64,000 nucleotides of DNA from Hypomesus transpacificus (taxonomy: Eukaryota > Chordata > Actinopteri > Osmeriformes > Osmeridae), in the NCBI RefSeq assembly GCF_021917145.1, contig NC_061072.1, positions 7,729,391 to 7,793,390 on the forward strand, in the 5' to 3' direction. Every line of letters starts with the position of its first letter. Within the stretch, counting starts at the first letter, position 1. The position numbers were made by a program, and so were the translations under genes. The notes under the pieces were generated by a model. It was given only the letters and a program-made list of their open reading frames with translations. It was not told the DNA's origin and did not search any database. Positions 1-64,000 of the stretch are shown here, in pieces.

Positions 1-99
1 CAACTGCTGCCTTGAGTGGCTTTCTGTGTTTGGGTAGTGGATTTGGGCCAGTTTTGTCCTTGCCCTTTTATTAGTTCAAGGGTTTTCTCCCTGGAAAGG

Positions 100-232
<133 letters not shown>

Positions 233-1013
233 AACGCGAGAGAAAGGATGGAGGAGCGAGTGAGAAGAAAAGGGAGTTGTAATGGAGCATTTGATTTCCT
301 GTTCACTTTGGGAGCCATTGAGACCTAGACGTGAGAGGATCTGCGATATTGAGAGTGTGCTGATAACAAAGACAGGGATTAAGGGAGATTGAACACAGCT
401 GAGATCTGAGCGCTTTGAGGACTTTATTGGAAAATGTGGCTTTAGAAGTGGAAGTTGTTTAGATTTAGATTCTCTGTTTTTATTGGATGGCATTAGAAGA
501 ACACTGTCTCAGGTAGTGCAGCAAGGGAAGAGCATTAGCTCTTTAGCACCTGTTTGAAAAACGTAGCTTTCCTAATCATTACTCAAGGGATTTAGAGATG
601 CTCTTTTTTTATTTGACTTATGGTAATACATATGTGAACAAAATGACTTTCTATAGTCAGCATTTTAATATTTGCCATTGTCTCTGTATGAGCCTGTTAT
701 TATTGGCCCCAAGCCCTAGCTTTGGTAATGAATATAGTCCTAATCACTGGAATATAATTTATTCAGTGTTTGGTGATTAGATTGGCTTGTTTGCTTCCTG
801 GTAGTGGGTGCACATTAAAAGGCATTAATTAATTTCATGCTGCTTATAATGGATGACCCTTGACAGGACTGCTATAAAACTAATTACACACAGATACCTT
901 TTAGCATTCGTGTTTTTTTCTGTTCATTATCTCTGCTAAGTACAGCCTCTTGTGAGCAATGACATCCAGCTGCTTCTCTACATTTGTTCGGCAGTTTTGT
1001 CGCTCCGCCCTCA

Positions 1014-1023
1014 CCCCCCCCCC

Positions 1024-1078
<55 letters not shown>
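1014..1078. repeat. Poly-C followed by (CA)n
   Basis: A compound simple repeat: a C run of about 27 bases followed directly by about 18 CA units, in the kat6b intron. Runs of this kind are prone to assembly length error. Confidence 0.97.
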
Positions 1079-1431
1079 CACATATGCCCGTCCCCTTGTC
1101 AGACCTCCTTTGTTGCCCTTGCCAGTGTGTATCATAGCATCTGACGTAGGGTGGAAGAGAGGAAAACTGATTGCCTCACCTTCCGTTCCAGTCTTTGAAG
1201 GTGAAAATGGTGCTCCTCCGACCAGGGTTTCATGTCACATCCGACATGAATATGCAATATTCAAGAGGGCCGTGTGTGTGTGTGGGGGGGGGGGAGGGGA
1301 GACGGAAGGGTGGGGGGGGAGAGAAGGAAGGGGATTGAAATGCAATCTAAACCAACCCAGCTAGCATCTAGCACCAAAGCATTTTGTTTTTGTTTGAATG
1401 TCTTTCTTTTTTTTCTCTCGTTTTTTTTTAG

Positions 1432-4400
1432 GTTACCTTCTCACCAGGCAAGAAGGACAAGCTGGCTCCCCTGAGAAGCCCCTGTCAGATCTGGGTCGCT
1501 TATCCTACCTGGCATATTGGAAAAGTGTCATACTGGAGTACCTTTATAAGCACCAAGATAAACACATCAGCGTTAAAGGAATAAGCAGAGCCACTGGGAT
1601 GTGTCCACATGACATCGCCGCTACTCTCCAGCAGCTCAGCATGATTGACAGACAGGATGGCAGGTCAGTTCCTCCGCCCGCCCGCCCGCCCGCCCGCCGC
1701 CTGCCTGCACTGCCGTCTCTGACTTATCCAGGCCAGTGGGTATTTTTAACGCGGCATCCATTAATGCTGCTGAATATTGACAGAAGTAAGTCAGGTTAAG
1801 TGCCCCAAGGACACTGAGCACCTGGTGTTCTGAGGAAAGGCTGCTCTTCTTTAGTTCCTACCACACACACACACACAGAGAGAGAGAGAGACGGACACAC
1901 ATGCTAGCAGTGCGGCCATTGGTAAAGATGTGTGTTGTGTCGGGGTGTTCCTTGGCAGGCTGGTGGTGATCCGGAGAGAGCGTCTGGTCCAAAGACACGT
2001 GGAGAGGCTGAGCACCAGGCCTCGGGTGAACCAGGTGGACCCCCATGGCCTCCACTGGACCCCCACTGTGGCACTCAACGCTGGCCTGTCCGAGGAGGAG
2101 AGGGAGGCCAAGATGGACGTACGTCTCCCGCACACACACACCACACACACACACACACACCACACACCCACTCCACACACACACACACACCGTGGCTTGG
2201 GCCATGCTTGGTCCTGGTGCAGACAGGCTTGCAGAGTCATTGTTTGATCAGCCAGCAGGTTCAAAGCAGGGCCATTAATGGGCAAAGCATGTTTGCCGTC
2301 AGTAGGCATTTAATGTTGTGCAAAATTGGCCCGAATCAGTTCACCACTACATAATTAACGGCACTAAATATTCCATGAAATGCAATCTCTCCACGGCTGC
2401 TTAACGGAAACATGTCCCTGTCTCCTGACAAACATCCAATCGAGGGGCGCCATCCTTGGTATCGACAGGAACCTGTGGTGATTCATTTGTCATGATGTCA
2501 ATTCCAACCATCCCCCCCCCCCCCACACACACACACACATACACACACACACCTCCTGTTTCCCGTCAGTGTCCTGGTTTCCCCTGCTCTGACGCGTCTC
2601 TCTTGGTTGCAGGCGGAGCATCTGAAGGAGCAGGCCAGCAGCTGGGAGGAGGATGAGGAGGATGAGGAGAGGGAGGTGTACACCATGACTCACCGCCGCC
2701 GCCCCGCCACCGCCACGCTCCGCTGCAAGAACCCTTACCGCCCCTACGAGCGCCACCACGCCCCCGGGGACAGGGACCGCTCCGACTCTGAGGATGAAGA
2801 CGAGGATGAGGACGAGGACGAGGAGTTTTCTGACGGCTCGCCTCCGATCCTGACCAAAGCCCACGCTATGCTCGGAGTCAAGAGAAAGGTGATTGTTTTG
2901 TTGGGTGAGGTGACTCACTGGCCCTCCCCGCCCAGGGACGGCTGCTTAGTCACAGTCTTAGTCATGTGGTGTCGGTGCTATGATGGATTGCGGGACTGAA
3001 ATGAATTCCCATCCCGATGTGACAGATTTCTACTTGTCATGCCATGTACAAAGTGTTACTGAGGCAATGTTCGCTTCACTGAAAGGTCTGCTGGATTTTT
3101 CTGCTTCTCCATTTCATCTCCAGCCTCCTTGTGGCCCCACTGCAATAGATAATAGATGTTGTTTTCACTGGTGATGTCAAGTAGTGCAGCCTAGACCTTG
3201 TAGCATTGTCAGTGGTCATGGATTATTTAACACCCTCCTCTTCAGCTCATCTGTTTAGTCTTTATGTCAGTGCCCCCTTGTGTCAGATTTGATATTGCAA
3301 CGGCCTGGTCTAAAAGTCCCTGAAACACAGAGAGGGATTCCAGGAAAAACAACTAAATAGCAAGGATTATTGCTCTTCATTGGTTAAATTAGCTACAGTA
3401 TTTGTTTCACATTATTTGTTCGGTATCGACGAGGAGAGCATTTCATGCTTGTCATGTGAAGTTAGTGGGAAACTGCCTGACTGTGTAGAGAATGTAGCCT
3501 GTCAATGTGTCTTCCTCTGCCTGTGTCATTTGTGGTTTCCACAAGCAGACTGCCCTCTGTGGGAAGGAATGGTCTGGAACATTGAGGCTCTCACTGTCTG
3601 GTTTGACCAAAATCATGAGATCTGAACAGAACACTGTCTCTACGATCGCATCGACCGTATCACCTGGAGAAGGAAAGAGTAGGATGTTTTTGGATGAGTC
3701 TGACATGTCCTGTGTGGGTGTGTTTCAGAGAGCCTTCCTGGCCTTGCGGAGGCGCGGCCGCAAGCGCAAGAGGATCAACAGCAGCGTCACCACGGAGACC
3801 ATCTCGGAGACGACGGAGGTGCTGAACGAGCCCTTCGACAACTCTGAAGACGAGAGGCCCATGCCCCTGCTGGAGCGCACCTGCAGGCTGGGTGAGGACC
3901 TGGACGAGGCCCAGGGCGAGGCCCAGGACGAGGCCCAGAGGAAGCCGCTGAAGCGCAGGAGAGGTCGGCCTAGGCTGCAGAAAAACATAGACAAGGCCAA
4001 CCGGGAGCGCTGGAACAAAGGTATGGAACGGGATTAGATGAGTGGGGTTTTTTAACAACTCACAAACCTCACAAAGGTCCACCACCCACACCACAGAGAT
4101 TCTGCTGTGTGGTCGATGTGAGGGTTCGAGACGGGATTCTAACAATCGTTTATTTTTGTTTCAGGAGACGACGCCATGGCGAAAAAGCCGGACAGACCTC
4201 GACCCATGAAGCGGAAAAAGGGCTGGCCCAAAGGGGTGAAGCGAGGTCCTCCTAAGTGGCGTCTGAAGAACGAGAGAAAGATGGGCTTCAAGCTCAACCT
4301 GTACACTCCTCCTGAGACGCCGCTAGAGCCAGACCAGCACCACATTCAGGCCACCGAGGAACCCAAGGAGGAACCCAGCCTGGACCACAACCTGAACCCT

Positions 4401-6728
4401 GAGCGCCAGAGAGCAGAGCATCAGAGGGTCGTCAAAGAGCTGAACAGTGATCCCCGCAGAGACTCGTCGAGCCAGAAAGTGGAGCTGGAGAAGATGATTC
4501 CCTCAGAGGCCGACAGCCAGGACGACCAGGGTTCTACCAAGCTCAGCTCTACAGAGGGCTCTCCTATGGCCTCTCCTGCCTGTTCTCCGGCCTGTTCTCC
4601 TGCCTGTTCTCCTGCCTGTTCTCCGGCCTGTTCTCCTGTGGGTTCCCCGGCTGGCTCGCCCTCGGAGGAGGACGTCCAAGAGGCTGTGGAACCCCTGGAG
4701 GTCGACCGTCAGGACAGCGAGCGCGACAACTCCTCCTCCTCCCCCAGACAGCTTGAACCCAGCACGGAGGGGCCGGTGGAGGAGGAGGAGGACGAGGAGG
4801 AGGAGGCGAGGCGCGTGGAAGACCAGGACGCCGACGATGAAGACGACAGTCACATCGACACGGCCGACTCGGAGAACGCCAAGCCGGAGCAGGAACCTTC
4901 CAGAGAGCTCCAGGAATATGCTTCGCCTCTTCCAGCGCCGAAAGACACCGACGACCCCGAACCAGGTCAGGAGGAGAGTGTAGCGTCCTGTAGCTCGGAG
5001 GTACCTTCCAACCCCAGAGAAGAGCACCACGAGACAACAGCAGTGGCAGTAACCACACTTGAAGCAGCAGCAGCAACAATAACAACAACAACAATAATAA
5101 CAGCAGCAGTAGCAACAACAGTGTCCGTGTCCCCAGTAGACTCCGATCACCCTGGTGACTCAGAGGAGGAGTGTGCCCCCAGTCCTGCCCAGATCCCTCC
5201 CCAGCCCCCGGCCAGGCCCCCCAGCCCGCCGCCCCCTCCCAGAGAACAGACCCCGCTCTGCCCCGAGATCGACACGGAGACGGCCCGGGCCGCCCAGTCT
5301 CTGACCCGGGAGACGGAGCCCCCCGAGAGCAGCGTGTTCCAGGACTGCGTGGAGACCCAGGAGGCCTGCAGGAACCTCCAGACCTACGGCCACGGGGCTG
5401 CCCACAGCCCCCAGCTGGCCCCCGCCGACGACTGCCCCCAGTCGGACCACAGCAGCCCCCTCTCCTCGGCCCACTCTCACCCCAGCCAGTCGGTCCGCTC
5501 CGTCAGCAGCCCGGCCGTGTCCCTCCTGGAGAGTGGAGGCTACACCCAGATCAGCCCTGAGCACGGGGCGGGCATCTCAGTGGCCTCGCTCCACAACATG
5601 GAGACCAGCCCCATGATGGACGTGCCGTCCGTGTCGGACCACTCGCAGCAGGTGGTGGACAGCGGCTTCAGCGACCTGGGCAGCATCGAGAGTACCACTG
5701 AGAACTACGACAACCCCAGCAGCTACGACTCCACCCTGGGGGGCAGCATCTGCGGGGCGGGCCCCTCCCAAAACAGCTGCTCCTACGGCAGCCTCCCGCC
5801 CAGCGGCCTGGCACAGAGCAGCTGCGCCGTCAGCCAGCAAATGGCCGCCGTCAACCCTGGTGGCTGCGGCATGATCCAGCAGAACAGCCTGAGCTCTCCG
5901 CAGCACTGCAATGTCAAGTCACCCCAGGGCTGCGTAGTGGTAGAGAGGCCGCCGAGCAACAGCCAGCACGCCCAGCACGCCCAACACGCCCAGCAGCTCA
6001 CCCAGCTGAACCCCCACAGCAGACTCCTCTCTCACAATCAGCACAGCCAACACAATCAGCTGCACCAGCACGGCCAGCTCCACCTCCACAGCCAGCACAG
6101 CCACCATCACAATCACCACCTCCAGCACAATCAGCACGCCCAGCACTCCCAGCACAGTCAGCACGCGCTCCACAGTCAGCACAGCCACGCCCACGCCCAG
6201 CACAGCCAGCAGCAGGGCATGGCTCAGTGCGGCATGCCCACCAACTTCGCTACCCCCATGCAGCTGGCTGACATCCCTGAGTCGGGCAATGCCAACCTGG
6301 CCATCTACGAGAGGATGAACCAGGGGGAGTACGCCAGCGCTCACTACTCCCAGCCCTCGGCCACCTTCAGCCTGGCCAAACTGCAGCAGCTGACCAACAC
6401 CCTGATGGACCACCCTCACTCGCTGCCTTTCAACCACTCGGCCTCGCACCCCATCACATCCTATGCAAACAGTGCCTCCTTGTCATCCCAGCATTCGGGC
6501 CTAGTGTCCCTGTCCCAGGCCCCCCACGGTCACGGGGTCTCCGCCCCCCAGGTGCAGGCCACCATGACTCCTCCCCCCAGCCTCGGCTCCTCCTCCTCCA
6601 TGATGCTGCAGCGCAACATGAACATCCCTCCCCCCTCTCAGAGGATCCAGACCCAGATGGCTCCCAAGAGCCACCTGTCCATACGCTCCAAGTCTGCCCC
6701 GCTGTCCCACCACCACCACCACCACCAC

Positions 6729-6768
<40 letters not shown>

Positions 6769-7160
6769 TGTACGGCCGGCCGCCCCCCCAGTCCGTCTCC
6801 ATGCAGGCCCCCTCCAGGACCCTGGCAGCCATGCCCCGCATGAACATGGGCGTGAACATCATGCCGGCGCCAGCCTACAACGTCAACTCCATGAACATGC
6901 CCACGCTCAACGCCATGAACGGATACCGTATGAGCCAGCCCATGATGAACAGCAGCTACCATGGCAACCACACCGCCTACATGAACCAGTCTCCCCAGTA
7001 CTCTATGCAGATGGGGATGATGGGAACACAGCCATATCCCCAGCAGCCAATGCAGGCTCCGCCACATGGCAACATGATGTACACTCCAGCTGGTCACCAT
7101 GGCTACATGAACACTGGCATGACCAAACAGACCCTCAAAGGGCCTTTCATCAGACGGTAA
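1432..7160 (+). CDS. kat6b: kat6b histone lysine acetyltransferase (MYST/KAT6), 3' exons
   Basis: These are the last five coding exons of a MORF/KAT6-type lysine acetyltransferase: 1432-1663, 1959-2118, 2613-2888, 3729-4020 and 4165-7160 (stop TAA 7158-7160). Each is bounded by AG/GT with consistent phase. The first exon encodes the C-terminal part of the MYST domain ([20 protein letters not shown]). Then come an acidic Glu/Asp region (exon 2613-2888), a basic AT-hook-like stretch ([11 protein letters not shown]), the KAT6 signature [16 protein letters not shown], a Ser-rich acidic region, a His/Gln-rich region with His8 followed by polyGln near 6708-6769, and the Met-rich C-terminus ending KGPFIRR. 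KAT6 enzymes form the BRPF-ING5-MEAF6 complex and acetylate histone H3 in the nucleus; the Ser/Met-rich tail is a transactivation region. I chose kat6b over kat6a because of the following dusp29-dusp13-samd8-vdac2 synteny. Upstream exons are outside the window. Confidence 0.95.
1675..1698. repeat. (CCCG)n microsatellite just after a kat6b donor
   Basis: A short CCCG/CCGC tandem tract lies about 12 bases downstream of the splice donor at 1664. Confidence 0.85.
2131..2190. repeat. Interrupted (CA)n microsatellite
   Basis: CA repeats with short interruptions begin 12 bases after the kat6b donor at 2119. A second C/CA tract lies at about 2512-2553 in the same intron. Confidence 0.93.
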
Positions 7161-8510
7161 CTCCCAATCCAACTGGACGGTTCTCACGTGCATTTACTAG
7201 TCCCAGATGCACAGATTTGGCCTTTTGTTTTTGTCATTTGTTGATAATTACGTAAAACCAGCACTTGGAAAGAATGCAAAAAGCTTCATCAATAAGTCGA
7301 CTTTTTAAGCTATGTAAAAGTATTTTTGTTCCTACAGATGGGAAGCCTTACATCATAAATATGAAATTCTATTTAATTAGTGTTGGTGTCCCTCATGTCT
7401 CCTAGGAGCTGGTGGGTTTCCAGGGGAACGGGGGGGGGGGGGGGGAGAGGAGCAGGGGGGGGGGGGGGGGAGAGGAGCAGGGGGGAGGGGAGGGCAGCAG
7501 GGGGGGGGGGGGGGGGGGGGTGGGAGGAAATCCACCGGCATGATTGCAGTTGTGTAGCAGCTCAAATGAAGCCATTTAATGTGCCTGCTACAAACGGAGT
7601 TAGTGGATATTTGAATCTGTTCAGTGTACCTGTCTAACAGTGCTGACAATTAGTTTGTACTATACTCATGCCTTTGTATATTTAAATTATTGTACTTATT
7701 TTGTAAAGTGACAATTAGCATGCTTCAGTCTCTGTTAGTGACAGTGCATTGAGTAGTACTGTACAAGTGTTGTGCTTAATAGCAAGCCATTTTAAAGATA
7801 TCTGGCCTTCACTAGGTTTCCCCTCACAGGGAGAATAATAAAACTATATTTTGTTAATTCTAATAATGTAAAAAATTGTAAACTTAGTCCTGTTTCCAGT
7901 ACTGTTTGAGAGGTTTTATTGCTCTGTATGTATAATTCTGAAGTCTTTTGTAACAGATTTCCTTGAGGCAGCTTTCTGTTTTATAAAGCAGACTGATTTC
8001 TGTCAAAGTAACAAAGCATATCTGTGTTTGTACCCTGACAATTCTAAAACATTTCAAAACGTACCGATGTCCAGAAATGTGGCAGAATAAAACATTTACA
8101 AAAATTACTAAATGATATGGTGAGTAACAATAAAGAAATATAAATTTAGTCCAAAGTCAATATTTTACATAATGCCTTGAAAGTTACATTTTCATTCCAT
8201 CTGTAGATTTGTTTTCTATCTTTATAAAATGTTGGATTTATATTTTACAGAAGTATAGGAGTAGAGCGTGTGAATAGACCAAGCTAAGCTAACGGATTGC
8301 ATGTAAAAAGCAACTTGTGCTTGTGTTTTGTTTATATTGCTCTTTTGTAGACTTTGTACATGTACAGAGGGGCCGGTAAGGACAGGGGGAAAAATCTGGC
8401 TTTGTGCACAAAAATTGGACAGAATGACAGTCTTGTATTTATGACTTTTCTCCTTTTGTCAGTCACTTAAAACGCTGTACATTTTAGCATAAAAATAAAT
8501 TATGATTGAC
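7161..8510 (+). other. kat6b: kat6b 3' UTR
   Basis: AT-rich sequence follows the kat6b stop. AATAAA signals on the plus strand lie at 7837-7842, 8086-8091, 8129-8134 and 8494-8499, so alternative polyadenylation is possible; the last is the most distal candidate. The convergent dusp29 stop lies at 8773. No open frame here looks coding. The end is inferred from the last signal. Confidence 0.6.
7429..7520. repeat. G-run cluster in the kat6b 3' UTR
   Basis: Several G runs of 15 to 20 bases are separated by short AGAGGAGCA-type spacers. If transcribed in the kat6b 3' UTR, the tract has four or more G-runs on the sense strand and could fold as a G-quadruplex. Length may be an assembly approximation. 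Confidence 0.9.
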
Positions 8511-9043
8511 CATGCGCATGCTCCTACTCCTTTGACTCCAGATCAGACTAGTTGCAGAAGATTTGAATGGTGTGTTTCATGTAAAACTCAAGCTTCTTGA
8601 TTCCCCAAAAGTTCAGAACATCGCTCCCGTATAAAACAGTTACTGTACTCCACAGATGGATGTTTGAAGTCATAGGAAACATTCCACTTGTTTGACTATC
8701 ATCCTTTTGTACACATCTGTGGAAGTGATCCACATGAAATTAATTACCCTCTGGGTGCTTTCTGCTCTGCTCTTAATACTCTTCTACCTTCGCCTGGTGG
8801 TTTCCTGAATCCGCTCTCCTCTGTTCCAGAAGGTGACTGTCCAGCTCTCTGAGTTGTTTCAAGAAACCCCAGTTTGGGATGATTCTCCTGCAGTGTTTTA
8901 CGTGGTCGACGGCATCAACAACTGTCATGTTCCTGCAGATCATCAGGTAGGCCAGGAAGAGAGTTGCTGAGCGGCTTCTCCCCATGACACAGTGCACCAG
9001 AAGCTTATCTGGAAACACAAGAGATACAAGGGAGTACTACTAG

Positions 9044-9304
9044 GGTTAGGGAAACGGCTGACCTTAAAACTAAGCCAACAACAGGTTTACAGTGAGGTGT
9101 GGTAGCAGAGTCAAGATCAGGATTAGTTATAGCCAAAACCCTATCCCCAAGTCTAACCCTAACCCTAAATTCAACCCTAAATTTAAAAATGGGGGTTAGG
9201 GAAATGGCTTACGTTAAAACTAAGTCAACAACAGGGTTACAGTGAGGTGTGGTAGCAGAGTCGGGATTAGTTATAGCCATAACCCAATCCGTAAGTCTTA
9301 TGGT
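9044..9304. repeat. Two-copy tandem repeat of about 150 bp in dusp29 intron 2
   Basis: The segment starting GGTTAGGGAAACGGCT at 9044 recurs from 9194 with a few changes; both copies contain CAGTGAGGTGTGGTAGCAGA. Between them are short telomere-like CCCTAACCCTAA units. Confidence 0.85.
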
Positions 9305-9816
9305 TAGATATATTATGTATATATATATCGGCACTTGTGTTTAAAGTAAGACACATGTTTTATCGTACTCTCTGGATTACTGAGTGTCTGGTGGATGAAC
9401 TGGGAAGAGGAGTGGAAATATTGGCTGAGGTTGAAGGTGGGGATGTCTTCTGCCACTACTCCATAGTAGACCACGTCCATGTCGCTGTAGTAGCCCGCTC
9501 CCGTCTCCACGTTATTCCAGGTTCCCTCTGCTGCGTTCAAGATGTGAGTTATTCCCAGTTTCTTCAGATTGTATTTGTCTTTCGCAGTCTCTCTGTCAAA
9601 GTCAAGATTTTTAGGGGTTAGAGCCGAGGGATGTGTGGACAGCTGTAATGAACGACCTCCTCCAACTGTCAAATTCAATTTGGTGATTTATCCTTTTCTT
9701 TTAGGCTGTGAGATAACAGCTGTGTGTACTTTAACATCGAGGAGTATCTCTAATTCATAGCAAACAAAAAAATTCCCCCTTGCCCACTTACTCATCTCCA
9801 ATGTAGACGTTAGGCC

Positions 9817-11148
9817 CAGCGGCGTAACAAGGACTTGGCAGGCCCGAGTGCAGATCTCACCAACGGGCCCCTTACCGACCTATCGTCAGGCGAAATTATT
9901 GAGTTTTCAGTTTAGCAATGCGCAAGGAAATTTAGGCTACTCATGATGTACAATTAAGGGTAACGACTGCTCCTTCTATGTGAAGATAGATTACGGTTTT
10001 CAAAGAAGAACGGCTCAGACTCGCGAGTCTCTGGCTCTAGATTATGCTTGCTACAACACGGAATGAGCATAATGGAACAGTCAGTCATGAGCCGACGTAT
10101 CTGAGACGTTTGAAATAGAGCACGGAGATGAGAAGAAAATCTGATCATTTACCGAGGCTTATCCGACGTTATGAATGACGTTTCGATCTGTCATGTGTGC
10201 TATCTGGGTACTAGTAAAAAAAAAACAGTCACTTCGATGGTGAATATTTGATTTTATGTTCGTTAGATATGCTAGTTTACATTTAGTCTATCTAGCTTTA
10301 GCTATTTTCCGACTACATCCTGCACATAGTTTACTATATCTAACCTGGCCGCTGCCTGGTAGCCTAGGCCTATATGTGCATTTTTATGACGTTTAATAGC
10401 CATGTCAACTGCATACACCAGACCGTAAACGTTATATAATTATTAGCCTACCCTGGTGGCTGAGTTTCACACTCATTGCTGTTGCCGGGCTGGGGGTCAG
10501 ACGTAGCGTCCTCTTCAACACGCTTCGCCACAATCCAAATGAGCATAGTTTTGACAGCTTTGCCACCCTTACATCTTGCTCTTTTCGTTCCTGCCGCTTT
10601 CTGGAGCCACTATTATGTTAAAGGGCATGGCATGGGGTAGCCTAATTCGCTTCAAAACACTAATGCAACACAACTGTAGTATCCCAACAACAACTGTCTG
10701 TGGTATTCCAACAACTGGATGGGAACAATCGTGTGTGGGTGGGCGGGAATCTTTGACAACAATATTACCCAGACATCCTTGCTATTTTTCGAGGGCAATA
10801 TTACTTAATAAAAACGACATTTGTTTCATTCAGCAAAAGGCAAATTAGGAAAAATTAATTATTTGCTGTTGTTAACACTGACTGTTTTTAAAATGTTTAT
10901 TGGGCTGGTGATAGCTCATAATTCTGAATAACTGACACCATAATTAAGAAATGTTTGCGAATTGATAACACTGGATCATATGTGATCCTCAACTTGCGGT
11001 ATTACAGCGGTGCAAGGGGCCCGGTCAGATTGCCTTAAGGGGCCCGGTCAGGTTGTCTCACTTTTACGATGAGATCGAGGACGGGCCCCCTTTCGCCACG
11101 GGCCCTAGTGCAGCTGCACTCCTTGCACTCCCTATAGTTACGCCACTG
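9817..11148. mobile_element. hAT-superfamily DNA transposon (non-autonomous) in dusp29 exon 1
   Basis: The element is 1332 bp. The left end is CAGCGGCGTAAC (9817-9828). The right end, reverse complemented, is CAGTGGCGTAAC (11137-11148), so 11 of 12 bases match. An identical 8-bp direct repeat GTTAGGCC flanks it at 9809-9816 and 11149-11156. An 8-bp duplication with CAG...CTG termini is diagnostic of the hAT superfamily. GGGCCC-rich subterminal motifs occur near both ends. No open frame inside resembles a transposase (longest about 90 codons), so it is probably a deletion derivative mobilised in trans. The matching target duplications suggest a fairly recent insertion. Confidence 0.93.
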
Positions 11149-11310
11149 GTTAGGCCACACCTCATTGACGTGAGTGTATGCCACACATCCACGGTTGAGG
11201 ATTTTATCAAGCTCATAACCCCCAGGTGTGACATATTCATCCACAGGATCAGAAGCTTCTGCCTTGTGAACATTCATCTTCACACCTGCCTTGGAACGGC
11301 GAGAAGCCAT

Positions 11311-13619
11311 TTCTCTCACAATAGCTTGCTTTCACACATGATGCACTCCCTCGGGATGATGAGCTTTGCTGTCGGATTTCGTTCTGTTTTCCACACAAAC
11401 ATTACTACGAGAAAGAGGCATTGTTTTTAATGTCAGCAATCTTCTTTTGTTTCTATTTGTTTGGAAAGCAACTGCCAATTCTATACAGTGTTAGAATCTG
11501 GGTTAAAAATGCTAGACTACTTACCAAACGATTCAAATATATCCTTTTCACAGAAGGCATACATTGTACTTTGGAGAGCATATTGTCAAACCGTTATCAT
11601 TTCAAACCTACAGAACTGCTTGACTTTTAATTCTGGGAGGCTGGAGGCTGGAGCCAGAGCAGAGGTTGTGTAACTGGTCTGTGACAGGCATCAAATGAAG
11701 GATATTTTTAGGGCTGTGATGCGGCAGGCCCCTGACCTTAGCTGCTGAATGACTTGCCTGTAGGGAAACGTTCGTCCCAGACCCCGCCGTCCACTACTCA
11801 ACAGAGCCTGGAGCTTTAATCTCTGCCACAGGCGTGAAGCTGTGCTTATCCAAATCTCTGCACTTGCCAAAGGATACCCACATTCAGTCAAGTGAACCCA
11901 GCCATTGCAACCTTCAGCTCAAGCACGTTCTATTAAATGGTGTCATCCGATAGTCTCTCAGCTTGACATATTACAGCCCTCAGAAGGTTTTAAAACCTCA
12001 TTGTAGAAGACGGAGGGCTTTGTGACTTCTGTTGGGATGTTTTGAACCTTTTAGACTCTCACTGCCAGGAAAGGGACACGCTGTAACTGGGCTCTGTTGA
12101 AGACAAGACTTTTTGAAAATGCTACACACACTACATTTTCAGCCGTGTGAAGTTCATAGCACATTCCTTGATCTCACTGTGAACCCCAGAGTGTAATGAT
12201 GATTCCAGAGTGTGGAAGGTCTGAATGGAGCTGGTAACATGTCAGACTCATCACATTTCCACTCTTTTTTTTGGATTCACATCTTCATGAGCTGCCATCA
12301 TTCATTCTGACAGTGAAATCATTAGAGCTGTGATATTCGATTCCTTTTATTATGACAGCATCTCTCTCTCTCCCCCCCCCCCCCCCCCCCCCTGCGCTTT
12401 GGAGCGCATCTGTTATTAGGACAACTTCACTGTTTCATCTTTTTTCAAAGTTTGACCTGAATCTGTACACACCCTCAGAACCGTACTGGCATATTTCTGT
12501 CATCTCAAATCAAGACTCTTTAAAGCTTCTTGGTATTTTACAGCGCGATACTGTATTTCAGCAGTTGAGACACAGGATTATGTGAAAGTGAACTTGAGTG
12601 TGGTATTATTTATTTATAGGTACATACACTTCAAGTTACATGTTGCTCCAAAATAGCACTTGTCATGTCTAATATTCTACTTACATTGGCATGTATCAAA
12701 CAGACGCAAAAACAAGAATGATCGCTGGTTTGGCTTAAAATTGGTTGTACAGTGGGGTGACCAACAGCATTGAGGAAACCAGTCAGGGAGTCAGGTGGCT
12801 GAGCGGGTAGAGCATCGGGCCAGTAACCTGAAGGTTGCCAGTTTGATTCCCCGTCGGTGCACATGACGTTGTGTCCTTGGGCAAGGTACTTCAACCTACT
12901 TGCCTCGGTATGTTATTCGGTATGTTAGCGGTACACGAAACGGGCATGAACTCCACTCTATTTGTGTGTTTTCTTACCAACACTTTTTATTTCCCCAGTG
13001 CCTTCTCCCTTCAGTCTTTAGAGCGTCTTCCCTGTAGAAGACAAACAGATCTTTCCATATCTTCTGGAACGTCAATAGTCAGTGTAGATGTTGAGGTCAT
13101 TATAAACCTCAGCCTCACTTCCCTGTCCAGAGCTGACAGCTGAACATTCCTTGGCCCAGGCAGGGTGGGCGTGGCCTCGGCTGGTGACTGTGACAGAAGC
13201 CAGGAACAGCTTGGGAGGAAACAGCAGGTGCTGGTAGCTCCACCAACGCTTCCAGATGTGCAACTCTAATTGAAGTTTCAGACTTGATATTGTTAGCAGA
13301 CACACTTTTCAATAAAAAAACAGCTCTTCTAGGCTTTCTGAAGTATACAATATCAACTGTAGGTTTTAAGGGGTTTATTAAGGGATTTACAGTATTTTTT
13401 TTTTGCAGTCTTATTATTTTATTTACTCTGCATCACTCAGACCTAGAATAGAACATACTGCCATGCCAGCATTGAAAGCACACATACTGCAGACACATCT
13501 ACTCTTCTACCGCCATATTTGTTTTACAGCTACATGTGATTCTGATAGGCTGGTCTCAATTGGTATTAAAAGTGCGTCTAAAGATATTGTGTCTGTGGTC
13601 ATCTGCCCTGATAGTGAAG
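11311..13619. other. Intergenic between dusp29 and the dusp13b-like copy
   Basis: I see no coding exon here. The stretch holds a C run at about 12372-12392 and a truncated SINE at 12787-12910. The part right of 11310 is the 5' flank of dusp29 and may carry its promoter, but no clear TATA or initiator element could be assigned. Confidence 0.6.
12787..12910 (+). repeat. tRNA-derived SINE, 3'-truncated copy
   Basis: It shares the tRNA-like head (A-box-like TGGCTGAGCGG, B-box-like GTTTGATTCC) and the body (ACGTTGTGTCCTTGGGCAAG, CTACTTGCCTCGG) with the copies at 21972, 30003, 42166 and 51576. It lacks the tail GCTCTGGATAAGAGCGTCTG. Confidence 0.85.
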
Positions 13620-15345
13620 CTATTTGTCCAGCGCTCTGAGCTGTTCCAGGAAGCCGGCGTTGGGACAGATGTTCCTGCTGGTGCTGACTACCTTGATGGC
13701 CTCGACCAGAGTCATGCCCTCATGGATCAACAGGTACGCCAGCACCAGGGTAGCGGAGAGACTCAGGCCCATGGCACAGTGGACAAACACCTTACCTAGC
13801 GAGGAGGAGGAAACACAACATGGTTTTTAGTCACGGCATGCTGCAGGTTTCCACTCCTACCGAAGCCGTAGTTCAGACTGTTCCCAGACAGCTCTGATCC
13901 TCCCTTCCTCTCCCTGTAGAGCAGCCTGCAGATCAACATAGGTTCCTTTCACACTAATTGCCTTATTTGTTACTTCACTGTGGATTACAGACCTGTGTAC
14001 CACAAAGTGGAATGTTTTTAACTACTCCCTAAAAGTTTTGACAATGTTGCAACAAATGTTTCTACACATGGTAATCCTGGGTTTCTTATCATGCATGAGG
14101 ATTAGGGCCCAGAGGAGCGCGTAATTGAACTGTCTGCTAGGCTGTGTATTTCTTCTGAGGATTACTGCGCAGGGCCTGCTACACACCGAAGACTACGTCT
14201 TCCACCATCCTGGGAGGGAGGAGGCCTCATCTTATTACTGTCATGTCTCAGATTAGATGCACTCTGCATAACAGGAGCAGAGCAGGCCACAAACATAATT
14301 GTGTAATTTCCATGTCCAATGAAAGTGTTGCTTACAAATTACCGGGCCAAGCCATTTAAAAGCAATTTTCTCGTCCAAGGTCTCGGCTTATGAGGAGATT
14401 ACCGTGAGGGATGATATTAGCTTGATATTGTGTTTAGTGTTTGATTTGCATTCTAACTGCTAATGCTAGATAGGATTGCTGTGGTACGGCTTGACAGACA
14501 AACTGATGTATGTATAAAGAGGAAAGACGTTGTCTGCTGTGTGTTAAGTCCTGGTGGGGTCAGCAGGTATAGCCTACTCTACAACATCATGCATCACCAA
14601 ACACCTTGATTTGTACATGGGTAGAGTTGTGGCTGTGCTGTTCATGTGAATTTCCTTCCCTTTGAGACTTTTTCCACAAACTCACAGCACAAAATGTCGT
14701 TTTTGATTTTGACTGAAGAGTTTCTTTAGTATTTATAGAAAAGAGAAGTACTGTAGCTGTGGGTGTGCTCAGGGCAGTCCTGGTGAACTGGGCTGATGAG
14801 TAGAAGAATGGGCTCATATCAAAGGACGGCATGTCAAAACAAAAGCCTCTATTCTGAGGTAAGTGATTTTGGTGTCTCTGTAGAAGCTGGGCCCGATGTT
14901 CATGTTGAACTTCCCGTCAGCGGCGTTCCCTACGTGAGTGATGACGATTGCCTTCAGGGTCCTCTCGTCCTTGGCTGCATACCTAAGTGCACAAGTGTCC
15001 GACACTTTAAAGGAGCACATGCTCATTTTTGTATTTAATAACACCATTTGGGTTTGTGACTGCCTTGTATGTACAGTATATGGCTTGCCCATGCACAGTA
15101 TACTGTAATGTAGTTTGTGGATCCAATGTCCTTTGATCAAAAATATATCCCAGACAAACTCTACTGTGACACTAAAAGAGAGATTCTCACATGTCCCCTA
15201 TGTAGATCTGGGGATAGACCTCATCTAGAAGGCCGCGGGTTCCAGGCTTGGTCCACATCAGCCTCTGAAGCCTGGAGGCCAGGGGCATCTCGTACCGGCT
15301 CTCCCCCACCTCAGTGCGCCCCAAGCAGCTGCTCCCCCGGGGCAT
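13620..15345 (-). pseudogene. dusp13b: dusp13b-like (TMDP-type) phosphatase, degenerate
   Basis: The three-exon architecture is recognisable: exon 1 15345-15191 (ATG 15345, donor GTGAGA), exon 2 14982-14757, exon 3 13795-13620 (stop TAG). LQRLMWTKPGTRGLLDEVYP, MYAAKDERTL and [17 protein letters not shown] resemble the testis-type DUSP13B more than DUSP13A. Three lesions are visible. (1) A tandem CAAAA duplication (plus strand 14835-14844) adds 5 nt after the IEA motif and leads to an early stop. (2) The expected exon 2 donor at 14756-14755 reads CT instead of GT. (3) The active site reads [10 protein letters not shown], so the HCx5R arginine is Leu (CTC). Without the 5 nt, the exon lengths sum to 552, a multiple of three. 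Exon 2 also reads THVGNAADGK where THVxNAA is usual. I call it a pseudogene; sequencing error could explain one lesion but hardly all three. Confidence 0.8.
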
Positions 15346-17425
15346 GTCTGGGTGGTCCACCTCTGCCTTTTATTAGCTGTTGGTGACACACGTCTGGAAT
15401 TTCGACCAGAAATCTCTTTGATGTATTCCATTCAGCCATAAAATATGTACTGTGATATATGTGTGGCACGCTAAAATGCTGCCAGATAGTTAATGTTGTC
15501 TTATTTTGTATCAGATCCTGAGAAAACTAACAGTGAATTCTTCAGATAGATTTTCGTTCCGGTCCATTTCCGTCGGGCATGCACACACTCAAGAGAGACA
15601 CGTGAGCTCATGCTCTATTCATACTGTAAATATTTCCTTCTATTTCGGATTTGAATGATTCGGCTTCAGGCATCGTACAGATGTACTGTCTGCATAGTCA
15701 ATGTAAAGAGCCCCTTAGAAATGCAGTTTTATTCTAGTGGCGTATCAAGACTGGGTAGATCTGGAGACGTGTTGCTCACGTCTACTGGGATGAGATTGTT
15801 GAGTACAAATCTGTTTCAGTGTCCTTTTGTAAAGCTGGTGCGACATACGGACCTGCACTCCAACATCTTGACGGCTTTGCGTGTCTCCGTATTTGCCGTC
15901 CTCACAACGGGGATGTGGACACCAACGCTTCCTCACGGCCAAGACACCAGTGAGGCTCGAGTGATCCGACCGTTTTACGCGTGTGCTCAGTGATTGTGCT
16001 GAAGTGTGTGGGAGTGAAACCAAGAGCTGGGATTAGGGTCTGTTCTGGCACAACGTGTGCCTGCAGTACCTGATCTATAAGTACACCCCTCCCTCCTCCC
16101 GGGCTGAAGTTGGGGGGGGGGGGGGGGTAGAGGGGGCTGATTTCCCTGGTGAATGTGTTGGACCCCCCCTACCCTTCCCCCCTCAAGGCTAACCTGTCCT
16201 TCCTTGCTCCACTTCAGAGTAATTAAAGATAGTAAGTGAGCCTGCAGTTTACACAAAGGCCGAATGAGAATCCTCTTTCATCACCTACTCCAGCCTCTTC
16301 GTACAGGCACGAGAAACAGTCTTTTGTAGAACAATGTCAGAGATCTATTTGACTTGCAAATGAAGGTCACATATATGCATAAACAGTGTACTCACACATA
16401 ATGTATACAGTGTTTTCCTAACCTGCAGGGCAATAGATGAGTCCAGATAGCAGACTTGCCTGGCTGACATGCTCACAAACGTCTCTCAGTCACCACATGT
16501 AGGTCAACAGCACACAAGTACTGTACTGCAGGTCCACACACTGTAATCTGCCTCACAACGTTTTTGGCTATTTTAACATTTGAATCTCAGCTCAAAATAA
16601 TTCTGGCATCATATTCTGAATTCCCTGAAGGTTATCTGATATATACCGGTGTGTAAGGAGGGTGAGGACACTGCCAGAGAATGACTTCATAGGTGCTGTT
16701 TCACAGCATTGGAAAAAGACCATCCCTCAAGGATTCATGTGCTGTTTGAGTACATCAATGTTTGGGAAGTCTCTGTTCTCCATGACCTCATTTGTTGACC
16801 TCATTCGATCTGATTCACGTTGAAATTAAGCATTTATTATCTTTCACACAAAGCGTACTATCTATCCTGTCAGAAATACAGCGAACACAATAAAAACAAA
16901 AACAATTGTTGTGTTAAGTTTTATGTCATTTCTATTTTCAGACACATTGTAACATCTTACACAACATTTAGAATTCATGTTAGAGGTAAACATATGTTTC
17001 AGGTAGTTAAAGGAAAAGTAGTAAAAAAAATTATAGTTATTTTTACCAGTTATTTTTAGTATCTATTCTCTTTTCAGTGAACATATCGGCCTTGTGGTTA
17101 ATTGCATAGATTCTTGACCAGGGAAATGTGATCTTTGAGAATAAGAAACATTTTAGTGTCCCTTTTGAAAAGATTTTTGGTCCATGTATATTGACATACT
17201 GTGTGTACAGTACTTCAACATCAACATTCAGTTATCTGTGAAACAGTCTGACAATTATAAGGTTGAACATCACATCTTTCCAAGGATGAAGAGGTATCCT
17301 CTATCTTCTCCATCTCTTCCCAAAGCCTTGATTCAAACTCGGGACATTCCTAAGGATTTGCTGCCCGACGAACGACGACGAGGTAATCCATCACTCCAGA
17401 TCAAGGTGTGGCAGTTTGTTCACCT
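15346..17425. other. Intergenic within the dusp13 cluster
   Basis: No exon is supported here. It contains a poly-G run near 16109-16128 and otherwise unique-looking AT-rich DNA. Confidence 0.6.
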
Positions 17426-18791
17426 CTAAAGAATCACACAGGCTTTCCTTTTCCCTCTCAGCTGAAGATCCAGATCCAGCAGTAGTGCCAGGAAGTTCCT
17501 GTTGGGGTAAACGGCCCTCTTCTTCACCACTTCCTGGAGGGCATGACGGAGGGGGATGTGGTGATAGAGCATGAGGTATGCCAACACCAAGGTGGACGAG
17601 CGGCTCATTCCCATGATGCAGTGCACCAGTACCTTCCCTGGAGCAAAGAGGCGAGGGAAAGGAAGGGAGAAAGGATTAGCGAGAGGCCTCCGTCTTATTA
17701 ATATCATACATGACTGCTTGTCTCAAACTGTGGCCCTTCCAGTCCCTACTGAGGGATAAAAATAGTGTCCACAGTTCATTGCCTTTGTTCATTTAAGGTC
17801 CCTTTGCAGACAGGCCCAGGCTGTCAGGTTCATCCCATACTGTCCTCTTTCTAAAAGGAGTTGGGAGAAGATCCATGGTTGACTTTATAGACATTATGCA
17901 AGGTAAGGTTCTTTATTATTGCTTCTTTATGGATGAAAACATACAGTATATGATTGAGTATACAATTATAAGTGTAAGCCCAGGTGACAAGAGTTGTCTT
18001 TAAAAAGGAAGCACCTGAAATGTTTTTGTACAAGGCTTTTATTTGCATCAAAAGGTCTGAAATGTGTTCAGTTTGGTGCAAAATAGACAATAGGAGAAAA
18101 AAAAAACTTACCATCTGATGTTTTTAAAGCTTTGTGAATGAAGTCTGCAGCAGGTTTGAAGTAAACATTCAGATCAAAGTGAGTAGAGTCATCTGCTGGA
18201 ATACCACAATACACAAAGTCGTTGCCATAAAACCTTTGGTTTCCTATGCTGCCTCGCTTGGAATGCGCAGCATTTAAAACATGAGTGATCCCTAATCTCC
18301 GCAAGGCTGTCGTGTTTTGGGCTATTGCCCTGGTAAGACAAAGAGAGGAAACATGAATAACTGTTCTGATTGCTTCACAACTGTCCAGTACATATCATTT
18401 TCCAAACCTCTCAGAAAGGGTATTGAAAATGCATACTGTATTTACACAAGCCTAGCCATCAACCTAAATCTGATACACAAGGTAATATGATGACATAACA
18501 TTCCAAAACAGTTTTCTATCTATTGCAACACAACTAGGCAGTTTCATCATTGGAATAATGTACAACTTTCAAAGTAGGCTACCACAAGATTTATTATTCA
18601 ATGTTTATTATAAACTAGTGTAAGAGCATTGGAATATAAGTGAGAGAAAAATACTGTACTTACACATTTCCAATGTATACGTTTGGCCAAACCTCATCTA
18701 TCTGATTCAGCTGTAGGTTACATGAATCCAAAACTTTTTGTAGGTCCTTCACAGACAGATACTCCTTTCTCATGTTGTTTACGGATGTCAT
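17426..18791 (-). CDS. dusp13a: dusp13a-like dual-specificity phosphatase with C-terminal CaaX box
   Basis: Exons are 18791-18664 (ATG 18791; donor GTAAGT), 18329-18112 and 17637-17426 (TAG). The total is 558 nt, 185 residues, normal for small atypical DUSPs. Exon 1 encodes a short N-terminus ending [13 protein letters not shown]. Exon 2 has [15 protein letters not shown] and the acid-loop region PADDSTHFD. Exon 3 has the complete P-loop [10 protein letters not shown] and [11 protein letters not shown]. The family dephosphorylates phospho-Tyr and phospho-Ser/Thr; DUSP13A (MDSP) is muscle-expressed in mammals. The protein ends [11 protein letters not shown]: a polybasic stretch followed by Cys-Val-Ile-Leu, a CaaX motif whose final Leu favours geranylgeranyltransferase I, so membrane attachment is possible (inference). 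It is one of two dusp13a-like copies in tandem and more divergent from human DUSP13A ([12 protein letters not shown]) than the next one. Confidence 0.85.
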
Positions 18792-19265
18792 TTTAACCCT
18801 AGATTACACTTTAAATGATTAAACAGATAACTTTACGCTACAGAGTAAACGCTAGACCCTCTGCTCCCTCCCAAGATGATCGTTGCTAGCAGGTGTTTGT
18901 TTACTGTCAGCGCCATTGGACACGTACCAAATTTAGCGCTCAGGCTAGTGTGTTGTCCCTACTCATAAATACAGTAAGATAACAGACCCAGCTGCGCATT
19001 TTCATTCAGCTGTAGGCTGCATGGTTCCATGTTTGTCACACGACACTTAATAATTCACTAAATCGAAAACAGTAACAATTTGCATTTGGAATACATATGG
19101 ATTCTAATAGGATAGGTCTGAACAGATGGAAAACAAACACCACCATGTGGTTAGAACATGTTACCACCTGTGCTACAGTACTGCTTACTGTAAATGATCT
19201 GTGATTACATAACCTTAATAAACACAATTTTTCATTGTGGTCAATACCTTGATAATGTTTTCAGG

Positions 19266-20413
19266 TCAAGCCTTTGTGCGTAATTTCCTATTCAAAGCAC
19301 AGAGCTGTTTCAGAAATCCTCTATTCGGAAAGATCCACCGTCGCTCTTTGACCTTTATAATGGCGTCCATTAGGGAGTAGTGGTGATGGATCATTAGGTA
19401 GGCTAGAACTAGCGACGCAGAACGGCTCACTCCAACAGCACAGTGGACAAAGACCCTAGCTGGAGAATAAAACAACAGGTGAAAATCATCCATGATTATT
19501 CATAGACTAACGGTGTGTGTCCACTACAGCAGAGCGAGCGGCGGGTAGTGTAATATTTCAGAAAACATATTTGTGAAAAAAAAGTAGTGGAAATAATAAT
19601 ATTTTCTATATGCTATAAAAATGTCTACTGCTCAGTAGGTTTTTTCCACAACCTTTTTTCAAAAATCTTCCTGAAACTTTTGAGGGGAAACTTTTTTATA
19701 ACTTATTATCAAAAATATTAGCGAAAAATACATTATTGGCCATGACTACAACAGTGACCTTGGAAAACTACAACTCTGTATCAGCCTAACTTGTCTGAAA
19801 CGCACCCCGAGCGTGTTGGGGCTACTGCAGGAAGGCAAGCGGTGCAGAGCGTTAAACAACGCTGTAGTGGACACGCACCGTAATGGTATCCATGGCTTAA
19901 TGAACTAGGCTATTCCATTCGATGATTCTTTACCTCCTGGTGTGTCAAGTGCATTTTGTATGTACTCAGCAGAGGCATAAAAGTAGCGTGAGAGGTCAAA
20001 AGAGGGAGAATCGTCAGCCGGGACCCCATGATAGTCCACAGAGGATCCATAGAAATCATTACTACCTTGACAGTACGCCTTTCCGTGAGCAACATTAAGG
20101 ACATGCGTGATTCCCAGCTTCCATAAACCGTATCGGTCGTTGGCCGCTGACCTGAGTGATCATAATCAACAGGGGGGAAATACAGTAATCTCATCAAAAG
20201 TAGGCTACATTCCAAATATCAAATTAATCTTCCCTTGCATGTTATGCACAACAATAAGTAATGGTTTTGAATGACTTACATGTCCGCAATGAACAAGTTC
20301 GGCCAAACTTCGTCCACGTGATTGCCAAACCTTTTACCCCCGTACAAAACCCTCTCCAACTCTTTCACTGTTTCAGCGTCAGATGAAACATTGTTCTTCT
20401 GGACATTACACAT
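19266..20413 (-). CDS. dusp13a: dusp13a (MDSP-type) dual-specificity phosphatase
   Basis: Exons are 20413-20280 (ATG 20413; donor GTAAGT), 20151-19934 and 19459-19266 (TGA). The total is 546 nt, 181 residues. Landmarks are [13 protein letters not shown] at the end of exon 1; [18 protein letters not shown], the Tyr-Cys-Gln-Gly segment, [20 protein letters not shown] and FIHRAL-like YIQNAL in exon 2; and the intact active site [11 protein letters not shown] plus [18 protein letters not shown] in exon 3. [16 protein letters not shown] and [11 protein letters not shown] closely follow mammalian DUSP13A, so I take this as the better ortholog candidate. Intron 2 carries a Harbinger-like MITE. Its start lies about 2.3 kb from the divergent samd8 start codon, so the two genes share an upstream region. 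Confidence 0.88.
19511..19880. mobile_element. PIF/Harbinger-like MITE in dusp13a intron 2
   Basis: The 370-bp element begins CGGTGTGTGTCCACTACAGC and ends with the inverted copy of CGGTGCGTGTCCACTACAGC (19 of 20 match). It is flanked by a direct TAA at 19508-19510 and 19881-19883. A 3-bp TWA-type duplication points to the PIF/Harbinger superfamily. No coding capacity. Confidence 0.85.
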
Positions 20414-22705
20414 AACTGTGACCCATCAGATTTCAATATCTAACCAATTCATCTCATTTGGCTGTTAATATGCGACCATGCGGGTGACAGTGACAGGTGT
20501 CTTTGCCGTAGACTAAAACTAAAAATAGTGACCCAATGTGTATATTAAGTTACACATGTTTACATTTGGGACTTTGGGGATTCTGCAATTTATTATGAAC
20601 AACATGTAATTTTGATATGAAAGACATTAAGTCAGAAAGTAGAAAATGTAAATCATTGTTTCAAAGTTGAAGTGTGGTAGTACGCATAGTTGACCAGCAG
20701 GTGTCAGTATTCCCTTTCATGGTCTATGTAGGCCTACTGTACAATGTAACATAACTGCGCATCTCTTCTCATAGGTACGGTTCTGCCCATTATGTGGTCA
20801 ACGCTGATGTAAAGTAGCGTAGCCAACCTGTGAGAAATGATTTGCATCAACCCTGTCATCGAAGTATATGCAAAAACAGATTCTAACTGGAATCCGGTGA
20901 GTATTTTCCACGGGTGTCCAAATAGCTTCAACCACCTAATTAACTGAAGTCCTGTTAGCAATGGACAATGGTCAACTATTTGGTAGCAGCTAGCTAACTA
21001 GCTATTGACGTGGCTAGGTAGCTAACGATATTCAGTCTTCCCATCATCTCTCTGGGTTGGCGTAAGACGAGCTGTGTGTGTTAGAGCTATATTAACGTTG
21101 AAAGCTTTATTGTTACGTAGCCAGCTAGCTTGACACATGGATGTCTGCGTTAACCTGTCTAGAGCTAGTGTTAATGCTAGCCAACATCTCATCTGTTTTT
21201 TGTTTTGCTGTCAGTTCGTTTGTTGCAGCCAGCACTGTTGCATAGCGCCCCCCCCCCCCACTCCCCCCCCCATGTGTTACGGATTTACATAGTCAAGGAC
21301 ATGGATTGTGTCTCGCCAGAGAAAGCTACAATGTGGTCTGCACTATAGTTTAATGATAAGCATCTCGCTGACTGGCACTGACGGACAATTGATACAGTGT
21401 ATCCCAACTTACTGGAGTTATTCAAGACAATGTCAATGCTGCATAAACATGATTCTCCACAGTTGTATTAATTCCTCTGTCTGATGCAAATTCAGTTCTA
21501 AATTTGTATAACGATACTGCATACCGATACAGATCTAAGCCAGAAGGCGTAAGTGAGAATAGTGTCTTAGGTGAGCCTGTCGTTCAAAAGCAATGAGTAC
21601 AGTGCGTTTCTGACCTATTTTTTTAAGTTCTATTTGCTTTGATAGCCTAACCTTAAATTCTTTATTTGACAGTAATCTATGGTCAATTAATTTAATTGGT
21701 GTTTAAATAGCAAACAACTGGTATACTCCTTCACCTACTTCAAGGCTATAATTAATAACAAAGAATAATAGAGGGCGTGATCCCCATTCAGCAAGCTTTC
21801 CGTTCAAATACATAACTGTTACCAACAGTTTGCAACATCAGACTGGCCAAAGTTGAATGCAAAAGCTCACTCTGTATGTTAGTTTTTTTTAGGTGTTCCT
21901 TACAAGACAAGAGGGTAAGAGATAAGAGTTGTATGGGTTTGAAGTAGTGTGTCCTTTAGCTTGAATACACTTTACATTTACAGTTAGTCATTTAGCAGAC
22001 GCTCTTATCCAGAGCGACTTACAGTAACTATAGGGACATTCCCCCCAAGGCAAGTAGGGTGAATTGGACAAGGACACAACGTCATTTGACACGGCGGGGA
22101 ATCGATCCGGCAACCTTCTGATTTCTAGCCCGACTCCCTCACCGCTCAGCCATCAGAACACTAGTGTCTGGACTTCCCCCAGTTCAGAATCAGACATTAC
22201 TGGAACTGTCTGGGTCTGTTTTTGGAATGATTACGAAATGTTGTTTAGCAGGCGATAAAAACTGACTCTGCTGATTCAATCGAAACTGGGAATCTGTTGT
22301 TCTCTAAGACTTAACCACGGGACTGTTTTTTAAAGAATAAAAGAAAGATATTGCAGTAGTTCCACTTATTTTCATGTTTGTCATCTCTGAGACCTATTCT
22401 GGGTGTGGAACTTCTGCCCTGAGTTCTTATGCAGCACACTAACACAGTCCCCCCCCCCCCCCTGCTCAAATCATTAAACAGCCATAAATAGGCCTGAAAG
22501 ATGAAGCGATTGTGCCAAAATCTTGACTGAGATCCTTCTCAAAATCTTGTCTTGTCTTTACTTCGGTGCTGTCTCGAGACACAACTTTGTCACATTTCCT
22601 TGGTAGCGTCACCCATGACCCATACCAGGGTCAGTATCTGTGTGTCACTTCCTGCAGCAAGTCACCTGTCGCCTTGTTTCTTCTCTCAGTTCTCAGAGTA
22701 GGGAG
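20414..22705. other. Divergent dusp13a/samd8 upstream region
   Basis: This is the interval between two divergent genes. A candidate untranslated first exon of samd8 could end at 20896 before a GTGAGT donor, with a candidate acceptor (TTCTCTCAG) at about 22689 just before the start codon; both are weak calls. It also holds C runs near 21247-21271 and 22449-22462 and a SINE at 21972-22157. No coding exon is supported. Confidence 0.5.
21972..22157 (-). repeat. tRNA-derived SINE, minus orientation
   Basis: It reads as the reverse complement of the 30003 and 51576 copies: tail first (AGACGCTCTTATCCAGAGCG), then the GGCAAGTAGGGTGAA body, then the tRNA-like head (B box near GGGGAATCGATCC; A box CCGCTCAGCCAT). 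Confidence 0.92.
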
Positions 22706-25131
22706 ATGTCTCAGCTGAGCGTCCGACGCTGGACCCCCAAACATGTTGCCAAGTGGCTGAAGGAGGAGGGCTTCTGTGACTACGTGGACCTCCTGTGTAA
22801 CACTCACCGTCTGGACGGCACCAGCCTCTTGACCCTGAGCGAATACGACCTCCGCTCTCCCCCGCTGGAGCTCAAGGTGCTGGGGGACATCAAACGCCTG
22901 ATGGTGTCCCTCCGCAAGCTCCAGAAACAGAACTCGGACATCCTAGAGGAGCTGGGCTTGCCCTTCGACGGGCACTCGCCCACCGGCAACGGTGGGGGTG
23001 ACTGGCACTACAACGGAGACCCCACCGCGGACTGCGATCACGCCAGGACAGCTCCTGTGGGCGAGGAGTACCACCAGTACACCAACGGGAAGTACAAGCA
23101 GCAGACGAGACGTCTGGACCCCGAGTACTGGAAGACAGCCCTTAGCTCCGTATACGTGATGTTTGTGTTCGGATTCACTTCCTTCGTCATGGTCATAGTG
23201 CATGAGAGGGTGCCGGACATGCGCACCTACCCACCCCTGCCAGATATCTTCTTAGACAGGTGGGTTTGCTAACTGGAATACTTGAGAAAAGTGCGCTGGT
23301 TTGTTTAGTATTTACCATATACCGAAATAGTAGTTTATAATGACAACAACAGTGATGTTTTGGTGGGAACATGAAGGGGTGCTTGAAAGGCAGCAGTGAA
23401 AGTGAATATGATGGTGGGGCAAGTCTGGGAGTCAGACCAGAAATGCTTTGCCTTTTTAATCAGCTGCTAGAATATCAGGCCAGATGAACGTTGTCACTGC
23501 CCTATTTTCTGCACGTGTCTGTTCTTAGATTCACGTATTTAAAATTGCGTGTGGTCATAGACTACGAAGACTGTTGTTTATGCTAAGTTGTTATTTGGAA
23601 TGTTCTCAAGGCAGTTTCAAGAGTACATTCTAAAAGGCGATTTGAGACTCTCATGCAGTGGCAAATGCCAAAGTGCTGCTGGCAAGATGACCAAGGGAAT
23701 AAGTCGCTCTCTAGATCTCCTGTGTTGCTTATTTAAGATCCTCTCTGTTGAGAACATTTCCCGAAAATTAAAAGAAGCTCCTAGAATGTTTAACTGTATA
23801 AAAATATGACTTTCTAATTTAAAGATTGTTGAAAATAGTAAAATATCACTTCGGTTTACTTTATATTTTGTGTCTCTGGTCACTGGTTTATCTGGTTTAT
23901 TTGTTTCGTCTGTGACGCTAAACACATGTTTGTTTTAATAGATCGGGAGAAAGAATCTGACCAGCTTGCAATAAGAAGATTAAACCCATTTCTTTCTGTA
24001 ACCAGTGTTCCTAGAATCCCATGGGCCTTTGCCATGGCCGAGGCATGTGGAGTCATTCTTTGCAACATTTGGCTGGTGGTCCTGCTACTACACAAGCACA
24101 GGTAGAGTAACGATCTGGGGCAGCATCAAATAATGGAACTCACACACTGTGTCCTGGATTCACTGCAGCGTTGTCGTTGAAACGACCCCATCACAGGTCA
24201 ATCCTGCTGCGTCGCCTGTGCAGCCTCATGGGAACAGTGTTCATGTTGCGCTGCATCACCATGTTCGTCACGTCCCTGTCGGTGCCTGGACAGCACCTGC
24301 AGTGCTCAGGAAAGGTACTTATTTTCCCACATACATGTAAAACAACAGCACTTGGTTTCTGTTGGTTACATGGAAGCGTAAACCTGATTTGGATATTTTC
24401 TTCTCAGACGGTGGTAGACTCGTGCTCAGCTGAATGCATGCGGGAATAAATGGGAGTACTTTTCTCTGACCCTGTCTTCATCCTTGCCCTCGTCTTCCTC
24501 CCAGATATATGGTGATGTGTGGGCCAAACTACATCGAGCTGTGGCCATCTGGACTGGGTTTGGAATGACCCTTACAGGAGTCCATACATGTGGTGACTAC
24601 ATGTTCAGTGGTCACACTGTGGTCCTAACAATGCTCAACTTCTTTGTCACTGAATGTGAGTTTTTCACACCTGTGTGTCTTTTGTTTGATAACTGATGTC
24701 TTGTCTCGTTGCTCCCACCTAGTGTCTTATAGTGGTACTTCAGATTGTAATAATCATTCAGTGAAAATACAGACCGTTATCATACTGTTTCAAGCTAGCA
24801 TTGAAATGTGTATCTTGGTTTTACAGACACTCCAAGGAGCTGGAACTTCATTCACACTTTATCTTGGGTCCTAAATTTGTTTGGCATCTTCTTCATTCTG
24901 GCTGCCCATGAACACTACTCAATCGACGTGTTCATCGCGTTTTACATCACTACCAGACTCTTCCTGTACTACCACACTCTGGCTAACACGCGAGCTTACC
25001 AGCAAAGCCGCCGCGCTCGCATCTGGTTCCCCATGTTCTCTTTCTTCGAGTGCAACGTCAACGGGCCAGTGCCGAACGAGTACTGCTGGCCTTTCTCTCG
25101 ACCCACGGCCATGAGGAGATTCATCAGGTAG
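22706..25131 (+). CDS. samd8: samd8 (SMSr) sphingomyelin synthase-related protein
   Basis: Five coding exons, 22706-23259, 24006-24101, 24197-24314, 24505-24655 and 24827-25131 (TAG), total 1224 nt, 407 residues. The N-terminal SAM domain ([17 protein letters not shown] through [11 protein letters not shown]) is followed by a linker and a six-pass membrane region starting in [19 protein letters not shown]. The PAP2-like catalytic residues are present: the first His in [12 protein letters not shown] (exon 4), and the second His plus Asp in [13 protein letters not shown] (exon 5). SMSr is an ER protein that makes small amounts of ceramide phosphoethanolamine and acts as a ceramide sensor; its SAM domain drives oligomerisation. 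I chose ATG 22706 because it follows a plausible acceptor and begins [13 protein letters not shown], close to the mammalian N-terminus; an in-frame upstream ATG at 22640 exists. Splice sites are canonical and nothing looks broken. Confidence 0.96.
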
Positions 25132-28000
25132 GGAGAACACAGCAGCCCAGGGAGCAGACGGCTGCTCTCTCCACAGTCGCCAACGTGGGTATATGATGTT
25201 TTTCATTTACAATAGTTAAGAAACTGTTGAAATGGCTTGCATGATCGTGATCCTTGTCGTGCCATGGTCTTGACAGGATATGGATGAGCCAAACCCCCTT
25301 ATGTTATGTGACTTGTGCTACCTCTGCTGGCATGTTGAAAGGGATTAAACAATTTCTGTCGACTCTGGGGTTTGTTAGAAAGTGTTCACCTTCTCCCTTA
25401 TTTTACTTGAAAAGTGAACTTATTGGGGTAGGTTATGGTTGTTGTTTGTTTCTAAGGAATGGAATTGTGAAAATATTCTCCACTCCTCTCTATACGAAGT
25501 GCATTGCAAAGCTGGGAGCATCTTTATATGCAGAGTCTTAAGATTAAAACAAATCTAGAAGACTTGGTGGTGGCAGTCGTGATGGTTTGGGACACCATGA
25601 AAAATATATTCTCAGGCACCATATGTAACCAAATACCTTATTTTGAAATCAGTATGAATAGTTGACATCCATGATTATACAATTGTATAATCATTAAAAC
25701 AAATTATTTTCTAAAGACTAGATTCTTTGTCAGCATATATGGTATTTAAATGTTTCTGACTCAATGACTCAAGCTTTTATCTTAATATGGACCACCTAAA
25801 AGCAATAGTAGAAACATGATCTATGTAAAGTGTTGCTAAATTTCTTAATATGAAAATGTGTTAACATGACATTCAAGTTGTTGAAACATATATTACTTTA
25901 TTACTGCTGGCTATTATTATGGTTGTAAGGGAGTGCAAAAATACATCATTTCAAATTAAGCAATGGTAGTTTTAACAGTATTACCTGAATGTTGAATGCT
26001 TGATTTCTAACCTGTTCTTATAGTACAGAATATGGTATTTTGGTTTCTTTCATTTTGGTAGTATACCTTGATCCAAGCAGATCTTAGAGAAAGAGAGCCA
26101 TTACCAGTGTCATTTCAAAAACAGCCAAAAATGGAATGAGAAAGTGTACAATTGTGTTTAAATCATTCCATTTGCCAACTACTTTAGGTGTAAAAATAAA
26201 TGTGTATTCATAGGAAAAGCATATTTGATGAGATGTTACATATTGTGGAGTTGTTTAGCTTGTAACATTGAGTATTAAGTGAGCAGACTTCATGACAGGT
26301 TTACACTATACGTATATTAATCAACATATTTTCTCAAATTGTTTTAGCACCTTCACAGATCCCTCATATTCCAATGTATTATTATATTAATGTCTTAATT
26401 TATTTCACTTTGGATATATCAATAGTTATTTTTTTATATTTCATGTACTAAGTTTTTGCAACATGCACTTGAACAAAAATATGTTTACAGTTGCTTATAA
26501 CTATGTGTATGTTTGAAACACAATGTGCTTTGATTATCAAGATTGATCTCAGATGTTCCTCTCATTAGAAAAACAACAAAAACAACAGCATTAACACACT
26601 TGAACTGGTATTCATGGGTGTGCATGTGAGTGTAGATATGACCAATACTTTAAACGTGTTCTTGTGTTGGTTTAGTCCATCACGTAAACACATCTCAAAT
26701 TTAAAGTACAGTCATTCATGTCACCTTGTTAACCATTATAGTCTTGGATCCCCAGCTCATGAGTTCTAGCTAATTGCAAATAACTGCTAATGTTAGACAC
26801 ATATGTTGTTATAGCTCTTATATTTGTGGTTCTGCGTTTGGTGTAGTGTTCAGAACAACAGTTTAGGACTATAGTTTTACTACAGGATGTTGAATTCAGT
26901 CATTTCCTACCAATGTAATAAAAATGTAGCAATGTTGTGGCTTAGTTGTCGTGCCAGTTGATGGCATACTTCTCTTCCATCATTAAACTGAATTTAAAAT
27001 CACGTGTGAATGAATTTGTGGTAAAAACAGGATTTTCATTTACATATACTTAATCCCATTATAAATTGAAAACATACAATTCAACAGAGATATGCTCTAC
27101 TCTGACCAGTTATAATTGGTGGAAAAACGTAATTAGCCTAGTACAGTGATTTTACATATGTTCTATGGAACTATAGGAATGGTTGTAGTTCAAGTTACCT
27201 CCCTTTACAATGTGTGGTGTTAAACGCGAATTAAGTGAACGGATGTCTTGTCGCAATTATATTTGAGCTATGCAAATGAGCCGTTATGTGGAAAAGGTTG
27301 GGAATGAATGGCTGGCCTATACACATCAATCGTAGATGGATAGCTAGCTAGATGTTTTAGGATTCATCCCAGGCCATTATTAATGATAAAGTTGGCAGGT
27401 TTAACCTAGTCGTCATTGTATGTCAAGTGAATTTAGCCATTAGTACAGTTGCCTACTGTATCCAATCAAAATCAAAAGGTTGAAGAGATTACTGTCAGTA
27501 CTGGTTTATTTAGCACTACAGTATGAGACTGGTCTGACTACTGACTGTAGGCTAGCCTAGTACAGTAGCTAAGACAGCAAATTGTACAGTAAGTATTGGT
27601 TGCGTAAACAGCGCTTGTTTCTCATTCAATATCTCGTTACTAAACAATCACGCTAAATAAATCTACAAAGTAGGCGGGACATAACACTAGATCAAGAAAG
27701 AAACTAGTAACAGATACCATCCATATTTGTTACCACCTCGCTAGCTACAGTACACTGAGTTATCTAGCAACCAACAGCAGCGTCAGTCTGTTCAAGGACC
27801 CAATCTTTGTGGTTGCCATGGCGGCAAGGAAGGCTTGCAATTGCCGTATATATAATTTCTTAAAAAAAATTCTGCTCGGCTAAGTAGTTAGTATAATAAA
27901 AAAAAAATACACGTGTAGACAATAATAATTTCTATGTATCAATATTAAATACTTGAATTAATATAAATACATTGAATTTCCAATTACTTTAAAGGCAAAA
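25132..28000. other. samd8 3' UTR and samd8-vdac2 intergenic region
   Basis: AT-rich DNA without coding exons. A plus-strand AATAAA at 26918-26924 is a candidate samd8 polyadenylation signal, which would give a long 3' UTR of about 1.8 kb. The part after about 27200 is probably the vdac2 promoter flank. Confidence 0.5.
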
Positions 28001-28135
28001 ATCGAACTGCTACAATTGCTGGGTCCTGCCACACCTCGGTCAAGAAGGGGTGTTGGATGCGGTGTCTCCTTCACATCGCCCTCCAGCTGGACACGATTTG
28101 CTGAGAACACAGACTGTCTCCCCGAACATTTGTCA
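28001..28135 (+). other. vdac2: Candidate vdac2 untranslated first exon
   Basis: A relatively GC-rich patch in an AT-rich flank ends in TGTCA followed by the strong donor GTAAGTA at 28136. A good acceptor (TCTCTCAG) sits at about 28847 just before the vdac2 start codon. The exon start is not defined by any signal I can see. Confidence 0.4.
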
Positions 28136-28853
28136 GTAAGTACATAACTAGATTTATAGCCAGTTTCTTTTTCAGTTACTATCTTACTATCTTATCTCAG
28201 AAATATTGGCAGGTGAGCTGCTATTTCACGGTGGTAACATTAGATAGATAGCCAAATTGTGTATTTTCAGTTGTTGGCTAGCTAGTTTAGCTAAGGTCAG
28301 CAACGCTAAAACGCTAGCTAGCTACCGACTGCTAAACCGTACAATTACAGTTAGCTGGCCAGCTAAAATAGCTACCTAGCTCTCTGGCTCGACAGTCATT
28401 TCTGCTGTCATGGGCAGTTACCTATGGAGAAGAGACAAACCTGCTGCTGTCATGTCAAAAGAGATTTTTAACGAGTAGCTAGCAACAGGTAACTGGAGAG
28501 GGACCTTTATAAAGTCTGATAAATGTAATGGAAATAAGACAGCAGCCTTGTCTCTTAAAATGAATAGAACACAATTAAATAGGTAGGATATATGAATCTT
28601 ATCTCCTATTCAGGAAAATGGGACAATAGTGAGTACATTTTGTGACAAGCTACACTAATGCTGCATCGCCTACTACCTTCTATCGACAAATATGCCCTTT
28701 ATACCTAACTCTATGGTTAACGGATCTAGTTTTCAGTTTCATTATTAGTCATCAAGAACTGAACTAACTGGGGCATGCAGAATTCTGTCATTAAGTAGAT
28801 AGAGTACCTGATAAGAGGTCTTCAAATCCTCTAACTATTCTCTCTCAGGAAGA

Positions 28854-31068
28854 ATGGCTGTCCCCCCCTCATACGGCGACCTTGGCAAATCAGCGAAGGA
28901 TATCTTTAATAAAGGATATGGTGAGTTTAATTAAAATTAGATCATATTATTGACTGACCTTTAAACATGTCATCTTTGACATTAAATATATATAATACAA
29001 AACCTGCACACAAACGCTTGCTTTTGGCAAAGCCATATAATTAAGTTGCTTTGAACAATGTTGTGGTCGTTATATTTTCCCAGGTTTTGGATTGGTGAAA
29101 CTTGATGTGAAGACTAAGTCCTCAAGTGGAGTGGTGAGTTAAGCTAATAAGGATGGTGTGTCCAGTGACGTAGGGGAATGTGAAAATGCCATACTATAGC
29201 TTCTACATGTCCTAAGTGATCCTTTTATTCGTGTAGGAATTCAAAACCTCTGGCTCATCCAACACGGACACCAGCAAAGTCAATGGGAACCTGGAAACCA
29301 AATACAAGTGGGCTGAATATGGGTTGACATTTACAGAGAAGTGGACTACAGACAACACACTTGGGACAGAGATTACTGTGGAAGACCAGGTATGCAGGAA
29401 AAAGACTGAGCCGTTCATGAAACGCACTGCAATGGAGTGTGTTTGGGGAATGTATCAATGTTAATGAAATTGTTTTGATGTAGTAATTTTTTTCTCCTTT
29501 TTAGATTACTAAAGGGCTGAAACTTACATTTGACACCACATTCTCACCAAATACTGGGTATGTTTTGCTGTAAAACAATCAATCATAGTTGAATATGTCT
29601 CACCAGGCCTTTCAGTCAAATGGGATGTGCAAGAAAAATGACAAGGGAGCCATCCCAATGCTTTGTGTAACCTAACTATACATGTACTGGATACAGAGTG
29701 AATTGTGGGATCCCGTTCATGTACCTATTTTCCTGTGTACTGTTTCACAGGAAGAAGAGTGGAAAGGTCAAAACCGCCTATAAGCGTGAATATGTCAACC
29801 TTGGCTGCGATGTAGACTTTGACTTTGCTGGACCTGCCATTCATGGGGCTGCCGTGGCAGGCTACGAGGGCTGGCTGGCTGGCTACCAGATGACCTTCGA
29901 CACGGCCAAATCCAAGATGACCCAGAGCAACTTTGCCGTTGGTTACAAGACCGGCGACTTCCAGCTGCACACCAATGTGTAAGTATCTTCTTCTAGTTGG
30001 AGGGGGGTCAGATGGCTGAGCGCTTAAGGAGTTGGGTTATTAATCAGAAGGTTGTTGGTTCGATTCCTGGCCGTGCCAAACAACGTTGTGTCTTTGGGCA
30101 AGGCACTTCACCCTACTTGCCTCGGGGAGAATGTCCCTGTGTTTACTGTAAGTTGCTCTGTATAAGAGCGTCTGCTAAATGTAAATGTAGTTTCAGAATC
30201 AGAATTTGATTTATTCGCCATGTATGTTACACAAACACAGAATTTACTGTTGCAGGAAGTTGCCATCAATAAACATATACGGATCTTAAATTAAGTAAAG
30301 TATAATATTTAAACTAATTCTAAGAACTAAGCAATTAAAAAAATAATATATAACATTTACATAGAAATAAGAATACGTTTCATTAGTCTTTCACAGAAGA
30401 GAGGTAAACAAAGTAAATAGAAAATGGCAGGGGGGGGCGACTGCAAATCTCCAACGGCCCCCCACATACAGACTAGGAACTGCTAATGTTTGTGGTTCAT
30501 GTCTATGTTCCAGTAATGATGGCACAGAATTTGGTGGGTCCATCTACCAGAAGGTGAACGACAAGCTGGAGACTGCTGTGAACCTGGCCTGGACCGCAGG
30601 GAGCAACAGCACCCGCTTTGGCATTGCTGCCAAGTACCAGCTGGACTCCACTGCCTCCATATCTGTAAGTGGTTCTTGTTCTTCTAGTTAATAATAGTCA
30701 TAAGTGGGTACTATTGGGAAATCGATAGTCTGGTACATTGCATTTAGATGTTATTTGTAATGTTTTAGTTAACTAATTGTGCTGCTTTTGTTTAATTTAT
30801 TATTAAGGCTAAAGTGAACAATGCCAGCTTGGTGGGAGTTGGCTACACTCAAACTCTACGGCCAGGTGAAAACTAGCTCTTGTTTACATAGCACCCCTTA
30901 CACTTCACCTCATAGTTGCAAATAAATACATCTATTTCTCAAATTTGAAAACTCAAACGTCTTCTCTGTTTTGCAGGTATGAAGCTTGTCCTTTCTGCTC
31001 TGGTGGACGGAAAGAGCATCAATGCTGGAGGCCACAAACTGGGCTTGGGGCTAGAGTTGGAGGCCTAA
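28854..31068 (+). CDS. vdac2: vdac2 voltage-dependent anion channel
   Basis: Eight coding exons: 28854-28920, 29084-29133, 29237-29389, 29505-29557, 29751-29978, 30514-30664, 30808-30865 and 30977-31068 (TAA). They sum to 852 nt, 283 residues, the standard VDAC length. The N-terminal helix ([20 protein letters not shown]) is followed by beta-barrel strands. The membrane-facing glutamate in LTFTEKW, the [15 protein letters not shown] segment, [31 protein letters not shown] and the C-terminal [10 protein letters not shown] are all present. VDACs form the 19-stranded pore of the mitochondrial outer membrane for ATP/ADP and other metabolites; VDAC2 also recruits and regulates BAK. The protein alone resembles VDAC1 and VDAC2 about equally, and lacks the mammalian VDAC2 N-terminal extension. 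The vdac2 name rests on the samd8-vdac2-comtd1 synteny. Intron 5 carries a SINE. Confidence 0.95.
30003..30190 (+). repeat. tRNA-derived SINE in vdac2 intron 5
   Basis: Head with A-box-like TGGCTGAGCGC and B-box-like GGTTCGATTCC, body CAACGTTGTGTCTTTGGGCA and CTACTTGCCTCGG, then the tail ATAAGAGCGTCTGCTAAATG ending in TAAATG units. It is nearly full length. It begins 25 bases after the exon 5 donor. Confidence 0.93.
30191..30480. repeat. Probable degenerate interspersed repeat in vdac2 intron 5
   Basis: TTTGATTTATTCGCCATGTA TGTTACAC and the following A-rich sequence resemble a dispersed repeat common in fish genomes, but I see no termini or target duplication. Low confidence. Confidence 0.3.
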
Positions 31069-31194
31069 GCATGTCCACAAACCCAGTGACCTCACAGTTA
31101 AGGTAATTTCAGCAGAAACTGGCATTGCGTGTCTCCAGCCCACTCAGCAAAACACACTCCCGCAGGGATCAATGCCCCCCCCCCCCCCCCCCTC

Positions 31195-31229
<35 letters not shown>

Positions 31230-31925
31230 ACTGTCCTGATACTGTTAGATGGCCTACCTTACAACCACTGTCTAAATTTGTCGCCATTATGTGTTTACCG
31301 AGTCTGTTATTTATACAGCCATGTACCTCAACCCTGTTCAGTTCCTGCTATGAAATGCATCCTTCTAATTAACGCAAACCTGTATTTGTTGATTTGGTTT
31401 ATCAGACAATCCAAGTACAGTTCTAAGAGAATTCTCAGATTTTACTTGTGTGATAATGTAATCTGAACATAGAATGTAAACCTGAACTTATTTTGCACAC
31501 TAGTGGACACCTTTTTACCTTTTATTTATACCCTACTTCTCCCTTATCGTTTGCACATGTATTAGCATTTCATTAGTAAAATGCTTTGCCTGTTGTCATG
31601 GCTGCTCCTACTTAAAAATGCTTACCAACTAGACACTATTTGATTGGATGATCTGTATTTATAAGTACATGTTTATTCTTGCCCACCCTGAGGTCAAATG
31701 TAGGCCCAACCTCGATTATCTTGATCAAACTGCTTCTTAGTTGAACATGGAAGTTGCAAGACGATGCCAAATGGTTTTTTTCTCTGTGTGATTAGAGTGA
31801 TGGTACAGATCTGAGTGCCTCCTCCACATGCCCAACCCATAGTTGTGTAAAATTGATTGGGAAATTGATCAGAAACCTAGTCAGTGTGTATGTCTACCTT
31901 TGCAATAAAGTCTTTAAACAGAAGC
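31069..31925 (+). other. vdac2: vdac2 3' UTR with poly-C tract and AATAAA
   Basis: The sequence from the stop codon to shortly after the AATAAA at 31904-31909 (in TGCAATAAAG) is the likely 3' UTR. It contains long C runs at 31175-31229 interrupted by TCA. The convergent comtd1 stop is at 32347-32349. Confidence 0.75.
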
Positions 31926-32346
31926 AACTATTGTTTCAAGAATGTTTTTAACTACTAACTAGACCTGTATTATAGAGGTACAGCACCATTTTCAATAGAC
32001 TTTGGTTTATGTTGTATGTCACGGTGCATTTAATTAAAGATTGATCTCATTCAGTAACAAACCATGTACATTAAGTAGACACGTTCAGGCTTTGATATTT
32101 GTATTCCATGAACTAAACAGATGTACCGTGTGTACACACTCACAATACTCTTGTCATTTTCGTACTCACAAAGGAACAATTACATTATCCACAATCTTAA
32201 CAGTTGAGCTATAACATTGACGTTAAGGAACAGAGACCTGATAATAAGACATGGTAAAAAAATAAAGGGATTCTAATAGAAACCCGCCTTACCATTAAGG
32301 ACAGTTACCTGATTGTCATTACTTAATGGAAACACAAAAGCAAAAG

Positions 32347-34725
<2,379 letters not shown>

Positions 34726-35488
34726 TGTGTAAAAGCACCGTGTCTAATCACTAGATCAAGGACTAGTAACATCGTTTCCTTGTTTGCATAGCACACTGCC
34801 GTATTACCAGACGCATTGAATTACTTACTTTAAAATCCATAGTGGACACTGACGTGAAATATTGACTTGCGCTTATATTACAATGATTTTGGTCAAATAA
34901 AAGTGCAGTCATGTGACGGTCATATACTGGGTATGTGGCTACAGTGTAGTCAGGTGTCAAAAACATACAAATAATAAGACACATAAAATACTCAGTACAC
35001 TAAATAGCCTTCACTCGACAATGTGATATTTTGATTATTTTTTTGCATAAAAAAAAAATGTATTTCCATAATCATTCAAGCATTTCTCTTTGGAAAAGCA
35101 ACCACAATCAAATTCTGGACATCTTCAACTTTTTATAATCGAATACGTGTTATTGTGTCTGATCATTGGGATGTGGTCAACAATTCAACAATTCAAGTGC
35201 TTTATTGACAGATAGGATGAAGAAGCACTTAATAATTTACCAGTATAGAAATTATGGTGATAGAATGGTGGCTAAAACAATGTTACAGTATAGCGTAGGC
35301 TACTTACCGCGTGCAGAAAATATCCTGTGATGCTTGTTTTACAGTTATTTCTGGTGCCTTATGTTCAAACTGCCGACTGTGCCGTGACCACTGAATAAAA
35401 TGGCCTCCGAGGAGGGATGGAGGAAGGAGGGTCTGTGATGGTGAATAATCAATTTAACGCTCGATTCCCCCCGAAGAACGCGCTCTTA

Positions 35489-35540
35489 ATACATTTAGTC
35501 ATTTAGAAGACGCTCTTTAATATAGAGAGACAGTGAACCA
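35489..35540 (-). repeat. SINE tail fragment
   Basis: TACATTTAGTCATTTAGAAG ACGCTCTT matches the reverse complement of the tail shared by the SINE copies in this window; the rest is absent. Confidence 0.6.
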
Positions 35541-35983
35541 TATAATCGTTGTGTTATGCAGCCCGGCTCTAAGATGTCATGTGCTTTTAACACGCGTTTT
35601 CACACACATGACCATAAAACAAAACACAAATCAATTTGCTAAGACTGGAATGGTTTCTTGGGTTGTTTTTTAAATGTGTCTGCTTACATAGTTCTACATT
35701 TGATTTAATTTATGCGAGTATAGTCTGTAGTCTCCCCTGGACTTTTTCCAATAATGATCTTATCCCATGTTTTGCACATATTTGCAAATTCCGTCAAGTG
35801 AACAGTCACGTAATCATCGATTTTGACCACAACTGAGGCCAACAGAATTGAATAAAAATATGTTTTAATATATTGTTTTCAAGAACAATGTGGAACAGTG
35901 AGAATACAAAATGAATGGGCACAATGCTTATTTATACAGTGTAGCCTGTAGGCGGTGCTGTGCAGTCAGTGCACTCCTGTTAA

Positions 35984-37636
35984 AGGGGCAATTGACTGCA
36001 AAACCGATTTTACCTTGTCATTGTTGAAAAACGACAGTTCGGAGGGTTAACTGAACATACCGTGAATATCAAAGTCCATTGACACCTCTTTCCTATTCAA
36101 ATCTCAAAAAGAATTTTTTTTGCTGTAAAACGCTAGCTTTTCAACAAAGCCACCGGTCCTACGTAGGACCGGTGATCGCCCTCTTATTGGCTCTGGTCTG
36201 TATCTTTGTCACGCCCCAGAATTTACATCCAGACCAGCCCGAGGTAGCGTCTATCTCCGATACTAGTTTAGCTGCGCGCTGCTCTGTGTAGGCTACTTAT
36301 AAGGAATTACAAAGAAGAACGTTTTGAATTATAACAAGGATATTGAAAATGGACCACGATCGTAAATGCTGTGTTCCAGGCTGTACAGGGAAGGCTAACA
36401 CTCACAGTCTTCCCAAGGAGCCAAACATTCAACAGGCATGGCTGCTGTTGTCTATGAGAAGATCCCGGCGAAGTTCGACACTCAATCATTCATTTGCTCT
36501 GAACATTTCACCCAAGACAGTTTTGACAACCTTGGACAATTTCAAGCAGGATATGCTAGGAAGCTGAACCTGGAAAGAGGTGCTGTTCCAACCGTATGCT
36601 CATTGCAACCGCAAGCTATAAGGACAGTATGATGTTGTGCTAACAGTTATTAGCAATGCTAACGTTTCCTGTATATAGCATACCAGGTAGAATGCTAAAT
36701 ACGTTTCTAGTCTACACACATCAAATGACTCTAGCTAGACTAGCTGTAGTCGGCATTAGAAGGGAAGCTTCCGAAAAATAGCCAGAAAACGAACTGCAGT
36801 CTGGCTTATTGCTAACGCCTGTCTAGATAATCTATTTGAAAGAACTTGAGAAAGGCAGGTTCTAGATACAGGATACGTTAGCATTGCTAGTAACTGTTAC
36901 TAGTAACACCTAGACTGTAGGCATGATGTAAACAAGTTTAGCTTGCTAGTTAACGCAAGAGCATAGGTAGAATGTGTGATAATTTAGCCTAGTTTATTGG
37001 CAATGGGGCTAACGTTGATTCATGTTCCTGACTGTGTTTCATTCAAATAAATAACCTGTGTAATGAAAATCTACAATTCACGATGCATGTTTGTCCAGAT
37101 CTTTGTCATGTTATTTTACAGCAAGATATCTAGAGCTAGCCTAGCTAGCTAACTGAAGCCGAGTAGAATCACGATATGGTTTGGTTGCTAAGCTGTAGTC
37201 TAACTTCTACCCACCTAAGTCAATCCAGTTTGCTTCAACAACAGAAGTGGAAACAAGTAATGTTATCATTTCAAATGATATATAGTCAATCTGTTGAAAA
37301 CAGTGTTGTGTAGACACAATAGATTTATTTGCGCGTTTTTATTTCAAGTCTCCAACTTCGGTGTTTCAGCGAGTGCTGCTGTTGGCCGTGTTGCGTTTTT
37401 GCTCCCAGCTTCACTCGTTGATAACCAACCAATCAGCGCGCAGCTTATCTAAATATTAATGAGCATACCATAAAAGGAGAAAAGCTAGTGTTTTTTTCCC
37501 GGGAACATTTCAGAGGATCTGTCAGAGGGCATAGAACAGCACCCGGGCCATTTTCAACCCAACCAATGTTACATACCCTATTTGGAGACCTTAAGGAACA
37601 GTGTGAAATACCCCAAAAACCCAGTCAATTGCCCCT
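35984..37636 (+). mobile_element. Kolobok-like DNA transposon remnant (TTAA target site, THAP fragment)
   Basis: The 1653-bp element begins AGGGGCAATTGACTG (35984-35998) and ends with its perfect inverted copy (37622-37636). Direct TTAA lies on both sides (35980-35983, 37637-37640). TTAA duplications occur in the piggyBac and Kolobok superfamilies; Kolobok transposases carry N-terminal THAP zinc fingers, and a THAP-like frame lies inside at 36349-36632. That combination favours Kolobok. No catalytic transposase region is visible, so this is a decayed or deletion-derived copy. A perfect 24-bp palindrome sits at 36151-36174. Confidence 0.82.
36349..36632 (+). pseudogene. THAP zinc-finger fragment of a transposase, frameshifted
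   Basis: From ATG 36349 the frame reads CCVPGCTGKANTHSLPKEPN up to a Trp at about 36439. The THAP then continues in another frame as VYEKIPAKFD, FICSEHFTQDSF and RGAVPTV. Together these show the C2CH pattern (CVPGC ... CSEH) and the AVPTV end motif of THAP domains. A single-base indel at about 36440-36460 separates the two halves. It lies inside the TTAA-flanked element and is taken as the N-terminus of its former transposase rather than a host gene. Regulatory or host use is not indicated. Confidence 0.75.
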
Positions 37637-40600
37637 TTAAAATATTTTCCGATGATTTTAGCGTATTTTTGAAAAACCTCGGAAATTCGTTTTCTCCCCA
37701 CTCCCCATTCTCTTCAGTATCATTGTAATAACATGGTGCATTAGCCACAACTAAAGTCCTAATAACACTGTCGGTGTAAACTTATGCTCTGTGGCATAAT
37801 TAACTTGTTCTGTGAGTTGCACAACAGGCTCGCGGGGGCTGATCTAGCTCTGGATCTACAGTGAAAGGTCGCCCTCTCCCCAGGCCTTTCTTCCCCTCTC
37901 TTTCTTCCCCAGACATCGTGTGATGCCGTGGTCATGCACCCAGAGCCGGTCCGAGGGTGTCACACGGCTCTCACAACACTCCCAGACACGCACCAAATCT
38001 GCTGTTAAGCCGGTCATGAGGGGGAACTCGCTATTTCATCTGAAAACACATGAGCATAGGGTGAAGAGCAGCTCACATTATTAGCCATGATGTCAGAGGG
38101 AAGTCGTGTAGATAATTGACTTAAAGCGGGTAAATGGAACAATAGTGTTGAAAACCTTATTATATATATACATCTTGCATTAATTAAGTGCTGTGAAAAT
38201 AACCATTAAATTCTTCTAATATTTCAGTAACATGAATCACAAGTCTGTTAAACGTCATAAAATCTTTTCTTCCAATATAATCCAGAGCAATTTCAGTGTG
38301 AGTAGGCTAAATTACAAGTTTTCACCCCCAAATAGAGGTATGTAGTTCCAGGAAGAACCACTAGAGGGAGTTAGTGTCTAAACTAGGCTGGCATGGTACC
38401 TGCAGTCGACCCACCAGACTGTGTACCATCACTAATTCATATTATAAATACCTACTGAGTTTTACCAGTACCTGTCAATACCAACAACCCCCTATCAGAC
38501 ATGGGTCACAATGTTTATCTCAAGAGTCTATTTAGGTGTCATCATCATAGGTATTGAAGCACTGCAGGGTCTTCTTGAACCATAACATCACACATGGAGA
38601 ATGTTTTTCTCCCTGCAGACACAAACCTGGCAACGTCTTCACCCGAGATGTGCTCTGTGGTTGAGCTATTCATACCTTCTCAGGCTGATGAAGAGTTGGC
38701 TGGCCCATCAGCCGTGCTTCTCCCAGACACGGGGTCTAGTTCCCAGGGTAGTGCTGGCTGCCTGCCTGCAGCTGCTGCTGGTTACCGACAGACTGTGGAC
38801 AGCAGGGGAGGATAGAGGATTTCTCCTGGGGACTAGGGCTCCCGCGGCTGGGCTTGTGAGGTGAAGCGCCTGCCTAGGGCCTCTCCTCTTAGGTGAGCAC
38901 ACAGAGGATCAACAAATCACACATGGATCCAGAGGCGGTACACTACTTTTAAGTGTGTCTGGGAACTAAAGATAGTATTTTAGGAAGTAAAAATACTATG
39001 ATTTAGTGTACATGCAAGAACGTGTGATATGCTACTGCATGCTATGATGTAGTGTAACTGTTCCTGTTTGGCTGTACTGCATAGGCCTGCATGTGCAATG
39101 TGCCAATAAATTATAATTTGTGGCCTATAATCGAGGTTATTAATGCCATCAAATCTGTTATTATCTGCAGAGTATTTCTGAAGACTCATTAAGTGTTAAC
39201 AATGCCCTTCAGATATCTCTGCTTTCCCAGACTGTGAAACATTAGCTTGTCATATAACTCCTCAACTCTTGAATTTGACTTTGGCAGCAGTCTTTCTCCT
39301 TGATTGACAGATGAGCGGGCGATACGACTCCATCAAAAAGTGCAGTCTGACAGTTTGATTTGACAGCCCTCTTCAAACTAAGTACACTCCTTGTTCCTGG
39401 TACTACATCATCTTGACATTGAGAGAAAAAAAGAATTGTGTTGATGAGGCAGATATCCTTAAACTCAAGTGCATTTCAGATGCTTTCACCTTTTCACCAG
39501 GCCTTCACAGCATTACAGTAAAAACACTGTACAACACTGATTTATTTAACGTTCATACTTGTAAAGCTTGGCACATTATCTGCCAGAAGAGGGATTTACA
39601 AGTGAACCTGGCCCTTTCAGCTTTATTTGTCAATTATTCATCTGTAATCTGAAATGTGTTTTGCCATTAGCAAAAGCCCTATGTGTAGTTTTGATCAGTC
39701 ACTAAATATTCTCTTACTTCTGCTGTCTACATTTGGAAAGTGTTAATTCTAATCATTGTGATATGCCTCCATTTTCTTCCCCCATTTAGCTAATAAAATG
39801 CATAAATGATTCATGGCATCCATTTACATAATTTATAATTAAATCACAGTTTGATGGGGTGGAATTTATGAATTCTGAAAATGCATGTGCCGCCATCATA
39901 ATATACTAATTAATATATTGTTTTTTCTGTGGCACATTGCTCGCTCAGCTGTAGTTAGCTGCTGTGTCTACTTACAGAGTAGGAGTAATGCAATGCAACA
40001 ACAAATCATCTGTGTGTTTAAGAGGCAGAGTCTTGCAGTGATGGCCACAATATGCATTTGCCTTAAGAACTTAATGGGGGAATCTCTTTTATTGGAGTTG
40101 TCACATGGTCTGGGTAATCATTCTGAACACTCTCCGGGCTAATGCTTTTCCATTGTGCATCAGCGTAGCTTGGCTGCGGGGGCCTATGCTATGAGGATCT
40201 GTTCTTTCGCTTCTCACAGCACACGACCCAGGAACATGCTGGTAACATCAGGACTCAATACACGATCGTTTTAAAGATGGCTTTATTTTAAACCATACCA
40301 CAGTAAGTGATGTTCTCCATGTTGGTTTATAAGGAACATGTTTTCCAATCTACAGCCCGGGGCGTCAGTTCAGTTCAATTTCAGGTTTCTGTTACCTTGG
40401 TTTGCCTTTGGTCTTCAACGACTATGGTATATCTGGTTTACAAAGCTCATTAATTCCACCTAGAATACCTACTTACCTTCACTGCCACCAGGCTTTTGCC
40501 ATTAGACAAACAAAGGGTGCTCTTCCCTAATGGCCCCTCAGGGCCTGCAAGAAATCTGCAGCTATCTATTGATCTGCTGTCACCCAATTTCTCAGTGACT

Positions 40601-42165
40601 TACACATCTCCTAATTCCCATTACTGTGTGTGCATTGTGGCCTTATCAGGGAGAACAGTAATCCAGTTGTCAGCAGGACCAATCATATGAGGAGGCCTGT
40701 GACAGTGCGAGTGCGTGCCCATGATTCCTCCCATCCCCAGTCCTCCCTGTGACCTCTGCAGGCTTGCGTGGGCGGTGGCAGACATAGGGATGCTAAAACT
40801 CCAGCCAGAACAGTTTGCAGATGAATCAGAAAATTGGATCTTGCTCATTTCATAAAGAGGAGCCCCAAAAATAGAGGGCTATCTCCTCAGTCGTAAAGCT
40901 GTCACCATGAAATGTCTCTAGCAATGATGATACTCGATTCTGCTACCTCCCCTGACTCCCTGGGCCCCTGGCCGCTATCTCTTCCTTTCAATTATATGTT
41001 TCTCTGCTCTTTTAGACAAAGAGTAATAAAGCTATAAATCGTCTATCTGCAGAAGGTATAGACATTCTGTCTGTGAACTGCTGTTGAGACTGCCATAAAC
41101 CACCCACAAAGTCAAAGATAAGGATTTACAGTTATTTAACATCCTCCTTGTCCCTTAAATCACAGTGATAAGAGAATTAAGTGATGACTATAGGTTCTTT
41201 GTCCTCTTGATATTGATTTTTTAACAGAGCGGGCCGGTGCAGTATTTTTATTGAGCACCCTATTTGCCTCCAGTCTACAGAGTAAAAAGGTACCGCTCCT
41301 GATTCAGCCACAAGGGTGTTGGCTTCACAAATACCCAATTCCTTTATCTGCAAACTGACTCCAGTTTCAAGTTATTTTCAGACTCTGTTATTCAATATTG
41401 TCGTAAATCAAGGGTCAATATTTTGCCTGCAGACAATCTGCAATTAGAAGACAGCAAATCTTGTGGGTGATGTATGAATGTTAAATGGTAATCCTAAGAG
41501 CAGATGTCAGAGCTCTCTCAGTGTCCTGGAAATAGATGCACAGTTCAGTCAGAATAGGAATCACATCTCTCAGGAGAAAACAAACAGAACAAATCTCTTT
41601 TATAAAAGCGTCTCTTGAAATTGTCAGTTGTATTTATATGAAGTGTAGAAAAAATTGGCTTGTTAATGGAAACATTCTTTTGCCTACCCTCAAGAATATT
41701 GTTCCCTTTTCTTTGTGCGGCATGTCCTAGTTTAAACAAAGACGTGTTTGGTACAGCAGAGGCTAGTTACTTTAGCGTGAAAACGTGTGTGATGATGCCT
41801 CCAAGAAAAAACCAAAACCCTTCACATTTAATAACTCAGTGACGTTTGCCTTAAAGATGTTGACCCTGGAGCAATGCTAAATGTCAACCAAGAGGATGTC
41901 CAGTTAACAAGACACACCAACGTCAACCAATCGTCTTATTATTGACTGACAAAGCATAAGACCCTGTAATCCGATTCCATATGCTACATTGTATTTTTCT
42001 GGTAAAGGATGTAGATTTGTTGAGATCTGCTTCTTGTTTGTTTCGCCCTGGGGAACCAATGTCAGTTTCAGTTCCAAGTCACTGGCCAGGCTGCAGATTC
42101 AACTCCACAGCGTGCCGTACAGTGTGTTCCTCCTTGATGAGGGGGGTTTCTCATTCGCTCTGAAT

Positions 42166-42356
42166 ACATTTACATTTATTCATTTAGCAAACGCTCTTAT
42201 CCAGAGCGACTTACAGTAAGTACAGGGACATTCCCCCCGAGGCAAGTAGGGTGAAGTGCCTTGCCCAAGTGCCTTGCCCATTTGGCTCAGCCGGGAATCG
42301 AACTGGCGACCTTCATATTACCAGCCCGATTCCCTCACCGTTCAGCCACCTGACTC
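42166..42356 (-). repeat. tRNA-derived SINE, minus orientation
   Basis: Same family: tail AACGCTCTTATCCAGAGCG, body GGCAAGTAGGGTGAAGTGCC with a short local duplication of GTGCCTTGCCCA, then the head with the inverted B box (GGGAATCGAAC) and A box (CCGTTCAGCCACC). Confidence 0.92.
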
Positions 42357-45300
42357 TAATAAAAACTCTTTGAATATTAATTTTGTTTGGTTATATCTAA
42401 TACTCTAGTCTGGCATCACCACAAACCTACTCGATCTATTGCACCTAGAGCTGTTATACAATTAGGCTTCCAGAGCTCTCTGTGTGTTTTAGTGTAGTGT
42501 GCGATAATTCATAATGACATCAAAGATGGAGCTAAACTAATTTGAGAAATCACATCATTTACATTTCTTGAAATATTGATGAAAGATGTTGATTTGGTCC
42601 TTTGAGAAGAAAATACTTGTTATTTGATGGAGCGTAGCTGTGGATTGATGTGACGACAGTGCCTGTGAATATGATACACTGTTCAAAAATATCCATCCAT
42701 AACTTATGTCAAAAGCCGCAGAATTCTGAGCCTGCTTTGTGACACACAGTATGGATGAAAAGGTGTTATGAATAAATGAGAATGTACACAGCGTGTGCAT
42801 ACATCACACATTGTTTGGGGCTGATATTGGAGTCAACCATTGTGTTGGGTAAAACCTTTCAATCACAAGTTATGTGACAAAACATATTCATGAATAAACA
42901 TGGTGTTTTGTACTTTTCTTCGGTAGTTGGCAGAACATCAAATCTACAAAAAGAGTTTATGAGAGCTGGCTGGTGGCCTAGGGTTGGATACGATTTTTCA
43001 ATATCTTCAAAGGCTTAACTGGTGTCCCGTCTGTCATACAGTAGCAAAACATCAATCAAAGGAAGAGGCAGAGAAGCACTTCCTCCTCTTAGTATAACTA
43101 AGTTGAAGTTTATTTTGGGAGGCATTCGTCTTGTAGACTGTGACCCCAGAATGTCAGACATGTCATATTGCGCTTCCCATGTAGGAGGTTAAGCAGGTGG
43201 CAAGGGGCTAAGAGCAATGACAGTATGACTCCATCCTTCACTTAAGGATATGACTTGTGAAATGTCCTATTTGATAAGCACGCACAGCAACAGGCACAAA
43301 CAGTCTGTCAGTTCTTATGTAAGCTCTGGAAAAAATGGAGGCCACTGCACCTTTTTCTCTCATTTAAAAAAAGTTGAGAAGGATCATTTTGACTGAGGTA
43401 CAGAAGGGTAAAATTTGCAGTTGCCCCAAAATTTTTACCCTTTTGCTCCTCCCTCAAAATTGTCCTTTTTAATTAATAATGAAAGAAAACGTGCAGTCCC
43501 CACAAAAAAATGTCCAAGAGCTGTACAGTTTATGTACGATGTATATCTAGTGGACTGTCACTTAAACCCTTTAATGAAATCTTTAACAAAATGAATACTG
43601 TAGGTTGACTGGTCGTCTACCTGTTATATGTATTTTTATTTTTATTTCATTCTGCTGTATCGATGGTAATGACCTTTCAGAAGTGTAGTCACCCGTCCAC
43701 TTAAAGAGCACTTCAGATTGTGCTGTATAGAAGAATTACTATACCAATGCTCTGGGTAAATGATCAGTCACAACTTAGGATAAGTTCCTTTTCAATCATT
43801 TAGAACATGTTAGCATACTGCGCAGTCTAGACGGGTGGATAAACCATTTCTTTAATAACATCTTTGGGAGGATTTTGAGTGCATTAATCATCATCCTACA
43901 CAGGTACAGTAGAAAAGACTATGAAACGTAAAAAGCAAGTCCTCTCATGGGTGCTGTTTTGCCTGGCTTCCCAGTGTTAAATCACAGATGGCAAGAACAA
44001 TAGCTGAGTCTAAGAACAGTGCGATGTCAAAGCAGAGCCTTAAGGCAAACGCTCTCTGTGTACCAGTTATTGTTAGTAATGCTTTATCTGAATCTGAGTA
44101 TAACCATTTCACTTCAAGAATAGACTCAATCTGTCTTGTTTTGTACATGTGTGACAAATGGCATAATCATCATGTAATACACAGTACAGTGTATCTTACG
44201 CTCCAATACTCCCTGCCTCTGCTCTTAGCTTATGAAATTGATTTCCTTTACTAATACATGAATCACTGTGGTCATTACAAAGCTGGACTCTTTCATTAAA
44301 ATGATCTATATCGTCTTATTCCACAGCTAGGCCTTTTGGAAGCCCTGCTCCAAGAATATACATCCAACATAGAAAACACACTGCAGGCAGCAACATGCTC
44401 GGGTAAAATATTACTTAATTTATCCCACTAATGTAGAACATTGATTCTGGGCTGAGAAAATAGAGGACGACATATTCCCATAGTCTACATCGTTAAGCTT
44501 TTAATAATTTAGATGTGGTTTGTGCGATAATAAATACACTGATGAAAGTTAAGTGGGCATAGGTGACAAATGAAATTAGAAAACCTTGTACTTATCTGAA
44601 AGAGTAACATGAGCAGTGGTGGAAATCCATTAATACAAATGCTGTGGCTGGCTTCACTGTGTTTTTCCATTGAGGCAGGAATACCTTCATGTTTGACAGG
44701 GGCACTTAAAAAACCTAGTTGTAATTGAATAGTTGAAAACATATTACTTTACCCAAGGTTACCCTTACTAGACTATGTCTCTCAGGCAGTATTGACTTTT
44801 CAAATGAAAAGACATTAATGTAGATAACGGCCATTTTGAATCCTTATTAGTCACTGGCAATCTGGAGCCATGGGCGATATATTAACAGTGGTGTTCACAG
44901 CTAGTCATTAAAGGAGAAATAAAAGAGAAAATAAATCCAATCTTGAAGCTAGGCTCCCTGCTATTAATCTTGTTGGCTACCATTGGTTGCTCTCAACAGT
45001 TTTATTTAGTCATTTATGTCTACTCCTTAATAATGCATTTATTCTGAATAATGTTTCCCTTTGTTTTCAAAGTGCTGAGCTCAAAAACAGACGTCCATAA
45101 ACTTAAACTGGGCTGTCACTTTAAAGGGTCTCCTTTTGCAACATACCAGCTGCTCATCCTTCTTTCCCTTATCAAACTCTTTTGTCCCCTAAAATGTTCC
45201 TTACTTGTTCCTGTAGGAAAGCTCTAAATAGGATTCTAGTATAACTGGCATGAGTCATCATATTAAAGTTCTATTGCCATAAAAAACCTCCTTAAAAGGA

Positions 45301-47703
45301 ACTTGTAATTAATTAAACAACAACATTTACACATACCAAACAGTCATAAGAGTCTTTGAAAGAGCACATTGTGTTGGAGAATAACGTCATGCACTGTGAT
45401 GTGACACAGTCCGATAAGCGGTGATTAAGCTTTTCCATTGTACAACACAGCACAAGATCACATGCGGAGGTTGTTGAGACACAGCCTTTCATCCAGCCTC
45501 CTGAGGTGCCTTTGACAGCCAGGCTTCGGCACCTCTGGGCACTGACAAGAGTCCTGAGAAGCCAACAGGAATGCCAGGGCCCAGGATTAGCTTCTGCTGT
45601 CTGCTGTGAAGAGGCCACCGCGCCACTGATAGGAGTGTCAAAATGCATTCGTTTATGGGGGGGAAAAAAGTTCTGGCAGATTTTTACAACAGTTCTGTCA
45701 GCAGCATCCTTGCACCTGACGTAAGAATGACTGCTGTGGATCACTGATGACAAATGATGTTGACACTCAGAGCTCAGTTCACTGATTCATTTTGCGATAG
45801 GTCATTGATGTGGACTTGGGGCATTGCCAAAACACACATGAGCAAAAATATCCCTGTTTGACACTGCACTATATGCTACTGTCTCCAGAGCTCCGCTTAG
45901 AGAAGAGGATGTGATAAGCTTCTTTGATCTTTTTTGCCTCGGCAAAGGCAGAACTGTAAGGTAATACACCCCATAAAGCTAGCTAGCAAGCACCCAGTCA
46001 TTTAACATACGTTTATAGTTGTTTATACTTAGACGTATTCGTACAGAATGGCCTGCTTCTATCTACACAGATCTAGATGTAGGTCTCCTGTGTTTTCCAC
46101 TGTGATCTGTTTCGCTCAACATGCTCAGCGCGAGCCTTGGCACCTGACCCCAATGCTTCTGGAGGGAATTTGTGCTGTCACACTAAATCAGTGACCGAAT
46201 ACAGTGTGATCACGGAGGGATTCTGTTTCACCCTGTCTACAAAATTGTTGTGCATCCCACACAGCCTGTATGGGCAGCCCTGCAACTGTACCTGCATTAC
46301 AGTAGCCATAGTGCTTGATGGTTGACTTGAGAGGAGAAAGCAATGTGAGTCAAGACTTGTTGCTTGTTTGTACAAAACCATCAGTGTTCTCTCTGTGCCA
46401 GGGACTCTTACAGCCTCTGCCCACAATCTTCTGTTGAAGTATGGTACGATTGAATTTCAATACGTTTTCTGGAATTCCTGTTTAATCTCTTTCCATGCCT
46501 TGGATCTGAGTCGATGATGGACACGGTTGTATCTGACACCAAGGATACCACTGAAGAGGACTCTGATCATAGCTGTGCTAATCTGTATGCCTACTCTGAA
46601 AGGAAAGCTCAAGAGATAATAATATTTGTCTATATGCCTCTGACCCTCAAACCATGTCAAGATTAATGAGATAATATGTACTGTTTTCTTAATGATCTAA
46701 ACGCCATGTCTCCTTTTCATTTCAGAGACTGTTTAATCTTTGTCTGGAGTATTTGCTGTCATATCATGCTACGAGCACTGTGTCTCTGACAGTTCATTGT
46801 CTTTTGATGGGGAATAAAAGGCTGGGTTTGATGGATGATAACTTGGGGCATCTCTTTTTGTTGTGGTGTGTGAGGACTTGAGTGCATAGAAGTAGAAGAT
46901 GTTGTAGATGTCCTGGCTGACATCAAGGCTCTTAAATTCTAGCTTTGATCACACTGAGTGATAGCTAAGCAAACACATAGGGATTGCTCCAGTGTTTTTC
47001 CAATTGATAAGACTTAGCTAATCTTATGGAAAACATGATAATTTTCCAGATGATCCAAAAGATTTTCCAATTTAGCAGATGGAATTTCAAAAGGTAGTGG
47101 ATGTGTATATCATGGTGAGCCTTTTTGTTTCTTGGTCACAGTTCAAAACTCAAATGTGTATGACTTTCTAACTAGCCTGTCCAAATAAAGCAAAACATAA
47201 AATAAAACATTGTTTCATTCAGGGCTCGCAACTTACTTTTTTCCTCATTGTCCCAGTACCGTCCCAAAGTGCAAAATTAACCATCCCAAACTGAACCTGA
47301 CCTGTCCCATGTTAATTATTGTCTTCCTGGTTTCAGTAGAGGCCAAGTATGTAATTGTGTCGAAGTTTTGTGTGAAACTTTTTAAATGAAAGCTTAGACA
47401 AAAGCTCTCCAAGACTTTGGTTTCTCAGTTCATTAAAGCCTACATATCTCAGAGAATGTTTGTGGTGAAAACCTGCTCCCAAGTTAGCTTTACTAACACA
47501 AGATTTAGTGAGCAGATAGACAAATCATGTAATCTTGGCAAATACTGCACTCTCTGAAACAAGCGGGCCATGTGTACAGGCCTTGGGGCTATGCTATCTA
47601 GAAAACATCTGCTAGGGCAGTTACTGAATTAATATATTAGCTTTGAGCAGGGCAGGTGTTTCCATCTGGAGCAGAAACATCAAAAGCAGATTGTTCTTTA
47701 AAG

Positions 47704-48065
47704 CAGTGGCGGTTCTAGACACATTTTACTGAGGGGGGCAGTGTTTAATCAGAGGGGCACATAAAAAAATGGAAACAAATTATATTTAAACATTAAATAC
47801 TTTAATTTAGCTTTACATTAAAATCATACAAATGGCTCTGGCTCTCCCTCTTCCAGCTCCTCAGCTCTCTCAATACCTTGATATGTTTCTCTCACTTTTT
47901 TATTTACTGCGGCAAAAAAAGGCTGCAATGTCGCTTCTTCATTTCATGATGACTTCTAGAAGTAGAAAAACGTGCAAAAAAAGCTCAGGGGGGCCACAGG
48001 GGGGGGCCAGGGGCATTTTTACAGGGGCACTGGCCCCTGTGGGCCCCCGTGTAGAACCGCCCCTG
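47704..48065. mobile_element. hAT-type MITE, 362 bp
   Basis: The left end is CAGTGGCGGTTCTAGAC and the right end, reverse complemented, is CAGGGGCGGTTCTACAC (15 of 17 match). The flanking 8-bp direct repeat is CTTTAAAG at 47696-47703 and 48066-48073; it is itself a palindrome. Subterminal G/C-rich GGGGCACTGGCCCCTG motifs are present and there is no coding capacity. Confidence 0.92.
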
Positions 48066-48182
48066 CTTTAAAGGCTCAATTCATGCAGTGATGATGAGGC
48101 ACCACCCCTTGATTGTAAAATAAAGTAATCGTCTCTTAAAGGGAATGTAAAAATATCTCATCCCGTTTCATAGCCTATACCA

Positions 48183-48209
<27 letters not shown>
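48183..48209. repeat. Poly-C tract
   Basis: An unbroken C run of about 27 bases; the true length may differ from the assembly. Confidence 0.95.
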
Positions 48210-48213
<4 letters not shown>

Positions 48214-50650
48214 TGTAGTCTACCACAAATGAAAAATAAATCTTCGTCCAAAAGTTTAGATGTTTGATATTAGTTCAAACAATAGGTTTGGAGGTTATAT
48301 TGTAAAAATGTAATAGAATGTCTCAGCGTCAACCGACGTAAGCACACCTCACAATTTCACAAAAATGTTTACCCTCCAAGTAAAACGGCTGTGCATCTGC
48401 GTAATAGTAGGCTAGTTTACCGCCGCCTGAATGAACTGCGAATCTGCTCATTTTATTCACGGGTTGACTGTAGGATATCAGGTTGACTGAGCAACTCGTC
48501 ACGTTTGCAATGTTGGCTTCATTTACAATTATATGAAATCATTGTGTTAATTCTTCTCCGAAAACTCCAAAAACAACAGCAACATCGTTGATGACAAAAA
48601 CAACGGCAGCTTGATCCCGCAGGTGGTGGTTGCACCGTTATTCCTGTCATTCGTCTTGAACAGAAGTTGACTGTTTGTTGACCTCTAAACACCGTCTCCA
48701 ACGCCAATGGTGAGTTCCATACACAGCTCATAAACGTGCAGTTAACAACAGAGAAAATTCCCCAACTCCTTAGTGCACAACCCTGTCTATCAGTTCATTC
48801 ACGTGCTCTTTAAAACCGCCTAGAGTAGGTAACCACGAACCTAGTTTATTACCCAACGAAAAACTCAGAGGATAGCCTAACCCTCGTTAACCCCTATCTG
48901 CCACACCCTTCAACCCTGTAGTCTCAACCTTTCTCGTGTCTCATACACACCCGTGTGAGCCCAACTTCGTTATACACAACAATCTGTCTCAGAAGCCATC
49001 TGGTTTTCATTTCCTGTAAAGTACAAGATGGAGGAAGAGTTAAAAAAGGAGCCTCGTTTGAACTGGGGGCTAATGTAGTCAGGATGGAATATGTCACTCA
49101 GACTATTGCATGTTGATGACTCCGAGCAGTTTCAGCTGTAAGCAGCCAATGATTTATGGTCGCCAAATGAACTCTTGAAGGCCAAAAAAGCCAAGCAAGA
49201 GTTCACAACGACAACTGGGTCCTTTTTTTGGCCGCAAAACTTGCCGGCGTTTTTTTTTTTTTTACGGCCATGCCAAAGTATTTCGCACGGCAATTAGCTC
49301 TGTCCTCATTTAGTCTACAGTCCCCAAGGCTCATGAAGTCATTTATCATCCTCAGGCACTACAATTATGCAGCTCACTTTCAGGTAGGTGTGTAAATAGT
49401 CAGTGGCTGGCTGGCTTATTTAGTTTCAACAGTAAGTGTGGAAGTGGAATATACAGTGCTTTACTGGAAGTGTGCCATCTGTCCCTTTGTCACGTTGTCA
49501 ACATTTTTGCAAGTGTTAAAGTAAAAGGAAATGTCATTTAACATGATGCATTTGTCATACTGGAAAAAATAAAACTAGTGATGTTAGTGTTTATGGTTTT
49601 GACAGTAGGTTCACATATGTGTACCTCTTCATATAACCTTATAAAAAGATAATGAAGGCCATACCATGTTTTGTGTTGAACATTGTTTTTCTCAGACCTA
49701 GTAGTGCCATAACAAGCTTTGGCTCCACTGGAAATTCAAGTTGTATGACTTTGATGTGTCCGGAGGCTAAGGAATCATCATCATTGCAAATGTTTGTGCA
49801 GGCTTTATCATAAACATATGCTAGATACATTTTCACTTAAGTTACCAAGCACCACTGCCATTTCTAAGGCATATCAAACTGTCGTGTGTGGATCAGATCT
49901 TTAACAAACATTCCCCTGCTCTGGGCCTGGTATTTCTTACGATCCAAGTAACGAATTAAATAACATCCATTAGTGTTCCTTCAGTTGTGAGGTGGAGCCA
50001 CAGTGCACTGCAAGCCCAGGGGTTACTGGCAGTATCAGAAGGGACTAATTGTCAAGGTTACGTCTTCGCGGATGATTGATGTAAGACCAGGGTGTTTTTG
50101 TCAGCCTGTCAGGTGGCTGGAATGTTTAATGTTCTCATTATTGGTTGCTCTGTTGTGTATATTTCTCTGTCAGCGTTGCGGACCCATCTGAACTGCCAAA
50201 GCACTTCAAAGGCCTGCAGGTCATCCATCTTTCTCCTGACGCCCTGAATGTTCAGCCTCAGCTGAGTGCTGGTGATTTGTTATGACTTGAGAGCCAGCTG
50301 ACAGACAGGTCTCCTATAAAAAAACGGACCCATTTCCCTTTTGTTGTGCAGTGAAAACAACACCGCTCCCAAAATGGGCGACAACTGTCACTGTAGGCTG
50401 GCACCTGACAGTTGTGTTGTCTTGCTAATTTGCAGACTGGATGACTGGAGTTATTTTTCTTTTCTCCTCTGTGTAGATGTTGGTTATAGTGTCACAGACA
50501 TACAGGTCACCATCTGTTTGTAGAGCGCCACGGGGAACAGAACTGAAGAAAGATCACCGTGCTAAGGCACATTTTCCTGGCGTATTCATCAACAGAGCAA
50601 GAGTATGACATCTATGCAATGAAACTAAGACACGGAACAGGAAAAGATGT

Positions 50651-50817
<167 letters not shown>

Positions 50818-51575
50818 CTGAGTTGACACTAAAACAAGGACGAAAGAAATGAAATCTGAATCTAGATTCTTTTCCCAGGCTTTGACAAGATTGATTGTTT
50901 TCTGCTGATCTAATTTTGGAGCATGAGAAAATAGTCAATTCATCTTGAAGAAAAATGATGTTCTGTACGGCGCAGATGGAAATTTCTGAAAGCTGAAGGA
51001 GATTAAAGAGAAACTCTCCTCTTTAGACCTAATCAGGAGCGGTAGATTATTCTGTCCATTTAACCAGATGGTAGGCTTGATTCTGCAACCCTTCCTGTAT
51101 ATTATTGAATACCAGTCTGTTATATTTGACTTGGATAAGTGAAATGTCCATCAGCTGTAATGATCTGCCAACTAGCATAATGCATGCTGTACCACTCTTG
51201 GTCGAAGCAAAATGTTCCTTATACCAAGTAATTTGAGAACAGTTGTGTTCACTACCATTTGCCATCAGTGTCATTACATGAAAATAGATCATTCTAGTCT
51301 GGAAGATAAAGCGACTGTTTTGTCCTCAGCTAACTCTACCCCTAAAAGTCCATTTTGGCACTTTAACAGTCTCCTTGGGCAGAGCACCCACGTTTGAAGG
51401 CAACTGGATCAAGTTACCGTCAACACAACTGCAAACAGGGCAGTATGTTAACAAACCTAATTATAGTATAGGTGATGAAAAAGTGTGTGGGCTAGCTACA
51501 TATCTGGCCAGGTATGTGTTGGCTGGTAAGCTTTGAGTGTTACCTTGAAGGATGGCCCCCTTCCCTAGTTAAGGG

Positions 51576-51785
51576 GTCAGATGGCTTCCCAAGTCAGATG
51601 GTTGAGCAGTGAGGGAGTCGGGCTAGTAATCAGAAGGTTGCCGGATCGATTCCCCACCGTGCCAAATGACGTTGTGTCCTTGGGCAAGGCACTTCACCCT
51701 ACTTGCCTCGGGGGGAATGTCCCTGTACTTACTGTAAGTCGCTCTGGATAAGAGCGTCTGCTAAATGACTAAATGTAATGTAATA
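51576..51785 (+). repeat. tRNA-derived SINE, nearly full length
   Basis: The head starts with a short duplication (GTCAGATGG twice). The B-box-like GGATCGATTCC, the body ACGTTGTGTCCTTGGGCAAG and CTACTTGCCTCGG, and the tail AAGTCGCTCTGGATAAGAGC then CTAAATGACTAAATGTAATG follow in order. It is the best reference copy in the window. Confidence 0.94.
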
Positions 51786-53196
51786 TTGTTGGTATTGTTG
51801 CATTTTTGCACGTTCTGGCCTCTAAAAATCTCATGATTTACTAAATGCATGTGAATTAAAAACAATTCTCTGTTCTAAAAACAAAATAAATGTTATAAAA
51901 CCTAATGCCCTGTCCCAGATATATTACAGAGTTTCACCAACTCTTCAAAAGGTAAAGAACACATGCCCGCTAGCCCAGTATTCAGAACCACCCTACATGA
52001 ATATGCCAAGCCTAATTTTCAACCAGCAGCAGGGGAACTTTGGCCGTGGTTCCAAACCGAGAGCACGAACAGAGCAGGAGCACAAAGCCAGTATGTCATA
52101 CTTTTAAGTACTGTTAAATTAGAGGCTGTTTACTGTTCTGGGAGACCATTCATCTTACTCAACTGGTCTGCTTCTTGCAAATTTGTCAGTAAGAGTGTCC
52201 ACATGCCAAGATTGTAAGGGAGGAAAGAGTTCAGGTTATCAGTGGAGGTTTTCATAGCGTGTCTTCAGTCAGTCTGCAGTTAATTAGCTGCCTCCGCACA
52301 ATAAGGCCATAAGTCATTAATCACCGGCCGTAGCAGCAGTCAGCTAGCTGAGAGCAAGACGTTTGGAGACAAAAAGTTTGCTCTCTAAGACCGACTTCAA
52401 AATGGTTGCTGCCAGTAGTGTGTAAATTACAGGGCATGTTGAGTGCTGACAGACAAGGGCTCACTGTTCAGCTCTCTGTTGCTGTTTCCTTGGGTTTCTG
52501 CGTTGACAGACTTTCTTAAAGGGAAAATTCCCAAACTTATTTCCCTGCGACTGCACACTCTTGAATAGACACACGTGTGTGTTTAGACCGCACACAGATA
52601 AAGACTCCTTGATGCATTAATGTTGACACTGGATGTACTGTAGCGTATTATAGTAAAGTCCAAAATGTATGATTTCTTAGTTGCTTTTGATGAACTTCCC
52701 CTCATAGTCAAAAGGCCGGTGGTCCCGATTAATGTTATTGTTGTAAAACACAGATTTAACTAACACCTATTTGAGATTTACATTACTTGTCAGAAGGAGG
52801 AAGTGATGGAGCAATAATAAATATGGAGCCTGTTTGGAGAAGTGAAGTCATCCACCAGAAAAAAACTAACCACAGTTTCTCTGGATGATTAAGGACACAC
52901 TTCTTTCGTGAATTCAATATGGCAAAGGTCATCTATTTTTCTTAAGCTTTTGTAAACAGCGATCCAAATCCCTTTCCAGAGTACATAAAAACTGTGGAAG
53001 GTTTATTCAAACCACTGAGGTTTATGTAGCAACAGGGAATCTCTTGATTGGATCATTAATATACAGTGAAGGGAACTGGAGACTCTCATGTATTTGGAGG
53101 GACTACAGTGTTTACTGTATTCATTTAGCGTACCTTTAATATTCATCAGACCCGTAAACTCAGTGAATATACCTACCACCTTGCACCTCCCACAAC

Positions 53197-53221
53197 ACAC
53201 ACGCACACACACACACACACA
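53197..53221. repeat. (CA)n microsatellite
   Basis: Short CA repeat of about 12 units with one CG interruption. Confidence 0.9.
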
Positions 53222-55530
53222 CTAACGTGTGTTCAGTGACCTCAATGTTTGGTGTTGATGATGAAGATGCTTTTAACAATAACTACTCCTGGACACGGTG
53301 ACACATGGCATGCAGCTGTCCACAAAGCGACGGGCATTCCATAATGTATGTACTGTATGTGGAGTACACCATTCTAAACGTCAACATTTGTCTATGACCA
53401 GCCGGCGTACACTTGCAGTCTTCCCTTGGTCAAAGGGCCAGAAATCTTCCCCTGTGCCAACGTTCAAAGCAAAACAGGTGGCAGTTACAATGATTCAGTG
53501 TGGAGTCACTTACCCAGACACCCTCTTATGTCCTGACAATATTTGAGGTTGGAGCATGTGGTAAAACAGACTCTGTCATTGCGGTGTGATTGAGAGGCTA
53601 TAACCTGTCCTGGGTGTGGGGTGGATAAGAGGTCATGGAGGACACATAGAGGCACACTGTCTGGATGAGTACAGGGCTGGACCACATGGGGAAATACACC
53701 TTTACCAGGTCATCTTTTCTTTTTTCTTTTTTAACTTCTTCGACAACTATTTTTTTTTTGTATAATATACTTTACAAGGTTAGAAGAAACTAAAATGGGC
53801 TTCCTGTGTGTTAGATGCAATGTTATTTTGGTGTGAACTGCCCTGACTGTCCAGTAATAAAGAGGCAAATTAAATTCAGAGCGCCTGTAATATTTTTATT
53901 TTTACTATTTCAGACTGATGGGCTATGTGATAGAGACATCACACCCAAACAAGACCCTTTACAGCGGCCTAGTTGCTGTTGTAAATTATCGGCTACAAGC
54001 ATCGTTACCAAACATCATGTAGGCTATGGTAAGGCTTCATCTGTGAGAGTGGAGGTCGATTTGATGAATATGACATATGACCGTTAATGATGTAGGTCTT
54101 ATCTCTAGAGAATAGAATGATTTACTATGGATGGATAATGACATTGTTTGTTTGATGCCGGAGCTCTGTTAAAAGGGCTGATTAAAATTATTAGGCATTG
54201 CTTCATTTCACGCCACTTGGTCCACGGATTCATTACTGCAATCACAAAAGCTGTGGAAATGTGTCATCATAAATCATAGTTTAGCTGCGGTTTATACCAG
54301 TTGCCTGTTCCTCCATTTTTACTGAGAGTTTAATCCATGACCCCATAATTGGACGAAATTAAATATTTCTCCGTAAAAACCCTGGAAGTACCAAAATTGG
54401 ATCAGTAGCCCGGTATAAACATTTTAGACAGATAAGCGAACACACAGGAACACACGACTTCGGCTTATTAGCATTTAAACATTCATTTTTGAAGTTTCTC
54501 CTAAAATCCAGTGAGATGGTCGTTTTCCTAACTGGTTCCATAACTGATTTTTTGATGCGTTAACAATCCATCCAGAACAGCTTTATAATTTCCAGCCATT
54601 GGGAACTGTAAGGCAATAGCACCATTCATGTTGGGAACATCTTTAACACTCCAACGTTATGAATTATAATTGTAGAAATAGCCTACATTGTACCTTATTT
54701 TGACTGATTTCGTATATGTATGGCCTATGACAAAAATACAAACCATGCTCGCAGATATATCATGTATTTTAAAAAGTGTTTCCACTGTTTTTCACAGTGG
54801 CCTGGCCGTTTGGGTCTGCGCATATACGGCCTAGGCCATGGCTAATCAAACTGATCCAAAATAGAAGCCGCAAAGTAACTTGCCGCGTCAGACATTTTTA
54901 CACTGAGCAAGTAGGCCTAACATCAGCATGCACTGTCTCCATTGAACCTTGTCGAACTGGTAGCAACTGCATTTCAGAGATAATCAGTGGCCTAACCTAC
55001 TTTCTAATGTAGAAATTGGGAAATATGTATGCTATACAAAAACCTTTTGTATAGTGGTGTTCTGAAAAGAGAACACGAAAAGCTGGTTTCTGTTGAAAGG
55101 AAAGTATTACCTGTGAAATGCTGTAGCCCAAAATATTTTGCAGACATTTTCGCAGAAATGTCTCCCTAAATAGTAGACTTGTGACAAATTAACTTTACAT
55201 TTCAGACAAATGTTTGACTAATCAGTAGCGTTACGTTTTGGCCTATTCTCATAAGGAAATTAATTTCCCTTGCAAAATTACTCAGTTGAACTCAAATGTT
55301 ACCACAGTTCCATGGGCAAGATCATATGGAAAGATTTGTATTATCAAAATATTTAGACCACTCCCAAATATAACATCAGAATAAAAAACTTTCTATACAA
55401 AAATATAACTAGAAGCCTACAGTTTATAGTCAGCAAAGAATATACATTCATGCTTTAACAGCATTGTTCATTTCGATCTAAATTGTGAAATAATGCACTT
55501 TGAGCCTTTTGCAAATTATATTATAATTAT

Positions 55531-55536
55531 TTTATT
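55531..55536 (-). terminator. znf503: Candidate znf503 poly(A) signal
   Basis: TTTATT on the plus strand is AATAAA on the coding strand, about 130 bases after the znf503 stop. It is the nearest canonical signal I found. Confidence 0.45.
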
Positions 55537-55666
55537 TTTATCACGCTTGGAGCTATCGCAAATAAATACATTGAGCCCACATGGATCCCGTCCTGCATGA
55601 ATTACAACCATTATAAAACTCATTAGGCTTAAAATCTTCTTTATAAATGCACGTATAATTTCTCAT

Positions 55667-57678
55667 CTACTGATATCCTAACGCAGCTGCCGTGGTGAGT
55701 CTCTGCCCATACAAAGCGTATGGAGAATAATATGAACCTGTGGCTGCGGGGACCGGCACGGGTGCGCCAGTGGGCAAGGGGCTCTTTGAGTATGGGTGAT
55801 AGCGAGAGCTCAGTCCTAGTGGGTGGTGCGGGCTTCTGAGTGTCAGCGTTCCGGGGCTACCAGGAGCCCCATTGGGGGGCATGTGCATATGACAAGCCAT
55901 GGCTGCCGCAGCTGCATTGGCCAGAGATGATGAACCCGGGTATCCTGATATCAACTTCTCCGTCCCTGCAAAAGCAGTGTGAGTCCGCAAGTGATTGAGA
56001 AGTTCTTCAGAGGAAGAAAAACGCTTGTCACAAGGTCCATTGGCTGAAACCCAGTTACAGACATGTGGCATAGGGTCGTTTGGGATCATAAAACCATACG
56101 GGTACAACGGATGTCCGGTGAAAGATGGCGGAGAGTGCACGCCGTGTAAATGGTGCGTAGGGTACATGAGTTGGTATCCAGACTTCAGAGCCGAGGCGGC
56201 TGCAGCGGCAGCCGCCGAGTCATGCGAACAATTGGCACTGGGTGCACCGGATAAATGGCTTGCGCAGTGGTAACTTAGGCAATATGGGTCTCGGCAAAGA
56301 CTAGCAGACATTAAAGACGGCGGTGATGCACCGGCCATGGGGCTTGTTCCAGCCTTACTGCATCCAAGTGAATTAGCAGCAGCAAATTGTGCACTTAATA
56401 ACTGACTGCTAGATTTCGTCGGATCTAAAGTCATTCCATGAGGGAGAAAGGGCTGATGATAGCCTCCGTATGCGCCTGCTAAACTTCCATGGTATGACAT
56501 ACCAGCGGGGGGAAGCGGGAAAACTGTGTGACCGGGTTTGTAGGGTGAAACGGGGGCGACCAGCCCTGACCCGAGCATGGAGGATGCCGAGGTGACAGAC
56601 GTGGAGTCTGACGTGATAGCCTTTGATCCAGATGTGGCGTCCTGGTGTTGGTTAACGTCGACGTTAATCCCTCCACAGCCGCCGTTTATCCTACTGTGAC
56701 TGTTGCTCTCCGTTGTACTGCTTTTATTACCATTCTCAGACTCCTTCTTTTCCTCCTTGTCTCCCGATTTGCCCTCTGACGGCAAAGGAGATACGGAGGT
56801 AATGGAACTCGGGCTGCCTGTCCTTGGGGTGAATGGCTGGCAGGTGGCGCTAGGCACTCGGAAACTAGATTTATCTCCGCTGCTGGACGAGTCTTTCTTC
56901 TCGGATGATTTAGAGTAGGGTTTGAAGCTAGATTTGTCTTCAACTCCAATGTCACTCATTTTCAGTGGTCCTGACTTTGTCTCCTTGTCGTTAGATCCAG
57001 AGGTTACTGATGATAATTTGGAGGAAGACGGAGGATCAGGTTTACCAATTTGAGAACACGTTTGTGCCAAAAGAGCCAACGGACTTTTCTTTGCATCCAG
57101 CTGTAAAACAAGACAGATCCAAATTATTATTGGATACTTAACATTTGTTAGATATGTAGTATTTGTTATGAAGGCATGTTGCATCTATAACTTCATGTAA
57201 AGGCATTTAGCTAAAAGGTCTGTGTTTGGCCAAAATACGCATCGCGCTTTACGCACTGCGCCTAGCCCATCTTAAAACCTGCATATCTCAAGTACAACTT
57301 ACAGATCATATCCGAAGTGATAACAGAAACAACCCGTATAGAGAAAGTAATCTTACTATATTATTTAACAAACAAACAATAATTATTGTAAAATCCTCAG
57401 TCTTCCTTTCTGCGCCCCGTTCTTACCTCAATGGGACTGATAGGGGTTGATGGTAAAGGTTGAAGATATTCCGGATGCAAAATGTGTCCTCCCCGTGTGG
57501 TGAGCATTTTCAAAATCTTTATGGGAAGACGATTAGCTTGCCGTAATGGGTCTGCAGGAGAGACTGGGTGGTGAAACGGCTTGTTGATTTTAGCTGCGCC
57601 CTTCTCTGCCGACGAGGTGCTCTCCCACACAGGATTGGTGCTATTTCTCAGGACAGAGACCGTGGGCGATGTGATCAT
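55667..57678 (-). CDS. znf503: znf503 (Nlz/NET-family zinc finger repressor)
   Basis: Two coding exons, 57678-57427 (ATG; donor GTAAGA) and 57100-55667 (TAG), total 1686 nt, 561 residues. Exon 1 begins MITSPTVSVLRNS and includes DPLRQANRLPIKILKMLT and EYLQPLPSTPISPIE. Exon 2 begins LDAKKSPLALLAQTCSQIG (the Sp-like motif), then SDIGVEDKSSFKPYSK (the FKPY-type Groucho-interacting segment), VPSATCQPFTPRTGSPSS, a Ser-rich region, VSPYKPGHTVFPLPPAGM, the buttonhead-like CRDPYCLSYHC, a polyAla run, and the single atypical C2H2 finger CNWVSANGPCDKRF...HLRTH. It ends QRLTTAAALGYQ. The family lacks clear DNA-binding activity and acts as a nuclear co-repressor in hindbrain, limb and eye development. 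ATG 57678 is the only ATG in the exon 1 frame. Structure and motifs are complete; no damage is seen. Confidence 0.96.
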
Positions 57679-58020
57679 GACCCAATTCTCATCGAAATAG
57701 AAGAAAAATACATTTGTAGACAAGGAGTCGAAGTATATCTTGATAGCACCGCTCTTATGAACACGATTAATAAATAATGTTAGTTAATTCCTTAACAGAG
57801 CTGGTGATGGCTTGAGCAAAATCCGCACATATCGGAGTTGAGACTGCACGGCTTCATCCTCGTGGTGCTGTTGAGAGAGTGGCTGTATTTCCCTGCGCTC
57901 GCTCTCCACGTCGGGTGTAGTACAAAAACACACTCCCCTTAGCAGCAGCTGAATTAGTCCTGAGATTAGAGCCTTTGCCGCCTTCCAATCAAATGAGACC
58001 TTGAGGTGATTGGAGGGTCA
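57679..58020 (-). promoter_or_regulatory. znf503: znf503 5' UTR and putative promoter
   Basis: This is directly upstream of the znf503 start. A CCAAT on the plus strand at 57985-57989 and its reverse (GATTGG) at 58008-58013 make a paired CCAAT-box arrangement 20 bases apart, suggesting NF-Y binding. The transcription start itself cannot be placed. Confidence 0.45.
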
Positions 58021-61000
58021 AGGGAATGTGACGTTATTCCTTAGACGGCGTGCATTTTATTTTTGTTTTTTTATATCAACATTCGCATAAGGATACTTTA
58101 TCAGCTTTATTTTCGCAGACACAATAATGTCTTAACATGGTTTTGGAGAGACACGGAAGGTTTTTTTAGGGGGATAAGTACATCGATGTTTCACTGACGG
58201 CACATCGGTATGAATTTAATATCGATTTAGTCAAAAGTCCTCTAAGATGAAAATGAAGTCTAGCTTACTGTAGTCTTTACTTAGGCTACATGTCAAATAT
58301 AACGTCAAACACAAAATAAACATTAGCTAACATAACATCTCTTGTCGTTTTTAATTTCCTTTTAAACACGTGTATACATCAGCTCTTCTACTGCACAATA
58401 GTGACTTCAATTTATTCCCCTCTCAATCATACTCTAACTTCTGTCATTTGTACCTAATGGACTCAGTTCTTCTGCAGTCGCTGCAGTTAGAAAGGGGAAG
58501 GACGTGTCGGACCATACAATAAATCCATAAAGTAGCCTATCTAAGAGTCGGTTTATTTCAGAGTTGGTTGAAGTCAGACTTCGTTTATTTTTGCGTGATC
58601 ACTCACATAATTGTATTTTAAATCAACCTTTTTTGGTAAGTGTTTAACAAAACGGAAAGCTCTAACTAAGAAATTATTATCTTACTGACCTTCGGTACAA
58701 GGGGAATGAGTTACACTTATTTACTATATATTCATAATTAATCTCGCAGTCAATCCTCGTAGCCCTATATGTTATAGGGCTACTCTTGTCATTATACCAA
58801 CCCCACAGAATCGTAAATGTCAGTTCGACCTATATTCTTAAATCAAAACTCAAAATCTACATCATAGACAAAACGTATTTAAGTATCTTGCTGATCAGAG
58901 AAAAGTTAACATGTGCAGAGATATTTCGTGATTGATAACAGAGGTGCTGTTTTCAGCAACGGCTGTCAGGCAATGACAAGGAGCTTGAGTTATTAGGGCA
59001 TAGAAGGGCGACCATAAATTTCTAACGTCAGGAAAAAACTCCTTTTATTGTGCACGTGATGGATGGCCCATTGCACCAGACACCAAATACTCGGCATTAT
59101 CCTTAAATGGGAACACATTTTTTCGTTGCCATAATTCAAGACATTTAAATAGAAAGTTTGAAATCCCTACCATATTTCAAGGTGACGTGTTAATGAATCA
59201 CTCTCTACATGCAAATATGTTTATTTACAGCGCAGCTTGAGTAACGGATAACTTTCACCAGTTGCTGAAAGCTGCAAGAGGAACTTTTTGAATGACTAAG
59301 ACAAGAACGTTGCATTTTCTGTCAAATAATTTTAAACCTGATTGTATTTAAAACGTATCACTTGGAATTCATTGATTCTAAATCACACGTAGCTGCAGTT
59401 AATGAGCACCTTTCATTTTCCATTTGTGCGTGTTTGCTAATTATTCTGAAATGAACTGTTAATATAACTACATAGTTGAGTGAACATTTGGAACCACAAT
59501 TCTTTCTCGATTTTCTGCTGGACGCATTAGGGACCAAATAAATATATATATATATATATATATTATAAGGGAGGTAAACACATGGCCTTCTTTGTTAACT
59601 TAATCAATGTAGGCAAATTCCCTTTGCTTTCATTCTAACAATCAATGATTAACAATGTAGGTAAGTAGATATGTAAATCCACTCTGACAGGTGCTATTGT
59701 TATGACTGTAGTCAGTGTTGTATGACCCAGAGCATGTTTATGCTCTGTGGTTGGCATGTCCCTCTGCAATCACGCACAGTATGCATACACGTTACTAGGC
59801 CTTATATTAAATGTATTTATTGTTGGGTAACTTTCTTATTTTGCTATGTCCGATGCATTGAATGCTATCTCATTTGAATAGATTTTCCCCAGACAATGAT
59901 ATGGCCAGTAATTATAACTTATTTCAACGCAGTTTCATAATATCAACTGTGGAAATCCAAAACACTGGCAAAAAATACATCTGCCAATTAGTTTGGTTCA
60001 TTTTCATTTCTAATTTTGTCCCTATTCCCTACAAAATATGGTTACAATAAAACTAGAGGACACTGAAACACATGGAATACATTCCTGTTGCAGTTTAACC
60101 CTGCAATCAGCATGATGGTGTATCACAACTAACCACCACTCAGAATTTCAGACTCACAAATGCATGCATTAAGTGCCCTGCACTTTAATGTTGGTGTTAG
60201 TTTGTGGAAGGATGTACAAAAAAAAAAAACTCCACAAAAAGCAGCTGTGAGTCCCTTCTGGTTTTGTGTGAACGCATTTGATCGATAAATGTGACATTGT
60301 AATGCGGAGTAAATGGAATAAGAAATTTCACCGACATGACATGAAAATTCACCTTGTGGCAGCCTGTACAGGGCATGTCACTCCGGCAGAGAGAGAGCCA
60401 GACTTGATCTGACAGGTAAAAAGGGAAGATGATGGTTAGAAGGTGCTATTGTTTCATACCTTTCTTGACCTGTCAGGTGTAGTGAAGAGGCACTCTCTGT
60501 CGCAGGAAAACGCCCTTAAAAGGCCTCATATCGGGTGGGATGGCGCTTGCCACTGTTTAATTGATTTGCTTTGCGCTGAAGGCTGTCACATTAATAATGA
60601 TTAAGCACGGCTTGTGTGTGCCACGCAGAATGGTACGCTTATCAGAAAATTAACAGCCATAACTAACTGGTGTCTCTTGCACGAGCATAGCATTATACTT
60701 TTCTGTTACTATAAGTCTTTTGTTGAACGTATATACGGGATGGTATAGTTTTGACCAAATGTCTGGATTATGGGACCACATTTGATGTCGAGTTCTGTCA
60801 GTCTTTTTGTAAGAATCAAAAGCAAGTGATTTTAGAAGTCATTTTGCATTAGATGGAAAACAGAAGTTAATGGATGGTATGGAGAAGTAATCCTACTGTG
60901 TATTATCTAGCGGCATAATCCTACGCACAAAAACCAGGTAAATGGTGTTGAGTGAACATCGGATTCAGATTGTTGCATCCAGTCTTTACAAGAACCCCTT

Positions 61001-62990
61001 CACTATGTAAATCTCTCTTTCCAATGTTCCCGAGGCTGACTGGCAGGCAGAAATTGCTCTGATGGTCTTGATGGCATGTTAATGCACTATGTGGTAGGCA
61101 TCACTGTCTTTAAGTATGGGAATTAGATTCTGAGTTGAGAGATGGCTTTCAGCTGAAATGACAAGGAACTAGACAGCTTTCTTCTTAGCAAAAAAACTTG
61201 CAGAAGCTGTCAGGGAAATGCTTGGGAGTGTGTGTCAGGAGGTATTACATATATTAGTCCATCCTTTTAGGACAAGATATACTTAGAAGCCATACCCATT
61301 CCATTCACCTTAACTGCAGTGTGACATGTACCCCACCTACCCCCCTTTGCAAAATTGCCTTGATATGACTTGGAAAAACTCACCACCAAGCTGATATTAA
61401 GCGAGACTCACTCTCGCGATAAGACAGAGGTGTAGCATGACTTTAACAGAGTTAGAAAAGTTGAGGTGAAACCCACATCACACCTGTGAAGGGTCTTTTT
61501 CAGAGTGTCTCATCAATTAGCTAAAGCTGTGGTCGTAAAAGCTTTTGGCGCTACGTAGGAAAGCCTATGGAGATTACGCTGTCGTCCACTTGCCACCAGG
61601 TGGGTGAGGAACTTGGCATGCTGCAGTCATGCTGCCGAGTGAAGTTGACTTCACCTTCCTTCCCTCTTAGCACTGGAACCAATGGCTTGCACAGTTGCTG
61701 CATCTGAATGCGACAGCTGCCATATTACTGCTCTCAGAACTTTGTGGAAACTTCAGGAAGCTTATAAGACCTATCTCCTCTCCCTAATAGCCTTAGGAGA
61801 TAAGGAAATGGAATCAGGCTCTCCTTTAATGACATCAAAGCATGGCACTGGTTGGTTCGAGACGGCCTTCTCAAGGTCTCCAAGGACTTGGAATTTGATT
61901 GCCATAATTGATGATTAATGAATTTGATTACACTTTTTTTGTAATGTGTGCTAGTGCAAGAGCAACTGTAAACTGTGTTGGAAGCGTAGTCGCATGCCTC
62001 TCCATAAGATGCGGTGTCAGACCACCCTCTCGTCTGCACTGGGGTCCACCGAGGAACATGAAGGAGATCCAGTACTGCCTCGTTCACAGATCCTCATATT
62101 TACTCATCAAGATTTTAATTTATGTGGTAAAGCTGGACTGCAAATGAACAGGAAGCATGTTGTGACACTGGAAGGAGTGTGCAGGTTGGGATGAATGTCT
62201 CTGATAGGCAGATTATTCAGCCTAAAGTAGTTCTAAAGAATGATCTTGTCACATTTCACATCCAGGATTAGGGATAACCGGGAGGAAAGCTTCACTCTGG
62301 TATTAGAGCCCACATGGAAGAGACAGGCATGCAAGGTATTCATGACAGATGGAAGGCTTGAACGCTAGCAGCAAGTCTTGGCTCCATTTTTCTCCCTTGC
62401 ATCACGTACCTTGGTCAGGGGTCATATTAGCCAACACTTTGAACTATCGACACTAGCCTTTGACTATCATTTTTTTTGTTACTGATAAGACTATTTATTA
62501 AACTAGGACAGTTGGAAAAAGCTGTAACAAATATTCTCAATATATTTTGCTGATAAAGTGAGGTATAAAGAACCTGCATCCCCCTGTCATCTTGCATTTT
62601 AAGTAAGCTCTCTTGCATATTAAATGAAAGTGCTTCAGGTGTCCCCAGGCTATCAAAACGAGATGTTACTGTCCTGATGGAAACAGAACAAGACAAAGTA
62701 AGAGGTATGACTGAAGTGTTGAATAAAATAAAACCTCACGGGTCTGTGACCTACTAGATGTGTCAGCTGTATTCCGATCGAAAGCCCGTATTATTATACT
62801 GTAGCCTCACCTGTCCTCTCATGTACATTACCTCAGTTGTTTCTTAGCCGAGTGAGTTATTTTTCTGAAACAGTAGCTAGCTTTAGTTAGCTGCTGGGCT
62901 AAGTTACCTAGCTTGATTCTCGTAGCAATGCTACTACCATTAGTGTTACTTGTTAGCCTTCTAATTAGTACATTCTGAAGCCATACTAAA
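58021..62990. other. znf503 upstream flank
   Basis: No gene is supported here. AT-rich unique-looking sequence with one (TA)n run at about 59540-59564. Regulatory elements for znf503 are plausible but cannot be demonstrated from this sequence alone. Confidence 0.5.
59540..59564. repeat. (TA)n microsatellite
   Basis: About 12 TA units in the znf503 upstream flank. Confidence 0.9.
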
Positions 62991-63277
62991 CAGGGTTTCC
63001 CGCAGAAAATGTGTTAGTCAAGGTGGGGGTGGGGGGGAGGGGGGGTTGGTGGGGGGGAGGGGGGGTTGGTGGGGGGGGTGGGTTGGTGGGGGGTTCTCCT
63101 CCAAATACAAAGTTCTCTAGAGAAGGGAGACTGCCATTTGAATCAAAGGGAGAAAACTGGCGGAAACACGACGAATATCCCTATTTAATATTATTATTTT
63201 TTGACAACGTAGTCAAGGTGGCAGGCGTGTGTTGTTAAGGCGGCCGCCTTAACTGCAAAGTGCAGCGGGAAACCCTG
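62991..63277. mobile_element. MITE with CAGGGTTTCCCGC termini
   Basis: The 287-bp element begins CAGGGTTTCCCGCAG and ends with the inverted copy of CAGGGTTTCCCGCTG. The adjoining CTAAA at 62986-62990 and 63278-63282 is a possible short direct repeat; an 8-bp hAT-type duplication is not perfect. It contains a G-rich block at about 63022-63096 that makes a spurious Gly-rich frame. The termini look hAT-like but superfamily assignment is uncertain. Confidence 0.7.
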
Positions 63278-64000
63278 CTAAAGCTTTTGTCGCACAATTT
63301 TTGTCTTTCGGAAAATATGAAATGGGAACGTTAGAATCACATATTTGTGACGCTGCTTCTTAAGTCGTAAGTGTTAAAAGGAGACTTTAAATGAGTGTCC
63401 CTCACACAAGCCACCGCCTTTATATTAGTGCTAAGAAGTGTTGCCTTGTTTTTTAAACAGCTATTATTGGCAGAGAGCAGCAGGAGACTGCAGTCTGTCT
63501 GGAGGAAGGAAGTGACAACGAACAGAGGGAAACCTGTCATTCAGTGAAGCTAAAATGTCAGTTGAAATGTTATGGATACCATTTTGAAATGTGTCAAGTC
63601 ATCCTGTAGGTTTAACTAGAAGACATTTTAATTTTTTGCTCAGATCATTCAGGTCCAATTAAAGGTGATATTTCTTTGCATAATCAGGACCGTTTTCCTT
63701 TGAGCTCATTATCCTTCAAGCTGAATTATCTGTTTTAAATTACAGATTTTTGTTTTGATGTTATATTGCTAATAGGGGAAACGTAAATATTCATGCTTTT
63801 GATGACTGAAGTATCATATTCCTGTCATTAGAACGTACGTAAACAATGTTATTGACGATATGTAAAATCAAATAGCAGTATATAGGTAGCAGACTATAAA
63901 TATCAGACTCTGTGGGCTTTTGAGCAGACGATTGTATGCAATTCACTTGATACTTTGACACTAATTTCTCATTTATGACTAGCTCTCAGCTAATCAATGG
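63278..64000. other. Intergenic to the right window edge
   Basis: No coding, RNA or transposon feature is recognised in this stretch. Confidence 0.5.

Follow-up and report, generated by a model that had tools for sequence, protein, structure and literature searches.

The window, a 64-kb stretch of fish DNA, carries on its minus strand the phosphatase gene dusp29, which reads as three coding exons over 11310-8773, the first of them extending, as written, from 11310 to 9792 (Table 1). The product of exons 2 and 3 finds its best match (among 120 listed of 323 matches) in a DUSP29-like protein of Osmerus mordax, with 92% identity and the whole query covered, and its best solved structure is DUPD1 (2y96). 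Exon 3 contains the H-C-x5-R loop of the active site, HCVMGRSRS. In buffalo, DUPD1 is reported to show muscle-biased expression (PMC13228153).

Coding exon 1 is split into two parts by a 1332-bp element. The insertion lengthens the exon by 1340 nt, which leaves a remainder of 2 modulo 3, and translation as written halts after 91 residues, 37 beyond VWPN and before HCVMGRSRS. The original prediction had stated that the active site in exon 3 lies out of reach in frame, and the stop after residue 91 bears this out. The empty site was reconstructed by a script that joins the flanks and keeps one GTTAGGCC repeat. Translation of these joined flanks restores the predicted frame across exons 1-3, 639 nt including the stop, or 212 aa, and the proper GTAAGT donor expected after exon 1 is in place on the minus strand.

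Table 1. Positions of the features at and around dusp29, numbered from the first base of the window.
Feature	Position	Strand	Details
dusp29 coding exon 1, 5' part	11149-11310	-	ATG at 11310 to HVNEVWPN
dusp29 coding exon 1, 3' part	9792-9808	-	VYIGDE, then GTAAGT donor at 9791
dusp29 coding exon 2	9369-9592	-	
dusp29 coding exon 3	8773-9008	-	active-site loop HCVMGRSRS and early TAA stop
Non-autonomous hAT-type element	9817-11148		1332 bp; 12-bp terminal inverted repeats
Target-site duplication copies	9809-9816 and 11149-11156		GTTAGGCC; exact 8-bp match
Left terminal inverted repeat	9817-9828	+	CAGCGGCGTAAC
Right terminal inverted repeat	11137-11148	-	CAGTGGCGTAAC
Subterminal cluster of four GGGCCC	11017-11105		starts 11017, 11040, 11083, 11100
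Fifth GGGCCC	starts 9865		48 bp inside the element's left end
dusp13-like locus	13602-15324	-	P-loop HCAMGLSLS; frame break near 14840
Copies of ~190-bp repeat	12786-12908, 21972-22157, 30007-30189, 42165-42355, 51592-51783		

Upstream of dusp29, the minus strand carries three further loci for dual-specificity phosphatases, at ~13.6-15.3, 17.5-18.8 and 19.3-20.4 kb, and their best solved relatives are, in this order, DUSP13, DUSP26 and DUSP13 isoform A. The first of these, the dusp13-like locus, has Leu in the place of the catalytic Arg, and its second exon is interrupted by a frame break; it therefore looks like a pseudogene, in contrast to dusp29. The other two (~17492-18746 and 19278-20380), for which the gene models are partial, show no lesion in the exons read, and they might buffer a loss of dusp29.

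The surroundings also hold several repeats. Five copies of a ~190-bp repeat, the first of them partial, are ~76-91% alike pairwise and by eye have a tRNA-like head, and they probably represent a SINE family. An open reading frame of tandem RARAPIK-type repeats at 32326-32730 (+) lies over a tandem array with copies 98-99% alike, probably a minisatellite. Within dusp29 itself, intron 2 contains an imperfect direct repeat (86%; 9043-9154 and 9193-9298).

Anatomy of the element in coding exon 1

Members of the hAT superfamily typically generate an 8-bp target duplication and possess short terminal inverted repeats with a CAG start as well as repeated subterminal motifs. All three traits are found in the element within dusp29: an 8-bp duplication, CAG-type inverted ends and repeated subterminal motifs. 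Its termini read CAGCGGCGTAAC and, in inverted orientation, CAGTGGCGTAAC, identical at 11 of 12 positions, and they are the only two exact matches in the window to the terminus pattern that the original prediction had given.

The predicted exact duplication of 8 bp, GTTAGGCC, is likewise present at both junctions. This 8-mer is not rare as such, as it occurs four times in the window against 1.28 expected, a count that 5 of 100 shuffles reach; its weight comes from its position directly at both ends of the element. With the ends given, identical 8-bp flanks would arise by chance with a probability of ~1.5e-5. Two other copies of GTTAGGCC form a pair starting at 54914 and 54989, with CAGTGGCCTAAC at 54985, which was judged by eye to be a chance occurrence. 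The subterminal motif GGGCCC is present five times in the element, each copy at most ~132 bp from an end, and six times in the remaining window; when up to 5000 random stretches as long as the element were drawn, none matched its count.

The longest ATG frame within the element is 77 aa, and no transposase was recognised, with no Pfam family found at E values up to 1 in 10 of the element's 22 listed reading frames; the element is therefore filed only as non-autonomous and hAT-type. No further copy exists elsewhere in the 64-kb window, and one 33-base element end has no exact match in viral contigs. By its anatomy the element is a non-autonomous hAT-type transposon, an assignment made on the general traits of the superfamily and not on a match to a named family. 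The prediction of a hAT-type insertion of 1332 bp in the first coding exon of dusp29 is thus upheld by the inverted ends, the 8-bp duplication and the subterminal motifs.

Empty sites and the condition of dusp29

When the literal 91-residue translation was used as a query for empty sites, 30 proteins were returned, and all of them read uninterrupted across the insertion site; neither a fusion with the element nor a second carrier of the insertion was found among these 30. O. mordax, a smelt and the closest named relative among the matches listed, is without the insert, and the empty site that the original prediction had proposed to seek in related fish is consequently at hand. Of the 60 coding positions compared in exon 1, seven have a different residue in O. 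mordax.

A closer counterpart is the 97-aa protein P0121, which is encoded on a separate ENA contig of 892 bp and represents the empty site. It is identical to the empty-site reading of the window at 96 of 97 positions, that is, at 60/60 exon 1 coding residues and at 36/37 codons of the preceding untranslated stretch. P0121 has W where the window has TGA, which could reflect either a base difference or a gene caller's reading of TGA as W. The protein stops at GDE, where the genomic DNA of the window reads TAA across the exon end and the GTAAGT donor, and 27 of the 30 returned proteins end likewise at the exon-intron boundary; P0121 is therefore most likely derived from genomic DNA, not from a spliced transcript. 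It lacks the insertion and no footprint is visible at the protein level. Judging from its protein, P0121 probably belongs to the species of the window or to a very near relative; a speculative candidate for its source is the draft genome of Osmerus eperlanus, for which reads are deposited in ENA (PMC5240625).

The claim that the insertion is the only lesion of dusp29 needs to be qualified. The frame is otherwise intact, which supports the claim, but a TAA stands at the position of a Gln in O. mordax and makes the C-terminal tail 15 residues shorter than in that species (8743-8787, minus strand). Past this TAA the window still reads EQSRKHPEGN, matching O. mordax, and the C-terminal tail also contains a 4-residue gap. 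The 11 fish proteins compared have tails of differing length. P0152, encoded on a single 1312-bp contig, is identical to exon 3 of the window over 70/70 residues, early end included, and the short tail is therefore read as a trait of the lineage and not as a consequence of the insertion. The smelt-like protein P0153 carries the longer tail, so that the short form is probably derived.

Decay of the remaining gene was assessed in a set of 99 sequences, composed of the window and 98 of the 120 listed proteins (the best 120 of 323 matches), with 22 proteins left out because they fell outside the length range of 195-235 aa. At none of the 82 columns conserved to at least 95% does the protein of the window differ from the consensus, and at one of 96 columns conserved to at least 90% it does. 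The test is a mild one, since no departure is seen in 46 of the 99 sequences, among them the window. On the protein reconstructed from the joined exons, the conserved parts of dusp29 appear to be without excess decay.

These observations bear on two alternative readings. The insertion might be fixed or common and dusp29 in the course of being lost, with the short tail as an early sign and with paralogues that compensate. The premature stop relative to O. mordax would agree with such a loss, as would the three related phosphatase loci ~2-9 kb upstream, two of which are without lesion in the exons read. We consider it unlikely nonetheless, given the empty-site reading in a near-identical sequence, the conserved sites without an excess of substitutions and a tail that varies in length among fish and whose early end is shared by P0152. 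Alternatively, the P0121 contig could represent a second, recently duplicated dusp29 locus, the copy in the window being a redundant duplicate. In sea bream, muscle is reported to express two DUPD1 paralogues that are 51% identical (PMC3418159). The identity of 96/97 over exon and 5'UTR would, however, require a very recent duplication, and the 64-kb window contains no second dusp29 copy; we regard a duplicated locus as improbable.

Splicing across the element

The original prediction had left three options, namely a recent natural knockout, a segregating insertion, or an element that is spliced out as a new intron. In the last case the element would be removed from the pre-mRNA and dusp29 would still make protein. 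All GT and AG sites between the ATG and the native donor were scored with approximate human frequency matrices, and several results at first sight speak for such removal. On these approximate matrices, an acceptor in the element at 10210, on the strand of the gene, scores 11.7, compared with 4.5 and 10.5 for the gene's own, and a donor at 9875 scores 7.7, compared with 5.5. Among 99 x 100 donor-acceptor pairs, 18 that span at least 60 nt and overlap the element reach the active site in frame; so do four donors spliced directly to exon 2, and ten two-intron paths drawn from the better sites (15 donors and 15 acceptors).

The quality of these paths nevertheless argues against a new intron. The element's best donor is ordinary for its length, being equalled in 293 of 500 random stretches of the window, while its best acceptor lies in the upper 13% (64 of 500 stretches as good). 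Exact removal of the 1340 nt was rejected as a candidate, as the intron has neither an initial GT nor a terminal AG in any of the nine registers of the target duplication, and on the approximate matrices no usable sites were found close to the element's termini that would remove it in frame. The best in-frame single intron (summed score 7.1) takes away nearly the whole of exon 1 and with it VYIGDE, presumably strand 1 of the phosphatase fold. Pairs that keep VYIGDE have sums below 0, compared with ~10 for native intron 1. Each of the four donors spliced directly to exon 2 has a negative score, and these as well as all ten two-intron paths skip VYIGDE.

A start driven by the element was rejected as well. 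From no ATG within the element does the frame stay open as far as the active site without splicing. Six element ATGs could reach it through a splice to exon 2 (donors scoring at least 3), all skipping VYIGDE, and in two of these the splice destroys the ATG itself; the four that are left are an unlikely rescue. From the low in-frame splice scores and the loss of VYIGDE it follows that a functional DUSP29 is unlikely to be produced from the insertion allele, as far as the sequence allows one to predict. We accordingly hold removal as a new intron, with protein still made, to be very unlikely. A version in which the element has just become an intron, or is exonised, giving carriers an altered DUSP29 N-terminus while the empty allele segregates, seems to us similarly remote.

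Two other systems invite comparison. Ds of maize belongs to the hAT family, and Ds and Ds1 are hAT-family insertions in genes, as is the element described here. Ds1 is reported to supply three donor and two acceptor sites (PMC5432752), whereas no well-scoring in-frame path that restores the protein is present in dusp29. Introners resemble the element in that a transposon with terminal repeats and a target duplication lies in a coding exon; they create introns, whereas the ends of the element here bear no splice signals (PMC9860276). No report that combines a hAT transposon, intron gain and fish was found in the literature searched, nor one that brings together smelt, the O. eperlanus genome and dusp.

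An assembly artefact that placed the element in the exon by a false join is scarcely credible: the insertion is seen in one assembly and in none of the 30 proteins matching the 91-residue query, but a mis-join is not expected to give complete inverted ends together with an exact 8-bp duplication.

A probably recent and still segregating insertion

We favor the reading that dusp29 was recently knocked out by a hAT-type insertion that is probably still variable and probably not a new intron. Of the three options, a young, segregating null allele is thus preferred on account of the near-identical empty-site reading in P0121, and the new intron is the one disfavored. A non-autonomous hAT element, with transposase supplied from elsewhere, would have landed recently in coding exon 1 and duplicated 8 bp of the target. 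The insertion would destroy the frame, with 37 codons read past VWPN and a stop before the Cys-x5-Arg loop, for which reason the allele is most likely null; its RNA would be a likely substrate of nonsense-mediated decay. The near-identical empty-site reading, the absence of the insert from O. mordax and the lack of excess decay together suggest that the insertion is young and probably segregating, with the empty allele still present within one species. The window and the P0121 contig would then probably constitute an allele pair. For the joint reading of a recent trans-mobilised insertion, a broken frame, a most likely null allele and a young, probably segregating state, we estimate a probability of roughly 80%.

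Non-autonomous hAT elements generate the 8-bp duplication as well, and typical MITEs are shorter than 1332 bp. Non-autonomous hAT elements and hAT MITEs such as Mar of Drosophila are described as having inverted ends and no coding capacity, as is the case here (PMC3517528). The closest precedent in the sources cited is Tol2 of medaka, a hAT element whose insertion in the tyrosinase gene gave an albino allele with 8-bp target duplications (Koga et al., 1996, in PMC8151067), and which thus likewise combines a fish gene, 8-bp duplications and loss of function. At ~4.7 kb, Tol2 as characterised there contains its own transposase, whereas the element in dusp29 measures 1.3 kb and none was recognised in it.

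Altogether, the locus would offer a clean natural loss-of-function allele within a genome assembly, together with an empty-site counterpart for comparison, and the insertion would serve as a simple presence/absence marker. The case also points out that the apparent absence of a gene may mirror one haplotype, and it draws attention to a family of DNA transposons whose activity in this lineage of fish may be very recent.
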